DNA of 64,000 bases from Siphonodentalium dalli (taxonomy: Eukaryota; Mollusca; Scaphopoda; Gadilida; Siphonodentaliidae): the NCBI GenBank assembly GCA_032622095.1, contig CP136068.1:53376443-53440442 (forward strand), in the 5' to 3' direction. Shown here one piece after another: positions 1 through 64,000 of the stretch; within the stretch, counting starts at the first letter, position 1; each line of letters begins with the position of its first letter. Below the pieces are notes generated by a model, which ran no database searches, was not told the DNA's origin, and saw only the letters and a program-made list of their open reading frames with translations. Both the position numbers and the translations under genes were made by a program.

Positions 1-407
1 GGTTATTTGTATGCAGCTCAGTTATGAGACATTGGACAAGTATTTTATCCATATAATATATTTCTATATGGCCCGGCTCCAAATGAAGCCACCGTTTCGG
101 GGGACACTGCGGCTGAGCGGCCTTTTGTTTAAATTATTATCTGAACATCCCTAAATATGAAAGAATAGGACCCCATAGGAAGTTTATCTTTCATTTACGA
201 TATATTCCTAGCAAACAAAAAGAAAGGCCTATTGCAATTTAACTTTCAGAATAGAATGTTATCAACCTCAAAGTCCCAATTAGCAAACAGAACGTTTTTT
301 GTTTAACCATTTCTTTACTAAATACTCATTGACAATAGCTCCTTTTAGAGTCCTTTAGGAAATATTCAGATAAGAAGTTCAACAAACAACAAAAGATTAT
401 TTGTACT
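1..407. repeat. Intronic sequence with MITE fragments
   Basis: No coding exon is visible. About 125-245 and 304-395 match fragments of the repeat family seen more fully at 26237-26482, sharing the wording 'tttctttactaaatactc' and the 'cagataagaagttcaacaa' motif. About 80-128 resembles a fragment also present at 24000-24048. If the GALNT gene begins upstream of the window, this is intron. Confidence 0.45.
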
Positions 408-836
408 AATGGTATCCAGAATGTACTTTATATATCTAACAACCTGAATTAATGGTATCCAGAATGTACTTTATATATCTAACAACCTGTATTAATGGTA
501 TCCAGAATGTACTCATACATTGTACATCTAACAACCTGAATTAATGGTATCCAGAATGTACTTCATATATCTAACAACCTGAATTAATGGTATCCAGAAT
601 ATACTTCATATATCTAACAACCTGTATTAATGGTATCCAGAATGTACTTCATACATTGTGTATCTAACAACCTGAATTAATGTTATCCAGAATGTACTTC
701 ATATATCTAACAACCTGAATTAATGGTATCCAGAATGTACTTCATATGGTATATCTAACAACCTGTATTAATGGTATCCAGAATGTACTTCATATGGTAT
801 ATCTAACAACCTGTATTAATGGTATCCAGATTGTAA
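408..836. repeat. Tandem repeat, 43/49-bp units, about 10 copies
   Basis: The motif 'aatggtatccagaatgtac' recurs at 408, 451, 494, 543, 586 and onward. Spacing is 43 or about 49 bp because some units carry an extra short insert (catacattgtg or atggt). Copies are very similar, so the array is young. It lies about 110 bp upstream of the first visible GALNT exon. Confidence 0.9.
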
Positions 837-942
837 CAAAAGCAAACTATTGCTAGCTTCAGTTGAAGACTTGAAGATTATATACATGTATTTCTTGTTA
901 ACCTCCAGAATCATGAGTCACATGCATGTTTCAAATTCTTAG

Positions 943-1146
943 GTTAGAACCACTCTTGTCTCGAATAAAGCAAGATAGAACAGCTGTACTTTGTCCAGAA
1001 ATTGATATGATAGACAAGATGGACCTGCGCTATGCCGGCACGGGGAGTTATTCTGTGGGAGGCTTCTGGTGGAGTCTTCATTTCTCCTGGCGACCGATGC
1101 CAGAACACGAGAGAGCTCGTCGACGATCCTCTACAGATCCTATTAG
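943..1146 (+). CDS. GALNT: GALNT catalytic-domain exon, version A (alternative exon)
   Basis: Polypeptide GalNAc-transferases start mucin-type O-glycosylation in the Golgi by moving GalNAc from UDP-GalNAc to Ser/Thr. This 204-nt exon encodes LEPLLSRIKQDRTAVLCPEI, then GGFWWSLHFSW, then MPEHERARRR, ending DPI plus a split codon. That is the segment directly after the DxH metal motif in the family. The acceptor is cttag at 938-942 and the donor is GTAACT at 1147. The first base completes a codon that in the family is Trp (GW-LEPLL), so the DxH exon lies upstream of the window. About 39 of 69 residues match the next exon, which encodes the same segment with identical length and phase. The sequence resembles GALNT11-type enzymes most (GGFxWSLHF), but the subfamily is not certain. 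Confidence 0.9.
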
Positions 1147-1205
1147 GTAACTGTTTGTCATGAATAAAAATATTCACATACCCTGTTTACCATTTGAATC
1201 TGCAG
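1147..1205 (+). promoter_or_regulatory. 59-bp spacer between alternative exons
   Basis: This short gap begins with GTAACT and ends with a pyrimidine-rich tract and TGCAG. At 59 bp, including both splice signals, any branch point would sit within about 40 nt of the 5' splice site. Such spacing usually blocks assembly of both splice-site complexes at once. The spacer itself is therefore the likely device that prevents exons A and B being joined to each other. This is inferred from spacing alone. Confidence 0.6.
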
Positions 1206-1409
1206 GCTGGAGCCTCTTCTAGCAAGGATCAAAGAAGACAGAACATCAGTATTATGTCCAATCGTTGATCTAATTCATGATGTAAATTTGGGATACTCAT
1301 TGAATGGAGGTTATCAGCCTGGCGGGTTCTCATGGAGTTTACATTTTACATGGGAGGAAGTTCCTGAACGTGAAAAACGTAGGCGTACGAAAACCACAGA
1401 GCCTCTGAG
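1206..1409 (+). CDS. GALNT: GALNT catalytic-domain exon, version B (alternative exon)
   Basis: This second version of the preceding exon has exactly the same length (204 nt) and the same split-codon phase at both ends. It encodes LEPLLARIKEDRTSVLCPIV, then GGFSWSLHFTW, then VPEREKRRR, ending EPL plus a split codon. The acceptor is ctgcag at 1205 and the donor is GTAAAT at 1410. The backbone residues (LEPLL, RIK, DRT, VLCP, GGF, WSLHF) are shared with version A. The stretch around the GG-F turn and the basic tail differ: YSLNGGYQP here against YAGTGSYSV, and TWEEV against SWRPM. In the family this segment packs near the sugar-nucleotide and acceptor site, so the two versions could differ in substrate preference. 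Confidence 0.9.
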
Positions 1410-2312
1410 GTAAATTGTCAAAATGTTCCATAGAAAATATATTACTGTCAACATGTTCACATAATATTCAGAACATTACTCTTATTCTGGCATAAAGCTT
1501 CAAAGAGTTATTCCAGGTTTCTGACCTGACACCAGAACACGATAAAAGGAAACAATTACTCAATTTGTACCTACATGACCGAACATGCAAAACTGACAAG
1601 AAAGTTATGCATGTACGCGTTTCAAACCATGAAAACACTAATCTGAGACACCTGCAGCTCTGTTCATCGTTTTGCGTATTCTACCACCCCAAGAATGTTA
1701 GTTAATACATGGAGAAGAAAGTAGCCTAATGTGTACTATTTTAATTGATGTGTATATTTGCATGGATGAAAACTATTGACAATTATTGGTTGCTACTTTA
1801 TATGTAATCTACCTTTCTGCATATTTCATGGACTTTGACTCCGTGACAATGAACACATGCTTAATGCTTTATAACACATATATAACAGGACCTGGGGGAT
1901 CTCGATGTGATATTTTGTGTAACGCATACAAAACAGAATAACAACGATGTCAGGATAGGAGTTGGAAACATTATGTTATAATATGTTACATATAAACACA
2001 CTAGTTTAATAATAGACAAAATATTAATAACACGTGTTTCCGATTGGTTGACCTGAAAACTCCAGGTAGCTAGGTACATGTATGTCGGCGTTTTCATAGA
2101 TATATACTGCTAGCATAAAGTGTGTTGATTTTATAGCATAACTACCAGTATCTGAGCGTCATTCTTGTAACGGAAATGTAATTGTATTATATAATTTGGC
2201 AGAAATACAAATTGCACACTAAACATGTGAACATGGCGAATTTACATTCGAGATGAAAGTGAAAAATAAAGTAAGATTCTGGGATCCTATGAGGTAGCTC
2301 TGTATGATTACA
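1410..2312. other. Intron; possible relic of a third exon copy
   Basis: No clear exon is present. A stop-free stretch of about 67 codons runs from about 1494 to 1702 and includes a segment reading SDLTPEHDKRKQ (about 1516-1555). This recalls the PEHERARRR/PEREKRRR part of exons A and B, but the LEPLL and GGF blocks are missing. The rest is AT-rich and unrecognised. Confidence 0.35.
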
Positions 2313-2637
2313 AAATATTACAGAAAATAGGTCCCGTTTAAATCACTGTTTAATTGTTTTATAATCACATGATTACGCTATATTACAGAAAATAAGTCCC
2401 GTATAAATCACTGTTTAATTGTTTTATAATCACAATGATTACGCTATATTACATAAAATAGGTCCCGTATAAATCACTGTTTAATTGTTTTATAATCACA
2501 ATGATTACGCTATATTACAGAAAATAGGTCCCGTATAAATCACTGTTTAATTGTTTTATAATCACATGATTACGCTATATTACAGAAAATAGGTCCCGTA
2601 TAAATCACTGTTTAATTGTTTTATAATCACAATGATA
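2313..2637. repeat. Tandem repeat, 65/66-bp units, 5 copies
   Basis: The motif gtcccgt.taaatcactg recurs at 2331, 2396, 2462, 2528 and 2593. Units differ by only a few bases and by one optional A in tcaca(a)tgatt. The array lies in the GALNT intron after the alternative exons. Confidence 0.92.
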
Positions 2638-3996
2638 TTTGTTCTTGAATAAAACAACGCTAATGTGTGAAATATTGACGTATATTTATGAATTTTTAGT
2701 CCGCTGTTCCTAACTTATTTGACCAACTTGAAATTACAGGAGGACCTCAACCAAATGAGGTGCTCTTACTAAAAAAAAACAACGAAACTATGACCAGTTT
2801 CTTAATAAACTAATACATTTTATAAGCCAACAAGAAGATAAAAAAAAACGCTGTTAAATAACAAAATATCTGGCGTCATATTGTTCAAGGCACGTTTTCG
2901 TTTTGTTTATGACCATCTACACCATGTTATATTTCGTTGGCGGTTATCTCAGCTCCGTTTAGTTGCGTTGATGGTTACACCGACCACGTTATATTGAGTT
3001 GATGGTTACCTCAACTGCGTTGAAAATTACAACCGCATTGGAGTAACATTACAACCGCGTTGTGTTAACACTAAAACCGCTTTGATGGTCATTTTTCAAC
3101 GCGGTCTCACAGCGGTTCCAACGCAGTCAAGAGGGACACTTATTTTGAGAATATGTACTGTATACGTAATATATATGAAATGACTGGATGATCGATCGGG
3201 TAATTGGAATTTGACTGGCATAGTAATTAAACAAAGTGTGTGAATCCCAAAACATTGTTTAATTACTCTGCCGGTCAAAACTAGTGACCCCAATCGATAT
3301 TCCAGTCATTCCTTATAATCATATACCAGTACATTGTAATAGAACATTGATAACATAAACAACTTTTCAAAACTACCAAAACAATTATAAGTAACCTATT
3401 AAATAAATTCCAACACAGTCTCCCAATAACAACATGCAGCGAGTGCGTGCACATGATCTGATTGAAGTGACGCACATGTAGGTGGTTCATCGCTTTTATG
3501 CAGTGGAAGCTGCGGTTATTGCTTGATAAACGATTTGTACTGAATCTTACCATTTCTAATTGTGTGAATGTAGAGGTTGTGTGATTATATATAAATGTTT
3601 GATAGAATATGATTGTGATGAGACAAGAACAACAACATGAATCTATTCTTAGCTGCAATGTCAGAATATAAGGAAGTAGTGTCTTGTAGATCAGCTAATT
3701 CTATGAATTGTTGAGTTGGCATTGTTTGAAATTTCGGCAAATCAGTCAAAACAAAATATTTTACTGTCAATTATATGCATAGCAAAGCCATATAAAAAGC
3801 ATCATTACTCAAAATCATTCTTGGAAATAAAAAGAAGAATAGTCTGCAACCAAGTTGCCAAAGATACGTTCTAATGATGAACGCCTACATGTACAATGCC
3901 TAGTGAACTCTTTCTAATAAAAAATAACCCATTTTTAGGTTGCTGATAAATGGCTGGTTTTGACTCTTTGCATTAATAACCTATCACTTTTTTTAG
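2638..3996. other. Intron without recognised gene
   Basis: At 2930-3125 there is a loose cluster of short motifs of the type accgcgttg / tgatggttac, a degenerate low-copy repeat. The open stretches on the minus strand (3281-3770) have no recognisable protein features and lie in AT-rich DNA, so they are not called as genes. Confidence 0.5.
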
Positions 3997-4114
3997 ATCA
4001 CCTACAATGGCTGGAGGACTTTTTGCTGCTGATAGGAAATTTTTCTTTGAAATCGGTGCTTATGATAATGGGATGGAGGTGTGGGGAGGAGAAAATCTCG
4101 AAATTTCTTTCAGA
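3997..4114 (+). CDS. GALNT: GALNT exon with Gal/GalNAc-T motif
   Basis: The exon encodes [20 protein letters not shown] followed by [21 protein letters not shown]....VWGGENLE is the conserved Gal/GalNAc-transferase motif of this family (Asp, Trp-Gly-Gly-Glu-Asn and final Glu all present), so the catalytic domain looks intact. The acceptor tttttag ends at 3996, and the first base A completes the AG left by exon A or B to give Arg. The donor is GTGAGT at 4115. The exon leaves phase 0, matching the next exon. Confidence 0.95.
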
Positions 4115-4199
4115 GTGAGTGTTTAATCAGTAATTTTGTTCACTCCTTGTTGTATAAATTTATAACTGAGTGAAAAGGAACAATGATGTATTGATTATA

Positions 4200-5010
4200 A
4201 CGAGATTGCCACACCTGGGGATGCGCTGGTGCAGCATTAAATATCCTGTGCCAGTGCATTCTCTTCAGCAGGTATTGAATTATGAAGAGCCAATAAATAA
4301 CCTAACATAATCATTTTCAAGGAGTATCTTCATTTATTTTATGTTTATCAAGATGGTGTGTTGCTGTTACATGTAATCAATGTAAATTCTGATTGATTAC
4401 AAGTTAAAGTCCTAAAGGGACCAAAGCACTTTTTTTCGAACCATGCAGATAGCTTCTTTTTTTCTTTGGGCTTATCCCATTAAATTCTGATTAAATCAGT
4501 GTTATTCATACCACATGTAAGAGATATACATGTAGTAAGCTTGTATTGCTGGATCTAATCAATGACAGGTTGCTTGTCTAGAAAACAAATCAAAAGAAGA
4601 ATTCCTGCATTTAAGTTATGGCAAGTCTCCCATAGTTTGCCTCTCATAATTAAGAGAATGCACTGGCTGACAAGGACTAGGTAAATATTGTTAGGCCAAT
4701 GTATTCTCTTATATATGCGAGGCTCCCTATGGGAGACTCGCATATATAAAAGAATACGTTGGTATAGGGTGCAAAATTTCAGGAAGCTCCAGTCATGGAA
4801 GGGTTAATGATTCGTTTGTCAGGTATTTTTTTTTAACCATGCAGATACATGTAGCTTCTTTTTTATTCTTTGGGCTGTTAAATTCTGATTAAATGAGTCT
4901 TATTCATACCACATATAAGAGATATACATGTAGTCAGCTTGTATTGCTGGATCAAATCAAGGACAGGTCTAGAAAACAAATCAAATGAAGAATTCCCATG
5001 CATTTAGTGT
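4200..5010. repeat. Palindromic piggyBac-like MITE inside a duplicated segment
   Basis: A fragment at 4205-4268 and a larger copy at about 4620-4810 belong to the family with arms reading cttatatatgcgaggctccc / gagactcgcatatataaaag and an end reading agctccagtcatggaagggt followed by TTAA. It is flanked by a direct duplication: 4439-4612 and 4835-5005 share about 170 bp (aaccatgcagat through gaagaattc). Confidence 0.75.
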
Positions 5011-5914
5011 AGCCTAGGGATGTTCAGAAAATATGAAGAGACCTATGTGACTCATAATTTCAAATGAATGTATATGAATTATTAACTACCTATCGGCGAT
5101 ATGATATCAATGGGTTGCAAACAGATATTCATCAAAATGTTGTACCTGAATCATGGCTTGTTTTGCACTATCTGTACCAGGTATTAATGGTGTGCGCTAT
5201 TATATTCATATCTACTACATACAATTGTATGTATTCATGTACGCTAGGTATAACATATGCTATATATATGCCATTAAACTGGTAACACCTTTACACCAGC
5301 GGGTAATGAATTATGAAAAGCCAATAAATAACCCACATTGTAATATAATCAATCTCATGGAGTATCTCCTGTGCATGTAATCAATGTATTGATTTGTGTC
5401 ATCTGTGTGAGTTTATTCTGGAGCTTCTCAACATTAAAAACCCAATTGCTCTCATGTGCATTTTCTCGCAGGCAAATGTTAATAGTGAAGGCCAAATAAA
5501 TAGGTGTATATGAAACTAAACCTCACCTTTCACGCAAATAATGCCTGCAATTGTGGAAAATTAATAATAGTGCCGTGGCTGAATAACACAGGAGACATGT
5601 TTGAGGCATTTTGACAAATATTTCAAGACAGTTACAAAACTAATGTAAATACGATATTGATTTGTCACCCGAATACTTCACAGACAGGGACCCAAGGCAC
5701 TCAGTCGGTAAATGTGCAAAAAATATAAAAGTCTGTAAAAAAAATCACCACTAAAAAGAACATGAAGAAATAGATAAACTTTGTTCTTGTATGCATTATT
5801 GATAGTTCTCCGATAACAAAATTTTGCTTTATCATCAAGTTTTGACAAATATTTAATATTGCCCACTCTAATGTGTCTGAGGCATATGCCACGTTTGGCG
5901 TTGCACTTGTTAAA
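5011..5914. other. Intron without recognised feature
   Basis: AT-rich intronic DNA with no exon, strong repeat or conserved protein segment visible by eye. Short open frames on both strands (for example 5064-5285 and 5678-5923) have no recognisable domain. Confidence 0.4.
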
Positions 5915-6341
5915 AGTACTCAATCCGATTTGATGGTCCCCATATAATCAGATTCCAACATCAGCAAAATTATTAGAAATGCCTTTTCAATTATCAGAAT
6001 CGATTAATTGCCCAAAAATAATGCTAACCACTGTCAACTATGGTATAAAATTTGCCCGAAACGTGTTATTTATCAACATGTTGTTCGATGAAATTTTGCC
6101 TTATTATCAACACAAAGCCTCTTGATTTTAGAGTTATCCATCTTCATCCACAATTTGGTCCCAGACCGTCGGCTTGTCGACTGATTACTGGACCACTGAT
6201 AAGTCTGAATGGTGAAAAATAATAGATTTTAAAAATTTATATCTGATAACACTGAGCTTTGATAGGAGGAGCAAATATTTTTTACCCCCGAAATCAAGTA
6301 AATAGTAATTGAGGGGCGCTTAGTCGGATTGTGCATCTTTA
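5915..6341 (+). mobile_element. TIR repeat family E, copy 1
   Basis: It starts with actcaatccgatttgatggt and ends tcggattgtgcatcttta, giving inverted ends of the form TTAAAG.T.C.CAATCCGA. Internal landmarks such as gataataatgctaaccactg-type wording and 'gtgttatttatcaacatgtt' recur at 15068-15556 (inverted), 16528-16737, 27375-27745 and 45937-48405. No coding capacity, so it is a non-autonomous DNA element. The superfamily is not identified. Confidence 0.75.
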
Positions 6342-7082
6342 GTAATGAAAATAAGAACAAGGTCAATCTATTTTTTCATGCTCTTGTTGATGATACTATT
6401 TTTTCATGCTCTTGTTGATGATACTAGTAGTTGTTTTACAGAATTTTTTATGCTGAAATTGCACACCTATGAACTCATTCTCATTTAATTTTCAAGAATC
6501 CAATTAGACACCTAACAATTATCAACATATCGGAGATTAACAGCAAAAAAATATAGATTTGTTCTATGCCTATTTTTTAAAGAAAAATGGTGAATATACC
6601 AGATTGACTTTTTCTGTCCTTTCGCCTGGGCGTCCATACAGTCATATATCTCAGTCACGGTCTATTTGATAACATTGAAATTTGAGATTCATGTTACAAG
6701 TTGCTTTCAAAAAAGGGTTCAACATTTTCCATTCTATTTCCAGTTATCCTTGTTTGCTAATCTATAATTAAATGTTATGGTTTTCTGTTTGCCTGTGCAG
6801 ATATCTCAGCCCCAGATCTCAATGAAATTTTGTATGAAGATTTGTCTATAAGAATGATTTCATTTAGGGTCCAATGATCTTTTCCACATGTGCCGTTCTT
6901 GCGTCTACTTTGTCTTAAGATTTGGCTTCTCAGCACTTTTGTGTAACTTTATTGATCATGAAGTGTTATAATAGTTGTTAAGACATGTATATTGTAGGTC
7001 TTTAAGTGGATAATCATGTTCACCAGCACATTTTAGATACATGTTTGATGCGAGACATACATAGCATACTCTTCTCTTTCAG
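6342..7082. other. Intron with weak dispersed-repeat wording
   Basis: A short direct repeat (ttttttcatgctcttgttgatgatact-type, two copies) lies at about 6370-6425. From 6595 to 6930 the text has the 'cgtccatacag...atatctcag...aaatttgagattcatg' style of dispersed invertebrate repeats, like 8400-8690 and 39790-40262. No exon is seen. Confidence 0.4.
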
Positions 7083-7170
7083 ACTTGGATGTGTGGTGGA
7101 AAATTAGAATTCATTCCTTGCTCAAGAGTCGGCCATATATTCAGGTCCAGCCATCCATATACATTTCCAG
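7083..7170 (+). CDS. GALNT: GALNT exon with metal-binding His
   Basis: The exon encodes [20 protein letters not shown] followed by RSSHPYTFP and a split Gly. The [11 protein letters not shown] block is a family signature, and its His is a Mn2+ ligand in the solved enzymes. The acceptor cttctctttcag ends at 7082 and the donor is GTAAAA at 7171. At 88 nt it enters at phase 0 and leaves one base, which pairs with the two bases opening the next exon. Confidence 0.95.
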
Positions 7171-7867
7171 GTAAAATATACTTGTTTCCCTAATGCCGAT
7201 TGAAGAATGGCTCTCTTCTATTGATCTAAGCTATTTTAATTCCCATAAACATGGTTAGTTTGTGTTTTTTATTTGATGTTGATTGTGAAATCAGAGAGAC
7301 AGCGAAAATGCTTGAGGAAAAGTACAATATATCATTCCAGACGTTGTACAGACTACTAACTGAAGAGAACTCTTTGATTATTAAATTTTGTTTTTGCATC
7401 TTAATCTGAAGTTTATCCTCAACAATCGAGTGACCAATTCACTTACATGTGCCATCACACAGTCAGAATATTTCACATGAATGAGTCAAGTTATACTTAC
7501 TTTTATTACTATGGTTATGATATAAAGTTCTCTATGTTGAAATTCAACATACCTATGCAAAAATTAGTGGATTAATATAATTTAATATGGGAACTTTGAC
7601 TTCCCGCCGGCGCACAGTGACGTAAAATTGAATAAGTGGACAGAGATCAACTGTTGCCTTTGATGCAATGATTGAAGGGGACTATGAGAAAGTTTATCGT
7701 TATAACTGGTGAATTTCTTTGGAAACACGTATACAATAAAATCTAGTATTTTTTAGTAGATACCAAAAATTATTGTAAACATTTGTCATGATTACTCATG
7801 AGATAATCCTCTATTAACCCCTTTATAATACCCCCATGACTGAAGGGAATTGTGGTACATAAAGAAA

Positions 7868-8008
7868 TTGTAGCTAGTGCCGTCGCTGAAACTGTTCCTG
7901 TCCATGAGGGGGATTTGACATCTATTGGACTCAGCAGAGTCTCACCCAATAGATGCTCAAATCCCCAGAGCGGACATAAACAGTTTAATCAATGGCATTA
8001 GCTACATA
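7868..8008. repeat. Fold-back element in GALNT intron
   Basis: The arms tagctagtgcc...ggatttgacatctattgg and ccaatagatgctcaaatcc...ggcattagcta are imperfect reverse complements over about 65 bp, with a short centre. This is a typical small hairpin MITE. Target duplication was not resolved by eye. Confidence 0.7.
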
Positions 8009-8399
8009 TTTTATTGATTTATCGAACAAAAATTTTCCTTTTTTTATTTCGATGACACCCTTGCGTTTATGAGATCGGGCAAACTACTAGTAATTGTTAT
8101 TCATAACGTGGGCAAACTGTAGCGACATAAAGCTGGCATTGTTCTTATGGTTCTATGCTTTAGAACAAAAATGCATATCCTTTTTACTCATTTTGTATCA
8201 ATTAAGGTGAAGAGCATCCCAAAACAGAACGTCATTTATGCCGGTTGACGTCCTTGGTTACCTGCGCAATTTGCATACATAATTACATCATGGAAGTAGT
8301 ACCTACAAAATAAAGCTACCTTGAAGTAATATTTTAACGTTTATTAGGTAGGCTTTATGTGGGCAATAGAGGTAGTGAGCTGTGTATAAACTGGATAAC

Positions 8400-8690
8400 A
8401 TGTGTCTGATCCTCCTTCATTAGTCCGCCCATCCGTCCGGCTGTCACATTTAAATGAAATTTGATGTGGATGTTCCACTATAAGGACATTTAATGGAGTG
8501 TTCATTCGTTTTGTTTGAGTTTTCCATTCTAGAGTTATTCATATTTGTTTATCTGAAAATGTTTATTTTTTGTCTCTGCCTGAGTATCTCAGCTATGGGT
8601 TATAGGTACATGTTCCACAATTGTTTATGTTTCAACATGAATGAATGGGAATCACTTAACTACTCATCTGGGTGTATGATTTGAATTGAG
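8400..8690 (+). repeat. Dispersed repeat fragment (ccgtccg type)
   Basis: Contains tccgcccatccgtccgg followed by tagagttattcatatttgtt and tatctcagctatgggttata. The same order of phrases occurs at 39790-40262. The open frame at 8493-8684 lies inside this repeat and is not considered a gene. Confidence 0.55.
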
Positions 8691-8724
8691 GCTAGCAAGC
8701 ATTAATCACATATCTGGCTTTCAG

Positions 8725-8822
8725 GTCATAAGGATACTCATGGTTTGAATTCTATGAGGCTGGCTGAAGTCTGGATGGATGGATACAAGAGATTGTACTA
8801 CAGCCACAGACGGGACTTGCTG
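8725..8822 (+). CDS. GALNT: GALNT exon preceding the minisatellite
   Basis: The exon encodes GHKDTHGLNSMRLAEVWMDG followed by YKRLYYSHRRDLL. The conserved RLAEVWMD.YK block is the end of the catalytic domain. The acceptor ggctttcag ends at 8724. The donor is CTG|GTAAGA at 8823, and this junction is also the first unit boundary of the 35-bp minisatellite. Reading through the donor adds about 14 residues before a TAA located at the second repeat's splice-site copy, so missplicing would truncate the protein before the lectin domain. Confidence 0.95.
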
Positions 8823-11800
8823 GTAAGATTAGATACCATGAGGGCCCCGGCCATGGATGGCTGGTAAGATTAGATACCGTGAGGGCCATGGATGGCTGGT
8901 AAGATTAGATACCGTGAGGGCCATGCTTGGCTGGTAAGATTAGATACCGTGAGGGCAATGGATGGCTGGTAAGATTAGATACCATGAAGGCCCCCGGCCA
9001 TGGATGGCTGGTAAGATTAGATACCGTGAGGGCCATGGATGGCTGGTAAGATTAGATACTGTGAGGGCCATGATTGGCTGATAAGATTAGATACCGTGAG
9101 GGCCATGGATGGCTGGTAAGATTAGATACCCTGAGGGCCATGGATGGCTTGTAAGATTCGATACCGTGAGGGCCATGGATGGCTGGTAAGATTAGATACC
9201 GTGAGGGCCATGGATGGCTGGTAAGATTAGATACCGTGAGGGCCATGATTGGCTGGTAAGATTATATACCGTGAGGGCTATGCTTGGCTGGTAAGATTAG
9301 ATACCGTGAGGGCCATGCTTGGCTGGTAAGATTAGATACCGTGAGGGCCATGGATGGCTGGTAAGATTAGATACTGTGAGGGCCATGGATGACTGGTAAG
9401 ATTAGATACTGTGAGGGCCATGGATGGCTGGTAAGATTAGATACCGTGAGGGCCATGGATGGCTGGTAAGATTAGATACTGTGAGGGCCATGGATGGCTG
9501 GTAAGATTAGATACCGTGAGGGCCATGGATGGCTGGTAAGATTAGATACTGTGAGGGCCATGGATGGCTTGTAAGATTAGATACTGTGAGGGCCATGGAT
9601 GGCTGGTAAGATTAGATACCGTGAGGGCCATGATTGGCTGGTAAGATTAGATATCGTGAAGGCCATGGATGGCTGGTAAGATTATATACCTTGAGGGCCA
9701 TGATTGGCTGGTAAGATTAGATATCGTGAAGGCCATGGATGGCAGGTAAGATTAGATACCGTGAGGGCCATGATTGGCTAGTAAGATTAGATACCGTGAG
9801 GGCCATGGATGGCTTGTAAGATTAGATACTGTGAGGGCCATGGATGGCTGGTAAGATTAGATACCGTGAGGGCCATGGATGGCTTGTAAGATTAGATACC
9901 GTGAGGGCCATGGATGGCTGGTAAGATTAGATACTGTGAGGGCCATGGATGGCTGGTAAGATTAGATACCGTGAGGGCCATGGATGGCTGGTAAGATTAG
10001 ATATCGTGAAGGCCATGGATGGCTGGTAAGATTATATACCTTGAGGGCCATGGATGGCTGGTAAGATTAGATACCGTGAGGGCCATGGATGGCTGGTAAG
10101 ATTAGATACCGTGAGGGCCATGGATGGCTGGTAAGATTAGATACTGTGAGGGCCATGGATGGCTGGTAAGATTAGATACTGTGAGGGCCATGGATGGCTG
10201 GTAAGATTAGATACCGTGAGGGCCATGGATGGCTGGTAAGATTATATACCGTGAGGGCCATGGATGGCTGGTAAGATTAGATACTGTGAGGGCCATGGAT
10301 GGCTGGTAAGATTAGATACTGTGAGGGCCATGGATGGCTTGTAAGATTAGATACCGTGAGGGCAATGGATGGCTGGTAAGATTAGATACCATGAAGGCCC
10401 CCGGCCATGGATGGCTGGTAAGATTAGATACCGTGAGGGCCATGGATGGCTGGTAAGATTAGATACTGTGAGGGCCATGATTGGCTGATAAGATTAGATA
10501 CCGTGAGGGCCATGGATGGCTGGTAAGATTAGATACCCTGAGGGCCATGGATGGCTTGTGAGATTCGATACCGTGAGGGCCATGGATGGCTGGTAAGATT
10601 AGATACCGTGAGGGCCATGGATGGCTGGTAAGATTAGATACCGTGAGGGCCATGATTGGCTGGTAAGATTATATACCGTGAGGGCTATGCTTGGCTGGTA
10701 AGATTAGATACCGTGAGGGCCATGCTTGGCTGGTAAGATTAGATACCGTGAGGGCCATGGATGGCTGGTAAGATTAGATACCGTGAGGGCCATGGATGGC
10801 TGGTAAGATTAGATACTGTGAGGGCCATGGATGGCTGGTAAGATTAGATACTGTGAGGGCCATGGATGGCTGGTCAGATTAGATACCGTGAGGGCCATGG
10901 ATGGCTGGTAAGATTAGATACTGTGAGGGCCATGGATGGCTGGTAAGATTAGATACCGTGAGGGCCATGGATGGCTGGTAAGATTAGATACTGTGAGGGC
11001 CATGGATGGCTTGTAAGATTAGATACTGTGAGGGCCATGGATGGCTGGTAAGATTAGATACCGTGAGGGCCATGATTGGCTGGTAAGATTAGATATCGTG
11101 AAGGCCATGGATGGCTGGTAAGATTATATACCTTGAGGGCCATGATTGGCTGGTAAGATTAGATATCGTGAAGGCCATGGATGGCTGGTAAGATTAGATA
11201 CCGTGAGGGCCATGGATGGCTGGTAAGATTAGATACCGTGAGGGCCATGGATGGCTGGTAAGATTAGATACCGTGAGGGCCATGGATGGCTTGTAAGATT
11301 AGATACCGTGAGGGCCATGGATGGCTGGTAAGATTAGATACCGTGAGGGCCATGGATGGCTGGTAAGATTAGATACCGTGAGGGCCATGGATGGCTGGTA
11401 AGATTAGATATCGTGAAGGCCATGGATGGCTGGTAAGATTAGATACCGTGAGGGCCATGGATGGCTGGTAAGATTAGATACTGTGAGGGCCATGGATGGC
11501 TGGTAAGATTAGATACCGTGAGGGCCATGGATGGCTGGTAAGATTAGATACCATGAAGGCCCCCGGCCATGGATGGCTGGTAAGATTAGATACCGTGAGG
11601 GCCATGGATGGCTTGTAAGATTAGATACCGTGAGGGCCATGGATGGCTGGTAAGATTAGATACTGTGAGGGCCATGGATGGCTGGTAAGATTAGATACCG
11701 TGAGGGCCATGGATGGCTTGTAAGATTAGATACCGTGAGGGCCATGGATGGCTGGTAAGATTAGATACTGTGAGGGCCATGGATGGCTGGTAAGATTAGA

Positions 11801-14448
11801 TACCGTGAGGGCCATGGATGGCTGGTAAGATTAGATATCGTGAAGGCCATGGATGGCTGGTAAGATTAGATACCGTGAGGGCCATGGATGGCTGGTAAGA
11901 TTATATACCGTGAGGGCCATGGATGGCTGGTAAGATTAGATACCGTGAGGGCCATGGATGGCTTGTAAGATTAGATACTGTGAGGGCCATGGATGGCTGG
12001 TAAGATTAGATACCGTGAGAGCCATGGATGGCTGGTAAGATTAGATACTGTGATTGCCATGGATGGCTGGTAAGATTATATACCTTGAGGGCCATGGATG
12101 GCTGGTAAGATTAGATACCGTGAGGGCCATGGATGGCTGGTAAGATTAGATACTGTGAGGGCCATGGATGGCTGGTAGGATTAGATACTGTGAGGGCCAT
12201 GGATGGCTGGTAAGATTAGATACCGTGAGGGCCATGGATGGCTGGTAAGATTATATACCGTGAGGGCCATGGATGGCTGGTAAGATTAGATACTGTGAGG
12301 GCCATGGATGGCTGGTAAGATTAGATACTGTGAGGGCCATGGATGGCTGGTAAGATTAGATACCGTGAGGCACATGATTAGCTGGTAAGATTAGATACCG
12401 TGAGGGCCATGGATGGCTGGTAAGATTAGATACCGTGAGGGCCATGGATGGCTGGTAAGATTAGATACTGTGAGGGCCATGGATGGCTGGTAAGATTAGA
12501 TACCGTGAGAGCCATGGATGGCTGGTAAGATTAGATACTGTGAGGGCCATGGATGGCTGGTAAGATTAGATACCGTGAGGGCCATGGATGGCTGGTAAGA
12601 TTAGATACCGTGAGGGCCATGGATGGCTGGTAAGATTAGATACTGTGAGGGCCATGGATGGCTGGTAAGATTAGATACCGTGAGGGCCATGGATGGCTGG
12701 TAAGATTAGATACTGTGAGGGCCATGGATGGCTGGTAAGATTAGATACCGTGAGGGCCATGGATGGCTGGTAAGATTAGATACCGTGAGGGCCATGGATG
12801 GCTGGTAAGATTAGATACCGTGAGGGCCATGGATGGCTGGTAAGATTAGATACTGTGAGGGCCATGGATGGCTGGTAAGATTAGATACCGTGAGGGCCAT
12901 GGATGGCTGGTAAGATTAGATACCGTGAGGGCCATGGATGGCTGGTAAGATTAGATACCGTGAAGGCCATGGATGGCTGGTAAGATTAGATACTGTGAGG
13001 GCCATGGATGGCTGGTAAGATTAGATACTGTGAGGGCCATGGATGGCTGGTAAGATTAGATACCGTGAGAGCCATGGATGGCTGGTAAGATTAGATACTG
13101 TGATTGCCATGGATGGCTGGTAAGATTATATACCTTGAGGGCCATGGATGGCTGGTAAGATTAGATACCGTGAGGGCCATGGATGGCTGGTAAGATTAGA
13201 TACTGTGAGGGCCATGGATGGCTGGTAGGATTAGATACCGTGAGGGCCATGGATGGCTGGTAAGATTAGATACTGTGAGGGCCATGGATGGCTGGTAAGA
13301 TTAGATACTGTGAGGGCCATGGATGGCTGGTAAGATTAGATACCGTGAGGGCCATGGATGGCTGGTAAGATTATATACCGTGAGGGCCATGGATGGCTGG
13401 TAAGATTAGATACTGTGAGGGCCATGGATGGCTGGTAAGATTAGATACTGTGAGGGCCATGGATGGCTGGTAAGATTAGATACCGTGAGGGCCATGATTA
13501 GCTGGTAAGATTAGATACCGTGAGGGCCATGGATGGCTGGTAAGATTAGATACCGTGAGGGCCATGGATGGCTGGTAAGATTAGATACTGTGAGGGCCAT
13601 GGATGGCTGGTAAGATTAGATACCGTGAGAGCCATGGATGGCTGGTAAGATTAGATACTGTGAGGGCCATGGATGGCTGGTAAGATTAGATACCGTGAGG
13701 GCCATGGATGGCTGGTAAGATTAGATACCGTGAGGGCCATGGATTGCTGGTAAGATTAGATACTGTGAGGGCCATGGATGGCTGGTAAGATTAGATACCG
13801 TGAGGGCCATGGATGGCTGGTAAGATTAGATACTGTGAGGGCCATGGATGGCTGGTAAGATTAGATACCGTGAGGGCCATGGATGGCTGGTAAGATTAGA
13901 TACCGTGAGGGCCATGGATGGCTGGTAAGATTAGATACCGTGAGGGCCATGGATGGCTGGTAAGATTAGATACTGTGAGGGCCATGGATGGCTGGTAAGA
14001 TTAGATACCGTGAGGGCCATGGATGGCTGGTAAGATTAGATACCGTGAGGGCCATGGATGGCTGGTAAGATTAGATACCGTGAGGGCCATGGATGGCTGG
14101 TAAGATTAGATACTGTGAGGGCCATGGATGGCTGGTAAGATTAGATACCGTGAGAGCCATGGATGGCTGGTAAGATTAGATACTGTGAGGGCCATGGATG
14201 GCTGGTAAGATTAGATACCGTGAGGGCCATGGATGGCTGGTAAGATTAGATACCGTGAGGGCCATGGATGGCTGGTAAGATTAGATACTGTGAGGGCCAT
14301 GGATGGCTGGTAAGATTAGATACTGTGAGGGCCATGGATGGCTGGTAAGATTAGATACCGTGAGAGCCATGGATGGCTGGTAAGATTAGATACTGTGAGG
14401 GCCATGGATGGCTGGTAAGATTAGATACCGTGAGGGCCATGGATGGCT
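8823..14448. repeat. 35-bp minisatellite, about 160 copies, seeded at a 5' splice site
   Basis: The unit is ggtaagattagataccgtga followed by gggccatggatggct, repeated over 5.6 kb of a 6.04-kb intron. Nearly every unit carries GCTG|GTAAGATTA, identical to the real donor of the upstream exon. Exceptions include a 41-bp first unit and 42-bp units at about 8965, 10372 and 11534 (atgaaggcccccggcc). Larger blocks are themselves repeated: variant units recur 1407 bp apart (9078 and 10485) and 1050 bp apart (12051 and 13101; 12171 and 13221). The commonest substitution is C to T at the only CpG of the unit. Minus-strand open frames at 9052-9246 and 10459-10653 are by-products of the repeat, not genes. 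Confidence 0.97.
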
Positions 14449-14860
14449 GCATGGATTTTTTCGGGACACCTGTTTTCTGACCATGATATGCTGAAGGCAT
14501 ATCCCAAAGGGTTACGGCCTGAGTTTGGGCGGATATGGGAGGTGTACCTCTCCCATTGACAAGGGGTTTGGGTTCTCACCCAAGATAATTTTTGAAAATG
14601 ATATGCATTGAGAGAGAGAGTCTAAGGCTCTCTCAGCCTCTCTGACTCACTATTTTGGAGAGAGAGTTAGGACAGTTTATTAAAATTAACTTTTGAAATT
14701 CAAATAGATATAGGCCTACATGTATGTATTGTAAATGGGGTTGATACTATCTATGCATGGGTATGGGTATGGGTATCAAAATTGCTTGATACTATCTATG
14801 CATGGGTATGGGTATGGGTATCAAAATTGCTTCCAGTCTCATTAATTAATTTATTTTTAG
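14449..14860. other. Remaining intron with a 2-copy direct repeat
   Basis: Holds a gagagaga-rich patch (14610-14665) and two adjacent copies of a roughly 45-bp segment (ttgatactatctatgcatgg plus three gggtat steps, then tcaaaattgc) at about 14740-14830. It ends in the pyrimidine tract and TTTTTAG of the next exon. Confidence 0.7.
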
Positions 14861-14995
14861 GGCCAAGATTATGGTGATATATCAGAACGGAAGGCTCTGA
14901 GGCAGAGACTCAATTGTAAAAGCTTCAGATGGTATTTGGAGAATGTTTATCCTGAAAAGTTCATTCCAGATGAAAACGTCCATTCCTGGGGCATG
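14861..14995 (+). CDS. GALNT: GALNT exon linking catalytic and lectin domains
   Basis: The exon encodes [40 protein letters not shown] and HSWGM. The pattern [21 protein letters not shown] is diagnostic for GALNTs and marks the linker to the C-terminal lectin domain. Acceptor tatttttag ends at 14860; donor GTGAGT at 14996. It is 135 nt in phase 0. This exon lies directly downstream of the minisatellite intron. Confidence 0.95.
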
Positions 14996-15067
14996 GTGAG
15001 TGCTATGATTACCATCAGGAATAGATTTGGTTCTAATTGTGCGCAATATAGCTTTTGTTATTTTAAT

Positions 15068-15556
15068 GATGCTTTATCCGAATTAACGCTCCTAAATTAC
15101 TATTTCTTTGGCTTCGGGGTAAAAAATATTTGATTTGAGTCGAGGAACCCACCCATCAAAGCTCCAGAGTGATTTTTGATTTTTGAAGTTTGTTAAAAAA
15201 TATTTGATTCCAGTCGAGGAACCCTCCCATCAAAGCTCAGAGTGATTTTGATTTTTGAAGTTTGTTATTTCAATTATTTGTGGCCAGAAGCACGTAGTCA
15301 AATGGATAACTCTAAAAACAAGTGGTAATACGGCCAAATTTCGTGAATACTCAAGTGATAATACATGTACGGCCATATTTTGTTGAACAACATGTTGATA
15401 AATAACACATTTTGGGAAATTTGATACCATAGTTGACAGTGGTTATCATTATTTTGTTGCAATTAATCGATTCTGATAACTACAACATATTTTGAAGAAA
15501 TGTTATTGTTGTATCTTGATGATATGGGGACACTATGATCAGATTGAGTACCTTTA
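15068..15556 (-). mobile_element. TIR repeat family E, copy 2 (inverted)
   Basis: Runs in the opposite orientation to the copy at 5915, from tatccgaattaacgctccta to agattgagtaccttta. It contains an internal duplication of the phrase tcgaggaaccc.cccatcaaag (two copies near 15140 and 15210). It occupies most of the intron between the linker exon and the first lectin exon. Confidence 0.75.
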
Positions 15557-15610
15557 ATACCATATAAAAATCATCAGGAATCATCTATAAACTTTGAACT
15601 CTCCTTGCAG

Positions 15611-15718
15611 CTCCGCAATCCGACCAGTAATATATGCCTGGACACGCTACAGAAAGATGAGAAGATGATATTTGACATTGGTTTGTTTGGCTGTCAGAAT
15701 GGCGCCAGTGCTGGACAG
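15611..15718 (+). CDS. GALNT: GALNT lectin exon (alpha repeat)
   Basis: The exon encodes LRNPTSNICLDTLQKDEKMI and FDIGLFGCQNGASAGQ. CLD followed by a GC.N...GQ stretch is the alpha repeat of the ricin-B-type lectin domain, which binds GalNAc already present on the substrate and directs further glycosylation. The CLD Asp is present. Acceptor ccttgcag ends at 15610; donor GTGTGT at 15719. 108 nt, phase 0. Confidence 0.93.
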
Positions 15719-15939
15719 GTGTGTGAAATACTAAGTATGCGGTATTCTGGGTTCTGACTGGTATGACCACTCCAGACCTGGTTACCTTTGTCTACTAGCT
15801 TGTAATATTTAGTGTTGATAGATGTATCCTACATACAGCTAACATATAGATAGAATGTCACAATTAAGTGTGTGAACTGGTAATTTTATTGCAGGAGTTT
15901 GTTGTAACACCACGAAATATGAATTAGATTGTGTTAAAC

Positions 15940-16212
15940 TATTCAGACCACTTTATCTTGCAGCCTGAAATACGAGTGTGATTGTACAAACCTATTCAGA
16001 CCACTGTGTCATTCTATATTTGTGATTTGTAAACCTATTCACACCACTGTGTGATTCTACGTGTGTCATTATGCTACCTATTCAGACCACTGCGTGATTC
16101 TACGAGTGTGTTTGTGCTTCTAGTACCTATTCAGACCACTGTGTGATTCTATGTGTATGATTGTGCTAACCAATTCAGACCACTGCGTCATTCTATGTGT
16201 GTGATTGATGTT
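15940..16212. repeat. Degenerate tandem repeat, about 43-53 bp, 6 copies
   Basis: The phrase ttcagaccactg recurs at about 15942, 15994, 16038, 16081, 16130 and 16174, each followed by tgtgattctacgtgtgt-like text. Copies have diverged more than in the other arrays, suggesting greater age. Confidence 0.8.
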
Positions 16213-16243
16213 TGCCTTTAATATATGACCATAATATATTCAG

Positions 16244-16375
16244 GTTTTCTCCTTGAGCATGAATGATGAGCTGCGACGAGAAGATGGATGTTTAGCAGCT
16301 AATGGCAAAGACAATGAACGTCTCAAGCTGTCACCATGCACTGGCACCAAATTCCAGAAGTTTAAGCATGATAAA
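16244..16375 (+). CDS. GALNT: GALNT lectin exon (beta repeat)
   Basis: The exon encodes VFSLSMNDELRREDGCLAAN, GKDNERLKLSPCTGTKFQKF and KHDK. It supplies the second lectin repeat, but the usual CLD reads CLA and the QxW-like position reads FQKF, so this subdomain has probably lost sugar binding and serves a structural role. Acceptor tattcag ends at 16243; donor GTAAGT at 16376. 132 nt, phase 0. Confidence 0.92.
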
Positions 16376-16379
16376 GTAA

Positions 16380-16470
16380 GTGATTTTATCTTTATCTATT
16401 ATTATTATTTATCTACTATTATTATCTATTATTATCTTTATCTATTATTATTATCTATTATTTTTCACCA
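16380..16470. repeat. TTA/TCTAT simple repeat
   Basis: The run of attattatt, tatctattatta and related short words just inside the intron is low-complexity sequence. The open frames reading through it (16253-16477, 16380-16607) are an exon plus intron and a simple repeat. Confidence 0.8.
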
Positions 16471-16527
16471 CCAATAATTTAAAGTGGCCCAGTAAACAGT
16501 CAACGAGAAGACTTTCTCTGACCAAAT

Positions 16528-16737
16528 TGCAGATGAAGATGGATAACTCTAAAAGAAATCAAGTGGCTTTTTTGTGTCAGATATTTGACAAACCAGCAAA
16601 ATGTTGATAAATAACAGGTTTTGGGCAATTTTATACTATAGTTGACTGTGGTTAGCATTATTTTTGGGCAAGTAAAAATGTTGTTGTTGTTGGAATCTGA
16701 TGATATTGGACCATCAAATCAGATTGAGTAGCTTTAA
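16528..16737 (-). mobile_element. TIR repeat family E, copy 3 (partial, inverted)
   Basis: Shares gatggataactctaaaa, gttgataaataacagg, gttgactgtggttagcatta and the terminal caaatcagattgagtagctt with the other copies. The other end is missing. Confidence 0.65.
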
Positions 16738-16884
16738 AACTGGAATTTATTTCACCTGCTATGGTATTCTCACACAAAACACCTTCTCCAGGCTGTGTGG
16801 TACGTTTTTGGCAGATTGCACTTGAGTCTCCATGTCAACTATCTGTTGAATTAAATTACCTTTGAATAAGTGTGTGGTGGTCAA

Positions 16885-17005
16885 TCAACTTAAAACATTA
16901 ATATAATTTCTTAATGATTATCTATAAGATGTCATTTATTTATGTATTTTATTCTTGGATTACGCTAAAACATGGTTATATCCAATAAAGAATTTGAATT
17001 TGAAT
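16885..17005 (+). repeat. Possible LINE/SINE 3' tail
   Basis: Ends in ccaataaagaatttgaattt followed by gaata, a short TTGAA-type tail typical of non-LTR retrotransposon 3' ends. No coding part remains. The assignment rests on the tail only. Confidence 0.3.
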
Positions 17006-17689
17006 ATGCTGCTTCTTGCCATTCAGGCATCACAGGTAGCCTTTGACAAGTAACTTCCTACTGCGATGGTTGCAGCGGACTCGCCCATAAACCGACTACC
17101 TGGCTTGGGGGCGGACATGCTGAACATTCTCTAATTTGTGTAATGAATATATCAATTACTATTATTCTATTACACCAATCAATCAATTAATTCATGTTAT
17201 TGGGAATTTTTTCCATGAAGATAAAATGCAATCGTTATATATTCATTCTCCACTCCATTGTTAAATAGTCCCCTTTATTTCAAACTGATATATTTTTATG
17301 TACATCACTGTTAAACAGCATTGTATTTTAACAATAGTACCATTTGTAGTCCCAAGGTGCTAGTGTGAAAAGAAAAAATTTGAAGAAAAATGTTTTGTAA
17401 TTTCTGTTAGTCGAGTATCCAGTTCGAACGAGTGGACAAAATTTTATTTGGGAAATTTGGAGATAACTTATTGTTTGGCATCTTTTATGATAAAAAATGA
17501 AACAACGCGATCAGTTTATGCTTTGAAGAGAACACTTTCAATTCACCGAGAAATGATCAGTAACTAAGGACACACCATAAACACTCTAGGTAAATTCGCC
17601 CCGGGGACAATCGACTCACGCGAATGTTAACCCTTCCCGAATTCCTTTCCTGGTGACTCGGCCACTTACATCTTTATCGAGAAATACAA
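17006..17689. other. Intron without recognised feature
   Basis: AT-rich intronic DNA. No exon, no strong repeat and no convincing open frame were seen. Confidence 0.4.
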
Positions 17690-19624
17690 ATGAAAGTGTC
17701 AATGACACTGTAGCTCAACTTAGGTAGGGGAATAATTTAATGGTTGACAGTAAATGGAGGAATAGGAAAGATGCTAATTGAAATGTCTAACCTAGCTGTG
17801 CCAAAGGATTTAGTCATGCAAAGAGTAAAATCCAAGATGGCTGCTGACGGCCATGTTTTTTGGCCGAATGACCCCAAAATGACTCGTTCCCATCTACATG
17901 TCAATATTACCATTCATGACAAATTTCATGATGATCAGACGAATAGTACGACCTTTCGCCCGTGCCAATGAATTTAATTTTGAAATCCAAGATGGCCACC
18001 AACGGCCATGTTTTTTGGCCGAATGGCCCCAAAATAACTCGTTCCCATTTACATGTCAAGGTCAACAGCCATGACAAATCTCATAATGATCTGACCAAAG
18101 GTACGACATGTAGCCTGTGCCAAAGGATTTAGTCATGCAAAGAGTAAAATCCAAGATGACTGCTGGCGGCCATGTTATTTGGCCGAACGATGCCAAAATG
18201 ACTCGTTCCCATCTACATGTCATTGTTAACATCCATGACAAATTTCATGAAGTTCCGACCAAAGCTACGACCTGTAGCTCGCGCCAAAGGATTTAGTCAT
18301 GCAAAAAGTAAAATCCAAGATGGCTGCTGGCGGCCATGTTTTTCGGCCGGACAACCCCAAAATGACTCGTTCCAATCTACATGTCATTGTTAACATCCAT
18401 GACAAATTTCATGCAGTTCCGACCAAAGTTACGACCTGTAGCCCGCGCCAAAGGATTTAGTCATGCAAAGAGTAAAATCCAAGATGGCTGCTGGCGGCCA
18501 TGTTTTTCGGCCGAACAACCCCAAAATGACTCGTTCCAATCTAAATGTCATTGTTAACATCCATGACAAATTTCATGAAGTTCCGACCAAAGCTACGACC
18601 TGTAGCCCGCGCCAAAGGATTTAGTCATGCAAAGAGTAAAATCCAAGATGGCTGCTGGTGGCCATGTTTTTCGGCCGAACAACCCCAAAATGACTCGTTC
18701 CCATCTACAGGTCATTGTTAACATCCATGACAAACTTCATGAAGTTCTGACCTAAGCTACGACCTGTAGCCCGCACCAAAGGATTTAGTCATGTAAAGAG
18801 TAAAATCCAAGAGGGCTGCTGGCAGCCATGTTTTTTGGCCAAACAAGCCCAAAATCACTCGTTCCCATCAACATGTCAATATTAACATCCATGACAAATT
18901 TCATGATGATCAGACGAACAGCACGACCTCTAGCCCGCGCCAATGGATTGAATTTTGAAATCCAAGATGTCCGAATGACCCTAAAATGACTCGTTTCCAT
19001 CTACATTCCAATTTCAACAGCCATGACAAATTTTATGATGATCAGACTAAAGGTACGACCTGTAGCCCGTGCTAAAGGATTTAGTCATACAAAGAGTAAA
19101 ATCCAAGATGGCTGCTGGCCGAATGACCCCAAAATGACTCGTTCCCATCTACATGTCATTGTTAACATCCATGACAAATTTCATGAAGATCCGACTAAAG
19201 CTACGACCTGCAGCCCGCGCCAAAGAATTTAGTCATGCGAAGAGTAAAATCCAAAATGGCTCCTGGCGGCCATGTTTTTTTACAGAACGACCCCAAAATG
19301 ACTCGTTTCCCATCTACATGTCAATATTAACATCCATGACAAATCTCATGATGATCAGACGAACGGTATGACCTGTAGACCACCGCGCCAATGGATTTAA
19401 TTTTGAAATCCAAGATGGCCACCAGCGGCCATGTTCTTTGGCCGAATGACCCCAAAATGACTCGTTCCCATCTACAAGTCAATGTCAACATTCATGACAT
19501 ATTTCATAATGATCAGACCAAAGGTACGACCTGTAGCCCACGCCAAAGGAAATTGTTGATGGACACACGGACGACGGACGCCAACCCACGGCAATAGCTC
19601 AAACTTACAAAGTAAGTTGAGCTA
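17690..19624 (+). mobile_element. Tandem-repeat-containing MITE, copy 1
   Basis: Bounded by inverted ends tagctcaactta (17711) and taagttgagcta (19607-19618), with the left flank aatgaaagtgtcaatgacac. The interior is about 11 copies of a ~160-bp unit with the phrases ggatttagtcatgcaaagag, aagatggctgctggcggcca, aaaatgactcgttcccatct and catgacaaatttcatgatga. The right end has cacacggacgacggacg then gcaatagctcaaac. Non-autonomous elements with central ~160-bp repeats are described from bivalves. Relatives in this window are at 44450, 51582 and 56440. The open frames inside (17744-17971, 19023-19597) are shadows of the repeat. Confidence 0.82.
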
Positions 19625-19792
19625 ACAACAAGTAACTAAGGCATTGTTAGGACTTGTCCAATCATAATCAAGGAAAATGAAAGAGAAACATAGAGGTGTA
19701 AAGACAGACACGATTTTTAATGGAGAGCTATTAGACACTCCCTTGAATAATGTTATTGTTCTCAAGTAATGCTTACTTTATTTTATTTACAG

Positions 19793-19933
19793 AAAACAGG
19801 TCAAGTGGTGCATGAGAGCAGCGGCAAATGTCTGGACAGTCCAATACCGAAAAACAGTGAATATGCCGTCATAAACCCATGTAACAACAAACCATCACAG
19901 TTCTGGGCGTTTGAACACTATCTAAACAGCTAA
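19793..19933 (+). CDS. GALNT: GALNT last exon (gamma lectin repeat, stop codon)
   Basis: The exon encodes KTGQVVHESSGKCLDSPIPK, NSEYAVINPCNNKPSQFWAF and EHYLNS, then TAA. KCLD and QFW are the CLD and QxW motifs of the third lectin repeat, both intact, so alpha and gamma are the likely sugar-binding repeats. Acceptor tttatttacag ends at 19792. The lectin domain ends within a few residues of the usual family C-terminus, so the gene looks complete at this end. Confidence 0.94.
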   Translation, partial: KTGQVVHESSGKCLDSPIPKNSEYAVINPCNNKPSQFWAFEHYLNS

Positions 19934-20152
19934 CATATTGTCTCATCATAGATGTATCAATCGCTTGTGTTTTCATCAAATTCATTTATTGTCAATAATG
20001 TGCAATACTTATTCTTTAAACAGACTCATAATCTTAAAGTCTCAAATTATACAAAACAATTGCTCACTTGAGTCACATTCTAGGACTTAAAATAGGTCGA
20101 TACGGCCACAAAAAGTCAAGTCCCAATTTCTCAGGCTGAATGTTTATTTAAC
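19934..20152 (+). other. GALNT 3' untranslated region (start)
   Basis: Non-coding sequence after the stop codon. There is no canonical AATAAA before the MITE that begins at 20153; a candidate AATAAA lies at 20341. The true poly(A) site cannot be fixed from sequence alone. Confidence 0.45.
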
Positions 20153-20285
20153 CCTTTCATGACGGGAGCTTCCTTAAATTTTGCAAAGACCCTGTGCCAA
20201 TGTATTCTCTTATATATGCGAGTCTCCAATAGGGAGCCTGGCATATATAAGAGAATACAATATTTACCTTGACCTTGTAAGCCAA
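20153..20285. mobile_element. piggyBac-like palindromic MITE (family D), partial copy
   Basis: Begins TTAA then CCCTTTCATGACGGGAGCT, followed by the hairpin arms cttatatatgcgagtctcc / gcctggcatatataagag. The TTAA target and CCCTTT terminus are typical of piggyBac-type elements. The right end is missing. Confidence 0.7.
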
Positions 20286-20825
20286 CACATGCACCAACAT
20301 AGTTACCAACTACAGTAATTTTTCCCGGACATTAAACGGTAATAAAATGGTTGCATGTGCGAGATGTCAGGACCATGCACATGGGCCTGAGGCATGGGAA
20401 ATTGACTTTACCTGGTCTAAATACATGAAATATTTACATAATGCAAGGACTTAAAAGCCCTGCATGAGGTACACATGAATCAATCAATTTGTGAGAAAAT
20501 TAGGACGAACAAATCATGCAAATAAATGCGATTCTCCAGTGACGCAGCCAGCAGATTAGATACATGCTCTTAAGTTGGCAGCAATGTCATATGAATCGTG
20601 CAAATCGCAATCAAATGGTTGAGTGATTTGGCCTTTTGCATCAATGATGTAAAATGATGAAGATATAAGAAGAAACATTCAATATAGTAGATTTGATTCA
20701 ACTGTTCAAATATGTCATACAAAATTTACACAATAGATAACCAGCTTAGTGCAACATAATTTCATTGAAATCTGCAGATTTAGTGATTGTCAATCGTTCG
20801 CATCCCACACTCATCTGGAAAGACA
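20286..20825. other. Intergenic sequence, nothing recognised
   Basis: Contains a possible poly(A) signal AATAAA at 20341 and otherwise AT-rich DNA with no gene or repeat seen. Confidence 0.4.
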
Positions 20826-20950
20826 TTAACCCTTTCATGACGGGAGCTGTGCTGGTGCAGCATTAGAGATCCTATGCCAGTGCATTATCTTATATATGCG
20901 AGTCTCTCATAGGCAGTCTTGCATATATAAGAGAATACTCTGGTGTTTTA
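20826..20950. mobile_element. piggyBac-like palindromic MITE (family D), partial copy
   Basis: Begins TTAA then CCCTTTCATGACGGGAGCT, continues tgtgctggtgcagcattag, and has the hairpin ttatatatgcgagtctctc / gtcttgcatatataagag. The right terminus is not found before the next copy begins. Confidence 0.72.
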
Positions 20951-21010
20951 GCTTCTTCCTGAGATGGTAAAGAGAGTTTATCTCACTTCTATGCTAAATG
21001 TTGAAAGCAG

Positions 21011-21275
21011 TTAACCCTTTCATGACTGGAGCTTCCTGAATTTTTGCGAAAACACTGTGCCATTTAAAACAAAATATTTGTGAGTTGCCCATAGGGCGCC
21101 TTGCATTTATCAGAGAATGCATTGGCCTAGCAATATTTACCTTGATCTTGTTAGGCAGTGCATTCTCTTATATATGCGAGGCTCCCTATGAGAGACTCGC
21201 GCATATATAAGAAATTGCACTGGCGCAGGGTATATAATGCTGCACCAGCGCAGCTCCCATCATGAAAGGGTTAAT
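21011..21275. mobile_element. piggyBac-like palindromic MITE (family D), full copy
   Basis: Both ends are present: TTAA-CCCTTTCATGACTGGAGCT on the left and agctcccatcatgaaaggg-TTAA on the right. The interior holds the ctcttatatatgcgaggctc hairpin and ggcgcagggtatataatgct. It has no coding capacity. It is the best reference copy for family D in this window. Confidence 0.8.
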
Positions 21276-21372
21276 AAATTGTTGTGACATCAGTATGTCA
21301 TTCTGTAGCATATACAGACCGTATCGAATGTATTTATCAGCCTATTTTGATCACTGGAATGTAAAAAAAACA

Positions 21373-21547
21373 AGAGATTACTAGAGATTACTAGGCTTAA
21401 TTTGAGATTACTAGGCTTAATTTGAAATTACTAGGCTTAATTTGATATTACTAGGCTTAATTTGATATTACAAGGCTTAATTTGCTATTACTAGGCTTAA
21501 TTTGAGATTACTAGGCTTAATTTGAGATTACTAGGCTTAATTTGAGG
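21373..21547. repeat. 20-bp tandem repeat, 8 copies
   Basis: The unit ggcttaatttgagattacta repeats every 20 bp from 21393 to 21545. The two or three bases after ttg vary (gag, aaa, ata, cta) while the rest is constant. Confidence 0.95.
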
Positions 21548-22624
21548 TTTGAAGATTATGAGTCGCTTTAAAGATGTATTTTAGTGTCGGGCTATTTATT
21601 ATCAAAACCTATATCTAATTAACCACCTGAGGTGTGAAGGAAAGGGCCTATCGGCCCTTACGAGCATCCGGTGGTTAGCTCCCCCGAAATACTTTCCCTA
21701 TTAATTCACCACCTGTATCATTAGCAGCCGCTACTTCATCTTCCCATCATGTTCCACGTCTTCTGTCTCACCCGCCTTATCACATTGTGTGACACTCTCA
21801 CCATCGGTTGTATCTGCTCTTGTGTTCCCAAAGAAATGTACTGGGTCGAAATCCTTATGATTTTAAACGACCATGCAGGGAGGTTCGGTACCAGATTTGA
21901 ATTGCTAATGTGAATAATTTGGCAGCATGCATGCACGTATTATTTGGAGCACTAGAGAACCTTAACAGCCAAATCCACTTCAGCCCATTTACTGCGAGGA
22001 TGAAATGACAATTTCCGCTCTTAAAATATATATTGCTGATACGTGATTGTTCAATCATTGGTAACTCAGAATGGTCTTTTTTGTAAATTCTGATAAAATA
22101 TTTTTGCATCAACGAGGATTCTTTGCATTTTTACACCAACATTTCCAAATAACTCATCCGTCCATCAACATGCAACAAATTGAGACTGTAAAACAGATCA
22201 TAGTTGTTGCATAAAAAATGAATGATTGCGGACACCACTATAGTATATGGTTTGTAACAAATTTCCATCCTTCTTGTAATACATCAGTGCATATATCTTA
22301 AAAGGTTATGCTGAATACAGAACTTTTCCCTTATATACAAGAACTGTCAGGTCTCATTTAGGGCCTGAGCATTGCCTGGGTATAGCATAGATGCAGAGTA
22401 TTAGTGCTGTCCTGAGAACTTAGCGGCTTTGGAGTTAGATATTCTCATTTATTAGAACTCAATAGCTGTGAGTAGGAGTGTAAAAATAACCAACATTTTC
22501 CAATAGAAAATAGCATATTGGTAATATTGAAGGCTAAACTGAAATTCAATGTGATTTTGACCATTTCATTGAATATGAGATACAGAGAAGGTAATAAATA
22601 GCTAGAATTATAATGAAACCATTC
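21548..22624. other. Intergenic, small inverted repeat
   Basis: At 21618-21718 the phrases accacctgaggtgtgaagg and attcaccacctg face each other around a GGCCTATCGGCCC core, suggesting a decayed small hairpin. Minus-strand open frames (21736-22112) show no recognisable protein feature. Otherwise nothing is seen. Confidence 0.4.
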
Positions 22625-22850
22625 TATCCCTTTCTTTCCTTAATACTTGATGACGATTAGTTTCCATAGGAATGTTCAGATAATAAGTCCAACAAATGGT
22701 AGTTTGTTGAACTTAACATCTGAACATTTTCCACCAATGAATCTGTCTGTAGTCTGCATATATTTCCTGAGCATGCCTCCAGATGAATAATAGATTATTC
22801 CAATGGATACTTTTATACTGATGGGAGAATCCATTTAGTAAGGGTTAAGG
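22625..22850. mobile_element. Decayed piggyBac-like MITE (family F)
   Basis: Shares ccctttcttt..ttaatact, ggaatgttcagataataag, tctgaacattttccaccaatg and the end tttagtaagggttaa with the cleaner copy at 26237-26482. Confidence 0.6.
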
Positions 22851-23379
22851 CATCTGCATTGATTTATTGCATAGATGTAGCTGTATTACATGCAAAAACT
22901 TATTCTTATTCATAGATTCATTATGTATGTGTAGTTGTAATATGGTGTGTGATATAAGGAAAGCTGCTTCATCATTCTTGATGGAATATGCAAATGGTTT
23001 GTATGGGTTCATTTAGAGTATTTGAGGAGAAAGTGAGAATTGTTATATGGTGAATGGTGATATATAATAAATATGTTATGGTATATACATGTATATATAT
23101 AATACATAGTTATGTATATTTTTAGGATACAATGTTATGTTTTATTGTGAAAAGGGATTATTTTCTTACTTGTTAGTGTGTTTTAAATTGTTCATATTTA
23201 AGTAATTGATACACGTTTGTGTTAATTTCACTAAGGGGAGACAATCTGCAGTGATAAGACTCAAAATAAGCGTTTTATGATTGATGTCAAATGCTATTCC
23301 TCCCTCTAAATTTTTAACATTTATATTCTATTATAATATATATATATATATAATTGGGATGAAATAATATTGTTGTTCC
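22851..23379. other. AT-rich intergenic sequence
   Basis: Contains an (AT)n run near 23335-23352 and no gene or distinct repeat that can be recognised. Confidence 0.4.
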
Positions 23380-23880
23380 CCAAAACAAATATTTGTGGGG
23401 TACTATAGAAATCACCGGTGTTCATCCGTGCATCGTCTCAGATGGTTTCCGGATCATCGGGATGATAACTTTAGTTTTAGAAATCCAATTTTGAATGTGG
23501 ATTACCCACATGAAATACAAGTCATATTCATAGTTATACTGTAGTTATCTAATTATTTGCAAATTTGGTATATGGATTACTCACATAAAAATTAAGTTGA
23601 AGTTCAAATTTGGGTTTGGTCCACCAACTTTTACCGGAATTATGGCTCTTGTCGACTTAGAAATTACTGATTATTTTGCTTTCTGGGTTATAACTTTTGT
23701 TTCAGTTTTCTGATTGATTTAAAATTTGGAATATCGATTACTCACATGAACTTGCAGGTCATGTTCGAATTTGGGCTTGGTCCACCCCTTTCTACCGGAG
23801 TTATGGCCTTTGTTGACTTTGAATTTCATGATTATTTTGGTTTATGGATTGTAATTTCACAGATTTAAAATTTACTTCTT
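23380..23880. repeat. Dispersed repeat with about 180-bp internal units
   Basis: Starts at ttgtggggtactatagaaat and has repeated phrases: tattacccacatgaaa/gattactcacatgaac, gttcaaatttgggtttggtc / gttcgaatttgggcttggtc, and accggaattatggc / accggagttatggc. Two to three diverged units are visible. Non-coding. Confidence 0.6.
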
Positions 23881-24049
23881 ATTCTGGTGTCTAAGCAAAT
23901 AAAACTAGGAGTGTTGTCAACAAGGACAGTTGGAAGCAAATTTTATTAAATGTTTGTTCCCAGAATCAGAGATTTATCATTTGAAAAAATGTCACCGATC
24001 AAATAAAGCCACCTTATTTGGGGGACATGTGGCCTTAGCAGCCTTTTAT

Positions 24050-24650
24050 TATACCCCCGCAACGAAGTTAGGGGTGTATACTGGAGTCAGCTTGTCCGTC
24101 CGTCCGTCGTCCATACGTCCGTCCGTCCATCTGTGGACACAAATTTGTCTGGAGTTTTTCTCAGTCGTTTTTTTATCAATTTCCGTGACACAATTTCCTT
24201 GGCACAGACATCAACCACCATGGGAACCTGTGCACCTGCGATTATGACGTCTGTCGGACTTTTTTTGTTGGAGTTATTCCCCCTTTTTCGACTTAGAAAA
24301 TTTCGCAACATGTATACTTTTGTCCGAGCTTTTATTCCTACATTTTTCGGTCAATTTTTTTAAAACGTGGCTCAGATATTTAGTACCATTGGAACTTGTG
24401 CACCTGCGATTATGACATCTGTCCGCCATTTTTTGGTGGAGTTATCCCCCTTTTTCGACTTAGAATTTTTTTCGCAACATACATAATTTTGTCCAAGCTT
24501 TTATTGCTACAATTTTCAGTCAATAGGTTTAAGATTAGGGTTATGGTTGTACACCTGCAATGGGAACTGTTATTTTATGTGAAACATCTTAGTATTTAAA
24601 AAAAAGGGGGGTATCCGTAGTCCCATTGGGACAGTCACACCTCTAGTTTA
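24050..24650 (+). mobile_element. CCCCCGC/GGGGG-ended dispersed element, copy 1
   Basis: Opens tatacccccgcaacgaagtt and closes cccattgggacagtcacacc then tctagt. Between are a ccgtccg run, tctggagtttttctcagtcg and two repeats of the cacctgcgattatgac.tctg phrase. A second copy at 28911-29341 has the same ends, so the boundaries are well supported. Open frames inside (23930-24599) derive from the repeat. Confidence 0.75.
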
Positions 24651-24958
24651 AACTAGTTCTTTAAAATAAAATTTTAATTTCCTGATATGATTACACTGTA
24701 TTAACACTTTAATGTCAAAGTTTGTGATTATACTGTTCAACCAAATCAGAAAATGAAGATAATTTGTTATAATTACATCTCGGTTCAACATATTAACCCG
24801 AAAATGCATTTGGAATTGGAAATAATATTAGTTATTGGGAATTTCATGGTGACATAGCTTTGACATCACATCCTACCGTGATGATGAAGGACAATTGTTC
24901 TAAGTTGATTGGTGCTCTCATTGCTTGATAAAAATCTTAGAATGGATGTTCTTGGTAC

Positions 24959-24966
24959 CTTAACCC
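24959..24966. repeat. Target-site duplication of the hAT element, left
   Basis: CTTAACCC, identical to 26232-26239 on the other side of the element. Confidence 0.85.
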
Positions 24967-26231
24967 TAGGGATCTGCGAATATTTGAGATTCGATTCGAT
25001 GTCGATATTGGGCACCCGATTCGAGATCGACACCGAATCGGTCCGCTGATTCGGATATTTTTGAATCGGTGTCACTTTGATGTGGTCTTGTTTTTTGCAT
25101 CTAAATAACACATGCCAAATGACATGAACTCACAAAAATTGAAGCACAAGGTTGCCAAGATAGCCAACGTATGTAATTTTGAATGTACGTCGTTCAGAAT
25201 AGACGTGCATTATGCAAATTAAGTGCTTCGATCGCAACCCATGATGGTGATCAATCGCCGCATATATTTGTAATCTGTATCAACACTATATAAATTGTCT
25301 ACACGGTGCATGATCGCTAGATGCGGAACTCAATTGATTACCTTATGTTGAGAATTTCAGATATCCAATTCAGATTATACAAATAAAATTCAATGTCAGC
25401 CGCCATCATGAGCGACAAAACATAGATTTGAATGAACAGAATCGGTGAAAAATCCTAGAACAAACGGTTTATTACGTTCTTAAATGGACGTCATCATGTG
25501 CGACCAGTAATCTGCACACTGCCGGCAAAATTCCTATAAATGTCCTACTTTCAGTTTCTCTTTCCCGGGAAATCGAGCGTTGCACCAAGTTTCGATCTGT
25601 TGAATCTTCAACATTTAGCACTTGTAATTTATGTCTGTTTTCTGGGAACCCCTCTGTGAAGACAACTACTGCTAATATGTGATGTAGGTGTTTTGATCTA
25701 TTGTGGGGTGAACAGTTTAGGTTTAAGTTAACAGATAACTACCATTGGTATCGGACTACAACAATTATATAGCTTAACCATGTACCCATGTCCACTTGCT
25801 TCAAAACTTTATTATCTTTATTAAATAATGTAGACAAGTGACTTCCATTCCATGGGGTTTGTGATACGTTGACGGAATTGTCTTTAAGTGTCTTACTGTC
25901 ACTTCTTGTGTGTCATGTTTGTTCGCCATGACACAGCTAGATAGAAATTCAATGCAACATATCCCAAAACCTGCATGAGAATGAGAGTGACTTGCCTATG
26001 TCGTTGATTTTCCAAAAGAAAACCAAGTTCCAACAGACGTTTAAGGAGATTAACATTGGTATATAGTATCTAGTGAATTTTGCATTTTTGTCATGAGACA
26101 CCGAAATACACACTGGTAAACACTCAATCACTAGCTGATTCGATTCGAGATTCGATTCGATGTTGATATCAAGAAGGAGATTCGATATCGAGATTTGATT
26201 CGATGCAACACCCCCAATTCGCAGATCCCTA
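24967..26231. mobile_element. Non-autonomous hAT-type transposon
   Basis: 1265 bp with perfect 14-bp inverted ends TAGGGATCTGCGAA / TTCGCAGATCCCTA and a perfect 8-bp target duplication CTTAACCC. Eight-base duplication with a TAGGG-type end is the hallmark of the hAT superfamily. Subterminal regions are rich in gattcgattcgat-type words at both ends, as expected for transposase-binding sites. There is no transposase frame; the longest open frames (24866-25111 and 25949-26131, minus) have no recognisable domain. Confidence 0.87.
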
Positions 26232-26236
26232 CTTAA

Positions 26237-26482
26237 CCCTTTCTTTACTAAATACTCATTGACGACCAGTTATCCCTCAGGAAATGTTCAGATAATAAGT
26301 TCAACAAACTTATGTTGAAAATATTATCTGAACATTTCCCACCAATGAATATGATTCCTTTTGCACTTTCTATTATCTTTCATCTGCTTATATTTCTGAA
26401 CATCCCTCGAGATGAATAATATAAAGCCTTCCTATGTATTCTTTTTATAACTGATGGGCGAATACTTTAATAAAGAAAGGGT
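26237..26482. mobile_element. piggyBac-like MITE (family F)
   Basis: TTAA then CCCTTTCTTTACTAAATACTC on the left; tactttaataaagaaaggg then TTTAA on the right. The centre is a second inverted pair: aggaaatgttcagataata facing attatctgaacatttccc. The hAT element to its left sits exactly on its left border, taking TTAA and CCC as part of its own target duplication. Confidence 0.75.
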
Positions 26483-26867
26483 TTAAAGTCTATAATCTTG
26501 ACTGATCTACAGGAATACGAGTAATTCTTCAGATGATAAAGAAATTTCCTGGAAATGTCATGGAATAGTTGCCACTAGCTAAAAGATTATCGTATAGCTC
26601 GTTGTTTCCATCAGCATTGCATATAAAATTTCGGTGTTTGAGCTATGAGTTTCAAGTTGACAAAATGTTTGTATCACCTTTATTTTTTTACATAAATTAT
26701 TTTAAATAAATAAGCTATTTAGGACATTAATTGAGTCGTATAAACAATTATTGGATGTTGTCATCATACTTGTTTGAAACCCTAACACACACCTAAAATT
26801 GTGGTCACAGTATTATTTTGTGTTATTATTAAAAGCGTTATATTTGTTACACTGGTTGTGGAACAGT

Positions 26868-27240
26868 GACTAAATGTTACATTCAACTTGGAACCAATAT
26901 TTCCAGCAGCCCGCAAAATATCAATTGCTCTTCAAGATGGGTTTCTTCTTGGAGCCTATCTTCAACTTGGAACAAGTCATCTCGGTCCACAACAGCTTGG
27001 GATATATCGGTTGGGTTGATGCTGTTTTGGACCGAGTCCTGTCTCATTACTCTTCTGTAACAGACTTTATGCCTATAATCATTTGCGGGAGTTATCTTGT
27101 TTGCATGTCTTCTGATTAGGTCAAATGAACACTTTGCATGTATGAACATAGAGGGCAGCCTTTCCCAAACATGATATATATCAGATGTCCGTTGAATGTC
27201 AAAGCAACAAGATTTCTGGGTAAACAAAGTCTTGTTTTCC
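26868..27240 (-). pseudogene. Unrecognised open frame with an inverted partial copy
   Basis: A 114-codon minus-strand frame (27227-26883) includes NSINPTDISQAVVDRDDLFQ and a Glu-rich tail (VEDRLQEETHLEEQL). About 60 bp of it (26965-27028) recurs in inverted orientation at 27788-27850 with a 2-bp deletion. Whether it was ever a host exon or part of an element is unknown. No domain is recognised. Confidence 0.35.
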
Positions 27241-27374
27241 AGAGAATTTTGATTTGTTGTGCTATCAGAAAATGTATGTAAATAATATATTAAACAATCG
27301 TATCATCACATTAACTTTTTCTATCACGTAAATTATTTATCATTTTGAAGACCGAGTTATGCGGACATGTCAGA

Positions 27375-27745
27375 TGATTAAAGGTACACAATCGGATTTG
27401 AGGGTCCCCGCATCATCATTTCTTCAAAAGAAGCTTTAGTTATCAGAATTGATTAATTACTAAAAAATAATGCTAACAACTGTCAACTCTAGTATAAAAT
27501 TTTCCAAATCATGTTATATATACAGATTTTGTTGAACAGAATTTGGTATCAAGAGTTTATCGGTCGTCTCGACGAATATTTGCTAGGCCACCAAATATTC
27601 CAGGTGGTGAAAAATAACAGATTTCAAAAATTGATATCTGATAACTCGGAGCTTTGATGGGTGGGTTCCTCGACTCAAATCAAATATTTTTTACCCCAGA
27701 AACCAAAGAAATAGTAATTTAGGTGCGTTGATTCGGATTTAATAT
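27375..27745 (+). mobile_element. TIR repeat family E, copy 4
   Basis: Opens attaaaggtacacaatcggat and closes ggtgcgttgattcggattta. It retains attgattaattactaaaaa, taatgctaacaactgtcaac and ggtgggttcctcgactcaaa. It lies between the two arms of the inverted repeat at 26965-27028 / 27788-27850. Confidence 0.75.
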
Positions 27746-27787
27746 GTATATTTAATCACATTCAGGGGTTCACGTGCATGCCTGGGC

Positions 27788-27850
27788 TCAGTCCAAAACA
27801 GCATCAACCCAACCGATATCCCAAGCTGTTGTGGACCGAGAAGACTTGGT
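27788..27850 (+). repeat. Inverted partner of the 26965-27028 segment
   Basis: Carries tccaaaacagcatcaaccca and ccaagctgttgtggaccgag, the reverse complement of the sequence at 26965-27028 apart from a few changes and a missing AT dinucleotide that would break the reading frame. Confidence 0.75.
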
Positions 27851-28320
27851 TTATGTTCAACCAAGCTGTCAGTGTTAAACCTTGGTACTGCTAATCAACT
27901 AAAATAACTAGTTTACTATGAATCATGCTGATGATCCAAAAGTCATAAACCTATCTTGTATTTGAAGATGAGTTGAATAGTATTGTGTTGTACTCTTGTC
28001 AATTTATGTGTATCTATCTCTCTCACACATTATAGTTTTGTGATATGTTCATGACATCTCAAGATAATTGTCATATATTCTGTGATAAAATATTTCTTAT
28101 GGACTGTCCTACTTACCAGCCAGCAACATCTTAAATTGTAACTCATTGATGTTTTGGATTCTTTAATAAAATATTTTATTATGAAACGCCCAGTTCCATT
28201 TCATCATTAGAGTTAATGGTAGAACATTGATCAAATTTAACATGTATCAACTTTAAAAGAGGGAGCTTGGATTGAAAGATGAGATGTGCATATTTACACA
28301 ATATAATATGCGCCACTTTA

Positions 28321-29480
28321 TGGGAGGCCCTTTTCACATTTCTTATTTATTTGAGCTTAAGCATTCCAAATATGTGTCTTATCAATTTATTTGCGCTTAA
28401 GCATAATCATTTGCTCTTAAGCATAAATCATTTGCGCTTAAGTGAAAATACTTAAGACTCCCTTACTTCCCTCCGATTGTGAATGATTGAAGAAAAAACA
28501 TATTTCAATATTCATATCAGCATCCCTATCCCTGTTGTCCCAAGAATTGGTGCCTCACTCCCGGAGCTCTGGTATATTTTATTAAAGGGAGATCTCCTGC
28601 ACAGATATATACAATTTCCATGGCCATAAAAAGGGAATTAGGGGTTACTGGGGGGCTTGTTTCACTCATACAGTGTGCTTATTGACTTGAAATAGGGGAC
28701 AAAATCAGCATCCCTGCCACCAATAATTTGTGTCTCCATCCCAGAGATCTAGTTTATTTTATAACAGAAATATCCTGCACAGATAGATCTATACCATTTC
28801 CATGGTCATAAAGAGGGTAGTATGGGTTACTGTGGGATTGCTTCCCTGATGGTGGGCCTATATAAACATGAGTGATCGATGTATTCAGGCCTGTGCCATT
28901 TAAAATTAATTATACCCCCCCGCAACGAAGTTGGGGGTGGGAGTTTACTGGAATCAGCTTGTCCGTCGTCCGTGGACACAAATTTGTCCGGAGTTTTTCT
29001 CAGTCGGTTTTTTATCATTTTCCGTGAAACTTGGCACAGACATCAACCACCATGGGAACCTGTCTGTCAGACTTTATTTGGTGGAGTTATCCCCCTTTTT
29101 TTACTTAGAAAATTGTTTGCAACATGCATAATTTTGTCCGACCTTTTATTCCTACATTTTTAGGTCAATAGGTTTAGGATTAGGGTTAGGATTGTGCACC
29201 CGCAATGGGAATCTGTTATTTTATTATTTTAACTAAGTGTTTACTCACATGACATGTGAAACATCTTAGAGTTTTAAAAACATGGGGGGGGGGGATATAT
29301 ACTTACTCCTTACTCCCATTGGGACAGTCACACCTCTAGTTCAGGGTCAATGCATATGAATTTTTGTTTGAGTGCAAATGATTTCCGCTTATTAAAGTGT
29401 AAATATTTGCGCTTAAGCGCAAATGACATATTATTTGCGATTAAGCGCAAATAAGGAATAAATGTGAAAACGGCCTCCCA
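28321..29480. mobile_element. TIR element B with TTGCGCTTAAGCGCAA palindromes
   Basis: Ends are TGGGAGGCCCTTTTCACATT on the left and its near reverse complement aatgtgaaaacGGCCTCCCA on the right. Just inside both ends lie repeats of the palindrome TTGCGCTTAAGCGCAA: diverged at 28360-28445, perfect at 29408-29426, near-perfect at 29437-29452. Flanks are TA on the left and TT on the right, so the target duplication is uncertain. A CCCCCGC-type element (28911-29341) is nested inside. No transposase is seen. It shares termini with the element at 31697-34367. Confidence 0.78.
28911..29341 (+). mobile_element. CCCCCGC/GGGGG-ended dispersed element, copy 2 (nested)
   Basis: Opens tataccccccc.gcaacgaagt and closes ctcccattgggacagtcaca then cctctagtt, as in the copy at 24050-24650 but shorter inside. 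It sits within TIR element B and therefore arrived later. Confidence 0.75.
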
Positions 29481-29789
29481 TTCCACTTGAATGATTTACA
29501 ATTCAACGTGGAGATATCAATCTGTTGATAAACTTGGAAGAGGTGACCAAGGCAAGGACTCAAGAGTGGAATCCTGAAACATGACCGCCTACACCAAATG
29601 GCACAAGAACGTTTGTGGCGCATTGGAAAACGGCCAGGTCACTCACTATATATAGCCCATTACCATTAGTTGTACACCGTAGAAAATTATCTGTAAAGCT
29701 TGAAATGTCCTAAGTTTTTTACTTTTTATTTTACTTTTCATGCACAAACTTGTCATTTGTATTTTACTGGTTTTGTTTCTATGACCCTG

Positions 29790-30592
29790 ATCTATTGCCT
29801 GTCCAACTTTTGAAATTTGATGGAAGTGATGGATTTACTGTTAATTTTTATAAATATTTTTGGAAAGACTTGGGGCAATATTTGATAAATTCATTAAATT
29901 ACAGTCAATTATCACAAGAAATGTCAACCACACAAAGATGTGGAATAATAACTTGCATTCCAAAACCTAATAAAAATAAACTCCTTTTGAAAAATTGGAG
30001 ACCTATTACACTTTTAAATGTAGATGCTAAAATAGCATCAACAGTTATTGCTAACTGCATAAAAAAGTACCTACCAGAACTTATATCTAGTTCACAACTT
30101 GGATTTATGTCAGGGCGCTATATTGAAGAGTCAACTAGACTCAACTTTGACTTGATAGAGAAGTGTGAAAAAAATCAGATTTCGGGCATACTTGCAACTC
30201 TTGACTTCGAAAAGGCATTTGACTCGTTGGAATGGAGTTTTATTCAGAAAAGCTTAATTTTCTTTGGATTTGGCCCTTTATTGAGAAACTGGGTAAAAAC
30301 TTTCTACAACAATATATATAGTTATGTCATTAATAATGGGAATATAACAAATAAAATCGACATTAATAGAGGAGTAAGACAAGGCGACCCACTATCACCT
30401 TACCTCTTTATCCTATGCGCGGAAATACTTAGTGCCAATATTAAATTTAACCCAGAGATAAAAGGTATACAAATAAAAGGATCAGAATACACTGTAACCC
30501 AATATGCAGATGACTTAAACCTCTTCCTCCAGGATGATCAGAAATCCCTCGATACAGCATTAAATACTTTTGAAGTTTTTGCAGCCATCTGA
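29790..30592 (+). pseudogene. L1/Tx1-type LINE reverse transcriptase (5' truncated)
   Basis: A continuous frame encodes a non-LTR reverse transcriptase: NWRPITLLNVDAKIAS (fingers), QLGFMSGRYIEESTR, TLDFEKAFDSLEW (motif A, catalytic Asp), GVRQGDPLSPYLFIL (motif B) and QYADDLNLFLQD (motif C with the two catalytic Asp). The upstream part reads LKFDGSDGFTVNFYKYFW, so the endonuclease domain is missing, as in most 5'-truncated LINE copies. The frame stops at FAAI-TGA at 30590 and continues in another frame. Confidence 0.9.
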
Positions 30593-31694
30593 GTGATCAG
30601 ACCTAAAAATCAATTATGACAAAACACAAGCCATATGGATAGGTGCAAAACGGGGTTGTGTTGAGGAAATTATTACGGATAAAAAAATAATATGGAACCA
30701 TAACCAATCTATTACAATCCTTGGAATTGAATATAATCTATTCAGTGAGAATTATATAGAAAATAACTATCACAAAAAGATACAAAAAATAGATAATTTA
30801 TTGAACGATTGGTCATTCAGAAACCTTAGCCTATATGGTAAGACAACTGTTGTAAAGACACTGGCCTTGCCTATGTTAACACACTGTTTCTCAGTTCTAC
30901 CTTCACCCTCTCAAGAGGTGTCTGAAAAATTAAAAAAAGTTATTTTCAAATTTTTATGGTCAGGAAAGCCAGACAAAATTAAAAGAAATGTAATGATAAA
31001 CAACTGGGAAAATGGGGGAATTTTATTCCCCCACATTGACTCATTTTTATAAAGCATTAAAGATGACTTGGATTAAAAAAGTTTTAGACCCACAGACAGA
31101 AGCTGGTTGGAAAACATTACTGGTAGATGATCTAGAAACTTTCGGTGGCCACAAAATATGGAACCTTCATAAAGAAGGGCTTAAGATATTGAGTAACACA
31201 CTATCCATTCTGGAAGGATGTGATAAATGAATGGTCCAGTTTGGATAAAAATATTACCATAACCCCAGAAGATGAGATATTAAAAGAACCGCTATATTAT
31301 AATCAAAACATATTGGTGAATCAAAAAATGTTCTTTAATAAAACATGGATTAAAAAAGGCATATACATTTTAAACGATCTTATTGAAGAAAACTCAGGGC
31401 TACTGGAATACGAGAGTTTCTGTAAAAAATATGATATAAAAACTCCCTTCACCACCTATAATTGGTTACTTGCAGCATTACCAGCTTCCTGGAAGCAATA
31501 TTCTATCCAATATTCTTAGAGCAATACTCTAAACCCCCAGATATATCTAAAAAAAATGGGAAGACAGATTAGAAATAAAGTTCACGATAGATGAATGGAA
31601 AAGAAACTACACAAAAACTAGTAAAATTACAAATGACACAGATCTATTGTCTTTTCAGTTTAAAATAAATCATAACATTTTATATACTAACACA
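30593..31694 (+). pseudogene. LINE ORF2 C-terminal part, frameshifted
   Basis: Follows the reverse transcriptase in shifted frames. About 30605-31050 reads LKINYDKTQAIWIGAK then LLNDWSFRNLSLYGKTTVVK and FKFLWSGKPDKIKRNV, the thumb and connector region typical of L1/Tx1 ORF2. About 31030-31228 and 31220-31519 carry the C-terminal part (KALKMTWIKKVLDP; MINEWSSLDKNIT; TTYNWLLAALPASWKQY). A further short part ends SFQFKINHNILYTNT at 31694, exactly where the palindrome element begins. At least three frameshifts are present, so it is inactive. Confidence 0.85.
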
Positions 31695-32514
31695 TATGGG
31701 AGGCCAAATTCACATTTATTAATAATTGCGCTGAAGCGCAATTCAATTGCACTGAAGCGCAATTCAATTGTGCTGAAGCGCAATCCAATTGCACTGAAGC
31801 GCAATCCAATTGCGATGAAGCGCAATCCAGCTTGATTCATATCAATTGCGCTGAAGCGCAATTCAATTGCGCTGAAGCGCAATTATTGTTACAAGCTCAA
31901 ACCCCTGAATAGATAGGTTATTCCATTATCATCAATTCATATGGGATATCCACCAATTGCGATTCAGCGCAATTCAAAATTAATTGCGCTTCAGCGCAAT
32001 TAATTTTTCACATACTACCCAAGCAATTCAATTGCGCTTCAGCGCAATTATTATTATTAAAGTTGGGTTGAAAATTAACTGGTATCGCATCGCAATTTGC
32101 TACCCAAATTTGGATAATAGCTTTGCAATTTGGTATGAATTTTATATGATTTCAGAACAATGCTATCTAATTATGTCATGAGGTTATTTGATAATCAAAA
32201 TTTGAAAAGTAATTTGCTCCCTGAATAGGTGGGTTATTCCACTATCATAAATTCATATGCGATACCAACCAATTGTGCTTCAGACTGCTTCCTTGCCTCT
32301 TATCATGAGTATTATGAGTTAACTTATAAAGACAGTAAACAATCATGAGAGCACCCCTACCTTTTACATTAAGGGCTGAGAGGATAATATCAAATTATTT
32401 ATGGACTGAGTCATTTTTATTCGTTTAAAACCACATCTCAGAAAATTCTTTAGAAGTCTTCATGAGTGAGTCACATACAGAAGGAATAAAGGCAAGGAGA
32501 CTAAGTTTCCCCTG

Positions 32515-33060
32515 CCACACCACATAATAGCGTTCCTTTCAGGGCGACTCACAAAACATTTCCTTCTGTTTTAGTCGGTGTGACTCTCGATAGCATTACC
32601 TTATGTATTAGTCGGGGTAACTTGCGACACCGCGCGGGTACCTTCTGTTTTAGTCGGGGCAACTAATGATAGCATTATAATCTGTATGAATCGGGCCGAC
32701 TCGTGATAGCATTGCCTTCTGTATTAATCAGGGGGACTCACAATAGCATATTTCCTTCTGTTTTAGTCGGTGCTACTCGTGATAGCATATATTACATTCT
32801 CTATTAATCGTGAAGACTCGCAATAGAATTAGCTTCTGTTTTAGTCGGGGCTACTCGTAATAGCATTATCTTCTGTTTTAGTTGGGCCGACTCGCGATAG
32901 CATTATCTTCTGTATTAGTCGGGGTAGACTCACAATATATATAATTATCTTCTGTTTCAGTCAGGGCGACTTGCAATAGCAATAATTAGCTTCTGTATTA
33001 GTTGGGGCGACTCGCAATACCAGTACCTTCTGTTTTGTTCTGTTTTTGTTTTAGTTGGGA
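32515..33060. repeat. Degenerate tandem repeat inside element A
   Basis: About 11 loose copies of a roughly 45-60-bp unit: ccttctgttttagtcggggc then gactcgcgatagcatta. Copies differ by many substitutions and short indels, so this array is older than the other minisatellites here. Confidence 0.8.
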
Positions 33061-33305
33061 AAATAATTGCGCTGAAGCGCAATTATTTTTCTATTGGATT
33101 TATTCATACCGGTACCTTCCGTTTTAGTTGGGAAAATAATTGCGCTGAAGTGCAATTGAATTGCGCTGAAGCGCAATTATTTTTCTATTGGATTTATTCA
33201 TTAATTAACTGGGGGGTTTAGCCATATATGAAAAATGAATTGCGCTTCAGCGCAATTAATTATGAATTGCGCTTCAGCGCAATTGAATTGCGCTTCAGCG
33301 CAATT

Positions 33306-34160
33306 ATTAATAATAATATTAACTAGAATGCACTCAGAGAGATGTCAACGTGCGCAAAAATGTAATAAACAATAATTTAAAAAAAAAATTCACTGTATTT
33401 TACTTTATTTAATTTAATTTAATTTAATGTATTCACTGTATTTAAATTTATTTTATTTAATTTAATGTTTATAGCAAAAAAAGACAATTACCATTTCTCA
33501 TTTCATCACAGATAAAAGGCAAATTACTATATTAATCATTTAAGTAATTAAAACCAATTCCATGTTGCCGAAAGGATAAGACTTTAATATCGATTACATT
33601 TTTTTCAGCGGCATATTTTCATTTTCATTTTCCGATAGTCAAAGTTGACCAAAGGAGCAATTATAACAAATAATTAATACCATTTGTGTAAATATTGATA
33701 GCAGCCAATATGCAACAATAAATATCAATAATTAATCAATAATTAATCAATAACGATCATTTTATGTAATAATAAACTCTTCAAACGGTGTTTGTGTCAA
33801 CAAATGCGTTTTGTTTTGTGTTACGTCATTCGTCGTATTTGAACCCGGAACTCGGCTGAAGGTTAGGCTATTCAGCCTATTGCGTCGAATTACGAAATCG
33901 CGTTTTGAATGTCTCTCTTTTCCCGCACGATAAAAAGAGGTCTTCGCACGAACCAAAAATGATAAAACTTCCAAATTATAAGTAAAAATAACCAAATGAA
34001 GGCGTCTATGTAGGTCCCGAAGGAGTATATAGACTCTTTGATATAGAGTTCTGATGGAGAAAATGTAGGTCGATCTATTTTTGTCATAACTCTGACGTAT
34101 TTTAATATATATGGCTACCCCCCCCCCCAGTTAATTAATGAATAAATCCAATAGAAAATT
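33306..34160. other. Unique interior of element A
   Basis: Contains (ttta)n-like low complexity at 33378-33470 and a more GC-rich stretch (33820-34090) with open frames on the minus strand that show no known domain. It could be captured flanking or promoter-like sequence. Nothing decisive is visible. Confidence 0.35.
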
Positions 34161-34589
34161 AATTGCGCTTCAATTAAATTGCGCTTCAGCGCAATTATTT
34201 TCCCATATCAGTATGGGAACCCCCAGTTAATTAATGGAATAACCTATCTATTCAGGGGTGTAAGCTTGTAACAATAATTGCGCTTCAGCGCAATTGATAT
34301 GAATTCAATCAAGATGCATGGATTGCGCTTCAGCGCAATTATTAATAAATGTGAATTTGGCCTCCCATAGGCATGTGTCCATACAGTGTCATATAAGAAG
34401 TTTAATTAGAACTATGAATTCCTTGTCAGTACCACTGATTACATAATTATATGTTATAAATTTATGTTCGCACTTTTAAATCCTTGTTTGAAGACAACAT
34501 AAATAAGAACAATTGTTCAAACAATGAAGAATATATTTGCATGAATTAAAACTATCGCGAGACTTGGAAACACTAATTAGGATTTCAAT

Positions 34590-34713
34590 ACAATGACGTT
34601 CGTTTCGTCACGCGTATTTCGATCTGATTATTGCATCCGTCGAAACCGGAAATACCGCGAAATGAGGCAACCAATGTAGTCGAAATTGGCATGTGAATTG
34701 ACCTTTGAAAACA
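34590..34713 (+). promoter_or_regulatory. Candidate MRPL17 promoter
   Basis: Lies directly upstream of the MRPL17 start codon and is richer in CpG than its surroundings. It holds TGACGTTCG at 34594, ACCGGAAAT at 34645-34653 (an ETS-type core, common in promoters of nuclear genes for mitochondrial proteins) and CCAAT at 34671. There is no TATA box, consistent with a housekeeping promoter. Motif function is inferred. Confidence 0.45.
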
Positions 34714-34890
34714 ATGCTTCGGTTTCGCATCAGAACTCGACCGAATAGATTAAGGAAAAGTTTCGGTTGGGGTAGTGGCCCGGTAGAGCGACTGAGGCGC
34801 TTGAGGGTTGTTGTCACCGCTTTATTCAGACACGAGCGACTGGAAGGATCCGCAGATGTTTTGAAAGAAGCCAGAGATTACGCCGAAAGG
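34714..34890 (+). CDS. MRPL17: Mitochondrial ribosomal protein bL17m, exon 1
   Basis: The exon encodes MLRFRIRTRPNRLRKSFGWG, SGPVERLRRLRVVVTALFRH and ERLEGSADVLKEARDYAER. bL17m is a protein of the large mitoribosomal subunit. RHERLE..AD...EARDYAER matches the family core (RHERIE...R.DE.RGYAE). The first ~15 residues are rich in Arg and lack acidic residues, as in a mitochondrial targeting peptide. The ATG at 34714 is the first in frame with the homology. The donor AGG|GTACGA lies at 34891 in phase 0. Confidence 0.88.
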
Positions 34891-35735
34891 GTACGACTAG
34901 TCGGACTACGATCCCTGGGGGAGGGGGGAAGGCGATTCCAATTCCCATTCATACAATGAATCATTGAATGCCTACAATGGGTAAATTACCCTGGGCAAAA
35001 GTTAATGGGCATACTGAATCTGAATCTTGTACGCCATGTACGGCACAGTATCCTTTCAGACGTATAACTTACTATAAGTGCTGGGTAGAGGAGGTTAGGC
35101 TGTAGGTGTTGAACTTGGAGCCTGCAGGACTGATGATGTAGAGTCCAGCGCTGTGATGTCGTCCTGGTCGAGCACATTCCACTACCGGAACAGCACCTAT
35201 GACCTTTCATGTGTATATATTCATGTGCACAACACATTTTGAATTTGAATCGGTAAATGTGTGTTTTGTTGGTCACGTTATTTTATCAGAAAAACAGTTT
35301 TCTGTCGTATATATATATACTACCGGAACACATCCTATTTTATGGTTAAAAGTATGGGAAATAGGATGCGTTCTGGAACTATATATTTCCGTGGAAAACA
35401 TTGTTTTGTTGTAAACTAACAATTACACATGTCGATATCACGTGACCTAGAAAGCACACTTTTTCCGGTTCGAAACGTGCCGTGTACATGAATACAACTT
35501 ACAAGTGATATTACCTTCAACAAATAAATAAATGAACATAAGCCTAACAAATGCTATTATTGGGCTATATGGATGTCAATAAATCGTTCTAAATCTAATA
35601 TTATTAAATATGTAGTAGTGTGTAGCATGATGAAAATAGTAATACAATGCGAGACATGTTTTTGTCACGTGACGTGGGTCATCTCTGACTAAAACATGTT
35701 TTCATTAAGTATTTGCAGTGAATATAAATGCATAT

Positions 35736-35798
35736 GACATACATTGTATCCTCTACTATTGCGTTTAAAACGCAATAGTAGAGGATACAATGTATGTC
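35736..35798. repeat. 63-bp near-perfect palindrome
   Basis: 31 nt (35736-35766), one central A, then the exact reverse complement (35768-35798). The centre is ATTGCGTTTAAAACGCAAT. The inner arm and the following sequence are repeated in inverted orientation at 42414-42483. Confidence 0.95.
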
Positions 35799-36099
35799 AA
35801 TGACGATGTAGCTATACATACAGGCTAATTTGATAAACACCATATATTAGTTTGCTTATGTGTTGCCTTTGGGTCGCGTCCATTTAGGATAAGTTAGGAT
35901 GTTCCCAAGGTGGTCATGGGGGGGGGGGGGGCAACTTCATCGCTCATTGTCTGATCTAATTTATATCTGTTTAAACGTATTAGTACACGAAAAACGTACG
36001 TCAATTACGCTATATAGCTACATGTAGGCTATATAATCATCGATAAAACCCCAGAAATCAGTCTGCTCATGTTTTGCCTTTGTTCAAACCAAGTCCGTA

Positions 36100-37250
36100 G
36101 CCAGCCATAAAAGAAGGCAGTTCGTCATATATTTGGAGGGCATTTGAATCGAGCCGCGGAGAAGAGCGCCAGAGGGGGTGTCCCCCTTGCGTTTAAGGGG
36201 GGTGCGGGGGCCCTCCCCCGGGAATTTTTTTCTGAAAAGACAATGCAAATGGCATAATTTAGACCACCCTAAAATCTAAAGAACCTTCAGAATAAAGAAC
36301 CTAATGTTTATACCCGACCTAAACTATATACCATCACACGGGGATACTTTGGACACGGGGGTGAGTTTGAACAGTTTTCCTGAAAAAGAATTATTTATTC
36401 CCAGTAATAAATGGCAATTGCTTATTTGCTCAGATAAAATTTAAACTACATATATGTGATTTATTTGAGGAACATGGTACTGTGTTATTTTGGATGGAAA
36501 TTTTAATTTCAGTCCCAGAGTAAATATCACATGGTGATCACACATGGGATATTAAAATTTTACTTTCACACAAAAATACAGATGGCTGTAATAAACTCCC
36601 CGAAGAAACATTGTTTTAAATTTAATGTTGTTTATAGGTCAATGGAACCAAGAAAATACTTTGTGATCTGTCAACATATAAATTATGATTAGAAATAATT
36701 CAGAACCATAAAATCGCAGGTGTATCTTATGGGATGGGGGATACTTTGAACACTCAAAGTATCACCAAAGTCATTCAAATGTTATGTTTCAGTATGCTGA
36801 TTCTGTTATTATAGCTGTCAGTATCACGCAGATTTGCGAAATGGCCGGGTGTGGTACATGCATGGGCATAATCAGAATCTCCCTTATGTTTATATAGGAG
36901 GATCAGGTTTGATAAGGCCAAAACGAAGAATACCTGTGTTTAGGGTAACCCGCCCGCCCCTACTCAAAACCTGCCGCCAAATTCCATTTTATCGTTTTTC
37001 AAAAATTTCCTCCGACTTCATTTTATTTTTTTGTAATTAGGAATTCGCGACTACGGAATTAGCTTAAACAAGTAAACCATTTCCTTGCAAATATCGTCAA
37101 TTCAAGAAAAACGGAAGTGCTGCCATTGTTGTTGTAGTATATTCGTATTCCCTCGTCATTTGCGGCAAACCTCGCCGATTTCTCGAAAGCGGAAAGCAGA
37201 AAACACGCGATATGTATTAACAAGCAAATCGAAAGTAACCGGATATTTTG
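36100..37250. other. Interior of element C, no gene recognised
   Basis: Contains a GC-rich patch at 36155-36230 (gggggtgtccccc / gggggccctcccccggg) and otherwise AT-rich DNA. The open frame at 36834-37040 lacks recognisable features. Confidence 0.4.
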
Positions 37251-37260
37251 CCGATTGAAT

Positions 37261-37676
37261 ATGGCGGAAACACTTCCGTGTGCGGATAGATCCTGCATTT
37301 TAGCTATTAAACTTCACAAATGCGTTCATATGAATCAGAATAGAAACATCATGGCGCCTGTCAACTATAGCACAGACATGTTGTCGTGCGTGAACCGGTA
37401 CCACACAGATTCTGAACTGACAGAAAAGGACATAGTAATAAAATGTCAGATTAAAAATAATTCTGTACGTCACGTTCGCGTTGCCGCATGTATGTGCCAT
37501 TTCCAATAGAGGAACTCTTGTTAAATTCACCTTCTGAGTTGAATATTTCGCATAATGTCTTAGTATTCGAGTCAGTGGATAAACAAAATATCATAAGTCT
37601 CTTGTGTGGGAAATTGAACAGTAATATGTCCACTCGTAGGATTTGGCCTGTAATATTTATCCGAGCTTCAGCGTGA
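37261..37676 (+). pseudogene. Unassigned frameshifted open region
   Basis: An ATGGCGGAAAC start gives 82 codons (MAETLPCADRSCILAIKLHK ... VRVAACMCHFQ). Near its end another frame takes over (MYVPFPIEELLLNSPSELNI ... FIRASA) to 37676. Together about 420 nt read as coding with one shift, preceded by CpG-rich sequence. No family is recognised. It may be a decayed gene or retrocopy, or chance. Confidence 0.3.
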
Positions 37677-37689
37677 ACCTAAACCGTTT

Positions 37690-38340
37690 AATTTCCAACA
37701 CTAGACACTTATCTATTATATATTTTGGAAGATCTGTGTGTGTGTGTGATCGCGATGAACTCGAAAACTGCCGGACGGATTGAGACCAAACTTCCTATCT
37801 AAGGGTAAAATACCAGATGAAGTGGCATCGCATCGCTTCTGAGAACGTCAGAGCACCCATTCTCCACCCCCAGTCACAAAAATTACCGCCATTGGCACGG
37901 TGGGGATAATCGCGTTGATAGTTAAAGAGCGTTCATATCCGCAGTGTCGTCGATAAAGAGCGTATGTGTGTAATGTGATTATTACGTCTGGGCCTGGGCG
38001 TGTGCGTGTAAGACTGTATCCAGACATGAGCGTGTTGTGTGACGTACTTAGGGCTTTCCGCCCGAGGTGATCTTCACCTTGAAACGGTACCCACAAACAT
38101 ACCTCTTTTAGGGACGGGTACCATCACGGGACGGCTACCATCATGTCTCTTGATTAAAAAGGCAGAATTAACTCAAATTAAATTAAACAATTAACGGATT
38201 TCGACGAAATTTGATACCTACGGATACTTTTATCGGGGGAGTGTTTTCGACGGTTCAAATTGTGACCCCGAACTGACCTTGACCTTCAAAATTGTCAATT
38301 CAAGGTCAAAGCCCGGACGAAGTCGGGTCACCTTCTAGTT
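37690..38340 (+). repeat. Dispersed repeat with gtgtgtg start and cccgg..gtcggg end
   Basis: Starts gatctgtgtgtgtgtgtga, then gaactcgaaaactgccggac. It ends gaccttgaccttcaa...aaggtcaaagcccggacga then agtcgggtcaccttctagtt. Such text is typical of dispersed invertebrate repeats. Non-coding; boundaries approximate. Confidence 0.45.
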
Positions 38341-39160
38341 CTATATATAATATCATTTAATATCATGCTGTATACATGTCATTGGACTTCTGTAACACCA
38401 TTAAACTGATTAAAGCTACCATGACATTGATTAGTGTGACAATGACTTGCCCAAGCTTTATACGAGTGACACTGGCAGACGATTAGAAGGCACGAATACT
38501 TAAATACTATCCCCTGTGAAAAATAAACTGAAAAAATAAAATAAAATGAAGTACCGCCCGCCCGCCCCTGTTTTTTTCCTTCATGCTACCCTAAACTCAG
38601 GTATTCCTTTTGGCCTAATATTTGTGATGGGGGATTCAACTTGGCCGACCCAAATCCCAATACATCGGTATGGAGGCGTTAAAATAATGTTCGCCGGATG
38701 TTGCCCTCATTATTCCCCAAATCTGGCTTCTACTAACATATGGGGTGAACAGTGGATATATTCAATTAATCTACTAGTAGTTTAGTACATCTAATTCATT
38801 CTTGGGAAAATTTTGAAAAATTAATGTGGCACCTATACTAGTACCAGTAGTTCTGACAGTGAATCCATTCCTAAGTCACTTGCCAAATATTGCATGGCTA
38901 TTGGAGTATCTTAAGATAGGGAGCAGTATTCAATTGGTACTCTGGGGAAGTGGTTCTGAACCGCAATGTGGGGGTATTGATGGTATATAATGATTATTAG
39001 TTAACTGGTTCGCTGCTAAATATCCTACATACGCATAATGAAATGCGTATATTTATTTCAATAAACAGAAAAATCATTGGATTTTATGCTCGGAGTAGGT
39101 AGTTTACTACATTTGCACTCTTTTATCAAATTTTACCCCCACATATTTACATTTGTGATT
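38341..39160. other. Intron 1 stretch without recognised feature
   Basis: AT-rich sequence. The short open frame at 38546-38785 shows no domain and no typical start context. Confidence 0.4.
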
Positions 39161-39490
39161 ATGTTATGAGCCTGGATGTCTCAATATGCTATGGTTATGA
39201 GCCTGGATGTCTCATTAGGCTATGGTTATGAGTCTGGATGCCTCATCAGGCTGTGGTTATGGGCCTGGTTGTCTCATTAGGCTATGGTTATGAGCCTGGA
39301 TGTCTCATTAGGCTATGGTTATGGGTCTGGATATCTCATAAGGATATGGTTATGAGTCTGGATGTCTCATTAGGCTATGGTTATGGGCCTGGATACCGCA
39401 TTAGGCTATGGTTATGAGCCTGGTTGTCAAATTAGGTTATGGATATGAACCTGGATGACTGATTAGGTTATGGTTATGAGCTTGGTTGTC
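39161..39490. repeat. 31-bp tandem repeat, about 10 copies
   Basis: The unit ggttatgagcctggatgtct followed by cattaggctat repeats about every 31 bp with scattered substitutions, strongest between 39190 and 39480. Confidence 0.9.
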
Positions 39491-39789
39491 GGACGCCGTT
39501 GGGCAAAACAGTTTATCATTTTTCTAAAACTTTTTGCAATAGAAGTACCTTTTCTGACAATTTTATTGGTCTGCATCCATTAAAACTTCACAATGTCCCA
39601 ATTTAATTATATATGCAACAATATTTCCAAAATATTACCTGACAAACTCTATTTAAATGATTAAACTAAACAAGCAATACAGTGTCATCGCCAAAGCCCA
39701 TATCTGGGCTTCCAGCACTCTTACATAGTTTCCAAATATGGGCTTTCAGCACTGAACCAGTTAAGTAACTAAGCCTAATATCCATCATG

Positions 39790-40262
39790 ATAATATTAAA
39801 GTATTTGTTTTTCTCTGTTCGGGTTATAACTTGAACAATATAGTGCTTGGATCTTTATGAAATTTGGTATATTGATGTTCACTAAGTTCTATTAGGACAT
39901 TCAATATTTAGGGCTCAATTGTTTTGTTCAGGTTTTCTATACTAGAGTTATTCATCTCTGTTTATCTGGAAATATTGGCTTTTTGGTCCGTCAGATGTCT
40001 ATTCGACAGTTAGAGCCCAAATATATGTAATATATTAATATCGTGTTAAGTTTTAAATTAAAAAAAAATTTTTTATTTGATTGAGCTGAGAAACGCAATA
40101 TTGGCTTTAGAGTTATTCATCTTCGTTTATCTGAAAATAATTATTGTTCGGTATGTTTGTCTTCAGAGTATGTATCAGGCATGACTCATCGGTTATAGGT
40201 ATATGCCCACAATAGCTAGTATGTCACATGGGTGTATGCACCGGACGACAGTCCATCTCTTG
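39790..40262 (+). repeat. Dispersed repeat (tctgttcgggttataact type)
   Basis: Contains ctttatgaaatttggtatat, tagagttattcatctctgtt (twice, near 39950 and 40110) and a final acgacagtccatctcttgtt. It is related to 8400-8690. It has two internal units. Confidence 0.5.
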
Positions 40263-40895
40263 TTGGCACTAAAAGGGAATATCTATAAACAGACCCAGAT
40301 ATGTCCTGATGGCAGGAGCTGTTGGTTGTTAGGTTAGGGTGAGGTATATAGGGGGTCTACAGTGTGATTTACATTGGTGTCAGACCAAATATGGCATATA
40401 TATATTATATTGTCCAGATTGTTTGCTAGGTTCAAATATGATATGGGCGATTGGGCGTGACTTTACTTAAACAGCATGATTCATTTCTGTAAGGACTTCT
40501 CAGTGTTCAAAGTATACCCAATGTGGTGAAACTTTGAACGCAACATATTTGATGTTGGTATCAAACTATTAGGGCACAAGACCCTTGTGCAAGTTTCATA
40601 TTACAATAAATCCAACACAGCCCAAAAATTGTATGTCAATAAAATCAACATACAGCCCACATTTTATCGATATGATACTAAACATATTAAAAGTGTTCAA
40701 AGTATCCCCATTTGACGGTAGCTTTAAAACACGATAATAAACTATTGTTGGCCAGAATATTATTAAGGCATAAAGTGATCGTGAAACGCTTGTTTTCCAG
40801 AGATATTTAGTGAATGTGGCTCCAGTTGTGGAATGTATACACGTATATGCATAAACAGACAAAAACAAACAACTGTGGTCATGTTGATGTATATA

Positions 40896-41161
40896 TAGCC
40901 ACACATGCATGCGTAAGCGTTAGCGAAAATAATCGGATTCGTTCGTCGGATCCGTTCGTCGTGCCGTTGGGGTCATGCGAACGTTGTCCGATAGTGATCG
41001 TTTCAGTCACTTCACCATAGATTTAAGCTAGCCACACATGCTTGCGTATGCGTTAGCGAAAATAATCGGATCCGTTCGTCGGATCTGTTCATCGTGCCAT
41101 TGGGGTCATGCGAACGTTGTCCGATAGTGATCGTTTCAGTCACTTCGCCATGGATTTACAT
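40896..41161. repeat. 133-bp direct duplication
   Basis: The segment tagccacacatgcatgcgta ... cacttcaccatagattta occurs twice back to back (40896-41028 and 41029-41161), about 93% alike by eye. It contains several ttcgtcggatc repeats. CpG-rich compared with its surroundings. Confidence 0.9.
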
Positions 41162-42334
41162 GCGAACGCAAACGGAGCAACGGTTTCTATATATACGAGT
41201 ATTTTCGGTCCAATAAAAATTCGGAGCGTCAGAATTTTACTGTATATACACGGCACCCTTCCGTTGGATGGTCATATCCAGTGATTATATCATGCTAGTT
41301 TGAGCTGCATTCTGTTGAAGCCCCTGGTTGAATTCCGGAATATTACGATATGGGTTGTCATATAATTTGCGGGCATCGGTCTCTATCCAGGCTGTTGCAT
41401 TGCGCCGTTCATTCGAATGAAATGTTACTGTTCCGGGCATTAACTGGATCAATAGCAAATATACAGTTCAGCCTTGTATGCACGACACGAGCATAGAATG
41501 CCGCTCCGCGGCATGACATGTTTCTCCGAACGGCGAACGGCTATCACCTCCTCCGGGCACATGCATGGAAAAGGGCCGTTCGTTCGAATGGTACGAACCC
41601 CCCTGGCTACGGGCTTGGTCAAACAAAGGATGTTGTATGATGCCCCCGTTATATACTCTTTCACACTCCAAACAATCTCCGCCCAGATGAGTCCAACACG
41701 ATCAGTCCCTTGGGCGATTTAGGTCAAATGACAGTGCATGGCCCCAAATATTCCCTCAATTCGATCCATGCACAACATCCCACCCGATCCAAAATGGTCA
41801 CCGACCAAAGCATCACACGAGCGGATTTCTTGTGCTTTATCGATCATGTAGGTACAGCGTTATTGACGCATTACTGTCAAGCTGTCCTCTATAGCAAAAA
41901 TACTGTGGCCCACAAAACAGTCTTTAGAAACACTGGTTAAAATGGACGCTGCACAGAGGGATCCGAATATGGAACCCATATCCGAATATGGAACCCATAT
42001 GTCATTACTCAGCCCTCATATTGTAATACACAATACAGTATTTTGAAACACTCCACTCATTAAAAATGGACTCCACTCAGAGGGGTCTGAAAAGCTAGGG
42101 CACCCATGTCATTGATCAGTCCTCTTGTTCGATTTCGTTCAAACAAAGGGTGTTGTGTGTTGGTCTCATTACATCCGTTCGACTGCCTAATGCCCAACCC
42201 CAATCCAAAATGACCTCCGAACACCCTACCCCAATTTGTCCAAAAATAGGGAAAAGTCGTATCTTAGTCCCTTGGCCGATTTAGATCAAACGATGGGTGA
42301 TGTAGGGTGGCTTCCAAGACTCCATTGTGAACCA
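41162..42334. other. GC-richer stretch inside element C
   Basis: From 41270 to 41960 base composition is richer in C and G than the surroundings, and overlapping open frames exist on both strands (41449-41940). No protein family is recognised, and frames on both strands suggest composition rather than coding. Confidence 0.35.
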
Positions 42335-42506
42335 TGCACCCTAACTGATCCTAAATGGTCGGCGCCCAAAGGCAACACACGAGCAGACTGATATCTGACC
42401 AGTGTTTATCGAATTAGCCTGCATGAACAGCTACATCGTCATTGACATACATTGTACCCGCTACTATTGCGTTTAAACGCAATAAATTATTGCGTTTAAA
42501 CGCAAT

Positions 42507-43608
42507 GTTATGGCATTTAGATGCAATGTTATTACATTTAAACACATTTTTTTTTATTGTCACCCATGTGACTGCAATTGGCTTCCGTACAGATCAGAGT
42601 TCAATCTAAATTTTTTTTTTTAAATTTAATATAAATAAATTTTGTTTTAAATGTTTAAAGATAAAAATTTGCACAAATCATACATGAGTGTTTCAGCCAG
42701 TGCAAGTGCTGATGTGTTCACCTCAGAAGTCGATCTCACGTAACAGACAACATTTATATGGGCAAAGTCTTATTACCAGTGGGCAGTACTACCGCTGTGG
42801 GCGTGGTCTCTGTGTAAAGCTCCATTATCCTGCCATTTGATTTTGATATTTATGTATCCATGGCAACGGCCCAAATCTCGTCCGAAGTCACCTCATGGGT
42901 TGGGGTGAAATCGGACACTTATATAGAACATGAAATAAAACTCCAAATTATACAGAGGATCCAGACTAAATGTACCTGGATTATGATTTCTTTTAATCAA
43001 AATGTTTCATTGATAAAGCATAGACCATTAGTATAGCTGCCCAGGAGCTATTATAGCTCATTATATATATACATGTATTTAGGCCTACCCTGCCACTGTG
43101 ATGGACCAAGTGCAATTCTAACAGATCACTCCATAATGTTCGCTGCAGTTAAAAAACGTTCAACAGCATATGGAAAATAATCTACGGTCAGTGTGTGAAG
43201 AATTAAGTATGTCATAACACAGAAGGCCTAATGGCGAATACATTGAAATTAACAGGAATGCAAATGCAATGATTCACGGCTCATCAAATGATGCAGGGAC
43301 AATTAATGCTGACATGGTGATTTTCACATGCTTGGGTTAGTTACATGTACCGGGTATGTGTGAATAAATTTGTGGATATCATGCAGTATATTGATGGGAA
43401 ATATTCCGACCTACCCACACGTGTGTGTACTCTTCATGCATGTATTTCGTTATGGCATAAGATCCAACTAGGAGAGCCACCACATGCGATTCATATTCAC
43501 ACTGTTGACCTGTGTTGACAGGATTATTTCGGACACCACCCAAGGGGTCACAAAAACAAATATCACTACATTGCTATGATGGCTTAAAGAATATATATAA
43601 AAAAGTCA
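42507..43608. other. Intron 1 stretch without recognised feature
   Basis: AT-rich DNA with a T-run at 42606-42623. No exon or clear repeat is seen. Confidence 0.4.
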
Positions 43609-43755
43609 TACAGTAATGCTCTAATTAATCGACTCCTTAAACACAGGAGAGAGCTTTCCGATGAATGGCAACAAGCCATATTTCCGACTAAATCCTGAAA
43701 AGTTACCCATAATTCTGCTGTGTTTAAGGAGTCGATTAATTAGAGCATTACTGTA
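43609..43755. mobile_element. pogo/mariner-type MITE, perfect 36-bp TIRs
   Basis: The left end TACAGTAATGCTCTAATTAA continues tcgactccttaaacac; the right end is its exact reverse complement (gtgtttaaggagtcgattaa...ATTACTGTA). Each border is TA, fitting a TA target with CAGTA termini as in pogo/Tc1-mariner elements. At 147 bp it has no coding capacity. The perfect ends point to recent insertion. Confidence 0.9.
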
Positions 43756-44449
43756 CTTTCTTTAGACCTAATTACAAGCCTGGACACATTTAATTTATAG
43801 TGAGATAGAAAACATAGACTATATTAGCAGTTGTGGCGGAAGATGCATACCCTTGGGCCTTGGCTAGTGTCTGAAAGCACCCCAACGGAATTTGAAGGGG
43901 TCACAAAAGGGTGTTTCCAATATGACAAATCCAAAAGGTTGAGTTTTGGTTTTTGTCTCATTTTAAACCACATAATTGAACATGCATGTTTATCGGTCAT
44001 GATATGGTTTCAATGTGCAATTCAATGAAATTATCAGGGCGTATAATGTTTTGACGTACATTAAAAAACCAAGAAAAACATTCAACTGCGTTAAAGAGCG
44101 TTCCTAATGATATCTTGAACGTATTCGAGCTCAAACAACATTTAAAATGAAGGTCAGGGTTGATTGATAATTGAAAACAAATGGATTTATAAATTATAAA
44201 GTCGAAAAATAATGCGGGGAATTTATACATCAGCAGACGATGTTCCCAGCTCAAAATTAGATTATTTACATGACTTTTGAGAGCCGATTCCAGTTTAAAT
44301 ATTTATTTTGTTCCCTGTCAACAAGGTCAACAACCTGATATTGTAAGCGACCCAATACGGAAGTATTTGTGATTGGTTGATCGCCAACAGTTCATGAAAA
44401 ATTCATATGGATCTTCGGGGTGACATCTAGATTACCATATCTTTGGAGT

Positions 44450-45440
44450 TCTGTTAAAAAACATGGCTGCCAGTGGCCATCTTGGATTTTACTCTTTGTA
44501 TGAGTAAATCCTTTTGCACACCCTTCAGGTCACATCTATCATTTGATGTCACCAAACTTCATATGGATCTTCGTAGTGATCTCTAGATGGGAGCTTACCA
44601 TTTTTATTCAAATTCTGTTAAAAACATGAAACATGGCCGCCAGTGGCCATATTGCATTTCACATTTGAATCCATCGGCACACTATGCAGCCCACAATTAT
44701 TGTAAAAATGTTAAAATCTACAGGCATGTTTGAGATCACCGCTACTCTTATGTGTCAAATAGTTAAGTACAGGGTGGAATATAAGTGCAGGGTGGAAATT
44801 TCTGAAAAATTTATTAAAAAAGTGTGCACGGTGGAAATATATTCCAATAATAAATTCCAATAACTTGAACAATTATTTTTGTAGACTTGAATATAAAGCA
44901 AGTTTTCACAATTGACATACCTTACTTAAACTTGATAGATGCACAGGAAAATGTGATCCTCGTTGTCTACATGCCCCACGTGTGTAACATCTGGAATGAA
45001 AGATCAACATTATCTTGTAATTAAGCTAATTGTATAGAATTTGCTAATCAAATTTAGAACAGAGCCATCAATCTTTTAAAAAACGTACAGACCCGAATAA
45101 GCACAGTGCAGGGCGGATTTTTCTCACAAAATTAATAAAAGTATAGGTACCTTTATTTGGAACCCAAGAGCGATGAATAACATGGCCGCTTGCAGCCCTC
45201 TTGGATTTTACTCTTTGCATCACTAAATACTTTGGCACACCTTACAGGCCATGCACATATCTCATCCAAATGTCACCAAACTTCATATAGATCCTCAGGG
45301 TGACCTTTAGATGTGAGCTTACCATTTTTCCCGAATTCTGTTAATAAACATGGCTGTGGTGGCCATCTTGTATTTTACTCTTTATCATTAAATCTGTCAG
45401 CACACAGGCCACATCACACATTCGATTGTCACATGCGGCA
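44450..45440 (-). mobile_element. Tandem-repeat-containing MITE, copy 2 (partial, inverted)
   Basis: Minus-strand copies of the ~160-bp unit: ggccatcttggattttactc, ttgcatcactaaatactttg, gcacac.cttacaggcca and caccaaacttcatatggatc. The terminal tagctcaactta is missing at both sides, so this is a decayed or truncated copy. A unique segment (44690-45130) interrupts it. Confidence 0.68.
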
Positions 45441-45936
45441 TCGTACTAGTACATGGGTGTAAGGGGAATAATCCAGTGTGTTCCATGTGACTGACCAACC
45501 ACATGGATTAACAAATAGATTAGTTGGGAGAACTCTATTGTTTCAATTTGTTTGTATGTCATTTTGGACCAACTCACGTGTTTAGTACTGTTTACCCCAT
45601 TCGGCAAACCTTGTCCATGTCCATAAAGTATGCCTAGAGATCAAGGATTGAGGAGTCCAGAATGTTGTTTACCCTAATGAATTATACAATACAATGTGGT
45701 TGTCCCCCTTCTGTTAAATAATATTCTGTCAATGATTAAATGATATTTTCATTTATATATTAGAGAAAGTCGCACGAATCTCCCGGTGGGGGAGGATTTA
45801 GAAATTTGTCAAATCTTCATCATCATTTTCAACCACATCAAATGTTTTGCATGATTGCACATCAAATCAAATCTCTATTGTTCACAGTAGCCTACATTCT
45901 ACAGAACAATTATGTCTAAATAGTACTTGTCATGTC

Positions 45937-48405
45937 TTTAAGGTACTCAATCCGATCAGAGGGTCCCCATATCATCAAGATACAACAACAACAACATTAC
46001 TTCAAAATATGTTTTAGTTGTCAGAATCGATTAATTGCAACAAAATAATGCTAACCACTGTCAACTATGGTATAAAATTTCCCAAAACGTGTTATTTATC
46101 AACATCTTGTTAAACGAAATAAGGCCGTATTATCACTTGAGTATTCTCGAAATTTGGCTGTATCACCACTCTTTTTTAGAGTTATCCAACTTCATCTCCA
46201 ATTTTTAGCTCACCTGAGACGAAGTCTCCAGTGGAGCTATAGTCATCACTCCTCGTCCGCCATCCGTCCGTCTGTCGTACCGTCCGTCAACAATTCTTTG
46301 AACATCTTCTTTAAATCCATAGGACCGAATGGGTTCATATTTGGTGTGGATGTTCCCTAGGTGACTCACATTCAGATTTGTTCAAATGAGGTCACTGGGT
46401 CAAATAGTTGCGAAGCCAGGGCCATAACTCTTTCCCTCCATAGTAATTCTTAAAACAACTCCTTCTCAAGTGCCATCAGGCCGAATGGGTTCATATTTGG
46501 TATGAAGGGTCCTTGGGTGACTGGGGTTCAGATTTGTTCAAATGAGGTTACTGGGTCAATGTGGGCGGAGCCAGGGACATAACTCAAAAAACAAAACAAA
46601 ATTCAGATTGAACTCATTGCTCAATAAAATAAAATAAAAAATTCAGATTGAACTCATTGCTCAATTAAAAAAAAATATTAAAAACAAAAAAGAAAATATT
46701 TTATTTTTTTAAAATTAGACTGATTAATTTAGATTCAACTCCTTGCTCAATGATTTGTTTGTTTGTTTTTATTTTTATTTTTTAAACTTGTTAAAAGATA
46801 TGAAAAACTCTTGCCATTATAACATCCCCAGGTACCTGGAGTCCCAACAGCAAATTTGGTTTTAAATCACTCTAAAATCCAGAACATATGTACAAAGCAC
46901 AATGGGATATAGGAGACAGAATGTTTACTTAATAACAGCATAGAAGTCAGAAAGGTGATTATAAAGTCATTATGGCAGCTGTGATTAAATATGATTGTTG
47001 TGACAGCTCTGTGTGGAATATCCCATACTGCTACTGGTAACAGGCATATGCCATGCATGTGTCACAGTTTGAGCTGTTTGTATATAAATGGCCCAGAATG
47101 GCTATGATAACTAGCAATCCACCTTCTTAAGTTTGTTGTATTCATGGAGAAAAATGATGCCAAGTGTGATTCTGACATTAAAAATAAATACCTGTGTTCT
47201 AACACAATTATATATACATGTATGGGAAACTGGATGGAAGAGTGGGCTTTTTATCTCATCTGATACCAAGTCTCTGGTGGAGCTATAGTCTTCTTCTCAA
47301 GAACCATCAGACCTATTCAGCTTAAATTTGGTATGGAGGGTCCTTGGGTGACTGTGGTACATATTTTTACAAATGGGGTCACCGGGTCAAATAAGGGCAC
47401 AGCCAGGGATGTAACTTATCCATCAATTGTAATTCTTCAATTTTTTTTATCAAGAACCATCAGACCTATTCAGCTTATATTTGGTATTCAGAGTCCTTGG
47501 ATGACAGGGATTCAGATTTGTTCAAATTTGTTCACAGGTCAAATAGCGTTGGAGCCATGGGCGCAACTTGTTCCCTCTCTAGTATTTCTTAAAACACCTT
47601 CTTCTCAAGAACCATCAGCCCTATTCAGCATATATTTGGTATGGTTGGTCTTTGGGTGACTATGATTCAGATTTGTTCAAATTGGATCACTGGGTCAAAT
47701 CAGGGCAGAGCCAGGGATATAACTCTTTATCTCAATAGTTATTCTTTAAATATCTTCTCAAGAATCATTTAGCATATTTAGCTTATATTTTGTATGGAGG
47801 GTCCTTAGGTGACTGGGATTCAGATTTGTTCAAGGTCAAATAGGGGTTAGACCAGGGACATAACTCTTGACCCCATGTTAATTCTATGGGGTCAGCCATT
47901 AAAAAAGGGGGAATGTCAGGTTGGAAGTTTACAACAGTTGGGAAAGCTTGAGATATCAGTTGTAAAATTCCAACATGTGAAAAGGAATTTTTATAAACTT
48001 GGGAGTGTGTTTGCTTAAGTTAGGAGGCTATATGGGATGGGAGGTATCAGGGCGTGCAGTTGAACATTTCAATGTGGACACCCCACTGCTTAACGGAGAC
48101 CCTCTAGCTATTTTCTTGTTAAGTACTAACTCTTATGGTCTTCAGAGTCCCAGTCTTCTCAGTCTTTACAGTCTGCTGAGCGACCCACAGTCATTGACTG
48201 TCTTGTTACTGAGACCGTCTGTTTTACGGCATGTTTCTGGGCCACAAATAATTGAACATCTCGAGAAATAACAAACTTAAAAAATCGATATCTGATCACT
48301 CTGAGCTTTGATGGGTGGGTTCCTCAACTCGAATCAAATATTTTTTACCCCCGAAGCCAAAGAAATAGTAATTTAGGAGCGTTAATTCGGATTGGCATCT
48401 TTAAT
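45937..48405 (+). mobile_element. TIR repeat family E, copy 5, split by an insertion
   Basis: The left part 45937-46202 runs taaggtactcaatccgatca to caacttcatctccaattt. The right part 48262-48405 resumes with gagaaataacaaacttaaaa and ends gagcgttaattcggattggc. In the uninterrupted copies these two parts are contiguous. About 2.06 kb of another repeat lies between. Confidence 0.72.
46203..48261 (+). mobile_element. Inserted repeat with ~160-bp internal units (agctcacctgag type)
   Basis: Begins tttagctcacctgagacgaa, then gtctccagtggagctatagt and a ccgtccg run. Internal units repeat ttcagatttgttcaaatgag, gtcactgggtcaaata, gaaccatcagacctattcag and gtatggagggtccttgggtg about 8 times to 47860. A second start-like phrase (tctcatctgataccaagtct) lies at 47255. 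Open frames here (46154-46360, 47333-47659) are repeat shadows. Confidence 0.65.
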
Positions 48406-48566
48406 CTCTACTCTGGGTACTCCTAGAGAGATCATGTTCCATCAGTTCAAAACCTCGGAATGTTTAATTCAAAACCTCTTAGTTCAAAACCTCGGAATGT
48501 TTTGAAGTTCTGATGAGGAACTTTATAACATTGAAAAAATAATGTAAGTAATATATTTCTTAGTTA

Positions 48567-50388
48567 AAACATGTTCCTTGATAATGTATATCACAGTAGG
48601 TGAAGGTCTCAGTGTAAGATTAAACATGTTCCTTGATAATGTATATCACAGTAGGTGAAGGTCTCAGTGTAAGATTAAATGATTTAAACATGTTCCTTGA
48701 TAATGTATATCACAGTAGGTGAAGGTCTCAGTGTAAGATTAAACATGTTCCTTGATAATGTATATCACAGTAGGTGAAGGTCTCAGTGTAAGATTAAACA
48801 TGTTCCTTGATAATGTATATCACAGTAGGTGAAGGTCTCAGTGTAAGATTAAATGATTTAAACATGTTCCTTGATAATGTATATCACAGTAGGTGAAGGT
48901 CTCGGTGTAAGATTAAATGATTTAAACATGTTCCTTGATAATGTATATCACAGTAGGTGAAGGTCTCAGTGTAAGATTAAATGATTTAAACATGTTCCTT
49001 GATAATGTATATCACAGTAGGTGAAGGTCTCAGTGTAAGATTAAACATGTTCCTTGATAATGTATATCACAGTAGGTGAAGGTCTCAGTGTAAGATTAAA
49101 CATGTTCCTTGATAATGTATATCACAGTAGGTGAAGGTCTCAGTGTAAGATTAAATGATTTAAACATGTTCCTTGATAATGTATATCACAGTAGGTGAAG
49201 GTCTCAGTGTAAGATTAAATGATTTAAACATGTTCCTTGATAATGTATATCACAGTAGGTGAAGGTCTCAGTGTAAGATTAAATGATTTAAACATGTTCC
49301 TTGATAATGTATATCACAGTAGGTGAAGGTCTCAGTGTAAGATTAAATGATTTAAACATGTTCCTTGATAATGTATATCACTGTAGGTGAAGGTCTCAGT
49401 GTAAGATTAAATGATTTAAACATGTTCCTTGATAATGTATATCACAGTAGGTGAAGGTCTCAGTGTAAGATTAAACATGTTCCTTGATAATGTATATCAC
49501 AGTAGGTGAAGGTCTCAGTGTAAGATTAAATGATTTAAACATGTTCCTTGATAATGTATATCACAGTAGGTGAAGGTCTCAGTGTAAGATTAAACATGTT
49601 CCTTGATAATGTATATCACAGTAGGTGAAGGTCTCAGTGTAAGATTAAATGATTTAAACATGTTCCTTGATAATGTATATCACAGTAGGTGAAGGTCTCA
49701 GTGTAAGATTAAATGATTTAAACATGTTCCTTGATAATGTATATCACAGTAGGTGAAGGTCTCAGTGTAAGATTAAATGATTTAAACATGTTCCTTGATA
49801 ATGTATATCACAGTAGGTGAAGGTCTCAGTGTAAGATTAAATGATTTAAACATGTTCCTTGATAATGTATATCACAGTAGGTGAAGGTCTCAGTGTAAGA
49901 TTAAACATGTTCCTTGATAATGTATATCACAGTAGGTGAAGGTCTCAGTGTAAGATTAAATGATTTAAACATGTTCCTTGATAATGTATATCACAGTAGG
50001 TGAAGGTCTCAGTGTAAGATTAAACATGTTCCTTGATAATGTATATCACAGTAGGTGAAGGTCTCAGTGTAAGATTAAATGATTTAAACATGTTCCTTGA
50101 TAATGTATATCACAGTAGGTGAAGGTCTCAGTGTAAGATTAAACATGTTCCTTGATAATGTATATCACAGTAGGTGAAGGTCTCAGTGTAAGATTAAATG
50201 ATTTAAACATGTTCCTTGATAATGTATATCACAGTAGGTGAAGGTCTCAGTGTAAGATTAAACATGTTCCTTGATAATGTATATCACAGTAGGTGAAGGT
50301 CTCAGTGTAAGATTAAATGATTTAAACATGTTCCTTGATAATGTATATCACAGTAGGTGAAGGTCTCAGTGTAAGATTAAATGATTTA
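48567..50388. repeat. Minisatellite of 55-bp and 64-bp units, 30 copies
   Basis: Every unit is aaacatgttccttgataatg, tatatcacagtaggtgaagg, tctcagtgtaagatt (55 bp, S), with an optional nine-base aaatgattt (64 bp, L). Read left to right the order is S L S S L L L S S L L L L L S L S L L L L S L S L S L S L L: 11 S and 19 L, total 1821 bp, matching the span. Only two substitutions were noticed (ctcggtg at ~48901, cactgtagg at ~49380), so it is extremely homogeneous. It lies in MRPL17 intron 1. Confidence 0.97.
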
Positions 50389-51581
50389 AGCAACTATCTT
50401 GCAACTATGCCTAATGTACTTCGTTAAATTACAGAATGTGATTACCCCATCCCTGCTATTTTGAACCGATTTTGTGATTAACATAAAATTATTACTGGTG
50501 GGGGGGGGGGGGGGTGTGATTTTACATCATACTGCATTCTGCGTTCACATTGGCTTATGATTAGATAAATTGTAAATTATAAGAAACTATTGATTATATG
50601 CACGCGTGGTCAAATGCTATGCGCAGTAGAGCAATACTATATATCTCCTAAGCAATCCATGAAAAGAGTGCTATAACTGTGTAAATTACATGAAAAATTA
50701 TCACATTTATTTTTGTTTAAGAAAATTAGGGGATTTTCCAGGATTTCTTCCAAATATTCTGGGGATGTCCTGCATTAATTATTCACCTTCACTGATTAGA
50801 GTTCACAGCCAATCAAACACAGATCCCGTGAACAGGTTGTCAGTATGTGCGATGACCATCTTCTGTCTGCGCAGTGTGTGTGTATTTTTTTCCTATGCAG
50901 TAAAATAAAACATCTCATTAATGTGCTTTAGACTCGTGAATTGTCTTAATTTTTGGAAATTGTGGATTTTTGTTAATATCGTAACTTTGTTAATTGTATA
51001 TCGATTCGTACTTGGCCAGATAACTGACCAGAAGAGTTGAATAATTAACTAGGGGAAAGCCTATACTAGCCTATATAGTGGTGGTAACATGAAGGATATC
51101 AAATGTTCATGCATAGTTGTTATTTTTATGTCCTTCAGGATTGAAGCCTGGATTTCCCAGACACAGGAGCTACGATCACTAACAGGGGCTGCAGTGTCCC
51201 CAAACCCACCGGGTCAAGAAATATTGGGACAAAACTTGCAAAATCCATGCCAATGAATTGTTATTTTTTCTGTTTTCATGTTAATTCTCAGAATCTTTGC
51301 GAAAACTTCAACAGGGTATGCATCATCATGCATGATCTATAGCATGTAAAGTAGGATACAGTATTTTTAATAGGTAGTAATCAGTTTGGCAGTGTCATTT
51401 CTATAGCATTTCACGTTGTATACTGTCAAATCCATTCAAAAAGTGGCACAATCAGGCACAATGTGATCAAAATCTGTAACACCTACACACCCAAAGTCAT
51501 TGATTGATTGAACACTTAATGTCGTGTCTTGATGGCATAAAAAACACTCTATAATTTTATGGCGTAGAAAGCATTGTATAA
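50389..51581. other. Intron 1 stretch without recognised feature
   Basis: A G-run of about 14 lies at 50500-50513. The open frame 50690-50908 lacks any recognisable domain. No exon of MRPL17 is expected or seen here. Confidence 0.4.
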
Positions 51582-52920
51582 TTAGCTCAACTTGAGAAAG
51601 TCAAGTTTGAGCTATTGGCAATTTTCGTTAGCACACCCTACAGGTCACATCTCTCATCCGATCGTCACCAAACTTCATATAGATCTTCTCGGTGACCTCT
51701 AGATGGGAGCCATCAATTTTTTCCGATATTCGTTAAAAAAATGGCGGACAGCAGCCATCTTGGATTTGAAATTTTAATCCATTGCCACACCCCTGCGGCC
51801 AGAATTTATTGTAGAATTGTTTTGAAAATTTACAGGCATGTTTAGGATCACCTCTAGATGGGAACTATCAAATTTGAACATATATCGATGAAAAACATGA
51901 CTGCCAACAGAAATCTTGGATTTTACTCTTTGCATGACTAAATCTTTTGGCACACCCTACAGACGACATCCCTCTTCCAATCATTGCCAAACTTCATCTT
52001 GGATTTCAAATTTGAATACATCGCCACACTCTGCAGCCAGCATTGATGGGATCATGGGAGAATTGTTTTGAAAATTTGTAAGCATGTTTACAGTCCTCAT
52101 AATTGGCTATGGAAATCAACAATGCAAACTGAGCCATGACAAAGGGGTGCCATAGCAGATTGCCGAAGCCAACCAATCTGAATTAAGTGGGTGTTTAGAA
52201 TCACCTCTTGATGGGAGCTATCGAATTTGAACTATTTTCTATGAAAAACATTACCACCGGCAGTTATCTTGGATTTTACTCTTTAATGATTAAATCCTTT
52301 GGCACACACTACATACCAAATCCCTTATCCGATCATCACCAAACTGCATATTGAATTTTTGGTTGACCTCTAAATGGGATCCATCAATTTTTTTCAAATT
52401 TTTTTCAAAAACATGGCTGCCAGCAGCCATCTTGGATTTTACTCTTTTATGACTAAATCATTGGCACATCCTACTGGCCACCTCCCTCATCCGATCATTG
52501 CCAAACTTCATATTGATCTTCAGGGGTAACCACTAGATGGGATTCATCAAAATTTCTGAATTTTTGTTTTTTAAAATGGCTGCCAGCAGCCATCTTGGAT
52601 TTCAAATTTGGATCCATTGACACAATCATGCAACCCGCATTTATTGGAGAATTGTTTTGAAATTTACATCCTTGTTTATAATCATCTATCGATTTTGAAT
52701 GATTTTCGATTAAAAATATGGCCGCTGGCAGCCATCTTGGATTTTACTCTTCGGCTTTCCCTACAGTCAACATTTTTCATCCAATTGTTCCCAAACTACA
52801 TATGGCATTTTTCTCTCTTCATTCCTATTCATCTCATTACCTGCAATGCATAAAAATCTTACAATTTCTCCCCTCTCCAAGTTGAACTACAGAGTCATTG
52901 ACACTTTCATTTGTGTATGT
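51582..52920 (-). mobile_element. Tandem-repeat-containing MITE, copy 3 (inverted)
   Basis: Starts tagctcaacttgagaaagtc then aagtttgagctattggcaat and ends ccaagttgaactacagagtc then attgacactttcattt, the reverse complement of the left flank of copy 1. It holds about 7 inverted units with gccatcttggattttactct and cttcatattgatcttcaggg. Ends and flanks match copy 1 better than the interior does. Confidence 0.78.
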
Positions 52921-53154
52921 AAAAAAACTTGAGAATTTGATGGATACATCATTTAAACTGAGAAATTTTTAGAAAGAGCCAGTTGTAACAAGTTCCTCCT
53001 CATATATTAGGTTCAATTAAACTCAAATTATGAGAGGTGCATTGTCACATATTTCTCCTCCCCGCAGTGGTGACAATCAGCCTTTTGTGTCCACCCCCTC
53101 CCCCATCAGGCACCAAAAACCATTCAACCGTAATGCTATTCTTCTTTTCTTCAG

Positions 53155-53226
53155 CTCATTCAGATAGCCATAAGGAATGGTGACACACATAAAGAAACGA
53201 TGGAGTTAGCTGATTACTGGCTTCTT
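53155..53226 (+). CDS. MRPL17: MRPL17 exon 2
   Basis: A 72-nt exon encoding LIQIAIRNGDTHKETMELAD then YWLL. It continues exon 1 in frame (YAER-LIQIAIRNGDTHKETM), aligning with the vertebrate YAEKLIDYGKLGDTNERAM region. Acceptor tcttcttttcttcag ends at 53154; donor GTGAGT at 53227; phase 0 at both ends. It lies 18.3 kb from exon 1. Confidence 0.9.
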
Positions 53227-54026
53227 GTGAGTAGGCACCTGTTGATATGTTTACCATCTTCTCCTCACCCCTCATGACCCTTGCTGTAATAGGATTTTTG
53301 ACTCTATGTGGAAGTATGCTATCTCATGCTGTCCAATAAATGTGTTTGTTTAAAATTCAATTGTTTTCGGCTTACTGCATCAATCAAGTTGGTAAAAATT
53401 GCCTAACAATGACATTTTTTAATATCAATTAGCTAACGGAAACAAATAGTCTTCTGATGTGGCACATTTAGATAAAGAGAATGTTGATAATTGATTACCT
53501 GACATATATAGTGATTTTTCTGGGTCCTGGGCCCTTTCATTGATAATGTTTTTTTGACATAGAGGCCTGTAAGTGGGAATACATGTATATTGAATATAGA
53601 AATAATCATTTTAATTGTGAATCTCAGTGTCATCTCAACAGTTTAATGTACTTGTTAATGTAGATTGTTTATTTCCATATTACACATATGGAGCGAGAGG
53701 ACTTGAAAATGCACATAAAAAGAAGGAGAAGTCTTTTTTCACAAAACAAAAGACTTTCTGTGAAAATATTTCAGGGTCAGAAATTCGAAGAAAAAAAACA
53801 TGACAACATTTATTTCCCCAATGGGAACATAGACCATTTTCAGTCTTTGCCTAAACAAATCTCTGAGATAACAAGAAATAGCTAATATCAGGCATTCATG
53901 AATTTGTTGCCTGCATGATTTTCAATTTGATTTTATATTTTAGATAAAAGGCCTGTGTCGGATGACAGCAGTTGACATGATCTATGCACTATGTCCCATG
54001 TATAAATCTGTGGTTATTCTTTTCAG
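53227..54026. other. MRPL17 intron 2
   Basis: 800 bp, no repeat recognised. Open frames at 53433-53633 (minus) and 53688-53885 (plus) have no supporting features. Confidence 0.6.
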
Positions 54027-54174
54027 GAGAAAGACTTGATCCACAAACTTTTCAAGGTATATGTGCCGAGATACCAACGTAATGCCTCGGCTTTCACTTC
54101 AGCTTACAAGCTTCCAATGCATTACCCAGCACACACAGGAGAGATCAGACATCAGTTATTACTGGAGATGAAAG
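54027..54174 (+). CDS. MRPL17: MRPL17 exon 3
   Basis: The exon encodes EKDLIHKLFKVYVPRYQRNA, SAFTSAYKLPMHYPAHTGEI and RHQLLLEMK plus one base of a split Gly. ADYWLL-EKDLIHKLFKVYVPRY is the most conserved bL17m block (family: [22 protein letters not shown]). Acceptor ttcttttcag ends at 54026; donor GTGAAC at 54175. Confidence 0.92.
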
Positions 54175-54429
54175 GTGAACAGGGATTATCCTTGGTAGCG
54201 CCCTTTACCAATACCAACAGCAGCTCATTTTTTTTTCAATTTCTAGCAGATTTCTAGTCTTAAATTTCCCAATTTTTGAAGGTTATTAATTTCAGTATGA
54301 GGATACAAATATTAACTTCAAATTTTTTTATTTGGAAGTAATTAGATTAATTCGATTTCTCAATATTTATGTTATTACAGTTAAGTTTGATTTTGGCAAG
54401 TCTGAAAATAGCGTGCCTGTCATTTGCAG

Positions 54430-54513
54430 ATTGAGGTCCCCAGAGGGTGAATTTAGTGATGCTATCCCGCACAGCGGGCTAGCATCACCAAATTCACCCT
54501 CTGGAGACCTCAT
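54430..54513. repeat. Hairpin element in MRPL17 intron 3
   Basis: Arms gaggtccccagagggtgaat then ttagtgatgcta and tagcatcaccaaattcaccc then tctggagacctc are reverse complements with a few mismatches, around a short centre cccgcacagcggg. A small fold-back MITE; a relative of the left arm may be at 54630-54690. Confidence 0.8.
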
Positions 54514-56439
54514 TCTGCTTAGGCCTCATCTTCTGGGAAGTATCTACAGTATCAAATTAACATTGTTTTTAGCTTTCCCTTCTGGGAAGTTTCTATATCA
54601 CCTAATTTGCAGCAGATAAAATGCATAATCGAGGTGCCCAATGGGTGAACATCACCAACTTCAACTAGGGAACTTCAATCTGATCCTAGATTTTGGTTTA
54701 TGGCTTTTTTATCAATTTCATAACGTTATATTGATATTCAACCATATTATAGTTAGATATACCTGAAACCAATAGTTGAATGTCGGATGTGCCATGTCTG
54801 TATATTGTGTATGTAAATAATAATATAATTTAGTGATGGCATGAGTGCAACTGCAGGCCTCTCTTTGTTCTATATAAGTCTCTGAATGCAATTTAGCTTC
54901 TTGGACAAAATATTTACACTCCTGCATGCCTTCACGCTGTGGAACTTGAATGGAGGACGTTGGTTGGTTGAAATCACATCATGTCACCTAAAAAACTTTT
55001 TTTCATATTGTATGAAAGCAACTTGCAATGCGATACCATAATATTGTTAAATTTGGATGCTAAATGCTCTGTTACTCTGCAAGTTGAGTGTAAATATAAG
55101 AAATGTATGTTTTGTGTTCCACACAATATGTCACACCAACTTGCATCCATACTATATGGAATCGCAACAAAATCAACATCCATTTGTTAAATAATTACAC
55201 TCACACATGCATTCACGCTGAAAAGAATATTAAAATATTCGTCTGTAAATTGCAGTATTCGAATATCAAAATCATATTTGATTATTCGTCCACCCTAAAA
55301 AGAGTACTTAAGTCAGGCAAATACATCACGCCTTTCGGTCAGAGAGAGTCAGAATGTAACTCAGGCCTCGTGATGTGATAAAAGTCAAGGTCCTCGCGCG
55401 TGCATACACAGCACACCATGTAAGTCCCGTCGGAGTGAAAAAAATTAAGTTAAAGATGAAAAGAAGCATCTCTTCTGGGCTTCTTCCCAAGATCAGAGAT
55501 ATACCGCTGAACTGCACCGACAGTGTCATTTGCGATAGCTTAACAAATTCCGACCATGAGTCTTGAATCAATTCTTCATTATCTATCGCGAAAACATGCC
55601 TTGTCTCATAGCACTGTTCACATAACCATGGGTGCATCTTTTAAAACTGGAATAGCCTCTTTCGATAACCAGAAATACAGTTCAAGAGAGACAACTCTGT
55701 TTGATTTGATAATGACAAATAATCTTGCTCACAATTATGTCGTGAATAGTTTGTGCAATTCAATCACATGAGATTTTTGTCCGCGATTTTCGTTTCCATG
55801 TTTTACGATGTTTCTTACCATTTAACAATTGATCACACTTTGCGGAAGTTGTGCTTGAATGTGCATACGTGTTCGTGTACGCGTCTGTCATATAGGTTCT
55901 GTCATATAAGGGGAATGTGATATAAGGGGAATGCCTTTTGAATCCAATATTCACGACTCCATGACTCAGATGGTAATTAGAAAATGTTGTATAATGTTTG
56001 CATCCTTAATGTTTGCGTCCTTTTCTTTCTGGATTTTTCGACCAACCAGATATATGAATTTGTGTTACATGTGGAAAAAAATCACACTTCTGATTGGATA
56101 TTGGGGTCACAGTTTAATATATCCAATGTAATAGAGTCCGCTGAATTTGGAACAAAACATTTTCCCTTAGAAAATATTTAGATAATAATTCAACAGCCCA
56201 TAGACCATACCTTTATAGCTGATTGGGGGGAATCCATTCAGTATAGAAATGGTTAAAATAGTGTTGATGGGTTTTCATTCATGATTCTAATCAGACTAAT
56301 GACCACTTGTGTATTTCTACAGTGTATACCTTGGTCATGGGACATTATTAATGTTGGGAGGTTAACAGAGAAAACTTAACTCGATTACTAAGAGGCAACT
56401 TAATTCTCCGATTCTGCTTACCGCAGTCACTGTTTTTCA
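54514..56439. other. MRPL17 intron 3, mostly unrecognised
   Basis: Overlapping short open frames on both strands (54974-55771) show no domain. Around 56140-56260 there is a decayed fragment of MITE family F (ttcccttagaaaatatttag; ggaatccattcagtatagaa). Confidence 0.4.
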
Positions 56440-57735
56440 ACATGAAAGTGTCAATTACCTTGTAAAGAAGGTAATTTTTTTGTGATGAGCAATGAATAGA
56501 GAGATTAAAAAGGAGTGTAAAAAATGAGCAGTAAAGGATTTAGTCACACACAGAGTAAAATCCATGATGGCTGCTGGCGGCCATGTTTTTTGGCCGAATG
56601 ACCCCAAAATGACTCGTTCCCATCTACATGTTATTGTTAACATCCATGACAAATTTTATGATGATCAGACTAAAGGTACGACCTTTAGCCTGTACTAAAG
56701 GAATTAGTCATACAAAGAGTAAAATCCAAGATGGCTGCTGGCGGCCATTTTTTTGGCCGCTTGACCCCAAAATTAATCGTTCCCATCTACATGTCAATAT
56801 TAACATCCATGACAAATTTCATGATGATCAGACGAACAGTACGACCTGTAGCCCGTGCTAATGCATTGAATTTTGAAATCCAAGATGGCTGCTGGTGGCC
56901 ATGTTTTTTGTCCGAATGACCCCAAAATGACTTGTTCCCATCTACATTCCAATTTCAACAGCCATGATAAATTTCATGATGATCAGACTAAAGGTACGAC
57001 CTGTAGCTCGTGCTAAAGGATTTAGTCATACAAAGAGTAAAATCCAAGATGGCTGCTGGCGGCCATGTTTTTTGGCCGAATGACCCCAAAATGACTCGTT
57101 TCCATCTACATGTCAATATTAACATCCACGACAAATTTTATGATGATCAGACTAAAGGTATGACCTGTAGCCCGCGCTAAAGGATTTAGTCATACAAAGA
57201 GTAAAATCCAAGATGGCTGCTGGCAGCCATGTTTTTTGTTCGAATGAACCCAAAATTACTCGTTCCCATCTACATGTCATTATTAACATCCATGACAAAT
57301 TTTATGATGATCCGACCAAAGGTACACCTGTAGCCCGTGTTAAAGGATTTAGTCATGCAAAGAGTAAAATCCAAGATGGCTGCTGGCGGCCATGTTTTTT
57401 GGCCGAATGACGACAAAATTACTCGTTCCCATCTACATGTCAATATTAACATCCATGACAAATTTCATGACGATCAGTACGGCCTGTAGCCCGTGGTAAT
57501 GGATTGAATTTTGAAATCCAAGATGGCCACTGGTGGCCATGTTTTTTTTCCGAATGACCCCAAAATGAATCATTTCGGTCTAAATGTTGATGTAAACAGC
57601 TATGACAAATTTCATAATGATCCGATCAAAGGTACGATCTGTAGCCTGTATTGTTGACGCATCACGTAGACATGCACACACGGACGACAAAGCCATGGCA
57701 ATAGCTCAAACTTTACAAAGTAAAGTTGAGCTAAT
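56440..57735 (+). mobile_element. Tandem-repeat-containing MITE, copy 4
   Basis: Left flank tgaaagtgtcaattacc; interior about 7 units with ggatttagtcatacaaagag, aagatggctgctggcggcca and aaaatgactcgttcccatct; right end cacacggacgacaaagccat then ggcaatagctcaaactttac and aaagttgagctaa. The right end matches copy 1 closely. Open frames inside (56628-57410) are repeat shadows. Confidence 0.8.
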
Positions 57736-57887
57736 AACCGACCAATATACTTATTACTGTGTTGTTTATTAGTTTTTTTTTCTGCTGAAAATTATAGAAG
57801 AGACAGACTGCAACTGAATGACTAGCTAATGTAAATATGGAACTTTAGATTAGCTTCTTCCAAACCTCAGCTGAATATCTATTTCAG

Positions 57888-58198
57888 GAAATCCATGGCC
57901 GCCAGTTGTATGGAAAACCAGAGATCACAAGTATTCACTGACCAACATGCTACTGTCTGCTGCAAAACATGATTACAAACTGGAGAAAAGGGCACAAAAA
58001 CAATCGGACTCACAAGGAAGTTCAGTCGATGGCCCTATTATCAACGACCCAGTGACATATGAGGAAAATTCAGATGAAGTACCTCTCTGTGTTCAAATGG
58101 AACAATTGAATGTGAGCAGTCACAGCGAATCAGCTGTTTCAGAAGACATTCACTCTGATCCTACATCTGAAAAGAGTGCATCTGGAACACCTGTGTGA
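57888..58198 (+). CDS. MRPL17: MRPL17 exon 4 (C-terminus and stop)
   Basis: Completes the split Gly and encodes GNPWPPVVWKTRDHKYSLTN, MLLSAAKHDYKLEKRAQKQ, then an acidic, Ser-rich tail (QGSSVDGPIINDPVTYEENS ... SEKSASGTPV) and TGA. KGN..PP is the conserved end of the bL17m core. The gene product is about 235 residues, longer than vertebrate forms (about 175), because of this low-complexity tail. Acceptor atctatttcag ends at 57887. Confidence 0.9.
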
Positions 58199-59998
58199 TG
58201 TTTTTTTTTTTTTAATATATAAAATTTATAAAACTGAATTACATTTACCCTTCATCATTACTAGTAACCCTTTTGTTACCAAATACCCACCAATGAATCA
58301 TAGTGTGGTCATTGGAGCAGAATTTGGGGGTCAACTCGGAATAAATTGTATACAAGCTGAATTTGGTGTCATTCGATGTGGAAAAGCCTCAGGAACAACT
58401 TTATATCCAAAATCCGCAAAAACCCACTTTAAGGAAAGTTTGTTATCTAAGGTGGCATCCAACAAGTCATTACACGATATATCATGTCATTGAAATTACG
58501 CCGTTATACCAGTTTGTGTGAAATTACATTACGGGAGCGAATAGAGTGACACTGAGAGAAAATAATACAATCATGATCATGAAATGACTGTCAAAATGGG
58601 CACGACACCAAGCCATACCACAAAGAAAGCAATATTATTATTGGATAACCACATCGGAGTGAAAATACATATTGTTACTATACAAGTCTGTTGTTAAATA
58701 TCTTTAAATGTACACATATCATTAAAACAGATCCTTCTGAAGGATTTATCGGTCACTGCAATGCAAGTCAAACCCCCCCCCCCCCAATGATTTGCGTCCT
58801 TAAAGATCGGGTTTTTTGCTTACCCAACATCCAACTGTCAGGTCAAAAATAATAATTTTGGACATGTAACACACAAAGTATTGTTTCGTTACACAGTGCA
58901 TGGTAGTTTCATTCGGCATGATGATTAATTATTGAATATAATGCAGAAATTGAAGTGCATACCCTTGCAGTATAAATACTAGTTACATTTCCGGAATATT
59001 CAACACTATCAGTGATAATGAACCATACACATATGTCGCAATGATTATACTGTAGAGAAACACTCATATCTTCAATTTATTATCACTGTATCTCACCGGA
59101 ACAAAGACAGTACATGTAAGACTAATTTTCATGCTGCACCAAAGTGGTTTATTAATAATAGACAATTTTGTTCAAATTATTTCAGTCGCCAATTTACAAC
59201 TGGAATATGCTACCACGAATTGAACAATATTAGTTTTCAGTATTGTTTTGTTTGAAAATATCTTACCATTACCGCCCACATACTCATGCTACATATCAGG
59301 TGATCATTGTTTAAGGCTATTTCAACATTGAACATTCACACAATGTTGCTATTTGTGGTTTTGTGTGCAGCAACTGTGTGTAACATTAAGGAGAAGGGGT
59401 AAACACAGTCTCTGCCACATATAGGCAATTTTGGTCTTGTTGATAATTTATTGAAGATAGTCTATGCTACTATGTTTTGATAAATTGAGTTCATAGTATC
59501 CCACCATGCAATCTTGTGATAAAAGCGAAATAGTCATGATTCATCACTTGCTTGGAGGAAACTATGACTATTTTGAGATGCGGTCAATAGGATCTACACA
59601 TGTTAGTTACCCAGTACTATATGAATATCTCTCATACTGTTCTATATTTACATACTAAGTGTTGTCATCACTAAATCCAGCATTCTGATTGGTCGGCGCC
59701 CACCTGGCTAGTTGCAGTTATTTCTCGGTGAATGCGCAACACCTCATAACACCAAGCTCATAACACCATCGATACGTCATTGGGTTTGGAAAGACGAACG
59801 CGTAATGTTTTGGGCGCATTTGGACTCGCGCAGGATTGACTTAATACATCATCGGGTTTCAATATGAAGAGAAATTGTTCCTATTAACTTTTGCCAATGG
59901 TGCTATTGGGTATTTTGGGCTGTTTTTGTCACGATACACTTTTCAATTTAAATATATTTACAAAAGTGGCTTTTTTGCTAAATGTATATAAATATAAA
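58199..59998. other. Downstream of MRPL17; one repeat fragment
   Basis: At 58310-58430 lies an inverted copy of the repeat also found at 62470-62545 (gctgaatttggtgtcattcg / gaatgacaccaaaatcagc). A C-run is at 58772-58785. Other sequence is unrecognised. The open frame 58176-58493 overlaps the repeat and is not called. Confidence 0.45.
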
Positions 59999-60150
59999 TA
60001 TAAGGATTAACTGTCATGTGGACTATTTTTATGGAGATGTAACTGTGAGGGAAGTGGTCATAACTTGTATGGGGTTTTACACAAGTTATGTCCACTTACC
60101 TCACGGTTACATCTCCATAAAACAAGGCCACATGACAGTTAATCCTTATA
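59999..60150. repeat. Fold-back element, about 71-bp arms
   Basis: Arms taaggattaactgtcatgtg then gactatttttatggagatgt and aactgtgagg face their reverse complement (ccacatgacagttaatcctt at the right end) around a ~10-bp loop, with few mismatches. The open frame 59982-60203 runs through the hairpin and is not a gene. Confidence 0.88.
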
Positions 60151-60191
60151 TAGCAGTGAATTTTGAAAGGTTTGATGTTGTAGATATAGAG

Positions 60192-60336
60192 GATCTCACA
60201 TGAGTTTCTATTTTATACGGAATTTATCAACCGAGTTCACTAAATTCGATTTGAGCCGAGGTTTACCGAGGCTCAAATAGAATTTAGTGGACGAGGTTGA
60301 TAAATTACGCATAAAATAGGACGAGTGTGAGATACT
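60192..60336. repeat. Second fold-back element, about 65-bp arms
   Basis: Arms gatctcacatgagtttctat then tttatacggaatttatcaac face gttgataaattacgcataaa then ataggacgagtgtgagatac. Arms are diverged (roughly 80-85% by eye) and the loop is short. It lies 41 bp from the previous hairpin but is a different sequence. Confidence 0.78.
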
Positions 60337-62228
60337 TTTTATCACATGATCAAATAAACGCGAAGCAATGCGAAATATCCATCGAAAACAACGATAATAA
60401 ACTGCAGCGATCGCAAGTCATTTGAAGAACGATGTGACGTCATCGCACGCGCTGATATTAAACGTGTCTATTACCGATAATTATGAAACTGCTTTTATGG
60501 CCAAATTATGTGATAAACCAAAATAAATGATGATCGGTCACATTCGTGACATTCTATTTCTGCTTCTCGAAATGGTCACATAATCAATACATCCCTACTA
60601 AATCCCACCTACCATACGATACGGGTTAATAAATGGGCAGGGCAATTGGAGTTGTTTATCGAACACGTGACAGTGAAGGCCAATCAGAGATGAGTTTCTG
60701 ATTCGGAGGGCCATGTGTTCAGGGCGTGTCGTCACTTTCTAGCGCGCAGTGGTCGGCTCATCAAGTTTCTAAAATATGATATATATTTTACAGTATATTC
60801 TTTGTAAGTTTTTTAAATTACATCATGAAAATCTGTTTCTAAGTATTAATTTTAACACAGGGCATACGGTATTATGTAAAAGGCGAGAACCACCGCCTTC
60901 CCTGTAGACAGAGTTTGCTCCCGTTTGGTTGGTTCACAGATTTCCGCCTTCCAAAATATAAAACAGTCAGAAGGCGTTTTTTTTCTGTCCGGCGTGTCTG
61001 CTGTCGCATCTGGGGATATATATGTCAAATTGTTGGTGGTCAGGTCTTGTCTGTAAATATGAACATGAATAAATCTAGAGCCTGTCCGTGCGGCTAGTAT
61101 GCAAAAGGTGTTTTGTTGTCATTTATTCAGTGGAGGGAAGACGTTTAATTACACACATATCACAAGATTCAACATAAACATTACAAGATGAGCTAAAAAA
61201 AAATAAAGATATTTGATTTTCAGGCAATTTTTTTTTTTAAATCAATGCACAACCAAGGTTTGTATTTTATTTTGACCATAGACTGGGATAGTAAATGTCC
61301 AGAAAATGTAGGGTGAACTGTGTAATGGATATAAACTAATTTAATCTGATATAAAGAATGACAAATTATGACATTGTACTACCTGTACATCATATAGGGA
61401 TTACCCAGAATGAAATATATATTGATACGATTTTAATATCGGCACAATAATTTGTAACAACATGCAGAACTATCCGATTCATATAAAAATACAGAATGTA
61501 AAAAATGGCGAAAATACACCGCTTGTCAAATTAGTGCGCTCCGGTTTGCGTATCTTCTATGATCTATCGCAATAGTGTATCAAGGGGGAAAACTCAAGTT
61601 TGCAGGGTTACTTTCTTACTACTGTGCAAAGGTCAAATATCCAACTTCCTGCTGATATTTTATCCAAATATTTCAACACATTTGGCCAATATACTTGGGG
61701 GTTTGGACAGCCTGTGGTGACAATATGCCTGATAGTTATCGTTGCCTATGGTCTTTTGTTGAATACCCACACATACACAATTGTATTTAGCTCCTACTTG
61801 ATATTTGAAACATAACTAATTTCTTTGTAACAGTTTCCTATTTCATATTACCGGTTTACAACTACAGCAAAAATTTGAAAGCCAAATAAAATGGTCCAAC
61901 GCAGGCCATTTTTTTCGTTGTGGTGATGCCTGAGAATCAAAACCCCTTTTTTTGGGGGCTGAACACTGCATTATTTTTCCTTTTCTGGTCGACCAAAAGT
62001 CCAGATTTAGCCATTGTATGAGATCCTTCTTTCGCTTGCTGTCTTGTGAGACACATTGAAGAGAATTCATATATCTCTGATCAAAAGTTTCTCTTATACT
62101 CTGCAATCATTCTTCCTCACATAATTTGAGCGTTTGTTCTCTCTTATAGCACTAGCTATTCAATTTTGTACAAAATGTGAATTTTGTTATATTTTGTCCA
62201 TTTCGGGAAATTGGGACAGACCAACAGA
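60337..62228. other. Intergenic; a CpG-richer patch, no gene recognised
   Basis: At 60640-60770 there is a GC-richer stretch with CACGTGAC, CCAATCAG and GCGCGC words that could be a promoter, but no convincing first exon follows. Open frames at 60915-61097 and 61600-61815 have no known domain. Confidence 0.35.
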
Positions 62229-62368
62229 TATGGTTTGTGACTAAGCATTATTTGTATATGGTTTATGTCTAAGCATTATTTGTGTATGGTTTACGACTAA
62301 GCATTGTTTGTGTATGGTTTATGACTAAGCATTGTTTGTGTTCGGTTTACGACTAAGCATTGTTTGTG
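62229..62368. repeat. 28-bp tandem repeat, 5 copies
   Basis: The unit tatggtttatgactaagcat followed by tgtttgtg repeats every 28 bp with a few substitutions. Confidence 0.95.
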
Positions 62369-62449
62369 TATATTTAAATTTATTACGAATTTGGTATTAA
62401 TTGGAGCACCTACCACAGAAATAGAACAGCCAGTTTGGACGTCATCTGG

Positions 62450-62756
62450 GATTCTGAATATTCCCGTGAGCGGATTTTGGATGTGTTGTTCCTGGTGTTT
62501 TTCCCGTGTGGAATGACACCAAAATCAGCTTGTATCCAATTTCTTGCGGGTTCTACTCTGTTTGCTGAACATTCCAAGTGATTCCAATTGTAAGCTCCCA
62601 CCCAACTCCACTGAGAATATGAAGTGATCCTAAAAGGTCCCACCCTACTCCCCTGAGCATATGAAGTGATCCTATAAGCTCCCGGTCCTACTCCCTGAGT
62701 ATATGAAGTGATCCTTTTAGCTCCCGCTTAGCATATGAAGTGATCCTTTTAGCTCT
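62450..62756. repeat. Repeat fragment followed by about 37-41-bp tandem repeat
   Basis: 62470-62545 is the inverted partner of 58360-58425. From 62592 on, the phrase atatgaagtgatcct recurs four times with agctcccaccctactcccct between, shrinking in the last copy. Confidence 0.75.
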
Positions 62757-64000
62757 TAAGATCTATTGAAGGTACATGTTCCAAGTGGGCGAAGTTATCA
62801 GCAGTAATAGGCGTTATGTTCTTACAATACTCAACCATGTTGAAATTATCACCTTCTAAATTGTTGACATTTCCAGGCAATGGATATCAAGATAACAAAA
62901 GAACTAAATTGCTAATTGATATGAATTTATTTCAATAAAAACAAAAAAGATCTGGTTCTTTCGACGGATTTATATTAAGAAAATATTTGGCTGTAGAAGC
63001 TATACTATATACAAACAGACTATAACTAGGAATGACGCTAGTCACACATCCACCTATTAATGAGAAATTAACATGCCACACCATAACCAAACATCTCAAT
63101 ATGACGACAAACATTTAAAACCCAGCATAGATAAAAACGCTCCCAGAATATTGTCCAAACATGAAAATTGGTTTCGTTCCCAGCAGATAGAGATTCACAA
63201 ACATGCAATATTGTCCAAGTTTGCGTCAGGGTCATCCACGGACAACTGTTGTGGAGACATTTTTGTTTCCATTGTGAAGGAGAAAGTTAATTATTTAATC
63301 ATTAAAGTAATTTATTCAGTTACTGAGTCTTGAATGTCTCAGTAACTGAATTTTTTATATAAAAACATTGAATTTAAAATTTCCTGCAAACTTTCTGAAC
63401 TACAATTTGTTTGTTGTGAACTCATTCCAGAGCGTTTAGAACCTAATGTAAACAACGATAAATAATTATCCATGTTGGAGCGAAGCTCCTGGCAGTGACA
63501 ACCATGCATACATCACTCAGGACACAGAAGTATGTAGTCATTAATTAACACAATCATTAAACCAGTTTCCTCATGATTTTAATGTTTTATGAAGTAGAAA
63601 TTCCTAATAACTCTCAGGGGCGAATTTACAACCATTGCAGAAATTGAACTTCCTAAAGCAAGAAAATAATGCATTCAGTTACAGAGAGGTATCAATGGGA
63701 TATCATTTATTTAGTAGTTCCAATTAGGTGGCATTTCTGAGTAGAAGAAATATCTTATAAATCACATTTTTTATTTTACCAATCTGGTATGAATGCTTTA
63801 TATGATTGCTGTAACAGTATAGACTTTCAAACTGATCCTGCCATTTAAAATAATGCATAAAATGAAATAACCATATTTTTTCCATGACCCTTGTTTAAAC
63901 GTTCAACAAGCTATGCCTTCCAATTACCCTTGAACAGATTGAGATAACTTACATTTGGGGAATTATAGAATTATTGACCAGAGTTTCCCCTCATATATAC
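62757..64000. other. Intergenic; short hairpin, no gene recognised
   Basis: At about 63312-63349 attcagttactgag and ctcagtaactgaat form a 14-bp perfect stem around tcttgaatgt. The open frame 63073-63333 (86 codons, MPHHNQTSQYDDKHLKPSID) overlaps this stem and has no recognisable family or splice signals that confirm it. Confidence 0.4.

Follow-up and report, generated by a model that had tools for sequence, protein, structure and literature searches.

Does a single polypeptide GalNAc-transferase (GALNT) gene make two enzymes with different acceptor preferences by exchanging an exon inside its catalytic domain? The acceptor specificity of GALNTs is usually viewed as being spread over many genes, and the known splice switch lies in the lectin part of the protein. 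The question is raised by two neighbouring exons of the scaphopod Siphonodentalium dalli, which lie near the start of the window (the whole stretch of DNA that was analysed, 64,000 nucleotides). A slash marks exon borders here and below.

943..1146, plus strand: exon A (FWW version), 204 nt, phase TG/G ... AG/A
1147..1205, plus strand: spacer between exons A and B, 59 nt, with branch-point-like sites TTCAC and TTTAC
1206..1409, plus strand: exon B (FSW version), 204 nt, phases as in exon A

One GALNT catalytic-domain exon is present in two diverged versions, A and B, and the swapped segment corresponds to residues 233 to 300 of GALNT2. The original prediction, made from the letters of the window, described two 204-nt exons in the same phases with about 39 of 69 residues alike and a 59-bp spacer between them, and this description is accurate: 38 of 68 residues are identical, or 39 of 69 with the junction Arg that both have. 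Both exons begin with the last base of a Trp codon (TG/G), finish AG/A and are open along their full length, with intact and canonical AG/GT borders. At the level of bases 113 of 204 are identical, while identity at codon positions 1, 2 and 3 is 36, 55 and 22 of 68, respectively; third positions are thus near random while second positions have been kept, which points to two long-separated coding copies under selection on the protein. With exon A as the query, tblastn matched exon B at E 2e-24 and gave no third exon copy in the 64-kb window, nor is there one in the 9.2-kb intron before A. An A-like stretch near 1530, hinted at by eye, is not the best local alignment in the downstream intron, where the best alignments lie elsewhere and are at chance level (scores of 31 and 33, equalled by 36 and 60 of 300 shuffles). 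The 91 mismatches in 204 bases and the recurrence of each version in other molluscs rule out an assembly artefact.

The splice sites had also been called good. The canonical borders bear this out, but the donors (TAG/GTAACT for exon A and GAG/GTAAAT for exon B) both lack the G at +5 that is present in five of the six other donors of the gene within the window, so the description is slightly generous. A 43-bp array (407-835) stops some 110 bp short of exon A, and the intron after exon B contains a 66-bp array (2304-2636).

The host gene is a molluscan GALNT whose database relatives are mostly named 'probable N-acetylgalactosaminyltransferase 9'. Its start lies outside the window; a search of the window's own assembly (2,226,750,531 bases, nine contigs) placed three upstream coding exons within C8:53359804-53368161. 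The third of these, the DSH exon (C8:53367984-53368161), encodes LDSHCEAGHKW, the DxH metal motif, and its end (...AAATG/GTAAGT) makes it joinable equally to A or B, a Trp codon resulting with either. The intron from the DSH exon to exon A is 9.2 kb long and the later seven introns range from 525 to 6038 nt, against 59 nt between A and B. Downstream of the pair, the gene continues in the window as follows.

3997..4114, plus strand: next exon (SPTMAGG...), whose Trp codon at 4082-4084 corresponds to GALNT2 W331
7083..7170, plus strand: exon (TWMCGG...)
8725..8822, plus strand: exon (HKDTHGLNSMRLAEVWMDGYKRLYYSHRRDLL)
14861..14995, plus strand: exon
15611..15718, plus strand: exon, C-terminal (lectin) part
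16244..16375, plus strand: exon, C-terminal (lectin) part
19793..19933, plus strand: last coding exon, with the stop at 19933

By motif reading, the conceptual protein carries WGGENLE and GHIFR and a C-terminal ricin-type lectin part, and Pfam identifies GT2, Glyco_transf_7C and Ricin_B_lectin in the relatives P0002, P0013 and P0064. On this sequence evidence the product is a putative polypeptide GalNAc-transferase (GALNT, GT27), predicted to transfer GalNAc to Ser/Thr. A genome search with exon B and the downstream exons returned 34 matches; among the best candidates, which were scored, seven loci outside the host gene cover most of the swapped exon and none of them lies beside a second copy. 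Three GALNT-like loci, L002 (C7:151761286), L003 and L004 (C6:55410799 and C6:55534480), are apparently intronless, with open frames of 558 and 595 codons and identical scores for L003 and L004.

Repeats occupy much of the non-coding part of the locus. Most of the intron that follows the 8725-8822 exon is taken up by a 35-bp minisatellite of about 159 units (8849-14449), in which each unit copies the donor site of that exon; CTGGTAAGATTAGATA occurs 131 times and TGGTAAG 142 times in 8701-14500, so that about 140 tandem splice-donor copies lie in one intron. The last intron of the gene holds an array of an approximately 164-bp repeat (17800-19550), and a second array, seemingly of the same family, is found some 37 kb away at 56532-57646. 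Further along the window, a frame with an RVT_1 domain (29714-30592) is followed by an open stretch (30597-31052), and this reverse transcriptase stretch, 29714-31052, is probably a retrotransposon relic.

Database proteins place the pair in a wider setting. The 75 proteins considered (38, 21 and 25 matches) were found via short exact words shared with the query, and the numbers that follow are counts and not frequencies. Exon A alone is present in 25 of the 75 (P0011-P0035), exon B alone in 23 (P0039-P0042 and P0057-P0075) and A followed by B in ten; P0038 is treated below, and the other 16 include a brachiopod, annelids, nematodes, arthropods and fish. A search of related species for the same exon pair had been proposed, and the pair is present in many molluscs, with clams, snails and a chiton besides this scaphopod. 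A scan of viral contigs with P0067 gave no match, as expected. Molluscan A and B isoforms are already among public gene models, and the three Argopecten isoforms, X1 with A, X2 with B and X3 with A+B, have identical flanks (228/228 before and 273/273 after the exon); they are one gene with three models. The A-only and B-only models of this gene uphold the view that A and B are versions of one catalytic exon, available as alternatives. The two versions differ in pace, which counts against the account preferred below. In nine of the ten tandem models (all but P0004), mean identity is 62% for B, 80% for A and 87% for the flanking catalytic sequence; exon B evolves faster than exon A and the flanks. 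Window exon B has GGYQPGGFSWSLHFTWE in common with Mya P0039 and Ruditapes P0075. B segments also vary in length, with 68 residues here, 67 in the other molluscan B segments extracted and 70 in the chiton, so the equal length of A and B is not conserved.

It had further been argued that each transcript should carry one exon or the other, as the spacer is too short for splicing between them. The database models argue against strict exclusion. The ten tandem A+B models, with A first in all ten, come from Pinctada, Argopecten (X3), Littorina, Tegillarca, Batillaria, Magallana gigas, Biomphalaria (X3), Elysia crispata, Physella (X3) and Liolophura (X2), and four of them are isoform-numbered (Argopecten, Biomphalaria and Physella X3, Liolophura X2). 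Isoform-numbered RefSeq models are usually backed by RNA evidence. In addition, P0038 carries A in one frame and, if its codons permit, B in another (score 105, against 60 or less in 40 shuffles), with B about 345 nt after A if the sequence reads unspliced. The spacer sites in the window are 30 and 43 nt from the donor of exon A. A donor-to-branch distance below 50 nt is treated as potential steric interference in the relevant part of a survey of human clusters, where it applies to 57 of 629 (PMC5740500). Given the ten tandem models and the apparent gap of about 345 nt in P0038, however, the short spacer is at best a local device. Among 16 inverted pairs in positions 1-4000, none was judged a convincing RNA docking pair between introns; this comparison was made without a shuffle control.

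The tandem models leave room for a different account, in which the exons are not exclusive: B (or A) would be a cassette exon, and A+B transcripts would be regularly made alongside the other two, giving an enzyme with 68 inserted residues or else an inactive protein that reduces activity. Both lengths are divisible by three and the phases are the same, so an A-B join stays in frame. The short donor-to-branch distance in the window speaks against such joining here, as do the transcript-sized contigs (1.7-2.3 kb, frames of 565-574 aa), in which seven 'lgn' clusters are A-only, one 'lgn' and one 'ena' cluster are B-only, and none of the nine holds both exons, although clustering at 90% could hide some. 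A protein with its core catalytic segment repeated would also be expected to fold poorly. AlphaFold gives the tandem form a mean pLDDT of 21-41 over residues 241-370 (31 rows, low confidence), but it gives the B form no more than 36-54 over residues 241-300 (26 rows, also low confidence), and since the B-only model is poor too, the low value of the tandem model is weak evidence. We consider regular joint inclusion quite unlikely, and we read A and B as alternative exons that are mostly used singly, with joint inclusion possible.

If the pair arose by one old exon duplication within one gene, the exon itself should sort by version and the rest of the protein by animal. An exon tree was built without P0024-P0027, P0045, P0051, P0056, P0059, P0062, P0069 and five identical segments, and also without P0038, from which no segment was obtained. 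In the resulting tree of 71 rows, A lies together on one side of a branch (82/76, 29 rows) and so does B (87/73, 32 rows); neither branch is starred. After removal of seven rows (P0010 B, P0036, P0037, P0043, P0044 and P0049, which are long, and P0010 A), 26 A rows are split from 30 B rows at 98/92, which is starred, with the bootstrap not settled. These seven rows were picked after the 71-row tree had been seen, and window B, P0005 B and P0047, likewise flagged as long, were kept; that the clean split arises only in the reduced tree, from rows chosen post hoc, counts against it. The flank tree, made from the rest of the protein for 44 of the 75 proteins and the window by a quick method with SH-aLRT only, groups most rows by animal family with A and B mixed. 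For example, Mytilus A pairs with Mytilus B (96) and Mercenaria A with Ruditapes B (94). The gene itself marks the window as molluscan, and in this tree the window falls in no starred group. An exon tree split by version and a flank tree split by family match what one old duplication within one gene predicts. As far as these sequences and trees go, the A/B pair is old and falls into two distinct groups, A and B, across molluscs. In the 71-row tree Capitella and Lingula fall weakly with A and Ridgeia weakly with B, which makes an origin before molluscs no more than a possibility. On the A side there are also nematode rows (94/86 in the 71-row tree), most of them with FWW, and the A mark is thus not special to the molluscan pair.

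In some lineages the A and B forms found belong to separate genes. This holds for Gigantopelta, Bradybaena and Candidula, and also between two Haliotis species, with A in Haliotis rufescens and B in H. cracherodii (rows P0019, P0070, P0071; P0018, P0072; P0017, P0074; P0022, P0067), with flanks that are 58-80% identical. The B genes of vetigastropods and Gigantopelta form their own clade in the flank tree (100). The pattern suggests that gene duplicates divided the A and B versions between them. However, the label isoform X2 on one Gigantopelta B form implies that the gene behind it has a further, unseen isoform.

What the swap could do to the enzyme depends on where it falls. According to PMC4432651, the peptide groove of GALNT2 is formed mainly by V255, L270, F280, W282, Y284, F361, H365 and F377, and W282A and F361A almost eliminate activity. 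Five of these eight residues (255, 270, 280, 282 and 284, with the numbering checked) lie in the swapped exon. The proposed closeness to the acceptor site therefore holds. The proposal had also placed the mobile Trp of GALNT2 here, but that residue, W331 (PMC4432651), is encoded by the next exon. The codons of the three groove positions that differ are listed below.

1007..1009, plus strand: position 255 in exon A, Met; in exon B, 1270-1272, Leu
1052..1054, plus strand: position 270 in exon A, Ser; in exon B, 1315-1317, Gln
1094..1096, plus strand: position 284 in exon A, Pro; in exon B, 1357-1359, Glu

The two classes were compared over 56 columns in the 26 A and 30 B rows of the seven-row-reduced set, the window included. 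Eleven columns differ in majority residue between the classes when the majority must cover at least 80% of A and at least 50% of B; position 255, mostly Leu in A (20 rows) and Ala in B (25), falls below this bar. At position 270, 25 of the A rows have Ser and 29 of the B rows Gln or Asn; at position 284, all 26 A rows have Pro, and the 30 B rows have Asp (23 rows), Asn, Ser or Glu. At the 11 columns, window A carries nine class A majority residues (E252, I253, K258, T266, S268, S270, W275, S281 and P284), and window B nine of class B (I252, V253, D258, S264, N266, G268, Q270, S275 and T281), its Glu at position 284 standing where most B forms have Asp.

This retention bears on whether one of the exons might be a decaying duplicate that is spliced in no more in S. 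dalli. The end branch of window B is long (0.54 in the 71-row tree and 0.70 in the reduced tree), and the missing +5 G in both donors would fit as well; yet this lineage evolves fast in the remainder of the gene too (end branch of 0.45 in the flank tree), and each exon retains its open frame, its borders and nine of its 11 class residues. Decay is, in our judgement, very improbable.

A more serious alternative is that the swap leaves acceptor choice as it is and alters level, stability or localisation, or is nearly neutral. The key peptide-binding aromatics are the same in both versions, with Phe at position 280 in 26 A and 29 B rows (55 of 56) and Trp at position 282 in all 56. Against this stand the 11 columns with different majorities, groove positions 270 and 284 among them. 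We give this alternative a minor but real share of belief, and think it likely that the A/B swap alters which residues around the target Ser or Thr the enzyme will accept.

Taken together, the evidence makes it probable that A and B arose by an ancient duplication within one GALNT gene and serve as its alternative exons, mostly included singly and with products that differ in acceptor preference. Splicing would connect the DSH exon, 9.2 kb upstream, with one of the two, and that one with the exon at 3997. The two products would have the N-terminal, DSH, flexible-loop and lectin parts in common; what sets them apart would be the segment equivalent to GALNT2 233-300, which is expected to line part of the acceptor-peptide groove. 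Both exons are presumably used in S. dalli, with inclusion normally single, aided perhaps by a 59-nt gap too short for efficient A-to-B splicing, and the two enzymes would favour different acceptor peptides. One gene thus probably makes two enzymes, which may choose different targets. A broader reading is that a catalytic-groove switch of acceptor specificity by exon swap has been kept since before molluscs split (possibly since before brachiopods, annelids and molluscs split) and that in some lineages (Gigantopelta and Haliotis, land snails) duplicates share out A and B, one gene each; this we hold tentatively and, taken as a whole, lean slightly against.

A conserved exon pair in the catalytic groove would amount to naturally matched A and B enzymes differing at positions 255, 270 and 284, which are known contacts, and at their neighbours, and this would make the determinants of acceptor choice directly testable. 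If the preferred account of alternative exons is true, the molluscan set of O-glycosylation enzymes is larger than a count of genes would imply. A 2019 paper, in the text on Bge-ppGalNAcT of Biomphalaria glabrata, speculates that molluscs have few such enzymes and describes this protein as the only molluscan family member investigated so far (PMC6994419); 'splice' and 'exon' are absent from its main text. Position 258 of GALNT2, to which Met286 of Bge-ppGalNAcT corresponds, is never Met in the 56 A and B rows, so this protein is probably the product of another gene.

Swappable GALNT exons are themselves known. GALNT13, Pgant5 and gly-5 (human, fly and worm) are listed with swappable homologous tandem exons in the material of PMC9741552, so the molluscan pair is a variant of something already on record. 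Section 17 of that paper leaves the duplicated GALNT exon unnamed and presents the events as convergent, and 'galnt' occurs once in its main text. GALNT words are absent from PMC7954323, and among the matches listed in the literature outside preprints and most subscription journals there was no paper on a GALNT catalytic-exon swap. Compared with the mutually exclusive exon clusters set out in PMC5740500, A and B are similarly tandem, homologous and of like length and phase, and the spacer seems to have a comparably short donor-to-branch distance; the models with tandem inclusion in relatives are a point of difference. The closest parallel is Drosophila pgant9, in which a splice switch at exon 8 yields PGANT9A and PGANT9B and alters acceptor choice through the lectin domain (PMC6115407), and the best solved-structure relative of both exon A and exon B is PGANT9 itself (6e4q). 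In both systems one GALNT gene has two splice versions of one exon, the fly pair being tissue-specific and differing in acceptor choice in the results given in PMC6115407. The original prediction was right that the fly switch sits elsewhere: the PGANT9 swap covers about 30 residues in the alpha subunit of the lectin domain and brings a charged loop close to the active site, whereas here about 68 residues of the catalytic domain, part of the peptide groove, are exchanged.
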